From Crassaminicella indica (GTDB lineage: Bacteria; Bacillota; Clostridia; Peptostreptococcales; Thermotaleaceae), in NCBI RefSeq assembly GCF_019203185.1, contig NZ_CP078093.1, positions 744,001 through 808,000 of the forward strand: 64,000 nucleotides of DNA, read 5' to 3'. Made by a program: the position numbers and the translations under genes. Shown here one piece after another: positions 1-64,000 of this stretch. The notes beneath the pieces were generated by a model that had not been told where the DNA came from, searched no databases, and worked only from the letters and a program-made list of their open reading frames with translations. How positions within the stretch are numbered: the first letter of the stretch is position 1; each line of letters starts with the position of its first letter.

Positions 1-83
1 CATCAATTATTCGCATACGCATCCATACCACTTCTTTCCTTGTGTAATATGAAAACTATTTTAGTTTTTTTAGTACCAGTATG

Positions 84-112
84 ATTTTACCACTCGCTCA
101 TCCTCCTGTCAA
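84..112 (-). promoter_or_regulatory. sigma-A-type promoter for a leftward gene beyond the window edge
   Basis: On the minus strand TTGACA (107-112) and TAAAAT (84-89) are separated by exactly 17 bases. A ribosome-site-like AAGGAAAG and several ATG codons follow near positions 10-40, so a leftward gene probably starts at the very edge, but too little of it is present to identify. Confidence 0.55.
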
Positions 113-150
113 ACATGATTTTTTCTTTTATATTTGCTTTTTTCCAAAAT

Positions 151-182
151 TAAGATCACATTCCTTTAAAAATGTGATCTTA
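151..182 (-). terminator. terminator of the terD operon
   Basis: Inverted repeat AAGATCACAT / ATGTGATCTT with a short loop. Read leftward it is followed by a T-rich stretch. It begins at the stop codon of the TerD gene. Confidence 0.75.
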
Positions 183-734
183 ATAAAAATTTATACCATA
201 TAATCGTTTTAAGATACCTAATATATGCTTTTCATGTTCATATTTTACTGTGTTGAATTTCCATAAATCCTTATATTGATAAATATCACCTAATAAAAAT
301 GTTTCATAATATCCTATATCTAAATCTTCATTGATTTGAAACATTTCTATACCTGTTATTTTATCAAGCATTTTAAAAGTCAAAGGGATGCTTTTAAGCT
401 TATCTATATTTTCATCCTTATACACAGAACACCCAAAGACAATTTTTTGAATATTTTTAGGAAGCTTATTTAGATCAATTTCAAATATCTTTTTATTTTC
501 ATCACCTTTATAATCTTCATAATACTTAATGCTTTTGTTTTGCATTGGCTGATTATAAAATATAATATGCTGCTTATTGACTCTTTGTTTTTCATCTATC
601 ATGAAAGCAAAAAAATCTATATCCAGCAAAGGATAAAAAGTATTTATAAACTCTAGCTCCATACTAAATACTCCTAATCCTTCATTCACTTTTCCTATAA
701 TAACTTTTTCACCTTTAATCAGTGATTTTGCCAA
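180..734 (-). CDS. terD: TerD family tellurium/stress response protein
   Basis: TerD-domain protein of 184 aa. The family binds Ca2+ and is linked to tellurite, phage and general stress resistance; its exact biochemical role is unsettled. Visible landmarks are the N-terminal SLIKGEKV (family: SLVKGQKV), LLDIDFFAF (family: DLDASAF), a KIFEIDLNKLPKNIQKIVF core and a C-terminal LGDIYQYKDLWKF strand. The start is taken as TTG at 734, because GGCGGAG lies 6 bases upstream and this gives the canonical MAKSLIKG; a longer frame to 758 is less likely. The start lies inside the 3' end of the preceding gene (20-base overlap), so the two are translationally coupled. It is the last gene of a four-gene leftward operon. 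Confidence 0.8.
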   Translation of the reverse strand: MAKSLIKGEKVIIGKVNEGLGVFSMELEFINTFYPLLDIDFFAFMIDEKQRVNKQHIIFYNQPMQNKSIKYYEDYKGDENKKIFEIDLNKLPKNIQKIVFGCSVYKDENIDKLKSIPLTFKMLDKITGIEMFQINEDLDIGYYETFLLGDIYQYKDLWKFNTVKYEHEKHILGILKRLYGINFY

Positions 735-1515
735 TATTATCTCCGCCTTCAAAATCAAATTCTAAATTCAAAAACAAAATAGCATTTTCTTTTACAGCAT
801 AATTAATCCATCCATAAATGGGCAGATCACAACACTTATTAAAGCTTACAGTTCTTGTATTGATATTTATAACGTTCGTTATTTTTTCGCTATTTATAAA
901 GCATATATGTCTTCTCATTTTTTCTGACAGTATATTTATGAAAAACATTTTTACTTCTTCAGAAGGTTTTCCATTCAGGTTTATAAAGTTTTTTATATAT
1001 TTTTTTATAAGCTCTCTTCTTAATAATACTTTTTCTAAATCCTCTGTTTTATATGTAGCAATTTCCATATAAACTTCTTTTTTCATTTTACAAAATTGTA
1101 CTTCAAAATCATCCTTTGTTTGCTCAACTATACTTTTAAAATTACCAGCAATAAGATATTTTTTTAACAAATCACTATTTTGATAAGCATAATAAAAATA
1201 ATGTCCTAAATCTGTACAAACCCTGCTAATATTTTCAAAAATTTTCTTTGATGGTTCAGATACAGGTTCTATACTGAAATACCCATGAAAAAGTTGTTCA
1301 AAAGCATCAGCAACATAATATACATCAAATACAATATCATCTTCTAAATTTTTAGAATAAACCCTCATGATAGCTATTTTATCTATTTCTTTAAAAATAT
1401 TATTGTAGTAAAATATATGACTTTTTAATTTAAAGTCCAAATTTTTTAATTTTGCAATGAGGCTTTTAATATGAAAATACTGCTCCATAAGCTTTAAACA
1501 TTCATTTTTATCCAT
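715..1515 (-). CDS. hypothetical protein in the ter/tel operon
   Basis: 266 aa protein I do not recognise. It has no signal peptide or membrane segment and is rich in Lys, Phe and Tyr. The N-terminal half is predicted mostly helical; the last 60 residues are beta-rich with a Cys-Cys pair (NKCCDLP). The ATG at 1515 has AAAGGTGAG upstream. It lies 10 bases after telA and overlaps terD, so it is almost certainly co-transcribed with both. Context suggests a cytoplasmic partner of the TelA/TerD stress system, but nothing in the sequence gives an activity. Confidence 0.7.
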   Translation of the reverse strand: MDKNECLKLMEQYFHIKSLIAKLKNLDFKLKSHIFYYNNIFKEIDKIAIMRVYSKNLEDDIVFDVYYVADAFEQLFHGYFSIEPVSEPSKKIFENISRVCTDLGHYFYYAYQNSDLLKKYLIAGNFKSIVEQTKDDFEVQFCKMKKEVYMEIATYKTEDLEKVLLRRELIKKYIKNFINLNGKPSEEVKMFFINILSEKMRRHICFINSEKITNVININTRTVSFNKCCDLPIYGWINYAVKENAILFLNLEFDFEGGDNIGKITD

Positions 1516-1525
1516 GTCCTCACCT

Positions 1526-2602
1526 TTACTGTTGACTTCTAAAACCTAATAATTTTTGCTTTTGTGTATCTTCAAGTGCTGTTAACTCTTTTTCTATCAT
1601 TGCTCTCTTTTCTTTTCCTTCTTGATAAATCTTCATCGTTCCTTCAATAGTTTCAATTAGCTTTTGATGTGTTTGCTTTAGGGTATCCATGCTAATTATC
1701 CCTCTTTCACTTTCTCTTGCAATCTCTAATGTATTCATTTTAAGAAGCTCTGCATTTTGCTTTAGCATATTTTCTGTTGTATCTGAAACCTTCTTTTGAA
1801 GCTCTAATGCAGCTTTTTGCTTGTTTAAAGAAATAGACAAAGCGATTTGATTTTTCCAAATCGGAATAGTTGTCAAAATACTAGATTGAATCTTATTTGC
1901 CAATATTTTATTGTTGTTTTGCATAAGTCTTATTTGTGGAAGAGTCTGAATCGCGATTTCTCTACTCAATTTCAAATCATGAATTCTCTTTTCCATTTCA
2001 TTTAATAATTGTGCAAAATCATTATATTTTTGAACATCTAACATGTCCTGAGTTTGCTGTGCTTTTTGCTCTAATTCTACAAATATAGTTTCTTTAAGCT
2101 CTTTGTATTTCAATTCTCCTGCTGCAATATACATATCTAGTAGCTGAAGATACTCTAAATTTTTATTGTATAAAGCATCTAACATATTTATATCTCTAAT
2201 CAACTCTTTTCTAGCTGTATCCAGCGAAACAACAATCCTATCTACTGTTTGAGTAACCTCTTCTAACTGAGTCTTTGTACGATCAATACTTCTTTTTATT
2301 CTATTGAAAAAAGGGATTTTGCTAGTGATAGATTTCTTTTCCTGAAGTTTCTCAACATCTACTTTTTGAATAGTTGATAATAATAATGTCAAATCATTTC
2401 CAACATTGCCAGTATCCTTTGTTCTTACACCTTCTAATATTCCATCTGCAAATTTTGCAATACTTCCTTGAATTTCAGCCCCAAAAGAAGCTATGCTGTT
2501 TGTATTCCCTATATTTATCTCTTCTTTTATTTTTTCTAACCTCTCTAAATCCTTTTGATCAAGCTTAGATAAATCAACAGAAGTAAAATCTTTAGAACTC
2601 AT
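1526..2602 (-). CDS. telA: TelA family toxic-anion resistance protein
   Basis: 358 aa TelA/YaaN-type protein. It is almost entirely alpha-helical with long coiled coils: a helical N-terminus, a SFGAEIQGSIAKFADGIL segment near 40-57, IPFFNRIKRSIDRTKTQLEE near 95, and QMRIHDLKLSR-like and WKNQIALSISLNKQKAA segments in the second half. Family members are tied to tellurite and cell-envelope stress resistance, and in Bacillus they sit beside xpaC, as here. The start has GAAAGGAGCGG upstream. It is followed at 10 bases by an unknown gene and then terD. Biochemical function of the family is unknown. Confidence 0.88.
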   Translation of the reverse strand: MSSKDFTSVDLSKLDQKDLERLEKIKEEINIGNTNSIASFGAEIQGSIAKFADGILEGVRTKDTGNVGNDLTLLLSTIQKVDVEKLQEKKSITSKIPFFNRIKRSIDRTKTQLEEVTQTVDRIVVSLDTARKELIRDINMLDALYNKNLEYLQLLDMYIAAGELKYKELKETIFVELEQKAQQTQDMLDVQKYNDFAQLLNEMEKRIHDLKLSREIAIQTLPQIRLMQNNNKILANKIQSSILTTIPIWKNQIALSISLNKQKAALELQKKVSDTTENMLKQNAELLKMNTLEIARESERGIISMDTLKQTHQKLIETIEGTMKIYQEGKEKRAMIEKELTALEDTQKQKLLGFRSQQ

Positions 2603-2627
2603 TCCTCAACCGCTCCTTTCATATGCT

Positions 2628-3161
2628 TTAAAAATCTGATTCAATTAAATCTTGTATAGTTTTTAAATCTACATTCAAATCTAATTCCTGCTGTTCTTTT
2701 ATATTTTTGATGGCTGAATATAATTTTTCATTTATCCTTTCTATAGTATCTAATAATTCTTCTCTCTGTTTTTTCAAAGCATCATCTTCATTAAAATGCT
2801 TTAATATAGCTTTTATCATTTTAATATATTTTAATAACAATAATTCTTTTACAGATATTATTCGCTCTATATTTTCAGCATAAAATTCTATTATAAAAGA
2901 ATAGTATGCTACAAAGAAAAGTAAACTAATAAATATATTATGATCTTTTATATCATAAAGAGTCTTCTCTATTTCTTTTAAAGCTTCTTTCCCTTCCTCT
3001 AAAACTGTTTTTGTATGATCTTCTGTCTTTTCAACTCCTTGTTCCTTTACTGTGCTTGCTGCAGCTTTTTTTCTTTTAAATAAATTAAATATATTGATCA
3101 CTTCCTTCTTCGTCATGATCGAATTGAAAAATTTTTCTATTTTATTTATTATATCAAACAC
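2628..3161 (-). CDS. XpaC-like protein (5-bromo-4-chloroindolyl phosphate hydrolysis family)
   Basis: 177 aa protein, first gene of the telA-terD operon. A basic N-terminus and an acidic linker are followed by a helical region with one or two hydrophobic segments (HNIFISLLFFVAYYSFI) and a helical tail ending in DLKTIQDLIESD, which resembles the conserved C-terminus of XpaC proteins. Gene order xpaC-telA is conserved in Bacillus, and this supports the call. The start is uncertain: GTG at 3161 has only a weak ribosome site, and an internal start nearer 3116 cannot be excluded. Confidence 0.55.
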   Translation of the reverse strand: MFDIINKIEKFFNSIMTKKEVINIFNLFKRKKAAASTVKEQGVEKTEDHTKTVLEEGKEALKEIEKTLYDIKDHNIFISLLFFVAYYSFIIEFYAENIERIISVKELLLLKYIKMIKAILKHFNEDDALKKQREELLDTIERINEKLYSAIKNIKEQQELDLNVDLKTIQDLIESDF

Positions 3162-3181
3162 CTTATAACTATCAAAGAATT

Positions 3182-3270
3182 ACTTTTCATTGTGAAGTTT
3201 AGTTTTTTCAAAAGTTATCTGGAATGAACTGTTCTTTATATTTCATTTTGAAGTTGGATCCCTATATATA
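3182..3270. repeat. dispersed intergenic repeat, copy A (right arm)
   Basis: This 89-base stretch matches the right half of the complete repeat at 22101-22319: both share TTCAAAAGTTATCTGGAATG and then CTTTATATTTC. It continues into TTTTGAAGTTGGATCCCTAT, an outer end also found at 58547-58583. It lies between the xpaC-like start and the glycine riboswitch. Confidence 0.75.
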
Positions 3271-3394
3271 TCTATTATTGAATTATTAGAATTTTGCAAC
3301 TTTTCTATAATGTATTGTAATAATTTCCATTCAATGTTATCATCTTAGCAAGCAGTTTTAATGAATTTTTATCAAGTGAATACTTTCGGATGAA

Positions 3395-3556
3395 AATAAT
3401 GGGAGAGAGATCTATTTGATCCACCGAAGAAGTAACTCTTTCAGGTAAATAGGACCATTATTGGACGAGCCTCTGGAGAGACTCTATATGGGCACCGAAG
3501 GAGCAAGCCTATTTTTGTAGGTGAAACTCTCAGGTAAAAGGACAGAGTAATTTGTT
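3395..3556 (+). ncRNA. tandem glycine riboswitch
   Basis: Two successive glycine aptamers are visible. The first has GGGAGAGA (3401), CACCGAAGAAG and TCTTTCAGGTAAATAGGAC; the second has CTGGAGAGACTC (3472), GCACCGAAGGAGCAA and CTCTCAGGTAAAAGGACAG. A terminator hairpin and then a glycine/alanine symporter gene follow. In this family glycine binding switches downstream transcription; whether this is an ON or OFF switch depends on the platform at 3557-3597, where the terminator is obvious and the alternative pairing is not. Confidence 0.93.
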
Positions 3557-3564
3557 TTCTGGAG

Positions 3565-3597
3565 GCCAAATCATTTTCATTTGATTTGGCTTTTTTA
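3565..3597 (+). terminator. expression-platform terminator of the glycine riboswitch
   Basis: Perfect 9-bp stem GCCAAATCA / TGATTTGGC followed by six T residues, placed directly after the second aptamer and before the symporter gene. Confidence 0.85.
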
Positions 3598-3660
3598 TAA
3601 TCCATTATTTTAGGATTATAAAAAAAGCCTTCCTAATAATATATTAAGGAGGAAGGAAAT

Positions 3661-5031
3661 ATGGAAAAAATAACTGCAATTTTAAACTCAATTGATTCTT
3701 TTGTATGGGGACCACCCCTATTGATCCTATTAGTTGGTACAGGTATTTATCTAACTATCAGACTAGGACTTTTACAAGTATTAAAATTACCTTTAGCACT
3801 AAGGCTTTTATTTTCAAAGGATCACGATTCTTCTGCTGAGGGAGACGTATCTAGCTTTGCAGCACTTTGTACAGCACTTGCTGCAACTATTGGTACAGGT
3901 AATATTGTAGGAGTTGCAACTGCTATTAAAGCAGGAGGACCGGGTGCACTTTTTTGGATGTGGATAGCTGCATTTTTTGGTATGGCAACAAAATACTCTG
4001 AAGGACTTTTGGCAGTAAAATATAGGGTTGTAGATGAAAACGGTCAAATGTCAGGAGGCCCTATGTATTATATTGAAAAGGGTCTAGGAAATAAATTTCT
4101 TGCAAAAATGTTTGCTATATTCGGCATCGGCGTAGCATTCTTTGGTATTGGTACTTTTCCACAAGTAAATGCTATTGTAAATGCTGCAAAAATCACTCTT
4201 AATATGCCAATGATTGTTACATCGATTATCCTCACTATACTTGTAGCACTTGTAACATTAGGTGGTATTAAAAGCATTTCTAGAGTTGCTGAGCTTTTAG
4301 TTCCTTTTATGGCAGTATTTTATATCATCGGTTCAATTATAATTCTTGTTATGAATATAGATCTATTGCCAAGCACTATTTTACTAATTATAAAAAGCGC
4401 CTTTTCCCCTACTGCAGCCGCAGGAGGCTTTTTAGGAGCAACTGTTATGATGGCTATTCGAAACGGTGTTGCTCGAGGAGTTTTTTCTAATGAATCTGGT
4501 CTTGGTAGTGCACCAATTGCAGCAGCTGCTGCTAAAACAAAATCATGTGTTCGTCAAGGACTTATATCTATGACTGGTACATTCTTTGATACTATTATAG
4601 TATGTACCATGACAGGACTTGTATTAATATTAACAGGAGTTTGGCAAGGTGATTTGGAAGGAGCAGCCATGACCAATGCAGCATTCAGTAAAGCTGTACC
4701 TGGTATTGGTCAGCTTATTGTTACAATCGGACTTATGTTCTTTGCTTTTACTACTATATTAGGATGGAATTATTACGGAGAAAGATGTACAGAATATCTA
4801 TTAGGTGTAAAGTGGATTAAGCCTTTTAAATACACTTATATATTATTGATCGCAATAGGAGCTTTCTTAAAATTAAATACAATTTGGATTTTAGCTGATA
4901 TTGTAAATGGATTAATGGCAATTCCAAACCTTATTGGTTTGATTGGATTAAGCAACGTCATTATAACAGAAACAAAGCTCTATTTTCATCAGCTAGAAAA
5001 TAAAAAACAATTGAGCAAAAAAACTGTTTAA
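3661..5031 (+). CDS. AGCS family alanine/glycine:cation symporter
   Basis: 456 aa polytopic membrane protein of the sodium:alanine/glycine symporter family. It shows the family hallmarks GTGNIVGVATAIKAGGPGA (about residues 80-98), SGGPMYYIEKGLG, FSNESGLGSAPIAAAAA and a late GWNYYGERC. About 11 membrane segments are expected. It imports alanine and/or glycine with Na+ or H+. The upstream tandem glycine riboswitch points to glycine as the physiological substrate or regulatory cue. The ATG has AAGGAGGAAGGAA upstream. It is monocistronic, with a terminator right after the stop. Confidence 0.95.
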   Translation: MEKITAILNSIDSFVWGPPLLILLVGTGIYLTIRLGLLQVLKLPLALRLLFSKDHDSSAEGDVSSFAALCTALAATIGTGNIVGVATAIKAGGPGALFWMWIAAFFGMATKYSEGLLAVKYRVVDENGQMSGGPMYYIEKGLGNKFLAKMFAIFGIGVAFFGIGTFPQVNAIVNAAKITLNMPMIVTSIILTILVALVTLGGIKSISRVAELLVPFMAVFYIIGSIIILVMNIDLLPSTILLIIKSAFSPTAAAGGFLGATVMMAIRNGVARGVFSNESGLGSAPIAAAAAKTKSCVRQGLISMTGTFFDTIIVCTMTGLVLILTGVWQGDLEGAAMTNAAFSKAVPGIGQLIVTIGLMFFAFTTILGWNYYGERCTEYLLGVKWIKPFKYTYILLIAIGAFLKLNTIWILADIVNGLMAIPNLIGLIGLSNVIITETKLYFHQLENKKQLSKKTV

Positions 5032-5062
5032 AAAGAGCTGTGCATAACGCACAGTTCTTTCT
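5032..5062 (+). terminator. terminator of the glycine symporter gene
   Basis: Stem AGAGCTGTGC / GCACAGTTCT (one G-T pair) with a 5-base loop followed by a T-rich tail, starting at the symporter stop codon. Confidence 0.8.
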
Positions 5063-5179
5063 TATTTCTTGACAAAAATATTAAGTATATTAAAATGTAA
5101 ACGATTAAATACTATTCTTGATTAAACTAAAATATATTAGGGTATATGAAAAAAGATGAAAAAATTAAAGGAGATGCTT

Positions 5180-6100
5180 ATGTTTAAAAATAATATTGCA
5201 CTAAAGGATCGCGCTTTATTCGAAAAATATATCTATAGTTATCCTTATAAAGCTTCTGGATTAACTTTTACAAGTCTTTTTATGTGGAGACAGCTTAATG
5301 AATTCAAATATGAAATCATTAATGATTTTTTGTGTATTTCAGGAATCAATCATCTAAATATTAACCATAAAGAATATTTTGTTCTTCCTCCATTAACAAT
5401 AGAAAAATACGACATTCATAAATTGTCCTTGACAATTGATACAATCAAAAATAGATTCGAAAGCTTTAACCACCCTTTTAATATGAAATTAATTCCAAAG
5501 TCAATGCTCGAAACTTTTCAACTAGCTAATCCTAAGTTGATCTTTACTCCTGATCGAGCGAATTTTGACTATGTATATTTAAAGGAAGATTTAATTACAT
5601 TAAGGGGGCGAAAGCTACATTCTAAAAAAAATCATTTGAATTATTTTATGAAAAATATCCCACACAAGTATGTACCCTTAACAGATGCACTAATAGAAGA
5701 TTGTCTCAGATTAAATATGCGCCTTGTTGAAGCTAAGACTTATAGCACATTAGAAGCTCATTTGATTGATTTAGAGCAAATGGCAGTTTATGAAGCACTC
5801 AAAAATATGAAAGCATTAGATGCTCGTGGTGGTGCAATTTTAATAAATGACAAGGTTGAAGCCTTTACTTTAGGTGCAAAGCTAGATGCAGAAACAATGG
5901 TTGTCCACATTGAAAAAGCCAATACAAATTATAGAGGCTTATATCAAGCTATCAATCAGCAATTTTGTAAAAATGCTTGTTTAGATGTAAAATATATAAA
6001 TCGTGAAGAGGATATGGGTATTCCAAATTTAAGGAAGGCAAAAGAATCATATCGTCCTATAAAAATGATTGAAAAGTATGATGCAACCTTTCATAAATAG
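5180..6100 (+). CDS. DUF2156 (phosphatidylglycerol lysyltransferase C-terminal-like) protein
   Basis: 306 aa soluble protein of the DUF2156 group, a GNAT-like tandem fold related to the aminoacyl-transferase half of MprF-type lysyltransferases but lacking the membrane part. Recognisable parts are SGLTFTSLFMWRQ near the N-terminus, RGRKLHSKKNHLNYF in the middle and INREEDMGIPNLRKAKESY at the C-terminus. The start at 5180 is chosen because AAAGGAG lies 6 bases upstream; the frame is open back to 5156. It is followed 14 bases later by an acetyltransferase gene, so the pair is likely one transcript. The acceptor molecule is unknown. Confidence 0.8.
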   Translation: MFKNNIALKDRALFEKYIYSYPYKASGLTFTSLFMWRQLNEFKYEIINDFLCISGINHLNINHKEYFVLPPLTIEKYDIHKLSLTIDTIKNRFESFNHPFNMKLIPKSMLETFQLANPKLIFTPDRANFDYVYLKEDLITLRGRKLHSKKNHLNYFMKNIPHKYVPLTDALIEDCLRLNMRLVEAKTYSTLEAHLIDLEQMAVYEALKNMKALDARGGAILINDKVEAFTLGAKLDAETMVVHIEKANTNYRGLYQAINQQFCKNACLDVKYINREEDMGIPNLRKAKESYRPIKMIEKYDATFHK

Positions 6101-6114
6101 GTAGGAGGAAAAAA

Positions 6115-7308
6115 ATGATTGCAAAATTATTAACAAAAAAAGATATCCCTGCTGCAAAAAAATTATGGGGATATGCTTTTGAAACAGATGAACCATTTTA
6201 CAGCTGGTATTTTGAAGAGGTTTTTAGCCCTAAAAATGCTGTAGGTATTTTTAACAAAGGTCAGCTTATTAGTTATTTGCAATTGAACCCTTATACAATT
6301 TACCTTAATGGAGCATCCTTTGAAGCCTCTTATGTAGTAGGTGTTATTACTAGCCCTGAGTATAGAAACAAAGGACTAATGAAAATATTGCTCCCAAAAG
6401 CAATAGAAGAAATAAATAAAAGAAATCATAGCGTTTCTATCCTAATGCCCTTTGATACTACCTTTTATAGTCCTTATGGGTGGGAGCTATGTTATCGTCA
6501 ATTAAAATATACTGTTCCTATTGATATAGTAGGTCATTTTGCTTCTGGAGAAAAGTATGGAAATTTCCATAAAATAGATATAAATAAAGACTTTGAAGCT
6601 TTAAACATTGTCTATGATTCCTTTTTAAAAAATTATCACGGATATGTAAAAAGAAATAGAAAAAATTGGGATTATATTTTAAAGGACCTTCAATACTATG
6701 GTGGATATGCTTGTCTTTTAAGAGATCAAAAAAACAATCCAATCGGCTATATTCTTTATTTTTTAAAGGACAAAAAATTTATTGCAAAGGAAATTGCTTA
6801 TACGAATATAAAGGCACAAAAATCTATATTTAGCTTTATATATAGTCACAAATCTCAAGCAGTAGCTGTGCAGTGGTCTGCACCTTACAATGATCCTACA
6901 CAGCTATTTTTAAGAGATACAATTCAACCAGAGCCAACAAATAATCTAAGAATTTATCCATTTATGTGTGGTAGGATCATCAACTTTAAAGATGCTATTG
7001 AAAACAGTTCTTTCTCAAAGGATATAAATTTTTCATTTTCAATAAGAATAAAAGATTCATACGCTCAGTGGAATAATAATACCTTTATAATAAAAATATC
7101 AAACGGAAAAGCTTCTGTAAAAAAAAGCAATACAGCTTCTGCTGATATGGTATGTGATATTAATATTTTTACACAGCTTTTCTTTGGTGCTATATCTATT
7201 GATCAAGCTGTTTTTTTAGAAAAAGTCACCATTAACAATCAGGCTATATTAAAAAATTTCTCTAAAAGTTTTCATTTTAAAAATAATTATATAAATGAAT
7301 TTTTTTAA
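6115..7308 (+). CDS. Eis-like GNAT family N-acetyltransferase
   Basis: 397 aa, the usual length for Eis-type enhanced-intracellular-survival acetyltransferases, which have two GNAT domains and a C-terminal SCP2-like domain. The acetyl-CoA loop VVGVITSPEYRNKGLMKILL lies near residues 74-93, and LMPFDTTFYSPYGWE carries the Tyr that corresponds to the family's catalytic Tyr. The chain ends in ...NEFF; in Eis proteins the terminal carboxylate takes part in catalysis. Known members acetylate amines such as aminoglycosides, but the native substrate here is unknown. GTAGGAGG precedes the start; probably co-transcribed with the DUF2156 gene. Confidence 0.85.
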   Translation: MIAKLLTKKDIPAAKKLWGYAFETDEPFYSWYFEEVFSPKNAVGIFNKGQLISYLQLNPYTIYLNGASFEASYVVGVITSPEYRNKGLMKILLPKAIEEINKRNHSVSILMPFDTTFYSPYGWELCYRQLKYTVPIDIVGHFASGEKYGNFHKIDINKDFEALNIVYDSFLKNYHGYVKRNRKNWDYILKDLQYYGGYACLLRDQKNNPIGYILYFLKDKKFIAKEIAYTNIKAQKSIFSFIYSHKSQAVAVQWSAPYNDPTQLFLRDTIQPEPTNNLRIYPFMCGRIINFKDAIENSSFSKDINFSFSIRIKDSYAQWNNNTFIIKISNGKASVKKSNTASADMVCDINIFTQLFFGAISIDQAVFLEKVTINNQAILKNFSKSFHFKNNYINEFF

Positions 7309-7310
7309 AA

Positions 7311-7339
7311 AAAGAGAATCTAATTTAGATTCTCTTTTT
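7311..7339. terminator. bidirectional terminator
   Basis: Stem AGAGAATC / GATTCTCT flanked by A-run and T-run, between the convergent acetyltransferase and symporter genes. Confidence 0.85.
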
Positions 7340-8507
7340 AAGCTTTTAATTTTTTGCCTGAAATTCTATTGACCATAATAGCAATAGCTCCATCTCCAGT
7401 TACATTACATGCAGTTCCAAAACTATCTTGCGCAAGATATAGAGCAATCATTAAGGATGTTAAGGTAGGAGAGAAATGAAGCATTGACTCTAATAGTCCT
7501 AATGCTGCCATCACCGCTCCACCAGGCACCCCTGGAGCTGCAACCATGGTAACCCCTAGCATCATAATAAATGGAAATATTACTCCAAAAGAGCTTTCCA
7601 TACCATTTAACATCATTACAGCCATAGCACAGCTTGTAAGGGTGATGGTACTTCCAGATAGATGGATTGTTGCACATAAAGGTATTACAAATTCTGCTAC
7701 GCCATCATCTACCCCATTTTCTTTTGTCTGATTTAAGGTAACTGGAATAGTAGCTGCTGAAGATTGTGTACCAATAGCTGTAAAATATGCAGGAATCATT
7801 GTTCTAATTAATCTAATAGGATTTCTTCCTGCAATAGTTCCTGCAATAAAATATTGCACAAGGATAATAACAATATGAAGAATAATAATCATTAAAAATA
7901 CTTTAGCAAATACAGACATAATAGTTGCAACTTGTCCTGCATAAGTCATATTTGCAAATATCCCCAATATATGTAGTGGTAATAACGGAATAATAATATT
8001 TGAAATAAGTTTTTCAATAATGCTTTGAAATTCTCCCATAAATTTTCTAATCGTATCTCCATTGATAGATGCTATACCTAGTCCAAATATAAACGCAATT
8101 AAAAGAGCTGTCATAACACCCATAATAGGAGGCATATCAACTCTAAAAAATGGTGCTACCAAACCTTCTTCTGGATTTGTTGCATTCATCGCCAAACTCC
8201 CTACTTGTAAAAAATTCGGAAGTACAATGCTACTTGTAAAGTATGCTAATGATCCTGCAATAATGGTAGATACATATGCAATCCCTGCTGTAATTGCAAG
8301 TAATTTTCCTGCACCCTTTCCTAACTCTCCAATACCAGGTGCCACAAAACCAATAATAATCAATGGAATAGCGAAACCTAAGAAGTTTCCAAAAATTCCA
8401 TTAAATGTTGCAAAGCATTTTACGATTCCCTCTGATCCACTCTTACCAATTAGAATACCCAAAATGATCGCAATAATCAACTTTGGCAACAATCCTATTT
8501 TTTTCAC
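7338..8507 (-). CDS. dicarboxylate/amino acid:cation symporter (DAACS family)
   Basis: 389 aa glutamate/aspartate-transporter-like membrane protein. It has about eight membrane segments with the family's serine-rich reentrant loop IGTQSSAATIPVT (about 247-259), then SGSTITLTSCAMAVM, and the late substrate-site region DSFGTACNVTGDGA, where glutamate transporters carry the Asp/Asn ligands. It imports dicarboxylates or amino acids with Na+ or H+. The start is GTG with GGGGGATAA upstream. The protein is slightly short for the family (usually 400-430 aa) but core motifs are intact. Monocistronic; the substrate cannot be fixed from sequence. Confidence 0.88.
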   Translation of the reverse strand: MKKIGLLPKLIIAIILGILIGKSGSEGIVKCFATFNGIFGNFLGFAIPLIIIGFVAPGIGELGKGAGKLLAITAGIAYVSTIIAGSLAYFTSSIVLPNFLQVGSLAMNATNPEEGLVAPFFRVDMPPIMGVMTALLIAFIFGLGIASINGDTIRKFMGEFQSIIEKLISNIIIPLLPLHILGIFANMTYAGQVATIMSVFAKVFLMIIILHIVIILVQYFIAGTIAGRNPIRLIRTMIPAYFTAIGTQSSAATIPVTLNQTKENGVDDGVAEFVIPLCATIHLSGSTITLTSCAMAVMMLNGMESSFGVIFPFIMMLGVTMVAAPGVPGGAVMAALGLLESMLHFSPTLTSLMIALYLAQDSFGTACNVTGDGAIAIMVNRISGKKLKA

Positions 8508-8663
8508 TTTGTTATCCCCCTTTACTTTCTTATCTTAGCTCGTTGCAGAATACTACAACTCGCATAAATACTACATTTAAATCTATTGAAATGGCTAAGT
8601 TTCCCCCATTTTGGGTATATATACAGTAGATAATTGTTAATAACTCAAAGAAAGGAGAAACCT

Positions 8664-10097
8664 ATGCCAATTTCAACTAAACAGTTACACTTTCATGATA
8701 TTTCATCTGATTTTAATGATTTTTTTGATCAAAATCAAAGTAATTTACTTTCTTTACTAAATGAATTTATTGATATCTCTGAGTTCATTCCTTTTTCTTT
8801 TTCTCAAAAGTATTATTCTAATCTAGGTACTAATAGGAATTTTTCTCTTGAATCAATGCTCTTGGCTTTTATTCTAAAAAATATTTTATCTATCCCTACT
8901 ATTGACCTTCTCATTTCTTTACTACATATTTCTCTTGAAATGCGTAGCTTTTGTGGTTTTCTTAGGGTTCCTAACAAATCTCAATTTTCAAGGTTTAAAT
9001 CAAACTTCTCTGATGAGTTAAGGGATATGTTCCATCATCTTGTTGATGTTACTGAAGAATTAGCTAAGGAGGTTAATCCTTTTCTTTCTTCTATCTTGAT
9101 TACTGATACTACTGGCTTTGAACTCTATGTGACTGAAAACAATCCTAAGTTCTATCAGTCCCAACTTCGCAAAGCGAAGGCTTATGCTAAAACTCTTAAG
9201 AAAGAAGATCCTAATTCCACTTTTGATATAGAAAAATATGCTCAGAGTAAGATGCCTAAATATGCTTCTTCTAATAATGATGCTAAGCTCTGCTACCTTA
9301 ATGGTCATTTTGGCTATTTTCAAAAATCAGTTATTTCAACTAATGGTTTCGGTCTTATTAGAGATGTTAATTTCTATGATTCTGATAATAATCTATCCTT
9401 TGACCTAACACCACAGGAAACCAAGGATTTATATGATGCTAAATCTTTAATTCCTACTCTTGAAACTTTCTTTAGCATTCATCCCGATTTTGAATATAAA
9501 TACTTTCTTGGTGATGCTGGTCTTGATGCTGATGATAACTATGCTTATCTACATGGAAAAAACATTATGCCTATTATTAGCTTGAATCCTAGAAACTCTT
9601 CTGATTTACCTCAACCTGATTTTAATGAAGTTGGTGTTCCTCTTTGCCCTTTAGACCCTTCTTTGCCTATGGTTTATGATGGTATTTCTAGAGAAAAGGG
9701 ACGTGCTGATAGAATTAAGTATATCTGCCCTAAGGTAAAGAAAACCATTGTGAAGGGCAAAACTACTTATATTCTTAATTGCGATAATCCTTGCACTAAG
9801 TCAAAGTGTGGCCGAATTAAACAGCTTACTGTTCACCATAATTTTAGATTCAACACTTCTTTTCCTCGTAACAGTTTGAAATGGATATTGCTTTTCAAAC
9901 AAAGAACTATTATTGAAAGATCTATCTCACAAATTAAGAATTTTATTCAAATTAAAGCTTCTAAGGTTAGAAGTACCGTATCTTTGAAATCCGATATTTT
10001 CTTAGCCTGTATATCTCAATTAGTAGCTTTTATACTTTTGTTTAAATCTCAAGAAAAACATAATAATCCTCTGGCAATAAAATCTTTAATAGCATAA
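8664..10097 (+). CDS. DDE transposase, IS4/IS5-superfamily (IS1182-like) type
   Basis: 477 aa full-length transposase. Segments consistent with the DDE triad are ILITDTTGFE (about 149-158), the region around YFLGDAGLDADDNY with the second Asp, and RTIIERSISQIKNF with the catalytic Glu. The C-terminal half has a Cys-rich insertion (CDNPCTKSKCGR). ATG at 8664 has AAAGGAGAAACC upstream; an in-frame extension to 8634 has no ribosome site. It stands alone between unrelated genes. Codon and base usage are more T-rich (TCT, CTT, GCT) than the neighbours, in keeping with a mobile origin. The frame is intact, so it may be active. Confidence 0.88.
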   Translation: MPISTKQLHFHDISSDFNDFFDQNQSNLLSLLNEFIDISEFIPFSFSQKYYSNLGTNRNFSLESMLLAFILKNILSIPTIDLLISLLHISLEMRSFCGFLRVPNKSQFSRFKSNFSDELRDMFHHLVDVTEELAKEVNPFLSSILITDTTGFELYVTENNPKFYQSQLRKAKAYAKTLKKEDPNSTFDIEKYAQSKMPKYASSNNDAKLCYLNGHFGYFQKSVISTNGFGLIRDVNFYDSDNNLSFDLTPQETKDLYDAKSLIPTLETFFSIHPDFEYKYFLGDAGLDADDNYAYLHGKNIMPIISLNPRNSSDLPQPDFNEVGVPLCPLDPSLPMVYDGISREKGRADRIKYICPKVKKTIVKGKTTYILNCDNPCTKSKCGRIKQLTVHHNFRFNTSFPRNSLKWILLFKQRTIIERSISQIKNFIQIKASKVRSTVSLKSDIFLACISQLVAFILLFKSQEKHNNPLAIKSLIA

Positions 10098-10129
10098 TTA
10101 AAGTACAATCAAATATTGATAAAATTTAG

Positions 10130-10163
10130 GGTTTAACTAACCTTCGGTTTGTTATGCCTTTTT
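10130..10163 (+). terminator. terminator after the transposase
   Basis: Stem AACTAACC / GGTTTGTT with a TTCG tetraloop, followed a few bases later by a run of seven T residues. Confidence 0.6.
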
Positions 10164-10256
10164 TTATGTGTATTTCTCTATGCTATCGCATTTTTATCCT
10201 GTTTTTCCTGTGGATAAATTGAAATTATATTTTGCAACTACCTATTTCTTATCTTT

Positions 10257-11207
10257 TTATATCCCTTTTTCCTTTAATTTTATTAGCATATCCTCTGTCA
10301 TTTTAGCTAAATCGTATTCAGCCTTAAAACCCCATTCCTCTACTGCTGCTGTTGAATCAATTGAATTTGGCCAACTTTCAGCAATAGCTTGTCTTACAGG
10401 ATCTACATCATAATCCATTTTAAAATCTTTTATATGCTTTCTGATTTCAGCAGCAATTTGTTCTGGTTCAAAGCTCATAGCAGTAATGTTAAAGGCATTT
10501 CTATGCTTTAGCTTTGAAGGATCTGCTTCCATCAATTTGATGATTGCATTAAGTGCATCCGGCATGTACATCATATCCATATATGTTCCCTTTGCAATAT
10601 AAGAAGTATATTTTCCACTCTTTAATGCCTCATAGTAAATATCTACTGCATAATCAGTTGTTCCACCACCTGGAGGAGTCACATATGAAATAAGCCCTGG
10701 AAATCTAACCCCTCTTGTATCTAATCCAAATTTGTGGAAATAATAATCGCACAACAGCTCCCCAGAAACTTTATTTACACCATACATAGTTGTAGGTCTT
10801 TGTATTGTATCCTGTGGTGTATTATCCTTTGGCGTTGATGGTCCAAAGGCTCCAATAGAACTTGGAGTGAAAAATTTACAATCTAGACTTCTTGCTGTCT
10901 CTAATGCATTTACAAGACCACCCATATTTATATTCCAAGCAAGCATTGGATTTTTCTCTGCAGTTGCTGAAAGCAATGCTGCTAGATGAATAATAGTATC
11001 TGCTTTATGTTTCTGGGCAAGCTCATGCATTTTTTTTCCGTCAGTTACATCTAATATTTCAAAAGGACCTGATTGTACAACTTCATGATCCTCCACCCTT
11101 CTTATGTCTGTTGCTACTACATTATTATTTCCATATACATCTCTCATTTTCATAACTAGCTCTGAACCGATTTGTCCTAATGCACCAGTAACAAATATTT
11201 TTTTCAT
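10257..11207 (-). CDS. tdh: NAD-dependent L-threonine 3-dehydrogenase (SDR type)
   Basis: 316 aa short-chain dehydrogenase of the epimerase-like threonine dehydrogenase type. It oxidises L-threonine to 2-amino-3-oxobutyrate, which Kbl then splits. The nucleotide-binding loop [13 protein letters not shown] lies at residues 5-17, [12 protein letters not shown] follows, and the catalytic Tyr-x3-Lys appears as [12 protein letters not shown]. The start is set at 11207 because GGAGGTATATTCA precedes that ATG; the frame is open further upstream. It follows kbl by about 45 bases on the same strand. This is not the zinc-dependent medium-chain enzyme of E. coli. Confidence 0.92.
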
Positions 11208-11251
11208 TGAATATACCTCCATTTAAAAAACTTATATTCCCTTATTAAAAT

Positions 11252-12442
11252 TTAAATTATTCCCATTTCTTTTCCGACTTTTTCATATATTGCTAATGCT
11301 TTATCCAACATTTCCTTTGTATGTCCTGCTGTTGGCATATTTCTCACTCTTCCTGTACCTCTTGGAACAGTTGGGAATACTATTGACTTTGCATATACTC
11401 CTTCTTCGTTCAATCTCCTACTGAATTCTTGTGTTTTTGTTTCTTCTCCTATGATACATGGTGTAATCGGTGTTTCACTCTCTCCAATATCAAAGCCTAA
11501 AGCTTTTAACCCTTTCTTTAAATAATCTCCATTTTCCCACAGCTTATCATGTAGCTCTGTACTTTCAGTTAATATATTAATAGCTTCAATACATGCAGCA
11601 GCAGCTCCCGGTGTTAGAGAAGTTGAGAAAAGGAAAGGTCTAGCTCTAACCTTTAACCAATCTATTAAATCCTTTTTCCCTGCCACATATCCGCCAACAA
11701 CTCCTATTGCTTTTGATAAAGTTCCTATTTGAAAATCAACCTTATCAGATAATCCAAAATGCTTCACAGTCCCTGCACCTTTCCCTAACACTCCTGAACC
11801 ATGTGCATCATCTACATATGTGATCAGATCAAATTCTTCAGCGATTTCTATTATTTCAGGCAATTTAGCAATATCTCCATCCATTGAAAATACTCCATCT
11901 GTAATAACCATTATTTTATTGTATTTTCCTGATTCCTTAGCAGCTTTAGCTTTTTCTCTTAAATCATCCATGTCCGAATGCTTGTATCTTATAATTTCTG
12001 CCTTTGATAATCTGCATCCATCAATAATAGATGCATGGTTTAATTCATCAGATAAAATAGCATCATTTTTATCCATTACTGCACCAATGGCACCCATGTT
12101 GCAGTTAAAGCCAGATTGGAAAACGATTGCAGCTTCTGTGTGTTTAAATTCTGCTAATTTTTTTTCTAGCTCAATATGAATATCTAATGTTCCATTTATA
12201 GTTCTAACAGCTCCCGCTCCCACTCCATATTTTTTTGTCGCTTTAACAGCAGCTTCTATTAATCTTTCATTAGTAGCCAGCCCTAAATAGTTATTTGATG
12301 ATAAATTGATCAATTCTCTTCCAGAAATTTTTATAATAGCACCATTTGCTCCTTGTAGCGGGTCAATTACATTATAAAGCCCTCTACTTTTTAAATCCTG
12401 TAAATTTTCTTTGAGAAATTTTTCCAAATTTTTACTTGCCAT
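11252..12442 (-). CDS. kbl: glycine C-acetyltransferase (2-amino-3-ketobutyrate CoA ligase)
   Basis: 396 aa PLP enzyme of the alpha-oxoamine synthase family. It cleaves 2-amino-3-ketobutyrate with CoA to glycine and acetyl-CoA. Motifs: [11 protein letters not shown] near residue 50, [34 protein letters not shown] and the PLP-lysine segment [14 protein letters not shown]. Two ATGs lie close together; the second (12442) has better spacing from AGGGGGT. With tdh downstream it forms the two-gene threonine degradation operon. The glycine it yields connects to the glycine-sensing transporter at 3.4-5.0 kb, although the two loci are separated by the IS. Confidence 0.95.
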
Positions 12443-12731
12443 TTTCATACCCCCTAAAATATATTAATAATTTTTGTACGCTATACAAATACATTTGTTT
12501 TGCTTGTGAAAAATATAAAGCATATTATAAAATAGCTTTTGCCTCTTCATAAACTTTTATTTTACAAAATAGTTAACTTCTTTTAAAAATAAATTACTAT
12601 TTATAATTGCCCGCATTCTACGGACAGTATATCACTATATACTTCATATTTCAATATAATTTCTGAATATTTCTTACTTTTTTGAATCATTTTCCAAATT
12701 ATAAATATTCTTTAATAGAGAATATATATAA

Positions 12732-12791
12732 CATGAAAAATATGTTAGTAGCCTTCATTGTTTGAACGAAGTAATCTTTGAAGTTGTTTAC
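12732..12791. repeat. dispersed intergenic repeat, copy F (central part)
   Basis: CATGAAAAATATGTTAGTAG then CCTTCATTGTTTGAACGAAG matches the central part of the complete repeat (22189-22245). The rest of the 12443-12831 gap holds no ORF that I can support, only AT-rich upstream sequence of kbl. Confidence 0.75.
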
Positions 12792-12831
12792 CTATATATT
12801 ATAATTCTACATTTTATTATTTAATTTAATA

Positions 12832-12860
12832 TTGACATATAAAAAAAACAATGTTAAGAT
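12832..12860 (+). promoter_or_regulatory. promoter of the riboflavin operon
   Basis: TTGACA (12832-12837), 17-base spacer, TAAGAT (12855-12860), about 20 bases before the FMN aptamer. Confidence 0.75.
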
Positions 12861-12875
12861 ATCCATAAAATTACA

Positions 12876-12992
12876 TAGTATCTTCGGGGCAGGGTGAAAT
12901 TCCCGACCGGCGGTATAGTCCGCGAGCCACAAATGTGGTTGACTTGGTGAAATTCCAAGACCGACAGTAAAGTCTGGATGGTAGAAGATAAA
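12876..12992 (+). ncRNA. FMN riboswitch (RFN element)
   Basis: The conserved RFN core is present: ATCTTCGGGGCAGGGTGAAA, CCCGACCGGCGGTATAGTCC, GCGAGCC, CTTGGTGAAATTCCAAGACC, GACAGTAAAGTCTGGATGG and a closing GTAGAAGAT that pairs with the start. It precedes the rib operon; binding of FMN is expected to favour the terminator at 13051. Confidence 0.97.
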
Positions 12993-13050
12993 AGGTATAG
13001 TCATATTATGATATGTCTAGTTTTTGGCGTATTATAACATAGAATTCAAC

Positions 13051-13085
13051 AGCCCTGAAAATAATATTTTCAGGGCTTTTTATTT
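13051..13085 (+). terminator. FMN-riboswitch terminator
   Basis: Stem AGCCCTGAAAAT / ATTTTCAGGGCT followed by a T-run, between the FMN aptamer and ribD; the expected OFF hairpin. Confidence 0.88.
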
Positions 13086-13107
13086 TACCTAAAATGGAGA
13101 TGAAAAA

Positions 13108-14208
13108 ATGGATATAAAATACATGAAAAGAGCATTAACACTTGCAAAAAAAGGAATAGGATATACAAACCCTAATCCTTTAGTTGGTTCAGTTATAGTA
13201 AAAAACAATAAAATCATTGGAGAAGGATACCATAAGGTATACGGAGGATCACATGCAGAAATCAACGCTTTTAATAATGCAACAGAAGACGTTACAGGCG
13301 CTACCATGTATATCACATTAGAACCCTGCTCTCACTATGGCAAAACACCTCCTTGTGCTTATACCATTGTAAAAAAGAAAATAAAAAGAGTTGTCATTGC
13401 AATGAAGGACCCTAATCCATTAGTTGCTGGAAAAGGCATAAAAATCCTTAAAAGCAATGGGATAGAAGTCGTTACAGGTGTTTTAGAAAAAGAAGCAAAA
13501 AAGCTAAATGAGATTTTTATAAAATATATTACTACAAAGCTTCCATTTTGTATATTAAAAACTGCCATGACACTAGATGGAAAAATCGCTACCCATACAG
13601 GTGATTCAAAATGGATTAGTAATGAAGGTTCTAGAAGAATTGTTCATAAACTGAGACATCAGGTATCTGGTATTATGGTTGGAATAGGCACAGTTCTTGC
13701 GGATAATCCAATGCTTACTACAAGACTTGATAATAAAAAAGGAATTAATCCAACAAGAATTATTGTAGATACTCGTGCAAGCATTCCTTTAAATTCCAAT
13801 GTCCTGAAGGATTGTAAAAACATAAAAACAATTATTGCTACAACAAAGCTTGCAGAAACAAAAAATATAAAAGCTATTAAAGAGAAAGGAGCTGAGGTAA
13901 TCATTACCCCACTTAAAGAAAACTTAGTAGATTTACCTTTCCTAATGCATTATTTGGGAGACAAAAAAATAGACAGTATTTTATTAGAAGGAGGCGGAGC
14001 CCTTAACTATTCAGCTTTAAAGGAAAATATAGTTGATAAGATAATATCTTTTATCGCTCCTAAAATAATCGGTGGAATAGATGCTAAAAGCCCTGTAGGA
14101 GGAAAAGGAATAGCATTTATGAAAAATGCGATTCTATTAAAAGAAATGCAAGTATCTACTATTGGAGATAATCTAATGGTTGAAGCCTATTTGAGAAAGG
14201 AGGGTTAA
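13108..14208 (+). CDS. ribD: bifunctional riboflavin biosynthesis protein RibD
   Basis: 366 aa. The N-terminal deaminase domain has the zinc site HAE (GGSHAEINAF, about residue 50) and PCSHYGKTPPC (about 74-84). The C-terminal reductase domain begins near residue 145 with KTAMTLDGKIAT and has SKWISNEGSR and LLEGGGALN. It carries out the second and third steps of riboflavin synthesis from GTP. First gene of ribD-ribE-ribBA-ribH, under the FMN riboswitch. The ATG lies 7 bases after TGGAGATG. Confidence 0.97.
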   Translation: MDIKYMKRALTLAKKGIGYTNPNPLVGSVIVKNNKIIGEGYHKVYGGSHAEINAFNNATEDVTGATMYITLEPCSHYGKTPPCAYTIVKKKIKRVVIAMKDPNPLVAGKGIKILKSNGIEVVTGVLEKEAKKLNEIFIKYITTKLPFCILKTAMTLDGKIATHTGDSKWISNEGSRRIVHKLRHQVSGIMVGIGTVLADNPMLTTRLDNKKGINPTRIIVDTRASIPLNSNVLKDCKNIKTIIATTKLAETKNIKAIKEKGAEVIITPLKENLVDLPFLMHYLGDKKIDSILLEGGGALNYSALKENIVDKIISFIAPKIIGGIDAKSPVGGKGIAFMKNAILLKEMQVSTIGDNLMVEAYLRKEG

Positions 14209-14209
14209 T

Positions 14210-14860
14210 ATGTTTACTGGCCTTATAGAAGAAATCGGTGTGATCCAGTCCGTCTTAAAAGGTCCAAAATCAGCAAAAATTGTTATAAAGGCAAATAAAG
14301 TTTTAAAAGGAGTTGCTTTGGGAGATAGTATTGCTACAAACGGCGTATGCCTTACTGTAACAGAATTTACAACAAACACATTCTCTGGAGATGTAATGGC
14401 TGAAACCATTAGAAAAAGCAACTTAAAAGCTTTAGTCCCAGGAAGCAAAGTAAATCTTGAACGAGCTTTAAAATTAGGAGATCGCTTAGGAGGTCACTTA
14501 GTAAGCGGTCATATAGATGGAACAGGTATCATTAAGGATTTTAAAAAAGAAGACAATGCCATATGGGTATCAATTTCTACATCATCCAATATTTTAAAAT
14601 ACATCGTTCAAAAAGGTTCAATTGCCATCGATGGCATCAGCTTAACAGTTGCTTATGTAGATTCTACCAGCTTCAAGGTTTCAATCATCCCCCACACAAA
14701 AGCTAATACAACTCTTTTGATTAAAAATATTGGAGATAAGGTTAATCTTGAATGCGATATTATTGGAAAATATGTTGAAAAACTTTTATCTTTTAAAGAA
14801 AAATCTATAACTGAAAGCCATATTGATATGAATTTTTTAAAACAACATGGCTTTGCTTAA
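14210..14860 (+). CDS. ribE: riboflavin synthase alpha chain
   Basis: 216 aa, typical length. Two tandem lumazine-binding barrels are visible: [10 protein letters not shown] and GVCLTVTEF in the first, [14 protein letters not shown] and [10 protein letters not shown] in the second. It dismutates 6,7-dimethyl-8-ribityllumazine to riboflavin. It begins one base after the ribD stop codon, with AAGGAGGGTTAAT as ribosome site, which indicates translational coupling. Confidence 0.97.
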
Positions 14861-14891
14861 AAAACATACCCTATTAACAAGAGGTGATAAT

Positions 14892-16100
14892 ATGTATAAA
14901 TTTAACACCATAGAAGAAGCTATGGATGATGTAAAAAATGGAAAAATCATAGTGATTGTAGATGATGAGGATCGAGAAAATGAAGGAGATTTATTCATGG
15001 CTGCCGAAAAGGTAACGCCTGAAGCTATAAACTTTATGGCTAAATATGGTCGTGGCTTAATTTGTATGCCCGTTACAAAAGAAAGATTGAAAGAACTAAA
15101 TATGCCTCAAATGGTTGCTCATAATACAGACAATCATCAAACTGCCTTTACTGTATCTATTGATGCAACAGATACAACTACAGGAATTTCAGCTTTTGAA
15201 AGAGCTCATACAATAAAGAAGGTATTAGATCCGTCTTCAAAGCCAGATGATTTTAGAAAACCAGGGCATATATTTCCTCTAGCAGCAAGGTCAGGTGGAG
15301 TATTAAAAAGAGCAGGTCATACAGAAGCCGCTGTAGATTTAGCTAAGCTTTCAGGACTTTATCCAGCTGGAGTTATCTGTGAAATAATGAATGAAGATGG
15401 AACAATGGCAAGAATACCTCAATTGATGGAATACGTAAAAAAACATAATTTAAAAATCATTACCATTGCAGATTTAATAACCTATAGAAGAAAAAATGAA
15501 TTCCTTGTAGAGAAAATAACATCAGCAAATATGCCTACAAAATATGGAAATTTCAAAATTATAGGTTATCAAAACAAGCTAAATGGCGAACACCATGTTG
15601 CATTAGTAAAGGGAAATGTGAAGAGTGGCGAACCTATTTTAGTCCGTGTTCATTCAGAATGCTTGACTGGTGATTGCTTTGGTTCCCTTCGCTGCGACTG
15701 TGGAGATCAATTAGCTACAGCTTTAAAAAATATAGAAAAAGAGGGAAGAGGAGTACTTTTATATATGCGTCAAGAGGGAAGAGGCATTGGGCTTATCAAT
15801 AAATTAAAAGCTTATGCCCTTCAAGATAAAGGAATGGATACAGTAGAAGCTAATTTGGCTCTAGGTTTCCCTGAAGATCTAAGAGATTATGGAATAGGTG
15901 CACAAATTCTTTATGACCTAGGAATAAAAAAAATAAAGCTTATGACCAATAATCCAAAGAAGCTATCTGGTCTTTCAGGCTATGGACTTGAAATTGTTGA
16001 AAGAGTACCTATTCAAATAGATTATAATGATCAAAATGAGTTTTATTTAAAAACAAAGCAAAAAAAAATGGGACATATGCTAAACTTTGAGGAGGAATAA
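14892..16100 (+). CDS. ribBA: RibBA: DHBP synthase / GTP cyclohydrolase II
   Basis: 402 aa fusion. The first half is 3,4-dihydroxy-2-butanone-4-phosphate synthase ([30 protein letters not shown]). The second half is GTP cyclohydrolase II with zinc cysteines in [18 protein letters not shown] and the [16 protein letters not shown] loop. It supplies both precursors of the pathway. The start at 14892 is chosen for AAGAGGTGATAAT upstream; the frame is open into ribE, but that would overlap without a ribosome site. Confidence 0.96.
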
Positions 16101-16102
16101 AT

Positions 16103-16564
16103 ATGAAAATTTATGAAGGTAAATTAATTGCAGAAGGTTTAAAATTTGGTATTATCGTAGGAAGATTTAACGAGTTTATTGGTGGAAAGTTATTATCTGG
16201 TGCATTAGACGCTTTAAAGCGCCACGGTGTTGAAGAAGAAAATATTGAAATAATCTGGGTTCCTGGTGCTTTTGAAATTCCACTAGTTGCAAAAAAAATG
16301 GCAAAATCAAAAAAATATGATGGAGTTATTTGCTTAGGTGCTGTTATAAAAGGTGCTACCCCTCACTTTGATTATGTATCTAATGAAGTTTCAAAGGGTA
16401 TTGCGCATGTATCATTAGAAACTGAAGTTCCTGTAATATTTGGCGTACTTACAACAGATACTATCGAACAAGCAATCGAGCGTGCTGGTACAAAATCTGG
16501 AAACAAGGGGTATGATGCAGCTGTTACAGCTATTGAGATGGCAAATTTATTAAAAGCATTTTAA
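16103..16564 (+). CDS. ribH: 6,7-dimethyl-8-ribityllumazine synthase
   Basis: 153 aa, typical length. It condenses the RibBA and RibD products to lumazine. Motifs: [16 protein letters not shown] at the N-terminus, [26 protein letters not shown], and [11 protein letters not shown] near the C-terminus, including the catalytic His in PHFDYV. GAGGAGGAATAAAT precedes the ATG, 2 bases after ribBA. Last gene of the operon, closed by a terminator. Confidence 0.97.
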
Positions 16565-16590
16565 AAAGGTGGGAACTTCCCACCTTTTAT
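16563..16590. terminator. terminator between ribH and csoR (convergent)
   Basis: Stem AAAAGGTGGG / CCCACCTTTT with a 5-base loop; symmetrical, so usable from both sides. Confidence 0.88.
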
Positions 16591-16919
16591 TTAATCATTC
16601 TATCAATAGTTTTTAAAAATTCATCTACTACATCTTCATCTCCTGATTTAATTTTACTTACAATACAGGTATGCATATGACTTTCTAGCAATAATTTTGC
16701 GACGCCCTTCATAGCAGATTGTACTGCAGCTATCTGAATAAGGATATCATCACAATATACATTTCTTTCAATCATTCCTTTAATCCCTCTTACCTGTCCT
16801 TCAATTCTATTAAGTCTTTTGATTAATGCACCATTTACTTTTTCTGGTCGGTCTACATGTCTTTCATTTAGCTTTTTTTCACAATGCTTGTCTACTGGAT
16901 TTCTTTCAATTTTACCCAT
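16587..16919 (-). CDS. csoR: copper-sensing transcriptional repressor CsoR
   Basis: 110 aa DUF156-family repressor. The Cu(I) ligand pattern is intact: Cys56 (VYCDD), His81 and Cys85 (HMHTC), with the same 25- and 4-residue spacing as Bacillus CsoR. An extra about 25-residue basic N-terminal tail contains a Cys and two His. Copper binding releases DNA. It is third in the leftward copA-copZ-csoR operon, and a CsoR-type operator lies upstream of copA, so it probably autoregulates. Ribosome site AAGGAGGAGCG. Confidence 0.93.
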   Translation of the reverse strand: MGKIERNPVDKHCEKKLNERHVDRPEKVNGALIKRLNRIEGQVRGIKGMIERNVYCDDILIQIAAVQSAMKGVAKLLLESHMHTCIVSKIKSGDEDVVDEFLKTIDRMIK

Positions 16920-16933
16920 TTCGCTCCTCCTTA

Positions 16934-16969
16934 TAAGAAAAGTCTTAGAGAATCTCTAAGACTTTTTTG
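16934..16969 (-). terminator. copZ-csoR intergenic hairpin
   Basis: Stem AAGTCTTAGAG / CTCTAAGACTT with a short loop. Read leftward it ends in TTTTCTTA, so it may partly terminate after copZ and lower csoR expression. Confidence 0.6.
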
Positions 16970-16972
16970 ACA

Positions 16973-17188
16973 CTAAATAACTTTTATTTCTGCAACATCA
17001 TAGCCTGCTTCTTCTACAGCCTCTTTTAATGCTTTATCTTCAACCTCTTGCTTTAATTCTACCACAGCATTTTTTCCTTGTAAATCTACAGTTGCTGTCT
17101 TTACTCCCTCTAATTCCTCTAGTGCATTTTTCACATGATTTACGCAGTGCATACAGCTCATACCTTCGATTATCATTAGCTTTTTCAT
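16973..17188 (-). CDS. copZ: copper chaperone CopZ (heavy-metal-associated domain)
   Basis: 71 aa single HMA domain with the Cu(I) motif GMSCMHC at residues 9-15. It carries Cu(I) in the cytosol to the CopA ATPase. The ATG follows AGAGGAGGAAATAGA. It lies 19 bases downstream of copA on the same strand. Ordinary cysteines occupy both motif positions, in contrast to the second HMA domain of the neighbouring CopA. Confidence 0.95.
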   Translation of the reverse strand: MKKLMIIEGMSCMHCVNHVKNALEELEGVKTATVDLQGKNAVVELKQEVEDKALKEAVEEAGYDVAEIKVI

Positions 17189-17207
17189 TCTATTTCCTCC
17201 TCTTATT

Positions 17208-19658
17208 TTATGGTTTAAATCTTTTTAATCTAAGTGCATTTGTAACAACAGATACAGAGCTTAATGACATAGCAGCTCCTGCAAACATTGGATTAAGCTT
17301 AGGACCTCCGAATGCATAAAACAATCCTGCTGCTAACGGAATTCCTAATGAATTATAAAAAAACGCCCAAAATAGATTTTGTTTTATATTTCTAATGGTA
17401 CTTTTACTCAACTTTATTGCAGTAACTACATCTAGCAAATCACTCTTCATCAATACAATATCTGCTGATTCTATGGCAACATCTGTGCCTGACCCTATAG
17501 CTATACCAATATCTGCTGAAGCTAATGCAGGTGCATCATTAATACCATCACCTACCATCGCTACAACTTTCCCTTCTTTTTGTAGCTTTTTTATATTTTC
17601 TGCTTTATGCTCTGGAAGCACTTCTGCAAGAACTCTATCTATACCCACTTGCTTTGCTATACTCTCTGCTGTTCTTTTATTGTCTCCTGTAATCATAACT
17701 ACCTCTATACCCATTTCATGAAGCTTCATAATAGCTTCTTTGCTGCTCTTCTTAACAATATCTGCTACAGCAATAATCCCTGCAAGCTCATTGTCTACTG
17801 CTATATACATAGGCGTTTTTCCTTCAGCTGCAAGTCTATTTGAAGCTTCTTCTAATATAGATAAATCTATACCTTTATCCTTCATTAACTTATTATTTCC
17901 CAATAATACATTTTTATTTTCTACTGTTACTTCTATTCCATGCCCGGGAATAGCATAAAAGCTTTCTACTTTTAATATTTCAATATTTTCTTTTTCTGCA
18001 CCTCTTACAATAGCCTCTCCTAAAGGATGTTCAGAACCCTTCTCCGCAGAAGCTGCGATTTGAAGCAGCTGATTTTTATCTATTTTTCCAGTAGTTATAA
18101 TATCTGTAATCTCTGGTCTTCCCTCTGTAATCGTTCCTGTTTTATCAAATACTATAGTCTGTATTTTATGTGCTCCTTCTAGAGCTTCTCCTCCCTTGAT
18201 TAAAACTCCATATTCTGCACCCTTTCCTGTTCCAACCATAATAGCTGTTGGTGTAGCAAGTCCTAATGCACATGGACAAGCAATCACCATCACAGCAATG
18301 AATATAGTTAAAGAAAATACTGGTGTAGCACCACTTATATACCAAATTAGTGCAGAAAGTAGCGCAATACCAAAAACTACAGGTACAAAATAAGCTGAAA
18401 CAATATCTGCCATTTTTGCAATCGGTGCTTTTGATCCTTGTGCTTCCTCTACCAATTTTATAATCTGAGCAAGGGCCGTATCACTTCCTACCTTTGTTGC
18501 TTTAAACATAATCGCTCCTTGCTTATTAATACTTCCTCCTACAACTCTATCTCCTATCCTCTTTTCTACAGGAATACTCTCTCCTGTAAGCATTGATTCA
18601 TCTACTGAAGTATGTCCTTCTACAACCTCTCCATCTACAGGGATCTTCATTCCCGGTTTTACAACAATCATATCCCCAACGTCTACTTCTTCTATTGGGA
18701 TTTCTATTTCTCTACCATTCTTCATTACAATAGCTGTCTTTGGTGCTAATCCCATCAATTTTTTTATGGCTTCAGATGTTTTTCCCTTGCTGACAGCTTC
18801 TAAGTATTTTCCTAATAAAATCAGAGTAATAATCACCCCTGCTGATTCAAAATACAAATCATGAGCATAGGAAACATCTCCAGTAAAAATTCTATAAGCT
18901 GCATAAAAACCATAAATAACCGCCGCTCCAGTTCCCATAGCTACTAAGGAATCCATAGTTGGACTTTTTCTAAAGATAGCACTAATTCCTTTAGTATAAA
19001 ACTTATTTCCTGCAAACAGTACAGGCAATACCAAAAGTATCTGCACCAACGCAAAGTTCAATGGATTTTTCATTGGATCTATGCTTTCTGGCAAGCTTAA
19101 TCCAATCATAGGTCCCATAGCAATATACAATAAGGGCACTGCAAATATGAAAGACAGTATAAATTTTTTCTTTAAAGTATACATTTCTTTTTCTTGAGTT
19201 TCTTTGTTTTTATCCTTCATATCCTTTTTTTCAATTTCAGCTGGAGTATAACCTGCTTTTTTTATTGCTCCCTTTATATCTGATATTCTCACCTTGCTCG
19301 CATCATAAACTACAACCGCCTTGTTTGTAGCAATATTTACATTTACAGACTTTATTCCATCTAATTTGTTGATTGCCCGATCAACAGCTCCTACACAAGC
19401 CGCTCAGGTCATTCCTTCTATTCCTATAATGATTTCCTTTGTATCTTCCTCATCTGTTGCTTCATATCCTGCTTTTTTTACAGCACTTTTTATATCCTCT
19501 AGCTGTATTTTTGTCTCATCGTATGTGACAACCAACTTTTCTGTAGCAAAGTTTACATTCGCATCTGTCACACCCTCTAGCTTTTTCACAGCTCTTTCAG
19601 CTGCTTTTGCACACGCTGCACAACTCATTCCCTCTATTTTAAGTATTTTTAACAACAT
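17208..19658 (-). CDS. copA: Cu+-exporting P1B-type ATPase CopA with an in-frame TGA at a metal-site Cys (candidate selenoprotein)
   Basis: 816 aa if the TGA at 19404-19406 is read through. HMA domain 1 has GMSC-AAC at residues 10-16. HMA domain 2 (about 78-145) has GMT-TGA-AAC at 82-88, where every normal homologue has Cys. Then follow the transmembrane core, TGES (about 358-361), the ion channel CPC (461-463), the phosphorylation site DKTGT (Asp505) and a [10 protein letters not shown] hinge. Reading frame and homology continue unbroken on both sides of the TGA, with no ribosome site for a restart. A 7-bp hairpin starts about 18 bases after the TGA, as for a bacterial SECIS. So residue 85 is probably selenocysteine; otherwise this is a nonsense allele leaving an 84 aa CopZ-like fragment. 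ATG at 19658 has AAGGAGGTGCGAG; a CsoR operator lies upstream. First gene of copA-copZ-csoR. Confidence 0.88.
19366..19406 (-). promoter_or_regulatory. candidate bacterial SECIS element in copA
   Basis: Minus strand: TGA (19406-19404), 24 bases, then loop CGGGCA closed by the perfect stem GTTGAT / ATCAAC (19368-19385), extended one further T-A pair outward. A G-containing loop 16-37 bases after the UGA is the published shape of bacterial SECIS elements. The loop sequence and spacing were read directly; function is inferred. Confidence 0.6.
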
Positions 19659-19674
19659 CTCGCACCTCCTTATA

Positions 19675-19694
19675 CTATACCCCCCTACGGTACA
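19675..19694 (-). promoter_or_regulatory. CsoR operator upstream of copA
   Basis: GTACCGTAGGGGGGTATAG on the minus strand closely resembles the pseudo-palindromic G/C-tract operator of CsoR repressors. It lies 17-36 bases before the copA start, between ribosome site and promoter region. Confidence 0.75.
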
Positions 19695-19871
19695 TATTCA
19701 TATTATAATTCTTTTTTTGGTTTGTCAAGTAGAATTAACACTTTTAGTTTTTCCAAAACTAATTTACTTATGTAACCCACTTTTCATTTTTGTTGTAGCA
19801 CAACACTTTTACATTGCATATGTTATAACTGAGAGAACAAAAATAATCTAAAATTACAAGGGGGAAATACA

Positions 19872-20189
19872 ATGTCTAGATGTGATGATTATATGAAGGA
19901 TTATGATAAGGATTACGGCAATGATTATGAATGTCCAATGTATCCTCAGATGCCTATGATGGGTGGTATGCCTTGTCCTCAAATGCCTATGATGGGCGGA
20001 ATGCCTTATCCTCAAATGCCCATGATGGGTGGTATGCCTTATCCTCAGATGCCTATGTGCCCTCCTATGATGGGAGAAGAAGACATGAAGGATTTATGCT
20101 GTGCAGAACACATGAATGAATATATGGCTTATATGTGCAAGGCTGAAGCTTGCAAAATACGCGCTATGCAATGTATGTATAAAAAATAA
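19872..20189 (+). CDS. Met/Pro-rich tandem-repeat protein
   Basis: 105 aa. An acidic, Tyr/Asp-rich head with several Cys is followed by three and a half copies of a 12-residue unit MPYPQMPMMGG (about residues 28-70), and then a tail with CC, CKAEACK and CMYKK. There are about 25 methionines and 8 cysteines. No signal peptide or membrane segment. The ribosome site is ACAAGGGGGAAATACA. It is divergent from copA, about 210 bases away. Met- and Cys-rich repeats can bind Cu(I), and the position suggests copper handling. A spore-coat protein of low complexity is the main alternative. Confidence 0.75.
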   Translation: MSRCDDYMKDYDKDYGNDYECPMYPQMPMMGGMPCPQMPMMGGMPYPQMPMMGGMPYPQMPMCPPMMGEEDMKDLCCAEHMNEYMAYMCKAEACKIRAMQCMYKK

Positions 20190-20192
20190 TCG

Positions 20193-20226
20193 AAAAGGTT
20201 TCTCATAATCGAGAAACCTTTTTTCT
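20193..20226. terminator. bidirectional terminator
   Basis: Stem AAAAGGTTTCTC / GAGAAACCTTTT, between the convergent Met-rich and YhcN genes. Confidence 0.85.
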
Positions 20227-20737
20227 AGAATAAAGCTTTTATTTGATTTACAAATTCTCTAACATCTCTTCCATTCATAATACTAGTTCTAAAGCCTCTT
20301 AATCTTTTTACTCTATCTTCCTCCGATGTAACATATACTCTTACTATACTAGGCATTTTTTCTCTTACTTTACTTGCAATTCTAGTTTGCATCGCCTTCA
20401 TATTCTCAATAGGCACTCCAGTATCAGTATCTACTCCTACATAACAAGTATCCCTATCTAAAATAACTACTGCATCTTCTATTCCTGACATTCTTTCAAT
20501 TTCTCTTTCTAAAGCTACATTTTCACCTTTCTTATTAACAGCATAATCTCTCATCCTATTTGGGATATTATCATAAGTTAAATTTCTTTGATCATTATAT
20601 CTTTCTGGAACTACTTTATTTTTATATCTATCTACTTCTGGAACAGGTCTTCTAGCTGGTGTACAGCCTAAAGCCAAAAATGCTGCAAAAATAGAAATCA
20701 CTGCGATTACAAAAATACATTTTATCCTTTTGCTCAA
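20225..20737 (-). CDS. YhcN/YlaJ family sporulation lipoprotein
   Basis: 170 aa with a lipoprotein signal peptide (lipobox FLALGC at about residues 20-25). The body matches the YhcN/YlaJ family: ALEREIERMSGIEDAVVILDRDTCYVGVDTD and the later REKMPSIVRVYVTSEED. Members lie in the forespore or spore inner membrane and affect germination or outgrowth. AGGAGAATTGC precedes the start. It follows the htrA-like gene on the same strand, but a terminator lies between, so it is probably transcribed alone, perhaps from a sporulation sigma promoter. Confidence 0.88.
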   Translation of the reverse strand: MSKRIKCIFVIAVISIFAAFLALGCTPARRPVPEVDRYKNKVVPERYNDQRNLTYDNIPNRMRDYAVNKKGENVALEREIERMSGIEDAVVILDRDTCYVGVDTDTGVPIENMKAMQTRIASKVREKMPSIVRVYVTSEEDRVKRLRGFRTSIMNGRDVREFVNQIKALF

Positions 20738-20857
20738 AGCAATTCTCCTTTCTATTTTTATTATTCTACATTATTATTTTCTGTCTTTTTTCTTTTTATA
20801 TGGCTTGAAACTTTAACTAATATTTGTATTATTTCTCAAATATAAAAAACACAAAAA

Positions 20858-20885
20858 AAATAAGCCAGCATTTTTACTGGCTTAA
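20858..20885 (-). terminator. terminator of the htrA-like gene
   Basis: Stem TAAGCCAG / CTGGCTTA with loop TAAAAATG. Read leftward it ends in a run of T residues. Confidence 0.85.
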
Positions 20886-22078
20886 TAATTTTTTGGTATT
20901 CTTTCTAATTTTATTTTTAAAGTCTTTTCTTCATCATTTCTCATAATTTTAATATTTGCAGTATCGCCTGGTCTATATTTATATAACTCTTTTACCAATT
21001 GAGTCATGCTATTTATTTTCTTGTCCTCTATACCAATGATTACATCACCTGTCCTTAAACCTCCCTTTGCTGCTGGAGAACCTTTATATACCCTTGCTAT
21101 ATATATTCCTTCATCCGTAATCAAATCTATTCCTGTACTTCTTTCAAATATATCTACATTTATCCCCTGAATACCCATATATACCTTTCTGAATTCTCCT
21201 TTTTCTATAAACTGATCTACAATAGGTTTTGCTATATTGATTGGAATAGCAAAGCCTAATCCTTCTCCAGATTTGATTTTAGCTGTATTGATTCCAATAA
21301 CTTCTCCTTTGCTGTTGAGAAGTGGTCCTCCACTATTTCCTGGATTAATAGAAGCATCTGTTTGGATTAAATTTTCAATTCTTTCATTTTCATTTATTTC
21401 TACACTTCTATTTAGTCCACTAATAATTCCTGATGTAACTGTTTTTTCAAACTCCATTCCTAAAGGATTACCTATAGCAATAGCAATCTCTCCAACCTGC
21501 AAATCATCAGAGTTTCCTAAATCTGCTGGGACTACCTTGACACCATCTACCTTTATCACTGCTAAATCTAATGCAGCATCGCTCCAAAGTATTTTTGCAT
21601 CTTTTTTCTTTCCATTATCAAATAATACCTTTAACTCTTCAACATTTCCATTATGCACCACATGTGCATTTGTAAGTATATAGCCTCTTTTATCTACTAT
21701 AACACCTGTTCCTAATCCTTTTGCTGTTCGTGGTCCAAAGAAAAAATCTCTTTCAATACTTGTTGTTGTAATCCCTACAACAGATGGCATAGCCTTTTTG
21801 GCTACAGCAGATACTAAAAACTCTGTACTCTTAGGATTTACATGAATTACTTGCTTTATATCTGGACCAAAATAATTTTGTGGATAAGGAATCAACTTTC
21901 CAAATACATATACAGGCATTACATAGCTTGAAATGACTCCCCCTATAAGTGCTGAAATCAAAATAACCACCACAAGGCTTAAATTTCTTCGTTTTCTAGG
22001 CTTTTTTTCCACTTTGTCTTCTACATAAGTAATTACAGGTACATCAATAATTTCTTGCTCTCTTTGTCTATTTTCCAT
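20882..22078 (-). CDS. htrA: HtrA/DegP-like membrane-anchored serine protease with PDZ domain
   Basis: 398 aa. One N-terminal membrane anchor (SLVVVILISALIGGVISSYVM) follows a short basic cytoplasmic tail. The trypsin-like domain has the catalytic triad visible as TNAHVV (His), LDLAVIKV (Asp) and NPGNSGGPLL (Ser). A C-terminal PDZ domain contains GVRTGDVI-like GLRTGDVIIGIEDKKI. It degrades misfolded extracytoplasmic proteins. The start at 22078 has GAGGTGGTGATTTT; the frame is open further upstream without a ribosome site. It lies downstream of a response regulator/kinase pair, as in CssRS-HtrA-type envelope stress control, but a 220-base palindromic repeat separates them. Confidence 0.92.
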   Translation of the reverse strand: MENRQREQEIIDVPVITYVEDKVEKKPRKRRNLSLVVVILISALIGGVISSYVMPVYVFGKLIPYPQNYFGPDIKQVIHVNPKSTEFLVSAVAKKAMPSVVGITTTSIERDFFFGPRTAKGLGTGVIVDKRGYILTNAHVVHNGNVEELKVLFDNGKKKDAKILWSDAALDLAVIKVDGVKVVPADLGNSDDLQVGEIAIAIGNPLGMEFEKTVTSGIISGLNRSVEINENERIENLIQTDASINPGNSGGPLLNSKGEVIGINTAKIKSGEGLGFAIPINIAKPIVDQFIEKGEFRKVYMGIQGINVDIFERSTGIDLITDEGIYIARVYKGSPAAKGGLRTGDVIIGIEDKKINSMTQLVKELYKYRPGDTANIKIMRNDEEKTLKIKLERIPKNY

Positions 22079-22100
22079 AAAATCACCACCTCGTATAATA

Positions 22101-22319
22101 TAGATAAACAACATCAACATTAAAAAGAAATATATAAAGATAAGTGAATGACTTCGATAACTTTTGTAAAAAAACTTACTGAAATTTCATGAAAAATACG
22201 TTAAGAACCTTCATTGTTTGAACGAAGTGAGTTTTGAAGGTTTAGTATTTTTCATGGAATGAAGTTTAGTTTTTTCAAAAGTTATCTGGAATGAACTGTT
22301 CTTTATATTTCGTTTTGAT
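22101..22319. repeat. complete dispersed palindromic repeat, copy B (MITE-like)
   Basis: About 219 bases forming one long imperfect palindrome. Outer left GATAACTTTTGTAAAAAAACT (22156-22175) pairs with right AGTTTTTTCAAAAGTTATC (22269-22285). Inner CATGAAAAATAC pairs with GTATTTTTCATG, and AACCTTCA with TGAAGGTT. Outermost GAAATATATAAAG pairs imperfectly with CTTTATATTTC. Fragments occur at 3182, 12732, 25937, 32722, 57129, 58021 and 58547. It contains no ORF and fills most of the 304-base gap between the kinase and htrA. Confidence 0.85.
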
Positions 22320-22381
22320 ATCGTCCATCTTTATTTTAAAAAAAGGTTATGAACAAAATATGAATAAATTGTGAACAAAAA

Positions 22382-23797
22382 CTAATTTTCCTTTACTGCT
22401 ACAGAAAATGTAAAGGTTGTTCCTAATCCCAGCTCACTTTCAACCTTTATTGTTTCTTTATGACGATCGATTATTTTCTTTACAATATATAATCCTAACC
22501 CTGTACCTTTTTCATTTCTATCTCTTGATTGATCTGCTTTATAAAATTGGTCCCATATCCTTTGCTGTACTTCTTTTTTCATACCTATTCCGTTATCTTG
22601 AATTTCCACCCATACTTTATTATTAAGAAAATATGTTTTTATATTTAGTTTTCCAGCTTCCTTCATAAACTTCATCGCATTATCCAGCAAATTGATGAGT
22701 ACCTGCTCATAAGCATCTTTATCTGCAAAAACCATTTGTTTCTCTTTTTGAAGATCAATATTTACCTCTATTCCTTTTTTATTGATCTCCTCTTCATATT
22801 TTATAAGTGTTCTTACAATAAGCTCATTTATATCAAATATCTGAGGATATATTGGATACTTATCAGACTCCATTTTTTGTATATCTAATAAATTAGCTAT
22901 TAATTGATTCAGTCTCTTTGTTTCTCTTAAAATAATATTCAAATACTTCTCTTGTTCATTCTCTTTTATAGTTCCATCTACCATTCCCTGTACAAAGCCT
23001 TTTATTAATGTTAGAGGAGATCTCAATTCATGTGCAACCGAAGATATAAAGCTTCTTCTATTTTCTTCTATTTTCTCTAATTTATCTGCCATAGCATTAA
23101 AAGTCTTTGTAACCTTACCAATCTCATCATCATTTTCATAGCTTTTAACCCTTTGGCTAAAATCACCCTCTGCCAGTTTTTGAGCTACTTGTCCCATTGC
23201 TCTTATCGGTGCTGATAATTTTCTTGAAACAATATATAATATAATAAAGGATATAAAAAATGAAACCATCATAGCAGTCCATATAATTTTATGGACTTCT
23301 CTTATAGCTTTTGTAATTTCATACAAAGGCGAATGCATAATGATTGCATTATCCACTCTTCCATTTACAAATATGGGTACACCAACGGTTAACATAGGAG
23401 TTTTTCCAATCTCTTCATAAGTTCCTTTTTTTACAATAGTATGTCCTTTTAATACCTCTAGCATGTCTTTTGTTGTAATCTGTTTTCCAATCCATTTTTC
23501 TTCATCGCTAGAAACCCCGTAAATAATTCCACGTTTGTCAATAATCCATATTCGAGTATTTAAAAAACGCTCTACTGCTTGTAGCTCTAGGTTTAATCTT
23601 TCTTGACTAATATATCCATTTAGATAATCGATTACTAGATCATTTATCTTGTTGCCTTCTTCAATTAATAATCGCTCAGTTTTATTGAAGAAATAACTTC
23701 CAAAAAGCTGCGAAAAAAGCAATCCTAAAAGCAAAAAAGTTATCACAATAATGACAAAATACGTGCTTAAAAGTTTCTTAAAAACAGTATTAAACAT
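22382..23797 (-). CDS. two-component sensor histidine kinase
   Basis: 471 aa HK with two membrane segments (about 10-32 and 172-192) flanking an extracellular sensor region of about 140 residues. A HAMP domain follows (SRKLSAPIRAMGQVAQKLAEGDF), then a dimerisation/H-box SSVAHELRSPLTLIKGF and an ATPase domain with N, G1 (DNGIGM) and G2 (GTGLGLYIVKK) boxes. It phosphorylates the upstream-encoded OmpR-type regulator, whose gene it overlaps by 8 bases. Downstream htrA suggests an envelope-stress stimulus. Confidence 0.93.
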   Translation of the reverse strand: MFNTVFKKLLSTYFVIIVITFLLLGLLFSQLFGSYFFNKTERLLIEEGNKINDLVIDYLNGYISQERLNLELQAVERFLNTRIWIIDKRGIIYGVSSDEEKWIGKQITTKDMLEVLKGHTIVKKGTYEEIGKTPMLTVGVPIFVNGRVDNAIIMHSPLYEITKAIREVHKIIWTAMMVSFFISFIILYIVSRKLSAPIRAMGQVAQKLAEGDFSQRVKSYENDDEIGKVTKTFNAMADKLEKIEENRRSFISSVAHELRSPLTLIKGFVQGMVDGTIKENEQEKYLNIILRETKRLNQLIANLLDIQKMESDKYPIYPQIFDINELIVRTLIKYEEEINKKGIEVNIDLQKEKQMVFADKDAYEQVLINLLDNAMKFMKEAGKLNIKTYFLNNKVWVEIQDNGIGMKKEVQQRIWDQFYKADQSRDRNEKGTGLGLYIVKKIIDRHKETIKVESELGLGTTFTFSVAVKEN

Positions 23798-24482
23798 TCC
23801 CTTTCACCTCAAATTTATATCCTACCCCCCATACAGTCTTTATTTCATACTGATCTTTTAAGATCTCTAATTTTTTACGTAATCTTTTAATATGTACATC
23901 TATAGTTCTATTGTCTCCATCAAAATCAAAGCCCCATATATTTTCAATAAGCTGTTCTCTTGTAAAAACTCTATTTCGATTTTTGACAAGAAAATATAAA
24001 AGCTCCATCTCTTTTGGAGGCAATGAAAAGGTCTTATCTTGTATTTTTACTACATAAAGATCCATATCAATGAAAAGATTAGGTAAAATAATCTGTCTTT
24101 CAGCCAAGCTTTGGTTGTTTGTTCTTCTTAAAACAGCTTCCACTCTTGCAACTAATTCACGTGCATCAAATGGCTTTACCATATAATCATCAGCACCTAA
24201 TCTTAGTCCTAAAACCTTGTCAAATGTATCTCCCTTTGCAGTAAGCATAATAATAGGTACATTGCTTATTCTTTTTAACTCCCTGCAAACATCCCATCCA
24301 TCCATTTTAGGTAGCATAATATCTAGAATGACAAAATCAGGTGTCTCTTCTTTAAATGTTTTTATTGCAGCTAGTCCATTATGAACACTGATTACCTTAT
24401 ACCCTTCTTTTTTTAAGTAAAGCTCTATTAATTCACAAATATTATGATCATCATCTACTATAAGTATTTTTTTATCAGACAT
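23790..24482 (-). CDS. OmpR/PhoB-type response regulator
   Basis: 230 aa. The receiver domain has DDD near residue 10, the phospho-acceptor Asp in FVILDIMLPKMDGW (about 53), the Thr in IMLTAKGD and the Lys in YMVKPFDARE. The C-terminal winged helix (about 130-225) shows LPPKEMELLYFLVKNRNRVFTREQL and DVHIKRLRKKLE. Transcription factor paired with the kinase that follows. Ribosome site GAGGGAGGGGAGAGGT. First gene of the operon. Confidence 0.94.
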   Translation of the reverse strand: MSDKKILIVDDDHNICELIELYLKKEGYKVISVHNGLAAIKTFKEETPDFVILDIMLPKMDGWDVCRELKRISNVPIIMLTAKGDTFDKVLGLRLGADDYMVKPFDARELVARVEAVLRRTNNQSLAERQIILPNLFIDMDLYVVKIQDKTFSLPPKEMELLYFLVKNRNRVFTREQLIENIWGFDFDGDNRTIDVHIKRLRKKLEILKDQYEIKTVWGVGYKFEVKGNV

Positions 24483-24673
24483 ACCTCTCCCTCCTCTATA
24501 TGATTTTATTATATCACTTATAGGAGCTCTTATATTTTTATCCTATGTTAAATAACAACCTGTGCTTATTCCTAAGTTCATTCCAATATGTTACAATTAT
24601 AATTGAGACAATACAAAGCTATAATTTTTAATCATTATAAAATAACTAAAAATCTATTTAAGGAGATGAGCCT

Positions 24674-24940
24674 ATGAGCGAAAATTTTAAATTCTATCAA
24701 AACAGTAAATGTGAATATTTTCCCTGTCACAAAGTAAAAGATGAAAAAAGCTTCAATTGTCTGTTCTGCTTCTGTCCGCTATATATGTTAAAAGATAAAT
24801 GTGGTGGCAATTTCACTTATACAAATGGTGTAAAGGATTGCAGCAATTGTTTGATTCCTCATAGCAAAGGAGCTTATGATTACATTATGTCTAAAATGAA
24901 TGAAGTCATTCGTATTGGTAGTGAACGTGATGAAGAATAA
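24674..24940 (+). CDS. cysteine-rich small domain protein
   Basis: 88 aa, with Cys at CEYFPCHK, FNCLFCFCPLY, KCGG and DCSNCLIPHS, the pattern of the 'cysteine-rich small domain' family, which probably binds a metal. In other genomes relatives occur next to or fused with cobalamin-biosynthesis genes. No signal peptide. AAGGAGATGAGCCT precedes the ATG. Monocistronic with a terminator at the stop. The exact ligand is unknown. Confidence 0.82.
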   Translation: MSENFKFYQNSKCEYFPCHKVKDEKSFNCLFCFCPLYMLKDKCGGNFTYTNGVKDCSNCLIPHSKGAYDYIMSKMNEVIRIGSERDEE

Positions 24941-24967
24941 CAGGTAGAAAATTACCTGTTATTCTAT
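24938..24967. terminator. bidirectional terminator
   Basis: Stem GAATAACAGGTA / TACCTGTTATTC between convergent small genes. Confidence 0.82.
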
Positions 24968-25300
24968 TTTTTCATCAATAATATATTCATCTAATATTTC
25001 CATTAACTCTTCCATACATTCATCCCATATCTCAAAATCTAAGTCATAGGAATATTCCTCCCAATTAGAAGAAAGGATAATTGTAGCATTTGTTACATTT
25101 TCTAAGTTTTCTGTATTCACAATCATCATTCTTTGTGATTTTCCCCTTGAATAAAATTTTTCAAAAACGACACTTCCAAATCCAATATTTTCTTTAATTT
25201 GATGATATTCGTAATGTATCAAGTCCCCATCTATTTCCCCCATTAAAAGCTCTAACGCTTCTTTCGGAGTTATTGATAGAGATACTATTCTGATACACAT
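24959..25300 (-). CDS. DUF6054-like small protein
   Basis: 113 aa acidic soluble protein. The pattern SLSITPKEALELL... then GSVVFEKFYSRGKSQRMMIV...NATIILSS resembles the small clostridial DUF6054 family, for which no function is known. The C-terminus is strongly acidic and helical. AGGGAGGGTATATT precedes the ATG. Neighbours do not suggest a role. The family call is from memory of the pattern and is moderate. Confidence 0.6.
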   Translation of the reverse strand: MCIRIVSLSITPKEALELLMGEIDGDLIHYEYHQIKENIGFGSVVFEKFYSRGKSQRMMIVNTENLENVTNATIILSSNWEEYSYDLDFEIWDECMEELMEILDEYIIDEKIE

Positions 25301-25315
25301 AATATACCCTCCCTA

Positions 25316-25644
25316 AACGCTTTATTTTATCTATATTCAAAAAAACACAAAAGTTTCAATGAAATTAAAATGTTTTAGTATTTTTCATCGTGTAAAGGGA
25401 TGCCTCAAAATCAATAATTCATAAATAGTACAAAAAATTTAAAATACTCCTGTATTTTCAGTTTCTATTCTGCCACATATAAACAACAATCAACAAGGAA
25501 ATTATTCATAATAGAATAATTTTTTGAAATTATTTACAAAATCCAAAAAAAGTAGTATCATATATATAGTAGATATTAAGAAAATTTGTTTGATTGCGCA
25601 CTACATTTTGTATAATGTCATTTTAAGGGAAAAGGGATGGGATT
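25316..25644. other. non-coding gap upstream of the Spo0E-like gene
   Basis: AT-rich, no supportable ORF. GTTTTAGTATTTTTCATCG (25372-25390) resembles the inner right arm of the dispersed repeat (22242-22255) and may be a remnant. The last 60 bases contain the likely promoter of the Spo0E-like gene. Confidence 0.4.
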
Positions 25645-25815
25645 ATGGAAAAAACAAAAGAAATGAGGCGAAAAATAGAAGATTTACGCAGAAGCTTATA
25701 TGATTTAATCGGACAAAACAATAAATTAGTTGCAGCAGAAGTAGTTTTTGTCAGTCAAGAATTAGACAAGGTGTTAAATGAATATGATATGATTATAAAA
25801 ACACAGATCGCATAA
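25645..25815 (+). CDS. Spo0E-like aspartyl-phosphate phosphatase
   Basis: 56 aa, two helices. The signature VSQELDKVLNEYD at residues 36-48 is the SQELD motif of Spo0E-type phosphatases, which dephosphorylate Spo0A~P and hold back sporulation. The length is typical. Ribosome site AAAGGGATGGGATT. It stands alone and is followed by a terminator. It supports assignment of the organism to spore-formers. Confidence 0.85.
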   Translation: MEKTKEMRRKIEDLRRSLYDLIGQNNKLVAAEVVFVSQELDKVLNEYDMIIKTQIA

Positions 25816-25897
25816 AAGCTATCAATTTTTTCCTTTTTCAATTTAGCATTCGTTGTATTGAGGGATTAAACATTAATTTAGAAGATGTATTTAAATA

Positions 25898-25938
25898 ATA
25901 AACCAGGTGGGAATACCTACCTGGTTTGTTTTTTTATA
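25898..25938 (+). terminator. terminator after the Spo0E-like gene
   Basis: Stem AAACCAGGTGGG / CCTACCTGGTTT with a short loop and long T-run. Confidence 0.82.
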
Positions 25939-26005
25939 AAAGTTATCAAAGTCATTCACTTATATTTATATATTTCTTTTTTACTGTTAATGTTGTTTAT
26001 CTATA
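25937..26005. repeat. dispersed intergenic repeat, copy D (left arm, inverted)
   Basis: Reverse complement of the left arm of the complete repeat (22101-22168): shares AAAAGTTATC, AAGTCATTCACTTAT, TATATATTTCTTTT and AATG...GTTGTTTATCTA. It lies between the Spo0E terminator and the chemoreceptor promoter. Confidence 0.8.
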
Positions 26006-26099
26006 AAAGAATGTAAATTTATAGAGGAAACAAATAAATTCCATAGAATATTATTATTATATTTTTTATAATATTCAGATTTCAAGGAGGTGCATAGAA

Positions 26100-28127
26100 A
26101 TGCAATGTGAAAAAAATAACAATATGTTCAAAAGAATTATGATCCTTATTTGTTTTTCTTTAATTCTAGCAATTTGTAGTATATCCTTCATTTCTATCAA
26201 AATATCCACTAATGCTTTGTACTCCCAAATGCATAAAAATGGAAATGAGATTGCAAATATTATTTTAGCACAAGTAAAAAACACAAATTCTATAGAAAAA
26301 GATGTTGAACATATATTAGACACTTATCTATATGATATAGCTACTGTAATTGGTAATCAAAATAACTTCAATAATGAAATGCTCGTAGCTTTAGCTGAAC
26401 AAACAAATTTAGCAGAAATCAATATTATCGATGAAAACGGAAAAATTATTTTTTCAAATTTACCTGCTAATATCGGTTATATCTATGGAGAAAACCATGC
26501 TATGCAAAAAATTTTCAAAGGTCATACAGAAAAAATTGCAGAAGCTATAAGAAAAAGTGAAGTAGATGGTCTCCTTTACAAATACGGCGGTATAAAATTA
26601 AACAAAGGCTACATGCAAATCGGTTTTCCTGCAAACACAGTAAAACAAATGAAAAAAACACTAAATATACAAAATTATTTAGAAAAGCTCGCAGCATCTG
26701 ATAATATTGTATATGCATCTATTTTAAATAAAAACTATGAAGCCATTGCACATAGTGATGCTCAAAAAATCGGTACTGTTTATACTAATCCAGCTATGCA
26801 ATCTGCAATCTCAAAAGGAGAAACATATTCTTACACAACTACTAATCCAAATGGAAAATTTGAAATTTATACAGTCAACGTTCCTTTAACAAATACTAAA
26901 AATGAAATCATTGGAGTCGTTCAAGTAGGTCTATCTACAATGCCTTTAATCACTGCACGTAATCACTTGATCTTTCAAGGGATTTTCATATCAATCATTG
27001 TACTTCTTATTATTACTATATTTATATACTTATTTGTAAAACACAGTATTACCAATCCTATTAACAAATTGTTAATACTAATTGACAAAACATCTAACTT
27101 TGATTTAGTAGATAATTCGTCCATACATTTAAAAAAGAATAAGGATGAAATTACTATTATGGCAATATCTATTGAGCATATGAGAAAAGCTTTAAAGGAT
27201 ATGGTAAATAATATAAAAGATGTATCTAGCAAAATAGGTCATTATGCTGAAAGTCTATCCAACACAACAAATGAAGTATCTATGTCTATTGAAGGCGTAG
27301 CCTCCGCTACCGATGAACTCGCTCAAGGAGCTGCTGATCAAAATAAAACTACACAAGAAGGAGTTGAAAAGCTAAATCATCTTGCTAAAACTATAAACAT
27401 CGCTGTCAATCATTCAGAAAATATTAGAGAAAATATCCAAAACGTCATCGCAGCCAATAAGGATGGAACAGAATCTATCAATAGATTAAAAAATTCCTTT
27501 AAAGAAAATAATGAAATTACTAAAAAAATCACATCTCAAATAGGCATATTAGATACAAAATCAACTTCAATAGTTGCAATTAGCAATACCATTTCCTCTA
27601 TTGCAGAAAAAACAAATCTTTTAGCGCTAAATGCCGCTATCGAAGCAGCCCGAGCAGGAGATGCAGGGCGAGGATTTGCAGTAGTTGCAGATGAAATAAG
27701 AAAACTAGCAGAACAGGTTACTTTCAATGCTAAAGAAATAGAAGCAACCATAAATGATATGGTAAAAGAAATGAGTTATGCAAAGCTTCAAATGGATACT
27801 GCAAGCACAATTGTAGGAAAAAGTAATGATGAATTAATCCATACAGAGCAAAGCTTTAAAAAAATTAATGAATCCATTGAGAATACCATCGCAAAAATAG
27901 AAGAGCTAATCACAAACATAGAAAAAATTCATCAAGATAAGCAGAGTGTTACAACCGCTATAAAAGAAATAGCATCTATTACAGAACTATCTGCTGCTTC
28001 TACTGAAGAAGTTGCTGCCTCTATAGAAGAGCAAAGTTCAATGATGGTTGAAATTTCAGATAAAACTCATGAACTAAATGCAATATCAGCAAAGCTTGAA
28101 AAAATTATAGATCAGTTTAATGTATAA
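26100..28127 (+). CDS. methyl-accepting chemotaxis protein
   Basis: 675 aa chemoreceptor. Two membrane segments (about 12-32 and 292-314) enclose a large extracellular double-Cache-type domain of about 260 residues. HAMP follows ([17 protein letters not shown]), then a long cytoplasmic coiled coil with the conserved hairpin tip [37 protein letters not shown] read from about 500-536 (not quoted in full). Its ligand is unknown; Cache domains typically bind small organic acids or amino acids. No C-terminal CheR-docking pentapeptide. CAAGGAGGTGCATAGAA precedes the start. Monocistronic. Confidence 0.94.
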
Positions 28128-28164
28128 ATAAATGCCCTCCTGTACTAAGAGGGCATTTATTTAT
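28127..28164. terminator. bidirectional terminator
   Basis: Stem AAATGCCCTC / GAGGGCATTT between convergent genes. Confidence 0.85.
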
Positions 28165-29641
28165 ATGTAGCAAATTCTATATCATCTAACCATACCATTG
28201 ATGCATCATTCAATATAATAATTTTCACTTCATCTACCTGCTCCATATCATCATCAATACGCAGCAAATCCCATGTATTTACTTTGCTAGGCTCATAAAC
28301 TACTGATTTTGTAAATCGTAATTTTTCATTTTTATATGCTTCTATTTTTATCTGCACAGGCTCAGTAGCATCAGACATAAGCCACATAGACATCACATTT
28401 GATATATCCAATTTTAAATCTTTAATACAAATAGCATTTTCCTCATCCTTCATCTTTGCAACCTTTATAGAATATTCTCCATTTCTAAACAAATCATAAT
28501 CCTTTATGATATTATCTTCATATACAATATTCAAGCTTTCCAACTTTTCATCTGAAGGAATATATACAGCTTCTTCTATTTTTTCATTTTCTTGTGGTTT
28601 TGTAATATTTACTTTTTCAATATATTCCTTACTCCATTGATTTTTCTGATCCTGCACTTTTAAGACAATATTATATTCACCAGGCTCTTTAATATCTACT
28701 ATTAAATCCTTTACGGAATATGTCTTAACTGTTTTATTTCCTTTCCTAACCTCCCATATATACTTCTTAATACCTTCTCCTTTACTCTTATTAATAAACT
28801 GCCACTGATTTTTCATTTTTATTTTTTCAAAATAAGCTGTAGGACTATCATCTGCCTTTCTTCCTATAAACCATTGATGCATAAAATTTGCATATGCTAA
28901 AGTGCCAATTGCTATAATAACTAATCCTATAGTAACCTTTGAAAATAACCTTAGGTAATTTTTTCCTCTGATTTTTGTATTAGCTTTACGCTCATTATAT
29001 AAATATAAACCTTTAAAATCATTATAAATTTCTTCTAGATTTTTATATTCTCTCTTGCCTCTCTCGAGTTCATAAACAAATTTTAATATGTTCTCATCTA
29101 TATTTTTTTGATCAGCTTCATCCAATATAGGATAAAGTAATATTTTTTTAACTACTCTTCCAACTTCCTTTGCAACTTGCTGAAAATCATCTATATTGGT
29201 AAAAAGCTTATCTATTATAAGCAGTTCATTTAATGATAATCTCCCTTTTTGTACAACAATCTGAGATTCATTAATCAAATTATTTTTAAACCCATGCTCT
29301 AATACATCGTATCTTTTAATGTTTTTTAAATACTGAAAAACCATGCTTAATCGATTTTCTACATTTATATTTTCTTCTTCAAGATAAGCTTCTAATGGTA
29401 TCCCTTCTTGTGTTTTTGTAACAACAACAAGATCTCCATCTAATTTTTCTATATGCTTTAAAGTTTTTAATGCTTTTTTAAATTTTCCCATATAGGTTCT
29501 TATACTTTTTATGTTATGTAATATATTTATAGTCACTAATTCTTCTGGATGATCTTTTAATGACCCCATAAAAATATTTTGATCAGTATTCGTCTGCAAT
29601 GTTTGAATAATATTAAATTTGTCGACATACGATTGATTCAT
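28157..29641 (-). CDS. pseudokinase-like membrane protein with PKD-like and C-terminal binding domain
   Basis: 494 aa. Residues 1-190 resemble a stripped protein-kinase fold: FNIIQTLQTNTDQNIFMG (glycine-loop position), VVTKTQEGIPLEAYL (hinge) and ENRLSMVFQYLKNI... then a would-be catalytic loop HGFKNNLINESQIVV and LSLNELLII in place of DFG. The VAIK lysine, HRD Asp and DFG are absent. One membrane segment at about 235-253 follows a basic linker. Outside are a PKD-like beta domain (about 272-345: WEVRKGNKTVKTYSV, GEYNIVLKVQD) and a beta-rich domain (about 375-494) that looks like a carbohydrate-binding jelly roll. Role unknown; a surface sensor with an internal scaffold is an inference. Confidence 0.6.
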   Translation of the reverse strand: MNQSYVDKFNIIQTLQTNTDQNIFMGSLKDHPEELVTINILHNIKSIRTYMGKFKKALKTLKHIEKLDGDLVVVTKTQEGIPLEAYLEEENINVENRLSMVFQYLKNIKRYDVLEHGFKNNLINESQIVVQKGRLSLNELLIIDKLFTNIDDFQQVAKEVGRVVKKILLYPILDEADQKNIDENILKFVYELERGKREYKNLEEIYNDFKGLYLYNERKANTKIRGKNYLRLFSKVTIGLVIIAIGTLAYANFMHQWFIGRKADDSPTAYFEKIKMKNQWQFINKSKGEGIKKYIWEVRKGNKTVKTYSVKDLIVDIKEPGEYNIVLKVQDQKNQWSKEYIEKVNITKPQENEKIEEAVYIPSDEKLESLNIVYEDNIIKDYDLFRNGEYSIKVAKMKDEENAICIKDLKLDISNVMSMWLMSDATEPVQIKIEAYKNEKLRFTKSVVYEPSKVNTWDLLRIDDDMEQVDEVKIIILNDASMVWLDDIEFATYK

Positions 29642-29726
29642 TGACAGGACCTTCCTTATATGTGCTATTTTAAGAATATTTTACCATATAAAGCAAAAAT
29701 ATAAAATTCCCTTTTCTTCTATACAG

Positions 29727-29761
29727 CAAAAAAGAGACTACTTAAAATAGCCTCTTTATCC
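29727..29761 (-). terminator. terminator of the M20 peptidase gene
   Basis: Stem AAAGAGGCTA / TAGTCTCTTT with loop TTTTAAG. Read leftward it runs into T residues. Confidence 0.75.
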
Positions 29762-29771
29762 TATTAAATCT

Positions 29772-30881
29772 TTATACAGTCCTAATAATTTCTACTACAA
29801 GTCTTGCACTATTTACCAAATCTTCTATTTTTAAATGTTCTTCTAAAGTATGTGGCTTTTTCTCTCCAATGCCTAAATTTACAGCCTTAATACCATGACC
29901 ATTTAAAATATTGGTGTCACTGCCACCTCCAGAAGCTTGAGTAAATGGCTTTAATCCTATATTTTCACAAGCCTTTCTTACTATATTTACAATTTCATCA
30001 TCTTCGTCAATGCTAAAAGCACTGTACATTCTCTTTGTATCAATTTCAACCTCTGCTTTAAATTCCTTTGCAGCTTCTTCTAAGCACTTCACCATATGAG
30101 CTGTCTGTTTATCTAATTTTTCATTATTTAAGCTTCTTGCTTCTGCTTTTATTTCTACTTCTGGACAAACAATATTTGTTACTTTTCCTCCTTGAATAAC
30201 ACCAACATTTGCCGTTGTTTCTTCATCAATTCTAAGCAAATTCATACTGCTTATTGCTCTTGCAGCAACTTGGATAGCACTGATCCCTTCTTCTGGACAT
30301 ACTCCTGCGTGTGCTGGCTTTCCAATGATTTTTGCATTTATTTTATCCTGCGCAGGTCCCTTTATGATTATTTGTCCTGGATCTCCACCACTATCTAATA
30401 CAAATGCACGTTTAGATTGAATTTTGGTATAATCCAAGTTTTTAGCCCCGAATAATCCACCTTCTTCGTAGATACTAAACACCACTTCAATTGGACCATG
30501 TTCTATATTTTTTTCTTTTATCACCTTTAGCGCCTCTACAACAGCAGCAATACCTGCTTTGTCATCTCCTCCAAGCACTGTTGTTCCATCACTATAAATC
30601 ACACCATCTTTTACTACTGGTTTGATCCCCTCTCCAGGACTTACTGTATCCATATGACAGCTGAATAAAATTGGTTCAATGTCTTTGCTTCCTTCAAGTC
30701 TTGCAATAACATTCCCTGTATCTGAACCTACCTTCTCTCCTGCATTATCTATATGTACCTCAAGACCTATATTTTTTAGTTCCTTCGCAATAAAATTTGC
30801 AAATTGTCCTTCTCTTTTTGTAGGACTGTCAATTTGTACATATTTTAAAAATTCATTTACAATCCTTTCTTTGTTTATCAT
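29772..30881 (-). CDS. pepT: M20 family peptidase, PepT-like tripeptide aminopeptidase
   Basis: 369 aa zinc peptidase of the PepT/PepT2 type. Metal and catalytic positions are visible: SCHMDTVSPGEG (His, Asp), DGTTVLGGDDKAGIAAV (bridging Asp), YEEGGLFGAKN (general-base Glu) and the final His in KKPHTLEEHL. The lid domain includes GKPAHAGVCPEEG. It releases N-terminal residues from short peptides in the cytosol. AGGAGGGGTAAA precedes the ATG. It follows abgT by about 80 bases on the same strand, so AbgT may import its substrate. Confidence 0.88.
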   Translation of the reverse strand: MINKERIVNEFLKYVQIDSPTKREGQFANFIAKELKNIGLEVHIDNAGEKVGSDTGNVIARLEGSKDIEPILFSCHMDTVSPGEGIKPVVKDGVIYSDGTTVLGGDDKAGIAAVVEALKVIKEKNIEHGPIEVVFSIYEEGGLFGAKNLDYTKIQSKRAFVLDSGGDPGQIIIKGPAQDKINAKIIGKPAHAGVCPEEGISAIQVAARAISSMNLLRIDEETTANVGVIQGGKVTNIVCPEVEIKAEARSLNNEKLDKQTAHMVKCLEEAAKEFKAEVEIDTKRMYSAFSIDEDDEIVNIVRKACENIGLKPFTQASGGGSDTNILNGHGIKAVNLGIGEKKPHTLEEHLKIEDLVNSARLVVEIIRTV

Positions 30882-30899
30882 TTTACCCCTCCTAAATGA

Positions 30900-30934
30900 G
30901 CGAGAATCCTTTTTGATCTAAAAAGAATTCTCGC
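30900..30934 (-). terminator. hairpin between abgT and pepT
   Basis: Stem GCGAGAAT-CTTTTT / AAAAAG-ATTCTCGC. The T-run is on the plus-strand side; leftward the hairpin ends only in TCATTT, right before the pepT ribosome site. It may be a weak terminator or an mRNA processing/stabilising element. Confidence 0.55.
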
Positions 30935-30963
30935 TTTGTTTTGTCTATATCTAGAAAAGTTCT

Positions 30964-32520
30964 CTACATAGCCAAATGGATAAATGCATCTGGTCCAATA
31001 GGTGCTCCTACAAGATACCAAACAATCATCAGTGCTGTCCATCCTAATAAGAATGCTATAGAATATGGAAGCATTGTAGAAATTAACGTACCAATTCCAG
31101 TATCTTTATCATATTTTTGTGCAAATACTACTATTACCGCAAAGTATGACATTAGTGGTGAAATAATGTTTGTACAGGAATCTCCTATACGATATGCAAG
31201 CTGAGTAAATTCTGGTGTAAATCCTAATTGATACATCATTGGTATAAATACAGGTGCCATGATTCCCCATTTAGCAGATGCAGAACCAATGAATAAGTTA
31301 ATAAATCCAGCAACTACAATAAATGCAAGGATTAATGGTAATCCTGTAAATCCAATAGCTTTTAAGAAGTTTGCACCACTTACAGCTAATATAATTCCTA
31401 AGTTTGTGTATGAGAAATATTTAATAAACTGAGCAGCAAAGAAACATAATACTAGATATCCTCCTAAACCACTCATAGCCTTGCTCATAGCTTTGATTAC
31501 ATCTTTATCGTTCTTAATTGTTCCTGCAACAATACCATAAACCAAACCCGGTACTAAGAAAAATAACATGATTGTTGGAACTAATCCATTATATATAAAT
31601 TGCTTTAATGGGTTTTCTGCTTCTGGTACTTTTAATGCTGCATTTTCAGGTAATGTTAAGAAGATCATCACTGCAACAAAAATTAGTAGAGAAATACCCG
31701 CAGCAACTAAACCTTTTTTTTCTACTTCTGTAACTTCCATACTATCATCTGCTTTATATTCACCTTTGTATTCGCCTAATCTTGGTTCTACAATTTTTTC
31801 AGTTACATATGTTCCTATAAAAGTAATTAAAAATGTAGATGCCATCATGAAATACATATTAGCTGTTGGCAATATACTTAACTCAATTCCACCAGCAGTC
31901 AAAGCCTCATTTGTAATACCTGCTAGTAGTGGGTCTAATGTTCCTAATAAAAGGTTCGCTGAAAATCCACCTGATACACCTGCAAAAGCAGCTGCCATAC
32001 CAGCAAGTGGATGACGTTTAAAGCTTAAAAAAACAATAGCGCCTAATGGAACTAATACTACATACCCTGCATCTGATGCTATGTTTGACATAACTCCAGC
32101 AAATACAACTACAGCAGTAATTAATCTTTTAGGTGTACTAAGTACCAATTTCTTAAGTGCTGAATTGATTAGTCCTGTTCCTTCAGCAATACCTACTCCA
32201 AGCATAGCAACTAAAACAGTCCCTAATGGATGGAATCCAGTAAAGTTTTTTGTTGCTGTATTAATCATATACCTTAATCCTTCAGCATTTAATAGAGAAA
32301 TTGCTTCAACAGTTTTTTCCGTTTTATACTTAGCATCATAAAAATTAACTGCTAATCCTGCACGAGATGCAATTTCTGAAATAACAATTACAGCAACTGC
32401 TAACAGTAAAAATATCGTAACTGGATGCGGTAGTTTATTCCCTACTGTTTCAATGACATTAAGAAATTTGTTAAACAATCCTTTTTTTGACGGTTGAGAA
32501 GATTTTGAAACGCTTGCCAT
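30964..32520 (-). CDS. abgT: AbgT family transporter
   Basis: 518 aa polytopic membrane protein. The start region NKLPHPVTIFLLLAVAVI, GFHPLGTVLVAMLGVGIAEGTGLI, IFLSFKRHPLAGMAAAFAGVSGGFSANLL and the late FTPEFTQLAYRIGDSCTNIISPLMSYFA are family hallmarks. Studied members take up p-aminobenzoyl-glutamate or export sulfonamides with the ion gradient. Its neighbour, an M20 peptidase, suggests uptake of an amide or peptide that is then hydrolysed. AAAAAGGAGGAATAAT precedes the ATG. Confidence 0.93.
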   Translation of the reverse strand: MASVSKSSQPSKKGLFNKFLNVIETVGNKLPHPVTIFLLLAVAVIVISEIASRAGLAVNFYDAKYKTEKTVEAISLLNAEGLRYMINTATKNFTGFHPLGTVLVAMLGVGIAEGTGLINSALKKLVLSTPKRLITAVVVFAGVMSNIASDAGYVVLVPLGAIVFLSFKRHPLAGMAAAFAGVSGGFSANLLLGTLDPLLAGITNEALTAGGIELSILPTANMYFMMASTFLITFIGTYVTEKIVEPRLGEYKGEYKADDSMEVTEVEKKGLVAAGISLLIFVAVMIFLTLPENAALKVPEAENPLKQFIYNGLVPTIMLFFLVPGLVYGIVAGTIKNDKDVIKAMSKAMSGLGGYLVLCFFAAQFIKYFSYTNLGIILAVSGANFLKAIGFTGLPLILAFIVVAGFINLFIGSASAKWGIMAPVFIPMMYQLGFTPEFTQLAYRIGDSCTNIISPLMSYFAVIVVFAQKYDKDTGIGTLISTMLPYSIAFLLGWTALMIVWYLVGAPIGPDAFIHLAM

Positions 32521-32721
32521 ATTATTCCTCCTTTTTAAATAGTTCTTTTAGTTTTATAATTCTGACAATTCTGCGTATAGATACAATTCATGATTATTTT
32601 TTATAATTGCATAAATATAATTTGTCATATTAGGAAAATGTTATCATATGTCTATACGCATCATTCATGATAACATATTTTCGTTGATAAATGTTTTAAA
32701 TTTTTGTAATATGTAAATATG

Positions 32722-32755
32722 AGTGAATGACTTTGATAACTTTTGTAAAAAAATA
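32722..32755. repeat. dispersed intergenic repeat, copy E (fragment)
   Basis: AGTGAATGACTTTGATAACT and TTTGTAAAAAAATAC match 22143-22176 of the complete repeat with one or two changes. It lies in the 250-base gap upstream of abgT; the rest of the gap is AT-rich promoter sequence. Confidence 0.75.
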
Positions 32756-32756
32756 C

Positions 32757-32796
32757 ATAAAAATAGAGATGCTTATTCTGCATCCCTATTTTTATT
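32757..32796 (-). terminator. terminator of the YibE/F gene
   Basis: Stem AAAAATAGAGATGC / GCATCCCTATTTTT with loop TTATTCT, right after the stop codon. Confidence 0.82.
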
Positions 32797-33906
32797 CTTT
32801 TTCATTAGCATACTTGCTACAAAAGCTGTTAATGGAATTGTCAATACTAATCCAATACTTCCTGCTAATGATCGAATAACCTCCGTAGCAATAATATCTA
32901 GATTTAATATTTTAATAATGGAGGTTTCATGAGCCATAAACAATAAAAGCAATGGAATAGAGCTTCCTGTATAAGCAAGGATCAGGGTATTTGTCATTGT
33001 TCCCATAACATCCTTTCCTACATTCATTCCTGCAGAAAACAACTCTTTTCTTGTAAGTGATGGATTAGCATTATTTATTTCTTCTATAGCAGAAGAAATA
33101 GACATTCCTATATCCATAACTGCTCCTAATGCCCCCATTATAATTCCAGAGAATAGAAGACTTTTAAAGTCAAAGGAAACTTTTTGAGGAATATTCATAA
33201 GCATAACCGCTTCTTCGCTACTAAGTCCTGTTAATTTGACCATACTTCCAATATAATAAGCAATGACCCCTGCAATAATTACACCACCAGTGGTTCCAAT
33301 AATACCTGCAATACTTTTACTATTAATACCTCCAATAACAAGCATAGTCATTATTGTAATAGCTACAGAAATCGCTATAGTAATAGGAATAGGATTCATT
33401 CCCTTTAAAATAGCTGGTAAAAGTATTTTTAGAATTGCAAACAAAGTAAGAGAAAGAGTTACAACAGCCTTTATACCTTTCATCTTTCCAATAATTATAA
33501 TCAATACAATAAACAATATATATAAATATATTATATAATGCTGTCGCATGTAATCTGTTATAGCTACATCTAATCTTCCATCAGTATATTCATCAATATT
33601 GATTACAATTTTATCATCTTTCTTTACTTCAATAGCAAACGCAGAATTACATGGTATATTATTCTCTATTTCTAAAACCTTTCCTTTATATTTTCCACTA
33701 GTAATTTTCAATTTTACATGCTGCTCTTTTTCTTTAAAGTCCCCGTATTCTTGAACAATTTTTGCCTTACTTGCTTCTAAAACCACTCCTGTTTCTGTAT
33801 AACTCGTATAATCTTCATATACATTTAACGGATCTTCTTGTTCTCCATAAACACTAAAAGAACATAAAAATATAAATAAAATTGTCATCCATAATATTTT
33901 TTTCAT
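32773..33906 (-). CDS. YibE/F family membrane protein
   Basis: 377 aa. A signal peptide at the N-terminus and an extracytoplasmic beta-rich domain of about 120 residues (KAKIVQEYGDFKEKEQHVKLKITSGKYKGKVLEIEN) are followed by about seven membrane segments. These carry family motifs: GKMKGIKAVVTLSLTLFAI, IGTTGGVIIAGVIAYY and GIIMGALGAVMDIGMSI. The family is widespread in Firmicutes and of unknown transport or channel function. The start at 33906 has TGGAGGCAATT; the frame is open 30 bases further. Confidence 0.88.
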   Translation of the reverse strand: MKKILWMTILFIFLCSFSVYGEQEDPLNVYEDYTSYTETGVVLEASKAKIVQEYGDFKEKEQHVKLKITSGKYKGKVLEIENNIPCNSAFAIEVKKDDKIVINIDEYTDGRLDVAITDYMRQHYIIYLYILFIVLIIIIGKMKGIKAVVTLSLTLFAILKILLPAILKGMNPIPITIAISVAITIMTMLVIGGINSKSIAGIIGTTGGVIIAGVIAYYIGSMVKLTGLSSEEAVMLMNIPQKVSFDFKSLLFSGIIMGALGAVMDIGMSISSAIEEINNANPSLTRKELFSAGMNVGKDVMGTMTNTLILAYTGSSIPLLLLFMAHETSIIKILNLDIIATEVIRSLAGSIGLVLTIPLTAFVASMLMKKNKNRDAE

Positions 33907-34036
33907 AATTGCCTCCATATAATACTTTTTGTCCATAGTATACCATTTTTTGCGCTTTTTGAAAACATAAATACTTTTGCAGCATTTTCTAAATATTCTT
34001 TCAAAATAAAAACTATTACAACATTTTGTATATTCA

Positions 34037-34065
34037 TTGACATTGTTTCAGCAGTTTAATACAAT
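34037..34065 (+). promoter_or_regulatory. promoter of the B12-riboswitch transcript
   Basis: TTGACA (34037-34042), 17-base spacer, TACAAT (34060-34065), about 25 bases before the cobalamin aptamer. Confidence 0.78.
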
Positions 34066-34090
34066 GTGTTTGAAAAGTTAATCACTTCAA

Positions 34091-34300
34091 CATGGTGTTG
34101 TTAACAATAGATTAACAGCTTAAAAGGGAAGCTCGGTGAAAATCCGACACGGTCCCGCCACTGTAACGAGGAATGCAGCTATATATATACCACTGTTTTC
34201 ATTTAATGGGAATGGGAAGGTGATAGCTGTGTAATGAATCGAAGTCAGGAGACCTGCCATGCTTGATGATACCGTTATCACTTACGCGGATAAGGAGGTG
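34091..34300 (+). ncRNA. cobalamin riboswitch 1
   Basis: Core features are present: AAAAGGGAAGCTCGGTGAAA, ATCCGACACGGTCCCGCCAC, TGTAA, GAAGTCAGGAGACCTGCCAT (B12 box). Together with the terminator at 34363 it fills the 525-base gap between YibE/F and the AspT-like gene. Cobalamin binding is expected to turn the downstream genes off. Confidence 0.95.
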
Positions 34301-34362
34301 TTATTGATTCGCAAAGAGCATTACTGTCTCATTGCTTTTCAATATACTTATTGTTAAGATCG

Positions 34363-34393
34363 AGCACCTTTTTATACAAAGGTGCTTTTTATT
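34363..34393 (+). terminator. expression-platform terminator of cobalamin riboswitch 1
   Basis: Stem AGCACCTT / AAGGTGCT followed by TTTTTATTT, immediately upstream of the ribosome site of the AspT-like gene. Confidence 0.85.
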
Positions 34394-34430
34394 TAAAAGG
34401 TTCTATAACAAAATGAAAGAAGGAATAAAG

Positions 34431-35663
34431 ATGCATTTTAATTTTACAACCTTTATAACCAACTATTTTGTACTAATCTTCTTTTCTGTTGTAACAGGAT
34501 TATTCATCGGAAGAATTGAATTTGGAAAAATCAAGCTAGGTACTTCTGGAGGCTTATTTACAGGTCTTGTTATCGGCTGGTATATCTATGGGAAATATGC
34601 TCTTCCTTATAAAAATACAGAAAACCTACCTTCATATGCAGAAAGAATACTAACTGAGGGCATCATTCCAAATGAACTTTTCCTATTTAGTCTTATACTA
34701 TTTGTAGCTGCTGTAGGTCTTTTAGCCTCTAAAGATCTAGGCAAAGTATTAAAAAAATATGGATTAAAATTTGTGTTGTTAGGCTTTGTTATTACTTTTA
34801 CAGGAGCTGCAATTTGCTACATCATGACAATGCTCAGTAAAGGGCAAAATCCATATGCTGTTTCAGGTGTTTATACAGGTGCTTTAACTAGTTCCCCAGG
34901 ACTAGCAGCTGCATTAGAAGCTGTTACTTCATATGGTAACGAAGCAGAAAGTATGGTTGGCTTTGGCTATGCTGTAGCATACGTTCCTGGTGTACTTATC
35001 GTCATTGTCTTAATGCAATTTTTACCATTGATTTTTAAAATAGATCTAGAAGCAGAAAAAGAATTATTTAAACAAGAGATGTCTTCCCCAGAAGACCCTG
35101 TCATGAATTTCGAAGTAAAGTTTGACCTTATTGCATTTGTCTTCGCCTGTTTGATTGGGTTGCTATTAGGTAAAATGAAAATTTATTTAGGTTCTATAAT
35201 AGGATATTTTAGTCTTGGTTCAACAGGTGGTATTCTTATAGCATCTCTTATATTAGGTTATATAGGAAAGCTCGGGCCAATGCATTTTAGAATGAGTCCT
35301 AAAATTTTAGGCACAATACAAGAACTAGCTCTTGCATTCTTTCTTTCTATGGTCGGTTTAAAATATGGATACACAACTATTCATTCAATAACTCACTCGG
35401 GTGCTTACTTAGTATGCATATCCTTTCTATGTGGATTCTCTGCTCTATTAGCAGGCTTTATCATCGGAAGGTATGTCTTTAAAATAAATTGGATTATGCT
35501 TTCTGGCGCACTTTGCGGTGGAATGACTAGTACACCAGGACTAGGTGCTGCCATAGAAGCTACAAAAAGTGATGGTGTTGCAGCAGGTTATGGAGCTACT
35601 TATCCATTTGCCCTTCTTGGGATGATTCTATTTACTATACTGCTGTATCGAGTACCAGTATAA
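34431..35663 (+). CDS. AspT/YidE-type putative exchange transporter under B12 control
   Basis: 410 aa membrane protein built as an internal duplication. GGLFTGLVIGWYIYG and GVYTGALTSSPGLAAALEAV in the first half are echoed by TGGILIASLILGYIG and SGALCGGMTSTPGLGAAIEAT in the second. This is the AspT-Asp_Al_Ex architecture (aspartate:alanine exchanger, YidE/YbjL), but without the central TrkA-C/RCK domains usual in that family (normally about 550 aa). Substrate unknown. The start at 34431 has AGAAGGAATAAAG; the open frame upstream runs through the terminator and is not coding. It is controlled by a cobalamin riboswitch. Confidence 0.82.
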   Translation: MHFNFTTFITNYFVLIFFSVVTGLFIGRIEFGKIKLGTSGGLFTGLVIGWYIYGKYALPYKNTENLPSYAERILTEGIIPNELFLFSLILFVAAVGLLASKDLGKVLKKYGLKFVLLGFVITFTGAAICYIMTMLSKGQNPYAVSGVYTGALTSSPGLAAALEAVTSYGNEAESMVGFGYAVAYVPGVLIVIVLMQFLPLIFKIDLEAEKELFKQEMSSPEDPVMNFEVKFDLIAFVFACLIGLLLGKMKIYLGSIIGYFSLGSTGGILIASLILGYIGKLGPMHFRMSPKILGTIQELALAFFLSMVGLKYGYTTIHSITHSGAYLVCISFLCGFSALLAGFIIGRYVFKINWIMLSGALCGGMTSTPGLGAAIEATKSDGVAAGYGATYPFALLGMILFTILLYRVPV

Positions 35664-35732
35664 ATTTGTTAAAAGAATCTTTTCATACTAGAAAAGATAC
35701 TTAAATTATAAATATAAATGGAGGGATTGAGT

Positions 35733-37097
35733 ATGGAAGCAAAGGCTTATATTGATGCTTTAGTTGAAAAATCAAGAATTGCTCAAAAGGAATTTGAGAA
35801 TTTCACACAAGAACAAGTTGATGCAATTGTAAAAGAAGTTGGTAAGGTAGTATATGACAACGCAGAAGAATTAGCAAAAATGGCTGTTGAAGAAACAGGC
35901 ATGGGTGTTTATGAGCATAAAGTACTTAAAAATAAAGGAAAGTCAAAAACTATTTGGAACAGCTTAAAAGGAAAAAAATCTGTTGGCATTATAAATAGAG
36001 ATGAAGAAACAGGAATCGTTGAAATTGCAAAACCAATGGGAGTTGTTGGAGCTGTTACACCTACTACAAACCCAATCGTAACACCAATGTGTAATGCAAT
36101 GTTTGCATTAAAGGGAAGAAACTCTATTATTATAGCACCTCATCCAAGAGCAAAAAAATGTAGTGCAGAAACTGTAAAAAGAATTAACGAAGCACTAAAA
36201 AAACATAATGCTCCAGAAAATTTAATTCAAATCATTGAAGAACCATCTATTGAAAAAACAAATCTACTAATGAACGCTGTTGACGTAGTTGTAGCTACAG
36301 GTGGTATGGGAATGGTAAAAGCTGCATACAGCAGTGGAAAGCCAGCTTATGGTGTTGGTGCAGGAAATGTACAAGTTATTGTAGATAGAGATGTAGATTT
36401 TGATGATGCTGCGAAAAAAATTATTGCAGGAAGAACATTTGATAATGGTATCATCTGTTCTGGAGAGCAAACTGTTATTGCTCATGAAGATGATTATGAT
36501 AAAGTTATCAAAGCTTTTGAAAACAATGGAGCATACTATGTAAATGATCCAGAAACAAAAGAAAAATTCAGAAAAGCTATTTTTGTAAATGGTACAATTA
36601 ATAGAGACGTAGTAGGACAATCTCCACAAAAGGTTGCAGAGTTAGCAGGTGTTGAAATTCCAGCAGATACAAAGGTAATCCTTATCGAAGCAGATGGTAT
36701 TGGTGCAGAGGATGTACTTTGCAAGGAAAAGATGTGTCCAGTAATGGCTACGTTTAGATATAAAACCTTTGAAGAAGGAGTAAAAATTGCACAAACAAAC
36801 CTAGAGCTTGAAGGAAAAGGACATAGTGCTGCAATTCACTCAAATAACAATGAACATATCGACTATGCAGGAGAGAATTTAACAGTAAGTAGATTAGTTG
36901 TAAACCAACCATCTTCAACTACTGCAGGAGGAAGCTTCTTCAATGGCTTTGCACCTACAACTACATTAGGTTGTGGATCATGGGGAAATAACAGTATTTC
37001 TGAAAACTTTACTTACAAGCATATGATTAACATTTCAAGAATCGGTCATTATATGGCAGATAGAGTAGTTCCTTCTGATGAGGAATTATGGGCATAA
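35733..37097 (+). CDS. sucD: CoA-acylating aldehyde dehydrogenase, SucD-like (succinate-semialdehyde type)
   Basis: 454 aa acylating aldehyde dehydrogenase. Catalytic Cys242 lies in FDNGIICSGEQ; other markers are MGVVGAVTPTTNPIVTPM, ATGGMGMVKAAYSSGKPA and GVGAGNVQ. The N-terminal SRIAQKEFENFTQEQVDAIVK and the C-terminal TLGCGSWGNNSISENFTYKH closely resemble Clostridium kluyveri SucD as I remember it. It interconverts an acyl-CoA and its aldehyde with NAD(P)H; acetaldehyde (EutE-like) is an alternative substrate. The start at 35733 has TGGAGGGATTGAGT. It lies 70 bases after the AspT-like gene, so it is probably in the same B12-controlled transcript. Confidence 0.85.
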   Translation: MEAKAYIDALVEKSRIAQKEFENFTQEQVDAIVKEVGKVVYDNAEELAKMAVEETGMGVYEHKVLKNKGKSKTIWNSLKGKKSVGIINRDEETGIVEIAKPMGVVGAVTPTTNPIVTPMCNAMFALKGRNSIIIAPHPRAKKCSAETVKRINEALKKHNAPENLIQIIEEPSIEKTNLLMNAVDVVVATGGMGMVKAAYSSGKPAYGVGAGNVQVIVDRDVDFDDAAKKIIAGRTFDNGIICSGEQTVIAHEDDYDKVIKAFENNGAYYVNDPETKEKFRKAIFVNGTINRDVVGQSPQKVAELAGVEIPADTKVILIEADGIGAEDVLCKEKMCPVMATFRYKTFEEGVKIAQTNLELEGKGHSAAIHSNNNEHIDYAGENLTVSRLVVNQPSSTTAGGSFFNGFAPTTTLGCGSWGNNSISENFTYKHMINISRIGHYMADRVVPSDEELWA

Positions 37098-37118
37098 TTT
37101 CATTTGATTAACAAAAAA

Positions 37119-37165
37119 GAGGCTGTCGGTAAATCATTAAATTGATTAACCGATAGTTTTTTTTC
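37119..37165 (+). terminator. terminator after the aldehyde dehydrogenase gene
   Basis: Stem CTGTCGGT-AATCA / TGATT-ACCGATAG followed by eight T residues. Confidence 0.8.
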
Positions 37166-37240
37166 AAAAAAAACAACTTGATTTTTCTAGAATAGCTTAA
37201 ATTTTTTAGTGAGAAATCTATAATTATGTTCATATAATAA

Positions 37241-37561
37241 TTATTTGCTTTTTATATTTAATAATAATTTACCTAAAACAATAATGATACCTACACTCAT
37301 TCCCATATACTTGTTTATATATTTAAAAGCATGCGGGACATATACACCAAAAGTTAAAAAAATCATTGTATACCCTATAATTTTAACATATATAGCTTCT
37401 CTATTAGTTAAATATCCAGCTATAAAAATAACTAACAATATAGCACATGAGAATATAACGGATTTTAAAATAGAATTATGAAAAGAAAATAAGATTGACA
37501 TACTAATTATACTTATTAACAAAAGAGAAATTAATAGTATTTTATTTTTATCAATATACAT
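37241..37561 (-). CDS. small hypothetical membrane protein
   Basis: 106 aa with about three or four membrane segments (LLISLLLISIISMSILF, SVIFSCAILLVIFIAGYL, IIGYTMIFLTFGVYV, GMSVGIIIVLG). The start at 37561 is chosen for AAGGAGAATTAAATTT; the open frame extends 54 bases further without a ribosome site. Family not recognised. It follows the DUF2651-like gene by about 60 bases on the same strand, and both encode small membrane proteins; they may form a unit. Confidence 0.6.
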   Translation of the reverse strand: MYIDKNKILLISLLLISIISMSILFSFHNSILKSVIFSCAILLVIFIAGYLTNREAIYVKIIGYTMIFLTFGVYVPHAFKYINKYMGMSVGIIIVLGKLLLNIKSK

Positions 37562-37624
37562 AAATTTAATTCTCCTTACTATACTTAAAATTAGAGTAAT
37601 TAGAAAAATATACAATCAGCTAAA

Positions 37625-37861
37625 TTATTTAAAATCATTATTTCTTCTTGATCTAACAGTTAAACTAATAATTAAAGAGAAAATGGTATAAATTATTACC
37701 CAAATAAAGAATGAGCCTCCGAATAGAGTTAGTGTTAATATAGTCAAAATTGTAAAAACTATTAAAGGAATTACATAACATTTACTAAACCATATGTATC
37801 CAAAAACTGATATGATCAGTATACTTAAAGGACAAATTAAAAAAATAAAAACAAATTCCAA
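37625..37861 (-). CDS. small membrane protein, DUF2651-like
   Basis: 78 aa with two to three membrane segments. FIFLICPLSILIISVFGYIWFSK, then YVIPLIVFTILTILTLTLFGGSFFIWVIIYTIFSLIISL (not quoted as one motif) resembles the DUF2651 family of small Firmicute membrane proteins; function unknown. The start is TTG with GTGGTGAT upstream. Read as the first gene of a two-gene leftward unit. Confidence 0.6.
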   Translation of the reverse strand: MEFVFIFLICPLSILIISVFGYIWFSKCYVIPLIVFTILTILTLTLFGGSFFIWVIIYTIFSLIISLTVRSRRNNDFK

Positions 37862-38030
37862 GATATCACCACTTTCTATACTATCTAATTATATTATTTT
37901 GAATAAATGAATCTTTGGATATACTAATCATATCAGATGCATCCTAAGGTATTGTTCTTCATAAAATTAATATTCCTAGGATTGAAGTGTCTTATTTTGT
38001 TATTTATTAGTTACATTTTATCATATAACT

Positions 38031-38074
38031 AAAAAAAGGACTCATCTCTTTTTTGAGATTTGTCCTTTTTTCTT
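38031..38074. terminator. bidirectional hairpin terminator
   Basis: Stem AAAAAGGAC / GTCCTTTTT around an inner CATCTC / GAGAT stem. It serves the feo operon leftward. Confidence 0.75.
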
Positions 38075-38115
38075 TTTTAAAGGGCTAATTTTTATTTCCC
38101 GACAGCCCCTTTTTT

Positions 38116-38265
38116 CTATTCCTTTCTAGAAGGACAGCTATATTCACTGCAACCACTACAGCTACTGCAACCACCTTTAACTTCGTTTTTTACACCTTTT
38201 ATCAGACAATATGCTCCAAATCCAATGATTGGTATCCCTATTATCCACGTAAGCAAACTACCCAC
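38116..38265 (-). CDS. FeoB-associated Cys-rich membrane protein
   Basis: 49 aa. One membrane segment (LLTWIIGIPIIGFGAYCLI, residues 4-22) is followed by a basic stretch and a Cys cluster CSSCSGCSEYSC at 33-44. This is the small protein that follows feoB in many clostridia. It begins 12 bases after the feoB stop with GTG and AAGGAG spaced 8 bases before it. The cysteines probably bind iron or help its oxidation-state handling at the FeoB exit; this is an inference from context. Confidence 0.85.
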   Translation of the reverse strand: MGSLLTWIIGIPIIGFGAYCLIKGVKNEVKGGCSSCSGCSEYSCPSRKE

Positions 38266-38277
38266 AAAATCATCTCC

Positions 38278-40320
38278 TTAAAATCCAAGTAATCCTCCTA
38301 TTTGATATACAAGGAAAGCAACTACCCATGCAACAACAAAAGTATATACAACAGAAAATCCTGTCCATTTCCATGAATTTGTTTCTCTCTTAATTACACC
38401 AATTACTGCAAGACAAGGTATATAAAGGAGTGAAAATACCATAAATGATATTGCACTAAGACTAGTAAAACCAGCAGCCTTTAATGCACTAGCAAATCCT
38501 AAAACGTCTCCATCCATAGCAGCTTCACCTACTGCTTCTCCTAATCCATATATTACAGCCATACTACTTACAACAACTTCCTTCGCCATAAGTCCTGTAA
38601 TAAGAGATAATGCAGCTTGCCAAGAACCAAAGCCTAATGGTTTAAATATTGGTGCCATAGCTCTACCAATACCAGCCCCTATACTATCTACCATATCCAC
38701 AGAACCTGAGAAATTAAAGCCTAATATAAACCAAATTAAAATAGAAGCTGAAAAAATAATTGTACCTGCTCGTAAAATGTACGCTTTTACTCTTTCCCAT
38801 ACAGCAATTCCTGTACCCCTGAAGGTTGGAAATCTATATGGTGGAAGCTCCATAACAAATGGTGTCTGATCTCCTTTGAATAAAGTTTTCTTAAAGATTA
38901 ATGCACAAATAATTGCTACAATGATCCCTAAAATATATAAAGCAAATATAATATTGCTTTCATTTCCCGGGAAGAAGACTCCGGCAAACAAAATATAAAT
39001 AGGCGCTCTAGCACCACAAGACATAAATGGAACTACCATAATAGATGTTAATCTATCCTTTTCATTTTCAAGAGTTCTTGTTCCCATTACAGCTGGAACA
39101 GAACAACCAAAGCCTATAATCATTGGAATAAACGCCTTACCACTAAGTCCAATTTTTCTCATAGCTCTATCCATAATAAATGCTACCCTTGCCATATATC
39201 CGCTATCCTCAAGGATTGAAATGGCAACAAACAAAAATGCAATCTGCGGTAAGAATGTTAACACACCACCAACCCCACCAATAATACCATCAGCTACTAA
39301 AGATACTAACCAATCTGCTGCACCTACTCCTTCTAATGAAGCTGCAGCCATCTCTCCCAAAGTACCAAACCATCCATCAATCATGTCTAAGAATACTTCT
39401 CCAAAAGTAATAGCAAACCAAAATACAAAATACATAAGTCCAGCAAATATAGGAAGTCCTAGCCATTTGTTTGTAAGTACTTTATCAATCTTATCAGAAG
39501 TAGTAAGCCCCTGATCTTTTGGTTTTTTTACTGCTTTTGAAATAATATTTGCAACATAAGTATATTTCTTATCTGCTATAAAGCTTTCATAATCATCTTC
39601 TAGTGAAATTTCATCTGTAGCTGCAATCTCATCATTTTGCAACTGAGGCGCAATACCCAACAAGTCTAAAACTGCCTCATCTTCTTCAATAACCTTTAAT
39701 GCTAACCATCTTAGATTGAATTTTGAAGCTTTTTTATTTTCTCTTAACATTTCTATGGTCTCTTCTATTTTTTTCTCTAAATCTTTTCCATAGTTTACTT
39801 GATTTGGATTATACGAAACCTTCCCAAAAACAATGTCCAAAGCAGTATCTAGTAGCTTTTCAATACCCTTTTTTTGTGTTGCAATAATAGGAACTACTGG
39901 CACTCCTAATGCTTCCGATAATTTTTTCTCATCAATCCTATAGCCTCTTCTTTCTGCTACATCCATCATGTTTAAAGCAATGATCACAGGCTTTCCAAGC
40001 TCGATTAATTGAGTAGACAAATATAAGTTTCTTTCAATATTAGAAGCATCTACAATATTCACTACCACATCAGGAGCTTCATCAACAATATAATTTCTAG
40101 CAATCATTTCTTCTATTGAATAAGGTGATAAACTATACGTTCCCGGTAAATCAACTGCTATAATGTCATTCTCTTTATATTTAAGCATTCCTTCCTTTTT
40201 CTCCACTGTAACACCAGGCCAGTTTCCCACAGAATGCCTAGCACCAGTCAGAGCATTAAACAATGTAGTTTTACCACTATTGGGGTTTCCCGCCAAAGCG
40301 ATGGTAATATTTTTTGACAT
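38278..40320 (-). CDS. feoB: ferrous iron transport protein B
   Basis: 680 aa. The N-terminal G domain has GNPNSGKTT (G1, residues 11-19), VDLPGTYSL (G3) and NMMD (G4), followed by a helical GDI-type region to about residue 260. The membrane core includes two gate regions with MGTRTLENEKDRL and GCSVPAVMGTR, and ends in a tryptophan- and valine-rich segment. It moves Fe2+ into the cell. AAGGAGGAATATCA precedes the ATG. Fourth member of a leftward unit (HD-GYP, Fur-like, feoA, feoA, feoB, Cys-rich). Confidence 0.96.
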   Translation of the reverse strand: MSKNITIALAGNPNSGKTTLFNALTGARHSVGNWPGVTVEKKEGMLKYKENDIIAVDLPGTYSLSPYSIEEMIARNYIVDEAPDVVVNIVDASNIERNLYLSTQLIELGKPVIIALNMMDVAERRGYRIDEKKLSEALGVPVVPIIATQKKGIEKLLDTALDIVFGKVSYNPNQVNYGKDLEKKIEETIEMLRENKKASKFNLRWLALKVIEEDEAVLDLLGIAPQLQNDEIAATDEISLEDDYESFIADKKYTYVANIISKAVKKPKDQGLTTSDKIDKVLTNKWLGLPIFAGLMYFVFWFAITFGEVFLDMIDGWFGTLGEMAAASLEGVGAADWLVSLVADGIIGGVGGVLTFLPQIAFLFVAISILEDSGYMARVAFIMDRAMRKIGLSGKAFIPMIIGFGCSVPAVMGTRTLENEKDRLTSIMVVPFMSCGARAPIYILFAGVFFPGNESNIIFALYILGIIVAIICALIFKKTLFKGDQTPFVMELPPYRFPTFRGTGIAVWERVKAYILRAGTIIFSASILIWFILGFNFSGSVDMVDSIGAGIGRAMAPIFKPLGFGSWQAALSLITGLMAKEVVVSSMAVIYGLGEAVGEAAMDGDVLGFASALKAAGFTSLSAISFMVFSLLYIPCLAVIGVIKRETNSWKWTGFSVVYTFVVAWVVAFLVYQIGGLLGF

Positions 40321-40344
40321 TGATATTCCTCCTTATTTGAATAT

Positions 40345-40410
40345 GCAAATCATTATCGTTTTATGTGTAAAAAAAAAATGAAATTAAAACTCATTATCAA
40401 TTATTAAGCA
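40345..40410 (-). promoter_or_regulatory. possible Fur-like boxes between feoA and feoB
   Basis: AAATCATTATCGTTTTATG (about 40347-40365) and CTCATTATCAATTATTAAGC (40390-40409) share halves of the GATAATGATAATCATTATC consensus. They could give feoB a second, iron-controlled start. Matches are partial. Confidence 0.4.
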
Positions 40411-40413
40411 TGA

Positions 40414-40638
40414 TTATTCTATAATAATCCTTTCTGCATCTTCTTTTCTTAAAGTAAGACTATATCCCTTTATTTTTACTTCAATAGGATCTCCAAGAGG
40501 TGCTTTTTTCTCTACATAAACCTCTGTCCCTCTAATAACCCCCATATCCATCAATCTTCTTTTTAATGCACCCGTTCCCATTATCTTAATAATCTTTCCA
40601 CCTGTCTTTGGTTTTAATTCTTTTAGTGTTCTTTCCAT
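40414..40638 (-). CDS. feoA: FeoA domain protein (second copy)
   Basis: 74 aa SH3-like FeoA domain: TLKELKPKTGGKIIKIMGTGALKRRLMDMGVIRG up front (not quoted as a run), then TEVYVEKKAPLGDPIEVKIKGYSLTLRKEDAERI. It is thought to modulate FeoB. The start at 40638 has AGGGGGTAAAAGT; the frame is open 21 bases upstream. Two FeoA genes in a row are common in clostridia. Confidence 0.9.
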   Translation of the reverse strand: MERTLKELKPKTGGKIIKIMGTGALKRRLMDMGVIRGTEVYVEKKAPLGDPIEVKIKGYSLTLRKEDAERIIIE

Positions 40639-40664
40639 ACTTTTACCCCCTAATTCCAAATATA

Positions 40665-40886
40665 TTATGCTAAATCAACCATGATCTGTTGTGTTACAAC
40701 ACCACCTAAAACCAATCTAGAACCCCTTACGTTTATTATAAATGCCCCATTTGTATTATTAGATATAACATTAATTTCAACACCTGGAGTTAAACCCATA
40801 TCTTGCAATTTTTTCTTTAGCTTAGGACCCCAACGAATACTATTTAAAATAGCATTCTGTCCTGGATTTACCATAGATAACGGCAT
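40665..40886 (-). CDS. feoA: FeoA domain protein (first copy)
   Basis: 73 aa. MPLSMVNPGQNAIL, then KKKLQDMGLTPGVEINVISN and RGSRLVLGGVVTQQIMV show the FeoA fold. The start at 40886 has AGGAGGGTATTGT; the frame is open 18 bases further. It lies about 38 bases downstream of the Fur-like gene and upstream of the second feoA. Confidence 0.9.
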   Translation of the reverse strand: MPLSMVNPGQNAILNSIRWGPKLKKKLQDMGLTPGVEINVISNNTNGAFIINVRGSRLVLGGVVTQQIMVDLA

Positions 40887-40924
40887 ACAATACCCTCCTA
40901 ACATTATTTAAATGTAAATTTATA

Positions 40925-41413
40925 TTATTTGTTTATATGTAGTAATTGATTGCAATTATCAATATCAACGATATTATATGCTAATTGATTATAATTGTCA
41001 ATAACTTTTGTAGTTTTTTCCATGCATTTTTTACAAAGTCCATAAAGCTTTATCCAGCCACCAGTTATTTTAACCTTTTCATCTCGTCGATTTAGTTGCT
41101 TCCATTTACATATATCATCAATATTTATAACTTTTATAGCTGCACATTTTTTACAAACCAACAAACAATGATTCTGTTCAATCAATTCAAAGCTTCTCAT
41201 TCCCTTATACATATCACTACAATAAATTTTCCCTATATTCATCAATGCTTTAAGAATTCTATATACTGTTCTTTTACTGATTTTTTTATCTTTTTCATTT
41301 ATCAATTTCATAATCTCTTTTATATTTAGTTTTTGATATGAATTTTCTTTAAAAATTTGATAAACAATTAATTGATTTTTAGACAATTTATCTTCTATTT
41401 TCATGTCTATCAT
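40925..41413 (-). CDS. divergent Fur-family-like regulator
   Basis: 162 aa. The N-terminal winged helix has SKRTVYRILKALMNIGKIY, equivalent to Fur's TLYRVL-x-L-x-x-G. The dimer/metal half has MRSFELIEQNHCLLVCKKCAAIKVI and later YGLCKKCM, the two CxxC zinc motifs. The His cluster around HHHH-LIC that holds the regulatory metal in Fur is mostly lost (only NHCLLVC). A C-terminal tail of about 25 residues is unusual. AGGAGAGGAAA precedes the ATG. It lies between the HD-GYP gene (10 bases) and feoA, so it may control or be controlled with iron uptake. Confidence 0.75.
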   Translation of the reverse strand: MIDMKIEDKLSKNQLIVYQIFKENSYQKLNIKEIMKLINEKDKKISKRTVYRILKALMNIGKIYCSDMYKGMRSFELIEQNHCLLVCKKCAAIKVINIDDICKWKQLNRRDEKVKITGGWIKLYGLCKKCMEKTTKVIDNYNQLAYNIVDIDNCNQLLHINK

Positions 41414-41422
41414 TTTCCTCTC

Positions 41423-42031
41423 CTAAAAGCATAATCTTATAAACAATCCTACTAATTCTTGATCAAACTGACTCCCTGCTCCTAGCCTTAACCTTTCTAA
41501 AGCCTCTTGCTTTGATAATGCAACTTTATAAGGTCTATCTCCTGTCATAGCCTCATATGCATCACAAATGCTAAACAATCTCACTTTATATGGTATTTCT
41601 CTTTCTCTTAATCCTAAAGGATATCCTTTTCCATCTATTCTTTCATGATGATATAAAACATAAGGCAAAAGACTTCTTGGAGCCTTCATTTCCTTTAAAA
41701 TTTTATATCCTGCCAAAGAATGTCTTTTCATGATCTCATATTCATTATTTATCAACTTTGATTTTTTCAATAAAATTTCATCTGGAATAATTATTTTTCC
41801 TATATCATGAACAATCCCTGCATATTCTAATTCCTGTAAATCATCTGAAGAAAAACCTAATTTCTCTCCAAATTTTTTTGCATATACTCCGACCATAATA
41901 GAATGATTTTTAGTAATATCATCTTTTTCTTTTAACATATTGATAATCGTATTTATGTCAAATTCATTTTTTGATATGCTTAATTTTTGTTGCATTGTAT
42001 TCATATGGATTCTTTTTAAGGGCAATGCCAT
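41423..42031 (-). CDS. HD-GYP domain c-di-GMP phosphodiesterase
   Basis: 202 aa, a nearly bare HD-GYP domain. Motifs: KNHSIMVGVYAKKFGEKLGF, GIVHDIGKIIIPD (HD), RHSLAGYKIL, YHHERIDGKGYPLGL (GYP) and DAYEAMTGDRPYK. The family hydrolyses cyclic di-GMP to GMP. No receiver or sensor domain. GAGGGGAGGCTCATTA precedes the ATG. It heads the leftward iron-uptake unit, and a diguanylate cyclase gene is divergent from it, 190 bases away, so opposing c-di-GMP enzymes share one control region. Confidence 0.92.
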   Translation of the reverse strand: MALPLKRIHMNTMQQKLSISKNEFDINTIINMLKEKDDITKNHSIMVGVYAKKFGEKLGFSSDDLQELEYAGIVHDIGKIIIPDEILLKKSKLINNEYEIMKRHSLAGYKILKEMKAPRSLLPYVLYHHERIDGKGYPLGLREREIPYKVRLFSICDAYEAMTGDRPYKVALSKQEALERLRLGAGSQFDQELVGLFIRLCF

Positions 42032-42065
42032 TAATGAGCCTCCCCTCTTTTTGTAATATAATTGC

Positions 42066-42088
42066 TAACGATATTCATTATCAATTAT
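42066..42088 (-). promoter_or_regulatory. Fur-like box upstream of the HD-GYP/feo unit
   Basis: TAACGATATTCATTATCAAT (42066-42085), 35 bases before the HD-GYP start, resembles a Fur box (alternating GATAAT / ATTATC halves) with some mismatches. Confidence 0.55.
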
Positions 42089-42150
42089 ATTACCATAATA
42101 TTCTTTTAATGTAAAATGAAATTTAGAACTCTTTTTGATAACCTTTTTCC

Positions 42151-42204
42151 TTGACAGGTATAATATGGTATTCTAAAATATAAATGATAATTATTTTCAA
42201 TTAT
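42151..42204 (+). promoter_or_regulatory. promoter with overlapping Fur-like box for the diguanylate cyclase
   Basis: TTGACA (42151-42156), 17 bases, TAAAAT (42174-42179), followed at once by AAATGATAATTATTTTCAAT (42182-42201), a Fur-box-like site over the transcription start. Such a position would give iron-dependent repression. Confidence 0.7.
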
Positions 42205-42222
42205 ATTGAAAAGGAGCTTGAT

Positions 42223-43332
42223 TTGCATATGTTGGATATTAAAAATTCCAGAATGAAAATATTAGAAGAACTCTATCTAGGAATACAACTCATCATATTA
42301 TTGTTCGGCATTTTAACTTCACATATTTTCACAACATCTGACTCTTACTTTCATATAAAAGCTTTCTTATTGATTTATGGTTTGTATTTATTAGTTTTAC
42401 TTATATATTTTATCAGAAAAACATATTTTCAAAATGTTTATACCTTTCATCCTAATTTATATCTATCTTTTATAGATGGCATATTTTTAACAATATTTTT
42501 ATATCTATCAAATGATATTTTTCATCCTGTATTCCATTTATTTTATATTTATATCACACTACAAACAATTCGATTTGACCATAAAAGCTCTTCCCTTTTC
42601 AGTTCTTTTATTACTATATGCTATACGATTGTTACTATCATGAGGCATCCAAAGGACATAATTTCTTTAGAATTTATTATGAACGTCTTTTCTTTTTATC
42701 TGCTTAGCTATATTTTATCTTCTGTTATGAAAGAAATTTATAGATTAGAAACACAGATTTACTTTATGCTCGAAGAAATCAAAAAGAAAAATGCTGTTTT
42801 AAAAGAAATTTCTTCAAAAGATTATCTGACCAATATGTATAATCACAAAAGCTTCTACAAATATCTAAAAGATGTTATTGAAGCTTCAGAGAAAAAAAAT
42901 ACACCTTTTTGTTTGACCATAATGGATATCGATAATTTTAAAAAAGTAAATGATACTTATGGGCACTTGGTAGGAGATGCTATTTTAAAAGAAATTTCTT
43001 CAATAATACATGATCACATAAGGAAAACAGATATTGGAGCTAGATACGGCGGTGAAGAATTTGCAATCATCTTTCCTAATGCATCTATAGAAGAAGCTAA
43101 GAAAATTTGTGAACGCATAAGAAAAGCAATTGAAAACCATACCTTTGATGTAAATAATCAAAAAATAAAAATTACAATCAGTGGAGGAATAGGAAGTGCG
43201 ATTATCAAACCTTCTTCTTCAAACCAGCATAATTTTGTAGCATTTGTGGACAATCTCTTATATGAAGCAAAACGCTTAGGAAAAAATCAGCTTCAATGCT
43301 CTAAAGAAATAATATATTTAGATTCATATTGA
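42223..43332 (+). CDS. GGDEF diguanylate cyclase with membrane sensor region
   Basis: About 369 aa. Six or so N-terminal membrane segments (about residues 10-170) are followed by a short coiled coil and a GGDEF domain. The active site is GGEEF in ARYGGEEFAIIF, with DIDNFKKVNDTYGH upstream. An RxxD inhibitory site (RKTD) lies five residues before it, so product feedback is expected. It makes cyclic di-GMP. The start is TTG at 42223 (AAGGAG 6 bases upstream) or ATG at 42229; the frame further up overlaps the Fur-like box and promoter and is not coding. Confidence 0.9.
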   Translation: MHMLDIKNSRMKILEELYLGIQLIILLFGILTSHIFTTSDSYFHIKAFLLIYGLYLLVLLIYFIRKTYFQNVYTFHPNLYLSFIDGIFLTIFLYLSNDIFHPVFHLFYIYITLQTIRFDHKSSSLFSSFITICYTIVTIMRHPKDIISLEFIMNVFSFYLLSYILSSVMKEIYRLETQIYFMLEEIKKKNAVLKEISSKDYLTNMYNHKSFYKYLKDVIEASEKKNTPFCLTIMDIDNFKKVNDTYGHLVGDAILKEISSIIHDHIRKTDIGARYGGEEFAIIFPNASIEEAKKICERIRKAIENHTFDVNNQKIKITISGGIGSAIIKPSSSNQHNFVAFVDNLLYEAKRLGKNQLQCSKEIIYLDSY

Positions 43333-43340
43333 TAAAAATA

Positions 43341-43379
43341 ATGAGGAAAATGATCAATCATTTTCCTCATCATTTTTAA
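43341..43379. terminator. bidirectional terminator
   Basis: Stem AATGAGGAAAATGAT / ATCATTTTCCTCATT; convergent between the cyclase and DUF2325 genes. Confidence 0.85.
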
Positions 43380-43392
43380 TACATAAATGCTA

Positions 43393-43692
43393 CTATGTAC
43401 AACATCTTCTACAATATTTGCAAACATCTAACTTCATAGCCAAATCACTTCCTGCTCTTTTTGCAAATATGCAAGGCACCTCCATACTTTTAGCTTCTTT
43501 TTTTATAATATTTGTTAGATTATGCTCTATAAAATCATACAAAACGATAATCATATCAATATTTGTAGGGATCGTTTTATTTCTCATTCCCTTTTTTCGT
43601 CCTGTCCAATGTATATAGTTTTCAATTCCTCTTTCGTTTAATACTTGTGGTATACTTCCTAACCGATCTCCTCCCACGATCAATGCAGTCAA
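43393..43692 (-). CDS. DUF2325 family protein with Cys-rich tail
   Basis: 99 aa DUF2325 protein: ALIVGGDRLGSIPQVLNERGI at the start, HWTGRKKGMRNKTIPTNID in the middle and IIVLYDFIEHNLTNIIKKEA later. It ends in VCKYCRRCCT, a four-Cys cluster that may hold metal or a cluster. The start is TTG with GAGGAGGGATAAAA upstream. A good Fur-like box lies just before it, so expression probably rises in low iron. Function unknown. Confidence 0.82.
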   Translation of the reverse strand: MTALIVGGDRLGSIPQVLNERGIENYIHWTGRKKGMRNKTIPTNIDMIIVLYDFIEHNLTNIIKKEAKSMEVPCIFAKRAGSDLAMKLDVCKYCRRCCT

Positions 43693-43709
43693 TTTTATCC
43701 CTCCTCTTT

Positions 43710-43734
43710 AAATGATATTGATTATCATTATTAT
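43710..43734 (-). promoter_or_regulatory. Fur-like box upstream of the DUF2325 gene
   Basis: ATGATATTGATTATCATTAT (43712-43731) is close to the Fur consensus GATAATGATAATCATTATC and lies 20 bases before the TTG start. Confidence 0.72.
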
Positions 43735-43872
43735 ATAGACTATTAATTTTCTTGTCAACCCTAACTACTGAGCATAGATGAATTTTTGAATAAATATAAA
43801 TTATATATGTAAAAAAATTCACAAAAGTAGTATAATAGAAAAAAAATAGATCAAAATAGGAGGCTTTTACAA

Positions 43873-45036
43873 ATGCTCAAAAAAGTATTACATCTTGTAG
43901 AAGAGATAAAGGATGAATTGATTATACTGAATGAATATATTCTAAACAATCCTGAATTAGGAAATAAAGAGATAAAAGCTTGCAAAGCTCATATTGATTT
44001 GTTAAAAAAACATGGATTTGCTGTTGAAGAAAAATATCTAAACATAAAAACAGCCTTTCGTGCTGTATTTAAAAGTTCAAAGCCAGGTCCTACAATAGCA
44101 TACTTAGCAGAATATGATGCACTACCTGAAATCGGTCATGGCTGTGGTCATAATATTTTGGGAACAACAAGCACAGGCGCTGGTATTGTTTTAAGTAAAA
44201 TCCTATCAACCATAGGAGGAAATGTAGTTGTATTTGGAACTCCTGCTGAAGAAACATGCGGTGCAAAGGTAGACATGGCAAACAAAGGTGCTTTTGATGA
44301 TATTACTGTTGCAATGATATCACATCCAGCAGATAAACATTATAAAAGCGGAAAATCCTTAGCAATGGAAGCTATAGAATTTACCTTCAAAGGGCGTACT
44401 GCCCATGCAGCAGCATGTCCAGAGAAAGGAATCAATGCACTAGATGCTGTAATCAATACTTTCAATAATATTAATGCATTAAGAGAGCATATAAAATCAG
44501 ATGCTAGAGTTCATGGTATCATTAAAGAAGGTGGAAAAGCTGCAAATATTGTTCCAGATCTCGCTATTGCTCAGTTTTATGTAAGAGCAACAACCAAAAG
44601 CTATTTAAAGGAACTAGTAGAAAAAGTAAAGAATTGCGCAAAGGGAGCATCTATAGCCACTGGCACAGAGCTTGAAATCCGTAATTATGAATATAGCTAT
44701 GATAATTTAGTTACTAATCAAAAATTGTCTGAAGCTTATTGTAAAAGGCTCAAGGATATGGGTATAGAAAAAATTTATGAGCCAAAAGAAAGCTTTGGCT
44801 CATTAGATACAGGAAACGTAAGTCATATATGTCCTACAATTCATCCTTATTTTAGTATAAGCAAAACCCCTATTGCTTCACATACAAAAGAATTTAGAGA
44901 TGCTACCAATAAACCTTTTGCTTATAATCAAATGTTTAAAACAATTGGCGCTTTAGTACTTACGGGTATTGATGTCATAGAAAATCATGACCTTTTACAT
45001 AATATACAAAAAGAATTCACATGTGCAAAAAAATAA
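43873..45036 (+). CDS. M20 family metallo-amidohydrolase (PM20D2/AbgB-like)
   Basis: 387 aa. AYLAEYDALPEIGHGCGHN (metal-binding His residues), GTPAEETCGAKVDM (catalytic Glu) and the dimerisation lid FKGRTAHAAACPEKGINALDA identify the amidohydrolase/aminoacylase-like branch of the M20 family. The C-terminal His is in ASHTKEFRD. It hydrolyses N-acyl or peptide amide bonds, perhaps aminobenzoyl-glutamate or dipeptides. AGGAGGCTTTTACAA precedes the ATG. Not operonic; abgT lies 11 kb away. Confidence 0.9.
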   Translation: MLKKVLHLVEEIKDELIILNEYILNNPELGNKEIKACKAHIDLLKKHGFAVEEKYLNIKTAFRAVFKSSKPGPTIAYLAEYDALPEIGHGCGHNILGTTSTGAGIVLSKILSTIGGNVVVFGTPAEETCGAKVDMANKGAFDDITVAMISHPADKHYKSGKSLAMEAIEFTFKGRTAHAAACPEKGINALDAVINTFNNINALREHIKSDARVHGIIKEGGKAANIVPDLAIAQFYVRATTKSYLKELVEKVKNCAKGASIATGTELEIRNYEYSYDNLVTNQKLSEAYCKRLKDMGIEKIYEPKESFGSLDTGNVSHICPTIHPYFSISKTPIASHTKEFRDATNKPFAYNQMFKTIGALVLTGIDVIENHDLLHNIQKEFTCAKK

Positions 45037-45044
45037 AGCTTTAT

Positions 45045-46010
45045 TTAGAAAAATTTTAAAATAATAAAATACGTTGAAACAGATAATATTGAAAATAAAG
45101 TACTTCCCAAAAAAACAACTTTTATTCCTTTATCCTTAATAGCTTTGAATTTTACCATCAGTCCCATACTAATCATAGCCATAAGAATAAACCAACTGCT
45201 AAGCTTTGTAAACAACATTATTAAAACTGGTGGTAAAATTCCTAAGGATGACACTATACCCGCTACAATAAAATACAATACATACATTGGAAAGCTTGCT
45301 CTTTTTCCTTCTCCTGAACTATTAAAAATAAATCCTAACACAATAGACACAGGCACTAGCATAAGTACTCTCGCCATTTTTACAAAGGTACCAATCTCTC
45401 CTGATCCTTCTCTTGCAAAGGCTGCTGCCAGTGCATGTGCTACTCCCTGAAGTGAAACTCCAGACCAAATACCGTATTGAATATCTGTCATAGGGGATAC
45501 TACAGCAATAGCAGAATAAACTAAAACCCCTATTGCTCCTAATAAAGATATTATGGATACAGCTAGTACAGAATCTTCTTCTTTTGCATCTATACAAGGC
45601 GTTAGTGCAACAATGGCAGATGCCCCACAAATACTTGAACCTACTCCAATTAAAGTAGCTAGCTTTGTATCTATCTTAAATACTTTCCCCAATAAATTTA
45701 CTAAAACCAAAGCAATGCACACAAAAGAAACCACCATTAATAAAACGCTAGGTCCTAAGTTAGCTATAGCAGAAAAGTTCAATTTAAACCCTAAAAGTAC
45801 AATTCCTACCTTTAGTAATTTTTTAAGAGAAAATTTTACTCCTGGATTTAAGCTCTCATTCACCCCAAAGGTATTCTTAATCAGCATCCCTAGCACAATA
45901 CCAATAGTTAATGCTTCTAATTGAATGCTATGAGACAGCCATTCATTAAGTAATTTTGATAACGCACCAATCAAAAAAACAAAAATAAGTCCTGGTATAT
46001 ATTTTTTCAA
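45045..46010 (-). CDS. yeiH: YeiH family putative sulfate/anion exporter
   Basis: 321 aa with about nine to ten membrane segments. ALTIGIVLGMLIKNTFG, KVGIVLLGFKLNF, GVGSSICGASAIVALTPCIDAKEED and the later GVSLQGVAHALAAAFA are hallmarks of the YeiH/TIGR00698 family, annotated as putative sulfate or other anion exporters. The start is probably TTG at 46010 (AAGGAGG 8 bases before), not the GTG at 46019. A LysR regulator gene lies directly upstream on the same strand, as with YeiE/YeiH in enterics. Confidence 0.9.
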   Translation of the reverse strand: MKKYIPGLIFVFLIGALSKLLNEWLSHSIQLEALTIGIVLGMLIKNTFGVNESLNPGVKFSLKKLLKVGIVLLGFKLNFSAIANLGPSVLLMVVSFVCIALVLVNLLGKVFKIDTKLATLIGVGSSICGASAIVALTPCIDAKEEDSVLAVSIISLLGAIGVLVYSAIAVVSPMTDIQYGIWSGVSLQGVAHALAAAFAREGSGEIGTFVKMARVLMLVPVSIVLGFIFNSSGEGKRASFPMYVLYFIVAGIVSSLGILPPVLIMLFTKLSSWFILMAMISMGLMVKFKAIKDKGIKVVFLGSTLFSILSVSTYFIILKFF

Positions 46011-46070
46011 TATCTCCACCTCCTTATCTTAGGATAACAAAAATTATGTATTATTAAAAATTATTAATTA

Positions 46071-46094
46071 TAATGTTTATATAATATAACATTA
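46071..46094 (-). promoter_or_regulatory. palindromic operator candidate upstream of yeiH
   Basis: TAATGTT, 10 bases, AACATTA: a perfect interrupted palindrome in the 138-base gap between the LysR gene and yeiH, where a LysR site is expected. Confidence 0.45.
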
Positions 46095-46158
46095 TATATT
46101 CGTCTTGTTTTAAATTCCTAAAATAAAAACCACATACACAACAATCTATATAAGACTG

Positions 46159-47043
46159 CTATAAAGTTGAAATAGAAAACTTTATAAAATCTTCAATAAA
46201 ACTACTTTTTTCCCCTTTTCTCCAAACAAAATTAAATTCTCTTTCAATCATAAGACCCTCGACTTCTATAATGCATAAGCTTTTCTCTTCTATCTCTTTT
46301 TTTATAGCTTCTCTAGAAATAATACTATAGCCTAGATTCCATTTAACTAAAGACTTTATAGCAGTAATATCTCCTATTTCCATGAATATCTTGTACCTAT
46401 CCTTGTTATATCCTTTTGTTTTCAAATAGTTTTCTGTAATGGTTCTCGTTCCTGAGCCTAATTCTCGAATAATCAAATTTTCATTTAATACGTCTCCTAA
46501 TTTTACTTTTTTTCTTCTTGCAAAAGGATGACAAGCTGAAAAAACAGGTACTAATTCATCCTTTTTTAACAATTTATAATCATATTTTTCTTTCTTAAAA
46601 AGTCCCTCTACCAAAGCCAAATCTAATTCTCCATCTTCTAACTTATTTAATATATTTTCTGTATTTCCAACCTCTAAGATAACTTCTTGATTTGAAAACT
46701 TCATTTTATATTTCCCTAAAATATCTGGGATCAAATAAGCACCAATCGTTTTTGTCGCTCCAAGCCTATATCTTTTAATAATATTGCTTTGGTTTTTTAA
46801 AATATTAGTAATTTGCCTTTCCATAGCTAATATCTTTTTAATATGTTCATAAAGAAATTTTCCTTCTTCTGTTAAAAATATTTTTCTGCCTTCTTTTTTA
46901 ATCAATGAAACTCCATACATTTCCTCTAAATATTTAATATGCTGTGAAACTGCCGGCTGGGTAATATTAAGCTTCTCTGCTGTTTTTGTAAAGCTTCTCA
47001 ACTGTGCTAAAATATAAAAAGTATTTTTTCTACTGCTAAACAT
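46159..47043 (-). CDS. LysR family transcriptional regulator
   Basis: 294 aa. The N-terminal winged helix has AQLRSFTKTAEKLNITQPAVSQHIKYLEEMYGVSLI. The effector domain begins near residue 90 (YRLGATKTIGAYLIPDIL) and has ELGSGTRTITENYL. It is CysL/YeiE-like. The start ATG follows AAGGAGATTAGTT, 3 bases after the histidine kinase stop, so it is co-transcribed with a two-component system, which is unusual. It probably controls yeiH, the next gene. Confidence 0.92.
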   Translation of the reverse strand: MFSSRKNTFYILAQLRSFTKTAEKLNITQPAVSQHIKYLEEMYGVSLIKKEGRKIFLTEEGKFLYEHIKKILAMERQITNILKNQSNIIKRYRLGATKTIGAYLIPDILGKYKMKFSNQEVILEVGNTENILNKLEDGELDLALVEGLFKKEKYDYKLLKKDELVPVFSACHPFARRKKVKLGDVLNENLIIRELGSGTRTITENYLKTKGYNKDRYKIFMEIGDITAIKSLVKWNLGYSIISREAIKKEIEEKSLCIIEVEGLMIEREFNFVWRKGEKSSFIEDFIKFSISTL

Positions 47044-47045
47044 AA

Positions 47046-48503
47046 CTAATCTCCTTTTCTCAATTCAAACCAAAATTCTACACCATTTTCCCTATTCAAA
47101 ACACCAAAATCACTATTATGCAGCTTAAGAATACCTCTTACAATAGATAATCCTAACCCTGTTCCTCCATATTCTCTATTTCTAGCTTTATCAAGCTTAT
47201 AAAAGCTGTCCCAAATTCTTTGAAGTTCTTTTTCCGGTATATGCTCTCCTGTATTGTATACTGATATTCTTACTTTTTCATTATCCCCTTTGATACTAAG
47301 CTTTATATTTCTTTCTCCTCCTATATGATTTATTCCATTATTTATAAAATTAATCAGCACTTGTTCTATTTTAGAGGATTCTCCTATAACCTTTAAATCT
47401 TCATCACATTTTTCTAGTATCCCATGAATATTTTCCTCTTCAAAAATAGGCTTGTATTTGTTATAAACCTTTTCAACAAGTTCATATATATCAAAAGTTT
47501 CCATATCGATGGTAATATTTCCAGACTCCATTTTTGATAATTCTAACAAATCCTTTACCATTTTTCCCATTTTCTCTGCCTCATCAATAATCACTTCACA
47601 GTAAAAATCTTTACTTTGTTCATCTGCTACATTCTCCTTGAGTCCTTCCGCATATCCTTGTATAAGTGCTATTGGTGTTTTCAGTTCGTGAGAAACACTA
47701 GATATGAATTCTTTTCGCATAAGATCTATTTTTCTTTCTCTCTCAATATCTTCTTGAAGCTTTTTATTTGCTCTATTCAACTCCGATATAGTGTGGTCTA
47801 ATCTGTCTGATAAATAATTCATAGTTTCTCCAAGCTGAGCTATTTCATCTTTGCCTTTTACATTATATTTTTTGCTAAAGTCCAGCTTTGCCATATATTT
47901 TGCAACCCTGTTTAACTCTACAATTGGTTTTGTAAATCTTTTTGAAAACCAATGAGCAAGTATTGTTCCTAATACCAAAGCAATCATTCCTATATAAACA
48001 TAAAAATCCTTTGCAATTTCTACACTTTCTTTGATAGCACCAACAGAGGTTTCAAGTATCAAAATTTTATTTCCTTCAAGAGGTACTGCATGTACTAAAA
48101 ATTTCATCTTAAATTTTGGATGTACGAAGGTTTCTAATACCTTATTCCCAGCTAATACCTCTTCTATTCCCCTACTTGACAACAGCATCCTTATTCCCAT
48201 TTTGCCAAAGCCATTTCCGCCTCTATGAAAAGATGAATAATACAGCGTTGATCCATCTGCTGAAAATATAATAATATTTCCACCTAATGTATTTTCTATT
48301 CTTCCCAATTCGCTATTTATATCCTCTACATTATCCTTAACCATGTTTTTGATCTCTTTGCCATATTTAATAAGGGTTTCCTCTTTCTTCTCCAAATAAT
48401 ATTTTTCTAAATATTTAGTGTTTAATGTCCAAGATAAGCCCACAATCATAAATGTAAAAAATATAAGCGCCATGAACAATTTTATTCTTATAGAGTTTTT
48501 CAT
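47046..48503 (-). CDS. two-component sensor histidine kinase
   Basis: 485 aa. Two membrane segments (about 9-26 and 164-182) with an extracellular region of about 135 residues. HAMP (WFSKRFTKPIVELNRVAKYM), H-box SSVSHELKTPIALIQGY (about 265-281), N box, and G boxes with GTGLGLSIVRGIL. AGGTGAAAAA precedes the ATG; it overlaps the regulator gene by 4 bases. Partner of the OmpR-type regulator upstream. Confidence 0.93.
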   Translation of the reverse strand: MKNSIRIKLFMALIFFTFMIVGLSWTLNTKYLEKYYLEKKEETLIKYGKEIKNMVKDNVEDINSELGRIENTLGGNIIIFSADGSTLYYSSFHRGGNGFGKMGIRMLLSSRGIEEVLAGNKVLETFVHPKFKMKFLVHAVPLEGNKILILETSVGAIKESVEIAKDFYVYIGMIALVLGTILAHWFSKRFTKPIVELNRVAKYMAKLDFSKKYNVKGKDEIAQLGETMNYLSDRLDHTISELNRANKKLQEDIERERKIDLMRKEFISSVSHELKTPIALIQGYAEGLKENVADEQSKDFYCEVIIDEAEKMGKMVKDLLELSKMESGNITIDMETFDIYELVEKVYNKYKPIFEEENIHGILEKCDEDLKVIGESSKIEQVLINFINNGINHIGGERNIKLSIKGDNEKVRISVYNTGEHIPEKELQRIWDSFYKLDKARNREYGGTGLGLSIVRGILKLHNSDFGVLNRENGVEFWFELRKGD

Positions 48504-49174
48504 TTTTTCACCTCAAATCGATACCCAACTCCCCTTACAGTCTGAATAATATCATTTTTATCCTTAAGCTTTATTCTAAGCCTTTTAATATGTGTATCCA
48601 CCGTTCTTAAATCTCCATAATAATCATATCCCCATACACCATCTAAAATCTGCTCTCTACTTAATGCCTTCCCTTGATTATTTGCCATATAAACTAAAAG
48701 TTCATATTCCTTAGGAGTCATATCTATTTCTTCTCCATTAATAATTACTCTGTGTGCATCCATATCTATCTCTAATCCATCAAAAATAATTGTTTTTTCA
48801 ATATTCATGCTTCTCCTCTTTAGCAAAGCTTTTACTCTTGCTACTAAAATCTTTGGTCGAAAGGGTTTTGTCACATATTCATCTGCTCCTAATTCAAATC
48901 CAAATAATTCATCAGACTCTTCACTTCTTGCAGTAAGAATCACAATCGGCACATCAGATACCTTTCTTATTTTTCTACAAACAGTCCAACCATCAATTGC
49001 AGGCATCATAATATCAAGAATCACTAAATCTATATTTCCCTCTTCAAAAATACGAAGACCTTCTTTTCCATCTTTCGCCTCCAGTACATGATAGCCTTCT
49101 CTTTTTAAATAATCTCCTATTAATCTTCTCATTCTGCTTTCATCTTCAACAACTAAAATTTTCTTCCGAATCAT
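48500..49174 (-). CDS. OmpR/PhoB-type response regulator
   Basis: 224 aa. Receiver: VVEDESRMRRL, the phospho-acceptor in LVILDIMMPAIDGW, VILTARSEE and YVTKPFRPK. DNA-binding winged helix: MTPKEYELLVYMANNQGKALSREQ and DTHIKRLRIKLKDK. GTGGGGGTGAAAAA precedes the ATG. First gene of an RR-HK-LysR-(yeiH) transcript. Confidence 0.94.
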   Translation of the reverse strand: MIRKKILVVEDESRMRRLIGDYLKREGYHVLEAKDGKEGLRIFEEGNIDLVILDIMMPAIDGWTVCRKIRKVSDVPIVILTARSEESDELFGFELGADEYVTKPFRPKILVARVKALLKRRSMNIEKTIIFDGLEIDMDAHRVIINGEEIDMTPKEYELLVYMANNQGKALSREQILDGVWGYDYYGDLRTVDTHIKRLRIKLKDKNDIIQTVRGVGYRFEVKK

Positions 49175-49261
49175 TTTTTCACCCCCACAGCTTATTTATT
49201 TTTATTATACACAAAATTTATATGTACTTGTCTATACATGCTATATCAAAATTTTTACATA

Positions 49262-49289
49262 TAAAAAGAGCAGATTTACTCTGCTCCTT
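49262..49289 (-). terminator. terminator of the DUF2680 gene
   Basis: Stem AAGAGCAGA / TCTGCTC followed leftward by TTTTTA; separates this gene from the response regulator. Confidence 0.82.
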
Positions 49290-49292
49290 AGA

Positions 49293-49694
49293 TTATGATT
49301 GATTTGCAAATCTCATACCTCGACCCATACCTCTACCTGATCCATCCTTTGCACCTCTACCTTGTCCAAAGCCTCTTCCAAAACCAATTCCTAATCTTTC
49401 ATGCTTTTCTCTATTTTCTCCTACAGTACTACAATCTTTCATTCTTTCTGTAATTATTTTTTTGTATTCTTCTCCTTTTTCTTTTGAAAATCTTCCTTCT
49501 TTTACAAGCTCATCAATTCTCTCTAGCTTTACCTTCACCAGCTCATCTACTGAAAGATTTTGCGTGGATAATCTCATGCCACCTCTTCCATAAGTTTCCC
49601 TTGTTTGTGTATCTCCTTCAGCAGCAAAGGAAAATCCTATGCTAGATACCACCAAAAGTGCTCCTAATGCTAAAGTAATGATTCTTTTTTTCAT
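49293..49694 (-). CDS. secreted DUF2680-like Gly/Arg-rich protein
   Basis: 133 aa with a Sec signal peptide (KKRIITLALGALLVVSSIGFSFA, cut after SFA-AE). The mature protein has a helical middle (LSVDELVKVKLERIDELVKEGRFSKEKGEEY) like the DUF2680 family, followed by a Gly/Arg-rich tail GFGRGFGQGRGAKDGSGRGMGRGM. Extracytoplasmic. AAAAGGAGATGAGTTTTT precedes the ATG. It is transcribed separately but lies just upstream of the two-component system and may be its target. Confidence 0.78.
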   Translation of the reverse strand: MKKRIITLALGALLVVSSIGFSFAAEGDTQTRETYGRGGMRLSTQNLSVDELVKVKLERIDELVKEGRFSKEKGEEYKKIITERMKDCSTVGENREKHERLGIGFGRGFGQGRGAKDGSGRGMGRGMRFANQS

Positions 49695-49800
49695 AAAAAC
49701 TCATCTCCTTTTTTTTATTTTCTTTGATGAGTTTATTATATCCATCCAATGTGACAGCTTTGTGACAATTATAAGTATTTATATTGTCAAAATTAAGCTT

Positions 49801-50475
49801 TTAGAAAAGCCTTCGTCTTTTTCTTGCTTTTAAAGCAGGTTTTAATAAAAGATATATACTAACTATTATTACAATAAAAAATATGCTTATATTTACAGTA
49901 GTTAAATATTCCTCTGGTAAGGTTTTATAAAGCTTTTCTATGCCAAAAAACATAAATATACTAGCAGCAACCCATTTCATTGTAAATTCTGAAACCTTCT
50001 CACCAATTTTACTCCCTACAAAAATACCTAATGCACTAGTAAATACCATCCCTGATACCGTCCCGAGTAAAACAAATATTGGAAAATTTGCATCTACAGA
50101 TAAAGTAATTGCTGTAAGCTGTGTCTTATCTCCCAGCTCCCCTATGAAAAATGCCAGTGCGACTGTTAAAACAGGGCCATAATTTTTCCCTTTATTTTCC
50201 TCTTCATCCTCCTCATCCATTTTCAAAGTCCAAAGAGCAAAGCCTACAAATAAAAATCCTGCAATAATTTGAATCGTATTTATTGAAATTAGCTTAGATA
50301 GATAAGTACCTAATGCTACAGCAATCCCATGATTTAAAAATGAACCTATAAATACACCTAATAATACTTGATAAACTTTAAACCTAGTTGCAAAAGCCAT
50401 AGCTAATATTTGTGTTTTATCTCCCATCTCTGCTATGAATATTAAAAATAATGATCTAATAAATTCTTGAAGCAT
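49801..50475 (-). CDS. GDT1/TMEM165 (UPF0016) family Mn2+ exporter
   Basis: 224 aa membrane protein with an internal repeat. Each half carries the family motif E-x-G-D-K-T: AEMGDKTQILAMAFATRF in the first and GELGDKTQLTAITLSVD in the second. Family members are Mn2+/Ca2+:H+ exchangers. The start at 50475 has AAAGGAGGATAAAA; the frame is open 21 bases upstream. A yybP-ykoY riboswitch controls it, which fits Mn2+ export. Confidence 0.93.
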   Translation of the reverse strand: MLQEFIRSLFLIFIAEMGDKTQILAMAFATRFKVYQVLLGVFIGSFLNHGIAVALGTYLSKLISINTIQIIAGFLFVGFALWTLKMDEEDEEENKGKNYGPVLTVALAFFIGELGDKTQLTAITLSVDANFPIFVLLGTVSGMVFTSALGIFVGSKIGEKVSEFTMKWVAASIFMFFGIEKLYKTLPEEYLTTVNISIFFIVIIVSIYLLLKPALKARKRRRLF

Positions 50476-50505
50476 TTTTATCCTCCTTTTTATCAATTGA
50501 AAAAG

Positions 50506-50660
50506 CGAAACCCATAGCTTAATAAAGCTACTATATAGTAGCTTTATTAAGCTATAAGTCTCGCCCCTTTAAATGCTAAAGTAAATAGAACCAGGTATTT
50601 TCACCAGTATGTTGATTCATATTTATGGAAGTTTTCCATGGCTACTCCCTTATAGCTTAT
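50506..50660 (-). ncRNA. yybP-ykoY manganese riboswitch with terminator
   Basis: Leftward, AAGGGAGTAGCCATGG (50650-50635) and AAAGGGGCGAGACTTATAGC carry the conserved GGGAGUAG and GCGAGA loops that dock to bind Mn2+. A perfect 42-base palindrome (50514-50555), beginning AGCTTAATAAAGCTAC, then GTTTCGCTTTTT, forms the terminator stem. It fills the gap between the ABC operon and the GDT1 gene. Mn2+ is expected to turn the exporter on. Confidence 0.88.
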
Positions 50661-50726
50661 TTTCATCGATTTTCAATATATCATATATTATTAGTTATTT
50701 CAATATGGAAAAAATAATATGATCCT

Positions 50727-51509
50727 TTAAGAAATTATCGGAATAATATGAGGCTTTCCAGTTATAGGATTTTTCATCATATAGACATCTATATTGTATA
50801 CCTTCTTTATGTTCTTTTTCGTAATCACTTGTTCTGGTAAACCCTCTGCAATAATCTCTCCTTTATTTAAAAGAATTAAATAATCGCTATATTGTATCGC
50901 AAAATTCAAGTCATGCAAAACTGCAAGTACTGTAATATTCTTATTTGTACACAATTCTTTCGCAATATTTAAAACCTCAATTTGATGATGAATATCAAGA
51001 TTTGAAATCGGTTCATCTAAAATCAAAATTTGAGATTGCTGTGCTAAAGCTCTAGCAATAATAACTCTCTGCCTTTCTCCTCCACTGATTTTATGGATTC
51101 CTCTATCCTTTAAATGCCACGTATTTGTTAGTTGCATTGCTTTTTTTACGATTTGAAAATCCTCTTCACTTTCTACTTCAAATCTTTTCAAATGAGGACT
51201 TCTACCCATTAAAACAATATCCATAACTGTAAAATCAAAATCTACCATCGTATTTTGAGGAACAGCTGCAATTTTCCTCGCTAAATCTTTATATTTTAAA
51301 TTCACCACATCTTCACTATAAATATAAATAGACTTTTTATGAGGCGATAGAAGCTTTAATATATTTTTTAAAAGTGTTGACTTGCCAGAACCATTTGGTC
51401 CTATAATACAGGTAAACTTTTTTTCTGCTATTTTCACACTAATATTTTTTAATATGTTATTTTCTCCAAAGCTCCAGTTCAGATGATCTATTTCTATTGG
51501 ATAGGTCAA
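50727..51509 (-). CDS. btuD: ABC transporter ATPase, FecE/BtuD type
   Basis: 260 aa. Walker A GPNGSGKST (about 40), Q-loop VPQNT, signature SGGERQRV, Walker B LILDEPISNLD and the H-loop LHDLN. It energises uptake of cobalamin or ferric chelates together with the BtuC-like permease. Start is TTG at 51509 (GAGGTG 6 bases before) or the GTG at 51518. Third gene of btuF-btuC-btuD. Confidence 0.9.
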   Translation of the reverse strand: MTYPIEIDHLNWSFGENNILKNISVKIAEKKFTCIIGPNGSGKSTLLKNILKLLSPHKKSIYIYSEDVVNLKYKDLARKIAAVPQNTMVDFDFTVMDIVLMGRSPHLKRFEVESEEDFQIVKKAMQLTNTWHLKDRGIHKISGGERQRVIIARALAQQSQILILDEPISNLDIHHQIEVLNIAKELCTNKNITVLAVLHDLNFAIQYSDYLILLNKGEIIAEGLPEQVITKKNIKKVYNIDVYMMKNPITGKPHIIPIIS

Positions 51510-51514
51510 CTTTT

Positions 51515-52573
51515 TCACCTCATAGCATTTTGTTTTTTACTTTTATAAAGGATATAAATAAAAAAAGGTGTACCAAACAATGATGTAATAACTCCTACTG
51601 GAATTTCTGTTGGAGGCATTAAGGTTCTTGCTAGGGTATCTGCTATAACCATAAATATTGCCCCCATAACCAATGTAAAAGCAATTAGCACTCTATGATC
51701 TGGACCTATTATTATCCTTACAATGTGTGGAATGATCAGCCCTACAAATCCAATAATTCCACTTACTGAAACTGCTGATGCTGCCACTATAGAAGCTAAA
51801 ATAAGAAGGAGCTTTTTTATTTTTTCTACTTCTACTCCTAAACTTTTTGCTGTTTCTTCTCCCATCAGCATCAAATTCAAATCCCTAGCAAACATAGTAA
51901 AAAATATACACCCTATTAATACAACAGGAGCACAAAATATCACATGCTTCCAACTTGCAGAAGAAACACTTCCCATCGTCCAAAAAACAATCTTTTCAAT
52001 TTGTTCTTTGTGAAATGTCATTATTAATGATATTAGTGAAGACAATAAAAAGCTTAAAGCTATTCCTGCAAGTAAAAGTGTTATTATAGGGGTCTTATTT
52101 CCAATCTTAGCTATATAATAAACACTTAATGTCGCTGTAATAGCACCAATAAAAGCCATAATAGCTATTGCCCAAAAACCTATGAAGGTTGCTTCTAAGC
52201 CAAATACAATTGCAATAGTTGCACCAAAAGCAGCTCCTGATGATACCCCCAACACATAAGGATCTGCCATAGGATTTTTAAAAATACCTTGAAATATTAC
52301 TCCCGATCCTGCTAAAGCCATACCAATCAATGATGACAATATAATTCTTGGTAATCTGATCCCTAAAACAATTAATTTTTTTGACTCATTAATAGCATCT
52401 GCTACAACATATTTCCCTATAAATGGAATATTGCTACATAAGATTTTAACTGCTTCCACAAAAGATATATCAGAAACACCAAGAGTACTTACAAATAAAA
52501 TTAATACGCACAATAAAAATAATAGAAAAATAAATAAAATTTTATAGCCTTTCCTTTTCTGTATGTAGGTCAT
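51515..52573 (-). CDS. btuC: ABC transporter permease, FecCD/BtuC type
   Basis: 352 aa, ten membrane segments expected. LGIRLPRIILSSLIGMALAGSGVIFQGIFKNPMADPYVLGVSSGA (hallmark region, from about residue 71, split in my reading), VGLIIPHIVRIIIGPDHR and the C-terminal PTEIPVGVITSLFGTPFFI are typical. It forms the channel for cobalamin, haem or siderophores. GTGAGGAAAGTAT precedes the ATG. Confidence 0.92.
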   Translation of the reverse strand: MTYIQKRKGYKILFIFLLFLLCVLILFVSTLGVSDISFVEAVKILCSNIPFIGKYVVADAINESKKLIVLGIRLPRIILSSLIGMALAGSGVIFQGIFKNPMADPYVLGVSSGAAFGATIAIVFGLEATFIGFWAIAIMAFIGAITATLSVYYIAKIGNKTPIITLLLAGIALSFLLSSLISLIMTFHKEQIEKIVFWTMGSVSSASWKHVIFCAPVVLIGCIFFTMFARDLNLMLMGEETAKSLGVEVEKIKKLLLILASIVAASAVSVSGIIGFVGLIIPHIVRIIIGPDHRVLIAFTLVMGAIFMVIADTLARTLMPPTEIPVGVITSLFGTPFFIYILYKSKKQNAMR

Positions 52574-52620
52574 ATACTTTCCTCACTTTAAAGCATAACA
52601 AGCTTTATTATCATAATCTG

Positions 52621-53559
52621 CTATTTAAATAATTCTGGATGTATTATTTTTGCTAATTCATAAAGACCATCTGCAAGTCTTGGTCCCTGCCTATCGAGAA
52701 GATTATTATCTATCTCAAACAATCTTCCTTCTTTCACTGCTGTCAAATCCTTGTATCCATTTGTATTCATAATTCCCTTCTTTGCATCATAATACTTTGA
52801 GCATATTAATATATCTGGGTCCTTCTCTATTAATTTTTCTAAGCTATACTTCCATCCAGTTGTATCTCTAGCAGCATTTTTCCCTCCTGCCAAGTTTATC
52901 ATTTTATCAATAAATGTTCCCTCTCCTGCAGTATAATCTCCACCTGCTCCATAGCTTACCACATAATAAACTTCTGGTCTTTCTGCATTTTTTACTTTAT
53001 CTATAACATTTTTAACTTGATCCTTCATACTAGATATGATTTTTTCTGATGCTTCTTGTGCATTAAGCACCTTCCCTAATTTACCGATTATTGCATAAGC
53101 TCCTTCAAAGCTTTCCTCTCCATAAAGAACAATAACCTTTACATTCAATTCCTCCAATTTGTTTAGTACATCTTCCTTAAAATGAGTAGATGCAACTACT
53201 AAATCAGGCTTTAAAGCTACAATTTTTTCAATATTTGGTTCCATAAGACTTCCTATACTCGCTATCGATTTTACTTTTTCTGGATAATCACAGTAATCTG
53301 TTCTTCCTACTAATTTTTCACCTGCCCCTAAAGCAAATATAGTTTCTGTTATATTTGGAGCAATAGATACAACTCTCTTAGGCTCACTTTCAATTATAAC
53401 CTCCCGATTGTAAGAATCAACAATTGTAAGTGGATACTGACCCTTTTTTTCAGCTTCTTTTTGTTCTTCTACTTTTTCATTTGTTTTAGCACAAGAACAA
53501 AACAATATTATAGAAATGATGATCATAAATATTGATATCCATCTATTCTTTTTAAGCAC
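52621..53559 (-). CDS. btuF: ABC transporter substrate-binding lipoprotein, BtuF-like
   Basis: 312 aa with a lipoprotein signal (lipobox ILFCSC at about 17-22). The periplasmic-binding fold is of the helical-backbone type: PKRVVSIAPNITETIFALGAGEKLVGRTDYCDYPE, then the conserved KIVALKPDLVV and RPEVYYVVSYGAGGDYTAGEGTFIDKMINLAGG (split here). It is closest in feel to cobalamin-binding BtuF; a siderophore is possible. No cobalamin aptamer lies directly before it. Confidence 0.87.
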   Translation of the reverse strand: MLKKNRWISIFMIIISIILFCSCAKTNEKVEEQKEAEKKGQYPLTIVDSYNREVIIESEPKRVVSIAPNITETIFALGAGEKLVGRTDYCDYPEKVKSIASIGSLMEPNIEKIVALKPDLVVASTHFKEDVLNKLEELNVKVIVLYGEESFEGAYAIIGKLGKVLNAQEASEKIISSMKDQVKNVIDKVKNAERPEVYYVVSYGAGGDYTAGEGTFIDKMINLAGGKNAARDTTGWKYSLEKLIEKDPDILICSKYYDAKKGIMNTNGYKDLTAVKEGRLFEIDNNLLDRQGPRLADGLYELAKIIHPELFK

Positions 53560-53686
53560 AACTACACCTCCATCCTATTTTGCATTTATTATATTTTGTG
53601 TAATTTTTATTTATCTATTCAAATGCTTTATTTGGAACAAGCTTTATGTTTTTTCATATATTATTACAAAAGGAGGTACAAGCTAA

Positions 53687-53935
53687 ATGAATTATTATCC
53701 ATATAATTATGATCTATATTTAAAGTATCAAAAATGTCTTTATCGTGTTTGGCAATTACAGTATATCACTTATCAGCAATATCAACAATTAAATAAAATC
53801 CCACCCTTTGCTAAGCTCACTGATGAAGAACTAAAAAAAATTCAGCAATGCGAAAAAGAATTAGGAAACAAATATTATTTAATTGCTTTTGAAAAAACCG
53901 TAAAAAATCTTATGCAGCGGCTAAAAATTCAATAA
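53687..53935 (+). CDS. small hypothetical protein, Tyr/Gln-rich
   Basis: 82 aa. The N-terminus is Tyr-rich (NYYPYNYDLYLKYQKCLYR), and the rest is helical and charged. No signal peptide. AAAAGGAGGTACAAGCT precedes the ATG. I do not recognise a family; Tyr-rich starts of this kind occur in spore-coat proteins, but this is a guess. Flanked by a terminator; divergent from btuF. Confidence 0.6.
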   Translation: MNYYPYNYDLYLKYQKCLYRVWQLQYITYQQYQQLNKIPPFAKLTDEELKKIQQCEKELGNKYYLIAFEKTVKNLMQRLKIQ

Positions 53936-53967
53936 AAAAGAGCCTTCACTAGCAAGGCTCTTTTTTT
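53936..53967. terminator. bidirectional terminator
   Basis: Stem AAGAGCCTT / AAGGCTCTT with loop CACTAGC, T-runs on both sides. Confidence 0.85.
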
Positions 53968-54172
53968 ATCTATATATAAGATTTTTAATGGGCCTTTCAT
54001 TATGAATAAAAGATTGCTTTAATTCCTTCCAAAAAACTTCCTTTAGTTCTCTTTTATTTTTTACAGACTTTCGAAGGAATAAGTTTTCATACACTTTATC
54101 TGCTTTCATATTTCCTGTTATCATTCTACTGTTGCTTTTTAATTTTTTATACATAGACATACTAACCACCAT
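53966..54172 (-). CDS. small basic hypothetical protein downstream of a B12 riboswitch
   Basis: 68 aa, strongly basic and helical (YKKLKSNSRMITGNMKADK, SVKNKRELKEVFWKELKQSF). The start at 54172 has AAAGGAGAGCTTAAT; the frame is open upstream to 54196. It follows the 46 aa ORF by about 40 bases on the same strand, so it belongs to the cobalamin-riboswitch transcript. No recognised family. Confidence 0.55.
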   Translation of the reverse strand: MVVSMSMYKKLKSNSRMITGNMKADKVYENLFLRKSVKNKRELKEVFWKELKQSFIHNERPIKNLIYR

Positions 54173-54211
54173 ATTAAGCTCTCCTTTCAAATTCAAATCA
54201 ATATACCATCT

Positions 54212-54352
54212 TTATAAGACTTGAACTTGATTAGGTGGTTCTGGAAAGTGGCCATAAGAAACAAATTTTAGTAGTTTAATATAATTGTCTGAAAATATGG
54301 TATCTAGTGGGAAAGGGATTAATGTGCTTAATCCATATACTAAATCATTCAT
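54212..54352 (-). CDS. 46 aa ORF directly under cobalamin riboswitch 2
   Basis: 46 aa: MNDLVYGLSTLIPFPLDTIF at the start and SYGHFPEPPNQVQVL at the end. A strong ribosome site, GGAAAGGAGGCTGATAG, lies just before the ATG. It begins immediately after the riboswitch terminator hairpin, so it is the first gene of that transcript. A hydrophobic start and a Pro-rich C-terminus are visible; no family recognised. It could be a degraded gene remnant or a real small protein or peptide. Confidence 0.5.
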   Translation of the reverse strand: MNDLVYGLSTLIPFPLDTIFSDNYIKLLKFVSYGHFPEPPNQVQVL

Positions 54353-54369
54353 TCCTATCAGCCTCCTTT

Positions 54370-54405
54370 CCTAAAACAATAAAGTCCTGTCAGAAGACAG
54401 GACAA
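54370..54405 (-). terminator. expression-platform terminator of cobalamin riboswitch 2
   Basis: Perfect stem GTCCTGTC / GACAGGAC with loop TTCT. Leftward it ends in TTTATTGTTTT. Confidence 0.85.
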
Positions 54406-54479
54406 AACATACTCCATATAAAATAATATGTAAGCTTTTACTTTGTTTCCTGGCCTTCCCACCGAAGGTAGTAACATAC

Positions 54480-54650
54480 ACAATAGGCAGGTCTCCTGAC
54501 TCATGAATCTTCCTACTCCCTCTCCCCTTCCCGTTTTCACAGTGGGTTGCTTGAGGTTTCGTCATCATTTACAGTAGCGGGGGCTGCGCCGGATTTTCAC
54601 CGAACTTCCCTATTAAACCTTAAAAAAGGTACCTAATGCAATCACCATAT
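54480..54650 (-). ncRNA. cobalamin riboswitch 2
   Basis: Leftward: GGGAAGTTCGGTGAAAATCC, GGCGCAGCCCCCGCTACTGT, AA, and the B12 box GAGTCAGGAGACCTGCC (54499-54483). Terminator and two small ORFs follow. btuF lies beyond these and behind a bidirectional terminator. Confidence 0.95.
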
Positions 54651-54672
54651 TTAATTTCATCTCATTATACCA

Positions 54673-55398
54673 TTAAGTATCCAAATCGTCAATAAATAAA
54701 ATATCATGAATCTCTTTTTTTATCTTTATTAAGCTTTCATCCTCTAAGCTTCTTTTCTCTTTCGCAGTAGCAATCTCAAAGCTCTTTTTTATTTTGACAG
54801 GTGCCTTACTAAAAATATAAATCCTATCCCCTAAGCTTATGGCTTCTTCTATGTCATGTGTTACAAAAATCACTGTTCTCAGATCTTTCATCCATAGCTT
54901 AATAAAAGCATCAATAAGCTCTCTTTTTATCTTTAAATCCAATCCCTTAAAAGGTTCATCCATAAGTAGAATATCAGAAGGATATGCAAAAGCCCTAGCA
55001 ATAGCAACTCTTTGCAGCATTCCACCACTAATATCCTTTGGATAATAATCTTCAAAGCCTTCTAAATTCACCATTTTTATATATTGGGATATGATTTTTT
55101 CCCTTTCTTCCTTTGAATAAACATCCTTTAATACAAATTCAATATTCCCCCATACACTCTTCCACGGTAGAAGCCGTGGTTCCTGAAAAAGATACCCAAT
55201 AACTTTATCACCAAATCCTAAAAATTCTCCTGCTTCAGCTTTAACAATTCCACTAATCGTATTTAACAAAGTAGTTTTTCCACATCCTGATGGACCCAAA
55301 ATACAAGTAATATGTTCTTGTGGAATATTTATATTAAAGTTTTCAAATACTACAAGCCTTTGATAGCTTTTATATAACTGTTGAATCTTTAGGGTCAT
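54673..55398 (-). CDS. ABC transporter ATPase, NitT/TauT (SsuB-like) type
   Basis: 241 aa. Walker A GPSGCGKTT, Q-loop FQEPRLLPWKSV (typical of SsuB/TauB), signature DISGGMLQRVAIARAF, Walker B ILLMDEPFKGLD and H-loop VTHDIEEA. It energises import together with the two upstream genes. It starts 2 bases after the permease stop, with ATGGAGAGGTTAAT. The operon ends just before cobalamin riboswitch 2. Confidence 0.92.
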   Translation of the reverse strand: MTLKIQQLYKSYQRLVVFENFNINIPQEHITCILGPSGCGKTTLLNTISGIVKAEAGEFLGFGDKVIGYLFQEPRLLPWKSVWGNIEFVLKDVYSKEEREKIISQYIKMVNLEGFEDYYPKDISGGMLQRVAIARAFAYPSDILLMDEPFKGLDLKIKRELIDAFIKLWMKDLRTVIFVTHDIEEAISLGDRIYIFSKAPVKIKKSFEIATAKEKRSLEDESLIKIKKEIHDILFIDDLDT

Positions 55399-55399
55399 A

Positions 55400-56155
55400 T
55401 TAACCTCTCCATCGCATAATCTTTTTTTCTAATATTCTTATAGCTCTTTCAAATATAAAGCTTAATAACACAGCTATCACTGTCCATGCAAAGACATTTT
55501 CTGTTTCAATATAAACCTTTGCATTGTAAAGGCTTGTACCTATCGCAAAATTTGGCTGACTTAGAACTTCTGCTGCAATAACAGCCTTCCAGCCTATTCC
55601 CATAGCAGTAGAAACGCCTGCTAAAAAATAACGTGAGATCGCTGGAAGATATATTTCTAAGATAATTCTATATTTTCTCACATGGTATATTTTAGCCATC
55701 TCTAAAAGCTTCACATCTACACTTTTTATTCCTTCAGAAACATTTACACATATAATAGGAAAAGCCACTAAGAAACTAACAAAAATTGGTACATACTCTG
55801 TCTTAAACCAAATTAATGCTAAGATAATAATAGACATAATAGGGGTAGATTTAATAACCACTAAAATAGGCTCTATAAGCCTTTCTAAAAACAGATGACT
55901 TCCTGTTAATAAGCCTATCAAAAGTCCTAAAGAACAAGATAAAAAAAATCCGATGCATCCTCTTTTTATAGTCATTAGCACTATTTTAAAAAAATTCTCT
56001 GATTTCATCAAAATCAATAAACTTTTACATGTAGCTTCAGGAGAAGGGAGAATGATCTTCGAAGCAATTATTTCCGAGCTCATTCTCCAAATAAATAGTA
56101 AAAGCAATATAGATAATATTGTAGGAAGCTTATTTTTTATAGTAAAAATTCTCAT
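55400..56155 (-). CDS. ABC transporter permease, NitT/TauT type
   Basis: 251 aa, about six membrane segments. The permease signature is in GVSTAMGIGWKAVIAAEVLS (EAA-type loop); SLGLLIGLLTG and KSTPIMSIIILALIWFKTE are also typical. The start at 56155 has GGGAGGAAAGCTTCCAG and overlaps the binding-protein gene by 26 bases; a longer frame reaches 56194. Confidence 0.9.
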   Translation of the reverse strand: MRIFTIKNKLPTILSILLLLFIWRMSSEIIASKIILPSPEATCKSLLILMKSENFFKIVLMTIKRGCIGFFLSCSLGLLIGLLTGSHLFLERLIEPILVVIKSTPIMSIIILALIWFKTEYVPIFVSFLVAFPIICVNVSEGIKSVDVKLLEMAKIYHVRKYRIILEIYLPAISRYFLAGVSTAMGIGWKAVIAAEVLSQPNFAIGTSLYNAKVYIETENVFAWTVIAVLLSFIFERAIRILEKKIMRWRG

Positions 56156-57113
56156 CTGGAAGCTTTCCTCCCACAGCTTTTGGTGAAAAATCATAAAGCA
56201 CCTTCAAATATCCCTCTACTGTTTTTTGCGATTTTTGTGCATCCTGAAAAACAATATTGCATCTCGGAATAGCTAACTCAGCCATTTTTGCCTTCATACC
56301 AATACCATGCTTTTCAACTAGCTTTCCAGCCTCTTCATTGTTTTTATTTACCCAATTAACAGATTTTTTATATTCTTCCAAAAAATTATTCACAATTTCT
56401 GGATTTTCTTTTGCAAACTCTTCTCTTACAACCAAACAGCCTTGCACTAACGCTGCACTTTCCCCTAGTACAGCTTGCCATTCCTCTTGAATATTCATGG
56501 TAATTTTTGCATTTTTATTTTTCATACTAACCATTGTTACAAATGGCTCTGGAAGTACTGCTATATCTACCTTCCCAGCAGCTACAGCTTGTGCAAGCTC
56601 AGCATGAGATAATGTATAATCTAGTACAACATCTTTTTCTGGGTCTAATCCATTTTTTTGTAGTAAATACTTAAATACTACATCAGGATTTGAACCTTTT
56701 GCTATAACGTTAATCTTTTTCCCCTTTAAATCATCCCAATCATTAATAACCTCTTCTTGACTCATCATATAAAGAACACCCAATGTATTTACAGCCACAA
56801 GCTTATAACCTGCTCCCTTATTATAAAGCTTTGCTGCTACATTTGTAGGAAGAGCTGCAAAATCAACCTCTTTTGATAATAGCTTCGAAACCAAAAGATC
56901 AGGACTTGCTACTACCTCATAAGAAGTATCTATATTTTTCCCTAATGAAGGTTTTTCTTCAAACATTTTTATCATCCCTATAGAAGTAGGTCCTTTTAGC
57001 CCAGCAATCTTTACAGCTTCTTTTTTGTTTTCATATTTAGCTTCTTTTTTTGAACAACCTACAGCAGTAAAAAGCAGCACTAAAATCATCATAAAAGATA
57101 ATACTTTTTTCAT
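56130..57113 (-). CDS. ABC transporter substrate-binding lipoprotein, NitT/TauT (NMT1/THI5-like) type
   Basis: 327 aa with lipobox FTAVGC (about 15-20). The body has VKIAGLKGPTSIGMIKMFEE, VDFAALPTNVAAKLYNKG, DLKGKKINVIAKGSNPDVVFKYLL and VDIAVLPEPFVT, as in solute-binding proteins for sulfonates, nitrate or pyrimidine precursors. Substrate unknown. AGGAGGGATTTTT precedes the ATG. First gene of the operon; a collapsed copy of the dispersed repeat lies immediately upstream. Confidence 0.9.
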   Translation of the reverse strand: MKKVLSFMMILVLLFTAVGCSKKEAKYENKKEAVKIAGLKGPTSIGMIKMFEEKPSLGKNIDTSYEVVASPDLLVSKLLSKEVDFAALPTNVAAKLYNKGAGYKLVAVNTLGVLYMMSQEEVINDWDDLKGKKINVIAKGSNPDVVFKYLLQKNGLDPEKDVVLDYTLSHAELAQAVAAGKVDIAVLPEPFVTMVSMKNKNAKITMNIQEEWQAVLGESAALVQGCLVVREEFAKENPEIVNNFLEEYKKSVNWVNKNNEEAGKLVEKHGIGMKAKMAELAIPRCNIVFQDAQKSQKTVEGYLKVLYDFSPKAVGGKLPDENFYYKK

Positions 57114-57128
57114 AAAAATCCCTCCTCA

Positions 57129-57224
57129 TTAACATTAAAAAAGAAATCTATAAAGATAAGTGAATGACTTCGATAACTTTTTCAAAAGTTATCTGGAATA
57201 AACTATCTTTTATATTTCGTTTAA
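57129..57224. repeat. dispersed intergenic repeat, copy C (internal deletion, compact hairpin)
   Basis: Left arm (matches 22111-22163) and right arm (matches 22273-22314) are joined directly, giving CGATAACTTTTTCAAAAGTT with almost no loop. The central about 110 bases of the complete copy are missing. The result is one about 95-base hairpin upstream of the binding-protein gene. Confidence 0.82.
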
Positions 57225-57294
57225 ACAACAAAATAACTATCCTCAGTATAACACAATTTTTAATTGGAAGCTTAAAACCATTTTTAATTTTTTA

Positions 57295-57370
57295 ATTGAT
57301 AATGATAATTATTATTGACAAAACAGTTGTAGTTTGTTATTATAAACACAAGTGATAATTGTTATCATTT
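57295..57370 (+). promoter_or_regulatory. promoter between two Fur-like boxes
   Basis: ATTGATAATGATAATTATTA (57295-57314), TTGACA (57315-57320), 17 bases, TATTAT (57338-57343), then GTGATAATTGTTATCATTT (57352-57370). Both boxes fit the Fur consensus well. Together they flank the core promoter of the DUF3793-flavodoxin unit. Confidence 0.8.
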
Positions 57371-57387
57371 AGAAGGGTGGCGTTGGT

Positions 57388-57984
57388 ATGCTTCAAATAG
57401 AAAATAAACCTGTTTGTTTTAAACAAAGCAATGATAATTTTATAAAATGGCTTGTTCAAATTTTAGGTCCTGTTATTCTCGGAGCAAAGCCATCAGAGCT
57501 TTTAAGCTTTCCAAACAATGATAAAGCTTTTGATGAAAAAATACATAAAATTCATTATTATTTTAGAAATTGCAAAAAAATATCCTATAAAATATTTCCT
57601 TTTTCTCATCAAAGTACAAAAGTATTTTTTTATCAGACTAAATCTTTAGAAGCTGTATTAAAAGATCCTAGAAATGCAAGATTCTTAAAAAGCATAGGCT
57701 ATCCAAAAGTATATAATTTAGAAGATTACCTCAATCATATGATTGATAAAATAATGCAAGGAACAATGCCTGATGAAATAGGTCTTTTTCTTGGATATCC
57801 TTTGAAGGATGTCATTGGGTTTATGGGACATCCATCTTTAAGACTTACTAAAGTAAATGGTTGGAGGGTATATGGAGACGCTACTCTGTCAGATCAAACA
57901 TATAATGAATTTTTAAAGGCAAAAAATCAAATCAAGAAATTATTAGCCTTTAGTCATATAGATCAAATATTATCTTATGCATAA
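57388..57984 (+). CDS. DUF3793 family protein
   Basis: 198 aa DUF3793 protein: ILGPVILGAKPSELLSF near the start, KIFPFSHQSTKVFFYQTKSLE in the middle and a signature EIGLFLGYPLKDVIGFMGH (about 133-151). Function unknown. Members occur in anaerobes beside flavodoxins and iron genes. AGAAGGGTGGCGTTGGT precedes the ATG, directly behind the double Fur-box promoter, so it is probably induced by iron starvation. The flavodoxin gene follows 115 bases later, after a hairpin. Confidence 0.85.
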   Translation: MLQIENKPVCFKQSNDNFIKWLVQILGPVILGAKPSELLSFPNNDKAFDEKIHKIHYYFRNCKKISYKIFPFSHQSTKVFFYQTKSLEAVLKDPRNARFLKSIGYPKVYNLEDYLNHMIDKIMQGTMPDEIGLFLGYPLKDVIGFMGHPSLRLTKVNGWRVYGDATLSDQTYNEFLKAKNQIKKLLAFSHIDQILSYA

Positions 57985-58008
57985 AGTCTATTAAATAAAA
58001 GCATTTAC

Positions 58009-58068
58009 CATTTTCGATAAGATAAACAACTTCTTAATGTTGATGTTGTTTATCTATAATCGAAAATG
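58009..58068. repeat. dispersed repeat end within a 60-base palindrome, copy G
   Basis: CATTTTCGAT / ATCGAAAATG and GATAAACAAC / GTTGTTTATC are nested inverted arms. AATGTTGATGTTGTTTATCT is the outer end of the complete repeat (22102-22121, inverted). It lies between DUF3793 and flavodoxin, where the hairpin may partly terminate. Confidence 0.7.
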
Positions 58069-58098
58069 AAAATAATATAATAGAAAGAAGGGTTTATT

Positions 58099-58515
58099 AT
58101 GAAAAAAATAGCTGTAATTTATTGGAGTGGGACTGGAAATACAAAATTAATGGCAGAAGCTGTAGCACAAGGGGCTGGCAGTGATGCAAAATTATTGAGT
58201 GTTGAATCTGCAACAAAAGATGATGTACTAAATGCTGATGCTATAGCTTTAGGTTGTCCTTCTATGGGTGCCGAGGTTTTAGAAGAAACTTTTATGGAGC
58301 CTTTTATTGAATCTATTGCAGATTGTGTTTCTGGAAAGCCTGTTGCTCTATTTGGTTCATATGATTGGGGCGATGGTCAATGGATGAGAGATTGGGTAGA
58401 AAGAATGCAAAGCTACGGTGCTAATGTAATCGGAGAAGGAGTAATAATTCGTTTAACGCCTGATGATGAAGGACTAGATATTTGCAAAGCTTTAGGAGAA
58501 GATTTAGCAAAATAG
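58099..58515 (+). CDS. flavodoxin
   Basis: 138 aa short-chain flavodoxin. The FMN phosphate loop VIYWSGTGNTKLMAE lies at residues 5-19, LGCPSMGAEVLEE carries the 50s loop and FGSYDWGDGQW the 90s loop. It replaces ferredoxin as electron carrier when iron is scarce. AGAAAGAAGGGTTTATT precedes the ATG. Position behind a Fur-like promoter fits that role. Confidence 0.95.
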   Translation: MKKIAVIYWSGTGNTKLMAEAVAQGAGSDAKLLSVESATKDDVLNADAIALGCPSMGAEVLEETFMEPFIESIADCVSGKPVALFGSYDWGDGQWMRDWVERMQSYGANVIGEGVIIRLTPDDEGLDICKALGEDLAK

Positions 58516-58519
58516 TATA

Positions 58520-58548
58520 CAACATACCCCCTAATTTTAGGGGGTTTA
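58520..58548 (+). terminator. terminator after flavodoxin
   Basis: Stem ACCCCCTAA / TTAGGGGGT followed by TTATATATTT. Confidence 0.7.
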
Positions 58549-58583
58549 TATATTTCGTTTTGAAGTTAGATCCCTATATATAA
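58547..58583. repeat. dispersed intergenic repeat, copy H (right outer end)
   Basis: TATATTTCGTTTTGAAGTTA then GATCCCTATATATA matches the right outer end of copy A (3239-3268) almost base for base. Confidence 0.72.
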
Positions 58584-58664
58584 TATAAGAAGTATATATT
58601 TATACAAAGTGTCAAATCCTATATATGATAAATACTTCATATAAAAATAGAAAAGGTGATGCTT

Positions 58665-59123
58665 TTGCATATAATATATCACGATGTAGGAGGAACGCAT
58701 TCCACTATTATTGCAGCTAGTATACATCTTCATCGGCTACCAATAAATCGTCTGCCTACAAAAGATGAAATCCTTAGTATCCCTTTATTTGATCGCTTAG
58801 AAAAAAAAGATATCGGCAGACTGATTTATCACGGAAATGACGAATATAACAATTCTGTTTATACGCTCAGCAGACAATACGCTCCCCATTTAGCCGTAAA
58901 CAGCATCAAAACAGTACTTGATATGATCAATAAAGATCAAAGAGAAGCTTTATGTGTAGACACTTCTCCTGCTGTCAATAATATTATGCGCATTGGTGGA
59001 GGAAGCTCCAGAAGACTAGGCTTAGTAGCTTTTGGACGACCTATTGTTACCTACGGTACAATAAAAGCATATCCAAAAATTATCGAAATTGTAAAAAAGA
59101 CAAAATTAAAAATAGCACCGTAA
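58665..59123 (+). CDS. DUF3189 family protein
   Basis: 152 aa. IIYHDVGGTHSTIIAASIHLHRLP at the N-terminus (a family hallmark, split in my reading), then YNNSVYTLSRQYAPHLAVN and GGGSSRRLGLVAFGRPIVTYGT. Function unknown; P-loop-less alpha/beta fold expected. The start is TTG at 58665, since AAAAGGTG lies 6 bases before; the GTG/ATG just upstream overlap that ribosome site. It ends in a terminator shared with the convergent CstR-like gene. Confidence 0.8.
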   Translation: MHIIYHDVGGTHSTIIAASIHLHRLPINRLPTKDEILSIPLFDRLEKKDIGRLIYHGNDEYNNSVYTLSRQYAPHLAVNSIKTVLDMINKDQREALCVDTSPAVNNIMRIGGGSSRRLGLVAFGRPIVTYGTIKAYPKIIEIVKKTKLKIAP

Positions 59124-59144
59124 ATTTATAAGGTGCTATTTTAC
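59110..59144. terminator. bidirectional terminator
   Basis: Stem AAAATAGCACC / GGTGCTATTTT overlapping the ends of both convergent genes. Confidence 0.82.
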
Positions 59145-59411
59145 AAATTTTGCAATCGTTTTTAGAACTTTTTCTACTTCTTCTTTGCTTATATAATCCC
59201 CTTCCTTTTGATTAATAAAGCAATCCTTTGCATAGTTTTCTAATATAACTAAGCCTACCTTATGAACAGAAGCTCTAATTGCAGCAATCTGAAGCAATAT
59301 ATCATCACAAGTTTTTGTATTATCTTCTACCATTTTCTCTATTCCTGCTATATGCCCCTTTATAGTTCTTAATCTATTGATAATATCTTTTTTTGCATCT
59401 TCTGTAGACAT
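59136..59411 (-). CDS. cstR: CstR-like persulfide-sensing repressor (CsoR/DUF156 family)
   Basis: 91 aa. Cys35 (KTCDDILLQ) and Cys64 (YAKDC) are spaced 29 apart as in CsoR-family proteins, but the CsoR copper ligand His is replaced by Tyr60. That Cys-x-Cys pattern is the mark of CstR, which reacts with persulfides rather than copper. It lies downstream of a CoA-disulfide reductase/rhodanese gene, which fits sulfane-sulfur detoxification. GAAGGGATGATTTTTT precedes the ATG. Confidence 0.8.
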   Translation of the reverse strand: MSTEDAKKDIINRLRTIKGHIAGIEKMVEDNTKTCDDILLQIAAIRASVHKVGLVILENYAKDCFINQKEGDYISKEEVEKVLKTIAKFVK

Positions 59412-59489
59412 AAAAAATCATCCCTTCTTTCATAAAAATATCTTCTTTCTTCTATAGTATATAATATCAGATGTAAATAAATGTATTAA

Positions 59490-59532
59490 AAAGTTTAAGC
59501 ATCTGTCTTGATGAAGTTGACAGATGCTTATT
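59490..59532 (-). terminator. terminator of the CoA-disulfide reductase gene
   Basis: Stem AAGCATCTGTC / GACAGATGCTT, followed leftward by AAACTTTTT. Confidence 0.8.
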
Positions 59533-59540
59533 AAGAGTTT

Positions 59541-61232
59541 TTACATATTACACTCAAATGGCCAGCTTATAATTCCACCATCCATAAATTTCACATTCTC
59601 AAAACCTTTTTCCTCTAAAATTCTTTGAGCTTCATAGCCTCTTAAGCTGATCTTGCAAAATGCTATGATCTCTTTATCCTTTGGAAGCTCAACATATTTT
59701 TTTCTTAAAGCCCCTAAAGGAATATATTTAACATTTTCATATGGTAAAGACATAGTCTTCACTTCTTCTGGTCCCCGAACATCTAATAGTATAAAATCTT
59801 CCTTATTATCTAATTTTTTCTTTACATCCATAACAGAAACAGCCTTTGCCATTCCATCAATCTTATTTTGCATAATATTTGCAGCAACAATTAAGTTATC
59901 CATTGCAGGTGAGAACGGTGGTGCATACGCAAAATCCATTTTTGCTAAATCCTTCGCTTTAATTCCATAGTAAAGACCAATACTTACCATATTGATTCTT
60001 TTTGCAACATCACCATAGCCTACAATTTGCGCTCCTAAAATTTTTCCTGTTTGTCTTTCTCCTATCAACTTAATGAAAATAGGTTTTCCAGTTGGATAAA
60101 AATGCGCCTTATCAGGAGAAGCTGCAAGAACAGTAACAAAATCTATTCCTTTTTTCTTTGCCATTTCTTCTGTCATTCCAACAGATGCTACATTAAAATC
60201 AAAAACTTTACAAATACTTGTTCCTACAGTACCAGGAAACTTTTCTTTATTTCCATGAATATTATTAGCGATAATTCTACCGTGAATATTAGCTAAGTCT
60301 CCAAGAGGTGTATATAAGCTTTGATTGTATACAAGGTTATAATTATCTATACAGTCTCCTCCTGCATAAATATCTGGATCACTAGTTTCAAAGTATTCAT
60401 TAACCTTTATTCCTCTATTATCACTTATTTCAAGACCAGCTTCTTGAGCAAGCTGAATATTAGGTCTAACACCAACAGAAATTAAAGCTAATTGTGCATC
60501 AATCTTTCCTTTATCTGTAACTACAGCTTTTAAATTCCCATCAGAATCGCCTTCAAATTCTAATACCTTTGTACTAGTTAGAACATCTACATTATTCTTT
60601 TTCATATCCTTCATAAGAAGCATACTCATCTCAACATCCAGCATTTTAGGAAGCACTTTATCTATCATTTCTATAACCGTTACCTTAACTCCCTGTTTTG
60701 TTAAAGCTTCAGCAACCTCTAAGCCTATCAAACCTCCACCTACAATAACAGCTTCTTTAACTTTACCAGCTTCCACTATGCCTCTCATTTTTTTCGCATC
60801 TTTTGGATGATAAAGCTCAAAAACATTGTTTAGGTCTATTCCTTTAATTGGAGGCTTATTAGGTACCGCACCAACTGCTAATACTAATTTGTCATAAGGA
60901 ATCTCAAACTTCTCATTTGTTTTTAAATCCATAACTTCAACTTTTTTCTGACTTCTGTTAATTTTTTCTGCTAATGTATTGCTAAGTACATTGATATTCT
61001 TAACGTTTTTAAAAAACTTTTCATCTCTTTGTACTCCCACAGGAGTAGACCATAATTCCTCTAAATCCTCAACCTCTCCAGAAAGATAATAAGGAAGTCC
61101 GCAACCACCGTAAGATAAAATATCTCCCTTTTCTATTATTGTAATCTCAGCATCCGCATCTAATCTTCTTAGCCTCGCAGCTGCCTTAGGTCCACATGCT
61201 ACTCCTCCGATAACAACATATTTTTTTGACAT
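59541..61232 (-). CDS. CoA-disulfide reductase with C-terminal rhodanese domain
   Basis: 563 aa flavoprotein. The N-terminal FAD loop VVIGGVACGPKAAARLRR is followed by the redox Cys44 in LSYGGCGLPYYL. The NAD loop is AVIVGGGLIGLEVAEAL, then DIYAGGDCID. A C-terminal rhodanese domain (about 455-563) keeps its active Cys526 in AFCKISLRG. This CoADR-Rhd type reduces CoA persulfide or disulfide and polysulfides with NAD(P)H. The start at 61232 has AGGAGGAGAACT. A GC-rich operator candidate lies upstream; the CstR-like gene follows. Confidence 0.93.
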   Translation of the reverse strand: MSKKYVVIGGVACGPKAAARLRRLDADAEITIIEKGDILSYGGCGLPYYLSGEVEDLEELWSTPVGVQRDEKFFKNVKNINVLSNTLAEKINRSQKKVEVMDLKTNEKFEIPYDKLVLAVGAVPNKPPIKGIDLNNVFELYHPKDAKKMRGIVEAGKVKEAVIVGGGLIGLEVAEALTKQGVKVTVIEMIDKVLPKMLDVEMSMLLMKDMKKNNVDVLTSTKVLEFEGDSDGNLKAVVTDKGKIDAQLALISVGVRPNIQLAQEAGLEISDNRGIKVNEYFETSDPDIYAGGDCIDNYNLVYNQSLYTPLGDLANIHGRIIANNIHGNKEKFPGTVGTSICKVFDFNVASVGMTEEMAKKKGIDFVTVLAASPDKAHFYPTGKPIFIKLIGERQTGKILGAQIVGYGDVAKRINMVSIGLYYGIKAKDLAKMDFAYAPPFSPAMDNLIVAANIMQNKIDGMAKAVSVMDVKKKLDNKEDFILLDVRGPEEVKTMSLPYENVKYIPLGALRKKYVELPKDKEIIAFCKISLRGYEAQRILEEKGFENVKFMDGGIISWPFECNM

Positions 61233-61245
61233 AGTTCTCCTCCTT

Positions 61246-61272
61246 CTTCCATCCCACACGGGTGGGGGTTAT
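61246..61272 (-). promoter_or_regulatory. CstR-type operator candidate
   Basis: AACCCCCACCCGTGTGGGAT on the minus strand, about 15-35 bases before the start, is a pseudo-palindromic C/G tract like operators of the CsoR/CstR family. It stands out in AT-rich surroundings. Confidence 0.6.
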
Positions 61273-61420
61273 CTTATTTATATAGTACTTCTACTTTGAC
61301 AAAAAGTCAACTATAACCTTCAATTTACTAAAAATCAATTGACTAAAGTTTGTACTGCCACAATCATAGAAATATGATATAATAATGAGCATGAAAAAGC
61401 ATATAAAGGGGGGTATAAAA

Positions 61421-61831
61421 TTGAAGGTTGCTATAATTGATGGACAAGGTGGAGGACTTGGCAGATCTATTGTTGAGAAAATTAGAGAGCATATAAAGGA
61501 CAATATAGAAATCATAGCTTTGGGAACAAATTCTCTCGCAACCTCTAATATGCTTAAAGGTGGAGCTCATAAAGGAGCAACAGGAGAAAATGCCATTAAG
61601 GTAATGAGTCAGAAGGTAGATGTAATAGTAGGACCTATAGCTATTATTGTAGCAAATGCCATGATGGGCGAAATAACACCTGATATGGCTCAAAATATAG
61701 CAGATAGTAATGCAAGGAAAATTTTGTTGCCAATGAACAGATGCAATATAACTATTGTAGGAACTATGGATTTTAAAATAAATGAGATGATTATGGCTAT
61801 TGTTGAAGAACTTTATAATTTTAATAATTAA
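61421..61831 (+). CDS. DUF3842 family protein
   Basis: 136 aa: VAIIDGQGGGLGRSIVEKI at the N-terminus looks like a nucleotide-binding loop. ALGTNSLATSNMLKGGAHKGATGENAIKVM (split in my reading) and VDVIVGPIAIIVANAMMGEITP complete the DUF3842 pattern. Function unknown. The start is TTG at 61421, with AAAGGGGGGTATAAAA just before; the frame is open to 61385. Confidence 0.85.
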   Translation: MKVAIIDGQGGGLGRSIVEKIREHIKDNIEIIALGTNSLATSNMLKGGAHKGATGENAIKVMSQKVDVIVGPIAIIVANAMMGEITPDMAQNIADSNARKILLPMNRCNITIVGTMDFKINEMIMAIVEELYNFNN

Positions 61832-61873
61832 ACCATGAAGATTTTAACAAAGAAAATCTTCATGGTTATTTTA
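61831..61873 (+). terminator. terminator after the DUF3842 gene
   Basis: Stem AACCATGAAGATTTT / AAAATCTTCATGGTT followed by ATTTTAAT. Confidence 0.82.
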
Positions 61874-61969
61874 ATGGAAAATTTTAATTCATATGAACAA
61901 AATTTCAGGAATAAGACAAGCTCTGTACAAATATATTATTAGTACGATGCCACAGTGTGAGGTGATAAT

Positions 61970-62404
61970 ATGTTAAAAATTCTTGTTTTTAAAAAAAGAA
62001 CGCTTTATATTGCTTTAGCCATTTTTATAATTCTTATTATTGGAATCCTCGTATTGGTCATGTCAGGCTCTGATGAAACCTTTTCAGAAACTATGAAGTA
62101 TGCTTACAAAACAATATCTGCTGAACAAGCAAAGGTACTTCTAGATAAAAATTCAGATATTACCGTTTTCGATATAAGAGATGAAGAAGAATATATAAAA
62201 AGTCATCTACCAAGCGCAACACAATTAACATATAAAGAGCTAAAGAAAAAATTGGACTATTATGATAAGGACAGCATATATATGATCTATGGAAAAGATG
62301 ATAAAAAAAGCGCAAAAGCAGCTGAGATGATGGCAAACAATGGTTTCTCTAAAATATACATGCTAAACGGAGGCATTGAAAAATGGCCTTATGAATTAGA
62401 ATAA
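61970..62404 (+). CDS. membrane-anchored degenerate rhodanese-like protein
   Basis: 144 aa. One N-terminal membrane segment (LYIALAIFIILIIGILVLVM) is followed by a rhodanese fold: ISAEQAKVLLDKNSDITVFDIRDEEEYIKSHLPSA (split) and a C-terminal GGIEKWPYEL. The position of the active-site Cys is occupied by Gly in MIYGKDDKKSAKAAE, so sulfurtransfer is unlikely; a binding or regulatory role is possible. GTGAGGTGATAAT precedes the ATG. Confidence 0.85.
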   Translation: MLKILVFKKRTLYIALAIFIILIIGILVLVMSGSDETFSETMKYAYKTISAEQAKVLLDKNSDITVFDIRDEEEYIKSHLPSATQLTYKELKKKLDYYDKDSIYMIYGKDDKKSAKAAEMMANNGFSKIYMLNGGIEKWPYELE

Positions 62405-62448
62405 AATAAATCCTTTCATCTAAATTTAAGATGAAAGGATTTATTTGA
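62405..62448. terminator. bidirectional terminator
   Basis: Stem AAATAAATCCTTTCATCT / AGATGAAAGGATTTATTT between convergent genes. Confidence 0.85.
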
Positions 62449-62458
62449 TGTTGAGCTT

Positions 62459-63736
62459 CTAACGTGGAGGAATAGTTGGTTTTAATGGAATAGCTACCTT
62501 ACCTGTCTTTGCATCTATATGCAATATCCAATATCCATAATCTCCTTTTTCTGGACTTTTATCTTCTATAGGATGCCAATAAACAAATCCAGTCATACCT
62601 TCATAAGGCTGATCATTAAATATAAACCTTCCTGGTATGCCATAAAGATAATAAATAGGATCATTATTTTTATCACTCTTAATCCCAAAAATATAGTGTT
62701 TATACTTATAAACTTGTTGTGGATAATACCCCATATAGTGCTTATAAGGAATATAACAATACATATTATTCACATATCCATAAAAAGGCAAGAAATTTCT
62801 ATATAATGTTTGCTGACTAAAATCAATCCTCCACCATCTACAATCATCTATATTCTTTTCAAATGGTTCTATTTCTTTATAGTATTTTAGTATATTCTCC
62901 ACATATCCACATATCATCTTAAAATATTGATGATAATATTGATGTGGGTTTTTACAATCATAATACTTCATTTCACCATAATCTATACGCTCATGCTGAT
63001 CATTAGAGTCTTTATGTGGATACTCCTCTGTAAATTCTTCTTTTTTTACCTTTACTTCCTTTTGTCCTTCTGTTTTCTGTTCCATTGGCCCAATAGCTTC
63101 TACACTTTCTTCTTTTAAAGCTTCTTTATGAATATCTTCTACTTCTTTTTCAATATGTTCTACTTCCTCTACTTTCAAATCCTCCTTTTCTACTATTGCT
63201 TCCTTAACTTCTTCATTAGAGTCATGTATTTCTTGTACTGCTTTCTTCTCAATTATCTGCTCTTTTGATACCTCTAATTTTTCTTGTATTTTATGCCCAT
63301 TTTTTAAAACATGCTTCCAGTCTACTCTCTTTTTGTCTATAAATCCTACTAAAGGAGCCTCCCATTTCTCTCTTTTCTCAGCTGACTCTGCTACAATAGC
63401 AATTACATTGAAATCGCTTAGACTATTTCCCTTACCATCCACATTATTGGGGTCAAATTTCCAAGTCAACTCACCTTTTCCATTTTCATCAATCACAAAA
63501 ACACCATTGTCTGCATGAAGCTGCTTTCCATCCTTTGTTCCTATTAAGTACCCTCTATAAATATATTCCCCATTATCAAAATACTTCATATTTTGTATAT
63601 ATTGACTAAGTACACCTTTTCCGTTCTTTGTTTCAATCTTTGCATATCCTTTTGGCTTTTTTCCTTGTTTATTTTCAAAGCCGTCATCTTCTTTATCAAG
63701 TATAATAAAATATCTTCTATATTTTCTATTATCCAT
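62459..63736 (-). CDS. hypothetical protein with charged central region and aromatic C-terminus
   Basis: 425 aa. An N-terminal beta-rich domain (about 1-135: YRRYFIILDKEDDGF, YAKIETKNGKGVLSQYIQNM, YRGYLIGTKDGKQ, NVIAIVAE) resembles domains seen in other clostridial spore or envelope proteins. A middle of about 100 residues is almost all Glu, Lys and Val (coiled coil or disordered). A Tyr/His/Trp-rich C-terminal domain (about 250-425) has RWWRIDFSQQ, YYPQQVYKYKHYIFGIK and GFVYWHPIEDKS. No signal peptide. GAGGGGAGGGTGATT precedes the ATG at 63736. Role unknown; spore-surface protein is a guess. Confidence 0.65.
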   Translation of the reverse strand: MDNRKYRRYFIILDKEDDGFENKQGKKPKGYAKIETKNGKGVLSQYIQNMKYFDNGEYIYRGYLIGTKDGKQLHADNGVFVIDENGKGELTWKFDPNNVDGKGNSLSDFNVIAIVAESAEKREKWEAPLVGFIDKKRVDWKHVLKNGHKIQEKLEVSKEQIIEKKAVQEIHDSNEEVKEAIVEKEDLKVEEVEHIEKEVEDIHKEALKEESVEAIGPMEQKTEGQKEVKVKKEEFTEEYPHKDSNDQHERIDYGEMKYYDCKNPHQYYHQYFKMICGYVENILKYYKEIEPFEKNIDDCRWWRIDFSQQTLYRNFLPFYGYVNNMYCYIPYKHYMGYYPQQVYKYKHYIFGIKSDKNNDPIYYLYGIPGRFIFNDQPYEGMTGFVYWHPIEDKSPEKGDYGYWILHIDAKTGKVAIPLKPTIPPR

Positions 63737-63825
63737 AATCACCCTCCCCTCTGTTCAAAAACTTTTTTATCACTTACTATTAATATATGTACCAACTATA
63801 AAATAAGTTCACTTTTTGCAAAAAA

Positions 63826-63884
63826 ATAATAGTGCCAAACATTACTTAAAGGACTTGATATCCTAAGTAATATCTAGCACCAAT
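63826..63884 (-). terminator. terminator of rsmA
   Basis: Long hairpin: GTGC and ATTACTTA / TAAGTAAT arms around a GGA...TCC inner stem, followed leftward by TATTATTTTTTT. Confidence 0.78.
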
Positions 63885-63889
63885 ATATT

Positions 63890-64000
63890 TTACAAATATT
63901 CCTGCAATGTATCAGCAAGCTTTGCAAACTCTTCTATCGTCAAGGTTTCTCCTCTTCTCCTCTCTTCAATCCCACTATGCTCCAAAGCCTTTTTTATGCT
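63890..64000 (-). CDS. rsmA: 16S rRNA (adenine-N6)-dimethyltransferase RsmA, 3' end only
   Basis: The last 36 codons of a leftward gene cut by the window edge. They read SIKKALEHSGIEERRRGETL then TIEEFAKLADTLQEYL, which is the conserved C-terminal RsmA/KsgA region (arginine plus GETL-x-EEF-x-x-LA). RsmA dimethylates two adenines near the 3' end of 16S rRNA. Confidence 0.85.
   Translation of the reverse strand, partial: SIKKALEHSGIEERRRGETLTIEEFAKLADTLQEYL

Follow-up and report, generated by a model that had tools for sequence, protein, structure and literature searches.

The window analyzed here, a stretch of 64,000 nucleotides of Crassaminicella indica DNA, encodes a P1B-type Cu(I)-exporting ATPase, CopA, with a predicted selenocysteine (Sec) residue. 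The copA gene is adjoined downstream by a co-directional gene for a copZ-like copper chaperone and then by a gene for a metal-sensing repressor, in a putative copA-copZ-csoR operon (Table 1). The last of these genes we take to be csoR-like from its sequence. The ATG of copA is preceded by a TTGACA resembling a promoter element, by a CsoR-operator-like box and by an AGGAGG, all of which are conserved in relatives.

Table 1. Features of the copA locus (positions in the window)
Feature	Position	Strand	Basis and remarks
csoR-like metal-sensing repressor	16587..16919	-	translation only; end of putative copA-copZ-csoR operon
copZ-like copper chaperone	16973..17188	-	Cys-type, GMSCMHC; adjoins copA downstream
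copA, P1B-type Cu(I)-exporting ATPase with predicted Sec85	17208..19658	-	816 codons, stop codon included; TIGR models and full-length matches of relatives
HMA2 metal-binding domain with UxxC site	19245..19427	-	TIGR00003, residues 78-138
Candidate bacterial SECIS, TGTTGAT-CGGGCA-ATCAACA	19367..19386	-	24 nt after TGA; stem kept in 15/15 relatives with one double-sided change; rare codons preserved
In-frame TGA, predicted Sec85 at the start of the UxxC metal site in HMA2	19404-19406	-	Cys (TGC/TGT) in aligned Cys-type homologues
HMA1 metal-binding domain, GMSCAAC, all Cys	19458..19649	-	CopZ/HMA models, residues 4-67
Shine-Dalgarno sequence of copA, AGGAGGTG	19663..19670	-	contains AGGAGG (19665-19670); conserved in L010-L013
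CsoR-operator-like box, TACCGTAGGGGGGTATA	19676..19692	-	immediately 5' of the ribosome site; recurs with TTGACA upstream in L010-L013

Between the ATG (19656-19658) and the terminal stop codon (17208-17210), the copA frame contains a single internal stop. The first-pass annotation had described this frame as continuous save for one TGA, and both frame reading and the full-length matches of relatives bear this out. The product scores above the cut-offs of TIGR01511 (641 bits, cut-off 397) and TIGR01525 (679.5 bits, cut-off 346.25), and its translation includes the CPC membrane site and the DKTGT phosphorylation site. No other HMA-bearing match to CopA was obtained in this genome. The TGA was correctly placed in the first-pass annotation at the first Cys of the second HMA motif, where it is codon 85: HMA2 carries GMT-U-AAC, compared to GMS-CAAC in HMA1. 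The solved structures nearest to HMA2 are the HMA domains of ATP7B and of Bacillus subtilis CopA. A restart of translation downstream of the TGA lacks a ribosome site, as had been claimed; the next in-frame start-like codon, GTG at 19290-19292, has no appropriately spaced Shine-Dalgarno sequence.

Divergently from copA, positions 19872-20189 of the forward strand encode a small protein that is rich in Met and Cys and contains MYPQMPMMGGMP repeats; it may bind copper or belong to the spore coat. A similar small protein is encoded beside copA in a representative of another genus (L013), and none was found within 1.5 kb upstream of copA in L010-L012.

The genome encodes the complete set of Sec-decoding factors that the first-pass annotation had proposed as a test: selB (401.7 bits) with adjoining selA, selD (398 bits), and a tRNA-Sec with the anticodon TCA. 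The genes of two classic selenoproteins in this genome, SelD and GrdA, each contain one in-frame TGA, in both cases at the expected Sec site. Among the 59 genomes compared, tRNA-Sec was detected in all 12 with a TGA-containing copA and in 36 of the 47 with Cys (p about 0.1), so that its presence alone is only suggestive as a separator of the two groups.

Across these 59 relatives, a single in-frame TGA is found at an HMA first Cys in each of the four genomes that represent the genus, and also in three further genera within the family and in other families, with Cys in the other homologues. The sister genomes, checked for other nonsense or frameshift changes in copA, have none and retain the same single TGA. 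In one of the three further genera (G015), the TGA sits in a second CopA copy. This copy (L072, G015:C5:215500-219500) is long-branched and has one HMA domain with a predicted Sec, and the same genome also encodes a Cys/Cys CopA.

A pattern search of 395 genomes of the order yielded 47 matches, 34 of which were identified by their reading frames as CopA genes, in 33 genomes; SelB exceeded the cut-off in all 33. The control search of the same 395 genomes for TAA or TAG at this position produced 13 matches, and the control for TGA at the second Cys (CxxU) in the order surveyed produced 6; neither set included a CopA. Among named genomes, 47 stretches were retrieved, of which 44 translate as HMA/CopA frames. 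TGA-containing CopA genes are present in Clostridia, including Tepidibacter, Romboutsia, Paraclostridium, Clostridium, Caloranaerobacter, Maledivibacter, Anaeromonas, and others, and also in Actinomycetota (Candidatus Aquicultor); the codon thus recurs in other genera, families and orders, and in two bacterial phyla. In a Bacillota MAG (L101, G398:C67), a Sec-CopA-like gene that is very divergent and has an unsure place in the tree neighbors another P-type ATPase.

Downstream of the TGA, pN/pS values are 0.13-0.17 in the ATPase core and 0.14-0.33 in HMA2, similar to or below those in HMA1, which indicates purifying selection; the part of the gene that follows the TGA appears to be both translated and needed.

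The TGA is followed by a hairpin with a GGG-containing loop of 6 nt and a stem of 6-7 bp, which was reported in the first-pass annotation and is confirmed here. It fits the published geometry of bacterial SECIS (bSECIS) elements in loop (CGGGCA), stem and distance (24 nt), given that the model specifies a loop of 3-9 nt with G in the first two positions, a stem of 4-16 bp and a distance of 16-37 nt from the UGA (PMC13188914). The folding energy of the 47-nt stretch, -9.9 kcal/mol, is ordinary (z -0.47) and is reached via another, competing hairpin, whereas the named hairpin alone has -5.1 kcal/mol, the bSECIS limit being at most -7.5. The hairpin is thus convincing by comparison rather than by energy. 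Its 6-bp stem is kept in 15 of the 15 relatives with this hairpin type, the sole double-sided change being U-A to C-G. The ATC and AAC codons of the hairpin are retained in the same 15, although they are rare in these genes and account for just 8% of the Ile and 18% of the Asn codons in copA of the window. In L014, a Cys-type homologue, the AADRAINK peptide of HMA2 is kept and the pairing is broken (GCGGAT-CGTGCT-ATTAAC), which looks like the relic of an element lost upon a putative Sec-to-Cys reversion.

Unrelated hairpins, of GAGAG-loop, GGG-loop, and CGUGGAAA-loop types, occupy the corresponding region in other lineages. A bSECIS-like hairpin with an energy of -2 kcal/mol or lower was detected in 47 of the 54 Sec HMAs; the figures were 17 of 53 for the Cys HMAs of these genes and 9 of 36 for Cys-only genes. 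The rows are related, so that the p-values of this comparison are too small. The strict no-bulge scan did not find the GrdA hairpin, which indicates that it misses real elements. In one lineage (L043-L045), an unusual bSECIS candidate, TCGAC-AGUUA-GUCGA, lies only 17 nt after the TGA and has a loop without GG.

A fresh pseudogene would likewise show one stop in a frame that is otherwise intact, and the TGA could in principle be a disabling nonsense mutation or a sequencing error. Error is excluded by the recurrence of the same TGA in the four genomes of the genus and in dozens outside it. A pseudogene is at odds with a codon that is always TGA and never TAA or TAG, with the purifying selection downstream and with the conserved promoter, operator-like box, and ribosome site. 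We therefore rejected this explanation on the strength of the TGA conservation and the purifying selection, and consider its probability vanishingly small. Equally improbable is a reading of UGA as some other amino acid, for instance Trp, through suppression or under a changed genetic code. UGA readthrough by near-cognate tRNAs is known in bacteria and counts in favor of such decoding. Against it stand the Cys in the homologous column, the TGA codons at the Sec sites of SelD and GrdA, the presence of SelB in every one of the 33 genomes of the order with a TGA-containing CopA, and a hairpin that follows the TGA specifically; a changed code was rejected given the Cys column and the fit of the SelD and GrdA codons to Sec.

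More substantive is the possibility that the UGA mainly acts as a genuine stop, so that the usual product is a copper chaperone of 84 residues (HMA1) and the pump is made by occasional read-through. The truncated product would be a complete HMA1 domain (66-72 bits with CopZ models), and there is a precedent in the frameshifting of E. coli CopA, which yields a chaperone (frameshifting mentioned in PMC9548414). About half of the relatives, however, have the TGA in HMA1, where a stop would yield no more than a very short leader; one relative has it in both HMA domains; and a separate copZ follows copA in the window. A chaperone thus cannot account for the TGA across the relatives, many of which would terminate within HMA1, and as a common purpose it was rejected; for the gene in the window, we regard this arrangement as improbable. 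The truncated HMA1 may arise as a by-product when selenium is short.

Decoding of the UGA as Sec is accordingly the reading that we retain, and insertion of Sec at codon 85 is a prediction with strong support from comparison. CopA is very probably made as a full-length P1B ATPase for Cu(I) export, with UGA85 decoded by SelB and tRNA-Sec under the direction of the hairpin. At the level of sequence, the U-x-x-C motif is firmly established as a predicted Cu(I) site formed by Sec85 in the second cytoplasmic HMA domain. In the proposed mechanism, the hairpin 24 nt downstream would direct SelB and tRNA-Sec to codon 85. Sec85, by its position, would be the first ligand to capture Cu(I), and the likely advantage is a chemical one. 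A selenolate carries no proton at the pH of the cell and exceeds a thiolate as a nucleophile, so that it would capture Cu(I) from CopZ or a small-thiol pool, or exchange it faster. Delivery to the CPC site in the membrane would follow. If selenium were scarce, translation would end with the HMA1-only piece of 84 residues, leaving the cell without the pump, such that copper tolerance would depend on the selenium supply. We consider it possible, although rather less likely, that Sec is inserted and was selected mainly for redox protection, through easy re-reduction, or for another soft metal (Hg, Ag), and not for faster copper handling. The HMA fold also occurs in MerP, which is compatible with another metal, whereas the copA-copZ-csoR-like operon with its CsoR-type box and the score for the Cu-ATPase subfamily both point to copper.

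The Sec-containing CopA proteins differ in the position of the predicted Sec, which is in HMA1, HMA2, or both, depending on the relative. The Tissierellia CopA encoded on the coding strand of L152 (the record of L079) has two TGAs, with GMTUASC in both HMA motifs, each followed by a nearly identical UCUUCUAGGGUAGAAGA hairpin, and is a predicted double-selenocysteine pump. A quick tree of the core of 73 genes, a sample enriched for TGA genes, requires at least 9 Cys/Sec changes, or 16 when position is counted, this number combining gains and losses. The count of changes, the varied Sec position and the unrelated hairpins together suggest repeated gain, and perhaps also loss. We are mildly inclined to think that Sec entered the HMA sites of CopA on several independent occasions, in HMA1, HMA2, or both and always at the first Cys, and that a separate hairpin was written into the following codons on each occasion; that selection for selenium has repeatedly acted on the first ligand; and that selenium controls copper tolerance in these bacteria. 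In the order surveyed, Sec was never found at the second Cys, which agrees with a special role of the first.

Most selenoproteins are enzymes of redox chemistry; here, Sec is predicted at a copper-trafficking site of a metal pump. If confirmed, the copper resistance of these anaerobes would be dependent on selenium, and the repeated natural Cys-to-Sec swaps in HMA1 or HMA2 would constitute a ready experiment on the role of each CxxC ligand. For annotation, gene callers would place the start of such genes inside HMA2 or label them as broken.

E1-E2 metal ATPases with UxxC are a predicted selenoprotein family (PMC2398784, 2008; PMC9312934, 2022; PMC13188914, 2026), for which 25 and 32 members are given in two count columns (PMC5029168, 2016). 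The suggestion of the first-pass annotation that this use of Sec is uncharacterized stands in that no functional or biochemical study of a Sec-containing metal ATPase was found in the literature searched; it does not extend to the family itself, which is already listed. The copA gene shares with these ATPases (TIGR01525/COG2217) the superfamily, the U-x-x-C motif, a single Sec, and Cys homologues elsewhere, and is a well-supported new member of the family. The published entries, for example ABB15669.1, which presumably comes from the Carboxydothermus genome paper, provide the motif and counts only, and no statement was found in these listings on which HMA carries Sec, on double-Sec genes, or on hairpin diversity. 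The switching between HMA1 and HMA2, the double-Sec gene, and the hairpin diversity are thus additions that were not found reported in the literature searched.

Cys-type two-HMA CopA proteins (TIGR01511; Bacillus subtilis CopA, PDB 1p6t/2rml) have the same domain order (HMA1, HMA2, P1B core), CPC site, and operon with copZ and csoR; compared to these proteins, the first Cys of HMA2 is here replaced with predicted Sec, and a hairpin lies in the following VDRAINK codons. The names of NF041115 (UxxU metal-binding (seleno)protein) and NF045683 (MerT/CopZ-like heavy-metal selenoprotein) indicate Sec at metal motifs in proteins resembling HMA chaperones, but these are not P-type ATPases, and NF041115 has UxxU in place of UxxC. 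With the programmed frameshifting of E. coli CopA, the gene shares recoding within the N-terminal HMA region; the E. coli event is a frameshift that produces a chaperone from HMA1, whereas here, the recoding is predicted to insert Sec, and termination in the HMA1-Sec relatives would yield no chaperone.

Follow-up and report, generated by a model that had tools for sequence, protein, structure and literature searches.

The palindromic repeat at 22101-22318 of the window (the whole 64,000-nucleotide stretch analysed, positions 744001-808000 of the single 2,756,133-bp contig of a 2.76-Mb genome) is very probably a MITE that is mobilised by an IS630 transposase and carries an old structured RNA, or RNA-like, core that includes TwoAYGGAY (RF01731). 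In the mechanism that we propose, the transposase of the resident IS630 element (Tc1/mariner-type) would recognise the ends TATAG[A/G]TAAACAA, cut out or copy the repeat and insert it at TA between genes. The cargo would be a hairpin of ~175 nt combining short helices, tandem sheared G.A modules and a conserved tip, and its RNA family would be an old one, spread in Clostridia by at least two transposition systems, with TwoAYGGAY as its branched-tip form.

Copies, ends and empty sites

The initial annotation described a long imperfect palindrome at 22101-22319 with partial copies elsewhere in the window and offered two readings, a non-autonomous element or a family of structured RNAs. The palindrome was confirmed by its fold as single-stranded DNA (-37.3 kcal/mol compared to -17.7 +/- 3.0 for shuffles, z -6.6) and the partial copies by self-BLAST (E 5e-26 to 5e-7). 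Both halves of the proposal gained support, one from the evidence for mobility and the other from covariation and covariance-model matches. Genome-wide, matches lie far above chance: a 23-base core piece has 56 exact copies, compared to 0 in the reversed control, and terminus matches number 89+91 versus 8+6 in the control. We located 60 distinct full-length copies with their flanks, none of which (0/60) lies inside a called ORF; in addition, many copies have kept both ends and lost the middle. The repeat is a 233-base palindrome with the termini TATAGRTAAACAAC...GTTGTTTAYCTATA, and the outer TATAs of intact copies delimit 237 bp. A common boundary is evident from the shared ends TATAG[A/G]TAAACAA; in an alignment of 30 copies, the two ends read TATAG[G/A]TAAACAAC and GTTGTTTA[C/T]CTATA, and GGATCCCTATA is a frequent end variant. 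Among the located full copies there was no orientation bias relative to neighbouring genes, no strand bias with respect to replication direction (18/11 vs 19/12, p=1, with the contig start taken as origin) and no enrichment between convergent genes (4/56 copies).

The left boundary of the window copy is exact. The element starts at 22101 (TAGATAAAC), directly after the left target dinucleotide TA at 22099-22100, and runs on the forward strand to 22318 in full length except for about 14 nt of the right terminus, which are missing. Its left terminal inverted repeat TAGATAAACAACATCAAC (22101-22118, forward strand) follows from the alignment of 30 copies, and the same end is present on the resident IS630. 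The partial copies on the forward strand comprise a right half with the right terminus variant GAAGTTGGATCCCTATA (3181-3266, E 5e-26), a tip joined to the right terminus GAAGTTGTTTACCTATA (12732-12797, E 5e-13), an inner left arm only (32708-32753, E 2e-13) and a copy with deleted centre, in which query positions 12-71 are joined to 171-215 (57127-57225, E 6e-19). A left half with the left terminus is inverted (25928-26005, reverse strand, E 5e-26), and at 58009-58068 two termini stand almost back to back as a minimal palindrome (E 5e-7 for the match at 58030). The right end at 58547-58583 (forward strand, GTTAGATCCCTATA variant), also listed initially, is weak when taken alone, although the match at 58549 shares 34 nt with the end of the 3181 copy at 94% identity. 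The claim that all copies are intergenic held insofar as the window copies lie between the longer ORFs, but the copy at 22101 overlaps the ORF at 20882-22120 by ~20 bases; the true start codon of this ORF may lie further inside. An FMN riboswitch (12876-12993) follows the 12732 copy at a distance of about 80 bases. Other riboswitches in the window are a tandem glycine riboswitch (3390-3547) and two cobalamin riboswitches (34076-34275 and 54469-54651), and 33-base tandem repeats rich in Met and Pro codons occur at 19941-20057 inside the ORF at 19872-20189.

At the 22101 locus, three congeneric genomes have the orthologous intergenic region without the element, 80-86% identical on both sides. 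The joined flanks of further copies likewise gave continuous matches, that is, unoccupied sites, in the same three congeners. At the cleanest of these, the congeners read ATCATTAG-TA-ATATGTAC, while in the home genome a TA stands on either side of the element; the duplication is therefore TA, as was deduced from this other copy for the window copy as well. The empty target is ATCATTAGTAATATG in all three congeners at this one clean site. The repeat is thus short, non-coding, multi-copy and intergenic, with shared terminal inverted repeats and empty-site insertion. It is a MITE, a small non-autonomous transposon, and its mobility is well supported.

A candidate source of the transposase

A search of the home chromosome for DDE_3 transposases yielded an IS630-family element of 1,270 bp in three copies (L177, L179 and L180; G000:C1 592.8k, 2459793-2461062 and 2632k). 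Its ends TATAGATAAACAAATTT / TATAGATAAACCATTTT match the repeat ends over 11-13 nt only, and the ends are all that the two have in common; the repeat interior is not derived from the IS. Both ORFs of the element hit NCBIfam NF033545, with the second exceeding the cutoff of the model, and they overlap at an A-run, which suggests programmed frameshifting. The IS630 end surfaced at 3 mismatches to the repeat terminus. At up to 2 mismatches, no autonomous element was found, just solo or deleted copies. Judged by its ends, the resident IS630 is the likely source of the transposase, and its protein would act on the ends of the repeat.

This element, located elsewhere in the chromosome, is the one with matching terminal repeats, and not the protein encoded at 8634-10097 in the window (DUF772/DDE_Tnp_1 domains). 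The latter transposase, which had been annotated at 8664 as unrelated to the repeat, was rejected as the mover, as the flanks of its gene contain no matching inverted repeats; it is single-copy, the only other hit in the genome being 27% identical.

In a second genus (G009), no IS630 (PF13358) was found despite at least 13 copies with similar ends. Nor was it found in G056, G064 and G097, whose ends are of the TATAGATAA type; in these four it may have been lost or have diverged. In most other carriers IS630 was not found either, and where it was, its ends do not match. Searches of plasmids, phages and viral contigs for the repeat gave no match, and no protein recurred next to it across genera beyond synteny or conserved gene neighbourhoods.

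The structured core and its link to TwoAYGGAY

The core is a strand-specific hairpin of about 175 nt, in which tandem G.A modules lie between short helices and a conserved tip closes the structure. In the window copy it spans 22134-22306 on the forward strand according to the covariance models R1 and R2. The helix GATAACTTTTG / CAAAAGTTATC (22156-22166 and 22276-22286, forward strand) is composed of pairs that covary in alignment A2. The hairpin tip GAACGAAGTGAG (22220-22231, forward strand) reads GAGCGNAGCGAG in distant relatives and is a branched double-GGA tip in the variant of the TwoAYGGAY type. By inspection, the recurring tandem G.A modules are GTGAATGAC/GGAATGAAC, ACTGA/GAAGT and TTTGAAC..GTGAG, and in distant genera GC replaces AT in the pairs between them. 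The structure is strand-specific, as the element reaches 175-185 bits but only about 26-35 bits when its reverse strand is scored.

Compensatory changes, the lack of which would have spoken against a structured family according to the initial annotation, are present. With a hand-drawn structure on a structure-blind MAFFT alignment of 20 sequences, 33/61 pairs changed on both sides (shuffled mean 8.6, slid controls 9-13). Among 81 hits, in an alignment fitted to the structure, both-side changes were seen in 60/61 pairs, and 90.7% of the cells were paired compared to 39-46% when slid. By DNA search, the core was also recovered from further genera of the family, and Geosporobacter subterraneus (Thermotaleaceae, Peptostreptococcales) was the only carrier in the scan of named genomes. 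The covariance model from the 20-sequence alignment gave full-length, multi-copy matches in 47/395 genomes of the order, and the model built from the 81 matches did so in 58/391 sampled genomes of the class, with copy numbers that are lower bounds and E-values that are rough. We propose that the RNA form of the core is under selection; the RNA would then benefit either the element or its host, perhaps by offering a binding site to an RNA-binding protein.

The distribution of variable sites reverses the initial claim of better conservation in the arms than in the loop: variation is highest in the terminal inverted repeats and lowest in the core, to which the loop belongs. In the home genome, a first comparison of core and ends (p=4.5e-6) had been taken as a sign of selection on the core. 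This claim was dropped once the ends were split, since the hypervariability is confined to the terminal repeats; variable sites amount to 17/159 in the core and 7/38 in the sub-terminal part, a difference that is not significant (p=0.20). In G009, the contrast is strong, with an identity of 0.90 for the core, 0.55-0.59 for the ends and 34% for unrelated flanks, although gene conversion between copies might also account for the similarity of the cores.

In other genomes, the core is flanked by the ends TATAGATAACCAA or TATAGATAAGCAA, which are IS630-like, or by CTTGTGCAATT. In genus g103 (L196-L215), the sequence of the long outer stems, which have an A-tract on the 5' side and a T-tract on the 3' side, varies from copy to copy while complementarity is kept. 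G009 also contains a 193-nt variant with a branched, double-GGA tip (L165-L175), which is flanked on both sides by a duplicated Rho-independent terminator; in 5/10 copies the flanks contain exact repeats of 20-28 nt, whereas cross-pair controls reach 12 nt at most. These differing ends suggest that more than one transposition system carried the core through Clostridia, and to judge from the sequences it is older than its vehicle. We additionally observed a sub-family with an extra arm of ~90 nt between two core helices (L160-L163, G009) and, in G088 (L216-L220), five near-identical copies whose similarity extends, on one of the two sides, over ~90 extra bases that include a terminator-like hairpin.

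The branched-tip variant leads to Rfam. One copy (L248) matched RF01731 with 45.0 bits (cutoff 43), and two others reached 41-42 bits. Window copies and simple-tip relatives had no match to RF01731 and are therefore relatives rather than members; their tip GAACGAAGTGAG is without the two AYGGAY loops, and two GGA hairpins occur in the branched variant only. Conversely, model R1, which contains simple-tip copies only, aligns the branched copies over all 176 positions, and a basal stem with tandem GA is common to both forms. TwoAYGGAY, an RNA without known function, originates from the screen in PMC2864571; its stem has tandem GAs, and CsrA binding has been proposed (PMC4333381). We found no literature that calls it mobile or multi-copy. 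By these alignments, TwoAYGGAY is apparently the branched-tip variant of the core family of the repeat.

Alternative readings and known systems

The simplest alternative is an ordinary IS630 MITE, in which the palindrome is a by-product of two inverted arms and the structure, inherited from active source copies, is functionless. High identity among copies, many internal deletions and the lack of orientation bias fit a recent burst, and the home genome shows no significant difference in variation between the core and the sub-terminal part. However, when families are compared, both partners of pairs have changed all along the hairpin, the two strands score very differently (26-35 vs 175-185 bits), and elements with unrelated ends have the same core. 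Covariation in a structure-blind, class-wide alignment, which such a by-product would not produce, was largely recovered by the MAFFT count, and we consider this explanation unlikely. The outer stems, A-rich on the 5' side and T-rich on the 3' side especially in genus g103, together with the variant inserted at terminators, would also suit bidirectional transcription terminators or insulators that were spread by transposition. This is quite improbable, as copies are not enriched between convergent genes (4/56) and termination has no need of conserved G.A modules and tip.

The strand specificity of the hairpin could further indicate movement as single-stranded DNA that is recognised as a folded hairpin, in the style of IS200/IS605 or integron attC, and the tip resembles the d(GCGNAGC) triloop family. 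The TA duplication, a DDE transposase with matching ends and the absence of replication-strand bias argue so clearly against such a mover that we give it hardly any weight. By analogy with TwoAYGGAY, the repeat may also have been a host regulatory RNA, for example a CsrA-binding sponge, that was amplified for dosage and gained transposon ends later. The branched-tip variant reaching RF01731, as well as the CsrA binding proposed and the stem tandem GAs noted for TwoAYGGAY (PMC4333381), are in line with this origin; nevertheless, it is doubtful, because the copies here have the simple GAACGAAGTGAG tip instead of two GGA hairpins, and because polymorphic insertion sites and random orientation indicate that mobility came first. 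We therefore favour the IS630-mobilised MITE with an old RNA core. More tentative, and in our judgement a little short of probable, is its extension to an ancient RNA family, with TwoAYGGAY as a tip variant, that travels as cargo of several unrelated transposition systems (IS630/TA and another that duplicates terminator hairpins) and whose fold is selected because it promotes spread of the element or acts in trans to the benefit of the host.

The repeat provides an example of a bacterial MITE that can be paired with a likely transposase, a TA duplication and empty sites. Its interior appears to be a class-wide structured RNA family, of which Rfam covers just one orphan variant, and TwoAYGGAY would thereby be recast as part of a mobile family. 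This offers testable functions, namely an RNA binding partner and an effect on transposition, and the covariance models can annotate many repeats in Clostridia that are now unlabelled.

Among known systems, the repeat is similar to RUP/IS630-Spn1 in that it is short, AT-rich and intergenic, targets TA and has terminal repeats resembling those of a resident IS630. RUP is 107 bp long and nearly confined to pneumococcus and S. mitis, whereas the repeat described here has a class-wide core; to our knowledge, no deep structural conservation is known for RUP. RUP has about 100 copies with terminal repeats like those of IS630-Spn1, and our assignment to IS630 follows the same logic (PMC2229807, PMC3049150), to which the TA insertion read from empty sites is added. 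Correia/NEMIS and ERIC are MITEs with terminal TA, terminal inverted repeats and long stem-loop transcripts (PMC2229807); by description, they share the MITE type, the TA ends and the inverted repeats with our element, while the hosts differ. YPAL/RU-2 of Yersinia duplicates 3-26 bp of its target at sites of dyad symmetry (PMC2229807), a likeness, again by description, that concerns the G009 variant only with its duplicated terminators of 20-28 nt. TwoAYGGAY is matched by the branched variants in full length at or near the cutoff and shares the tandem GAs of the stem, in contrast to the window copies with their simple tip and no Rfam match. Overall, the sequence comparisons suggest a known kind of mobile element, comparable to pneumococcal RUP/IS630-Spn1, with a structured-RNA core that is widespread and mostly unannotated.
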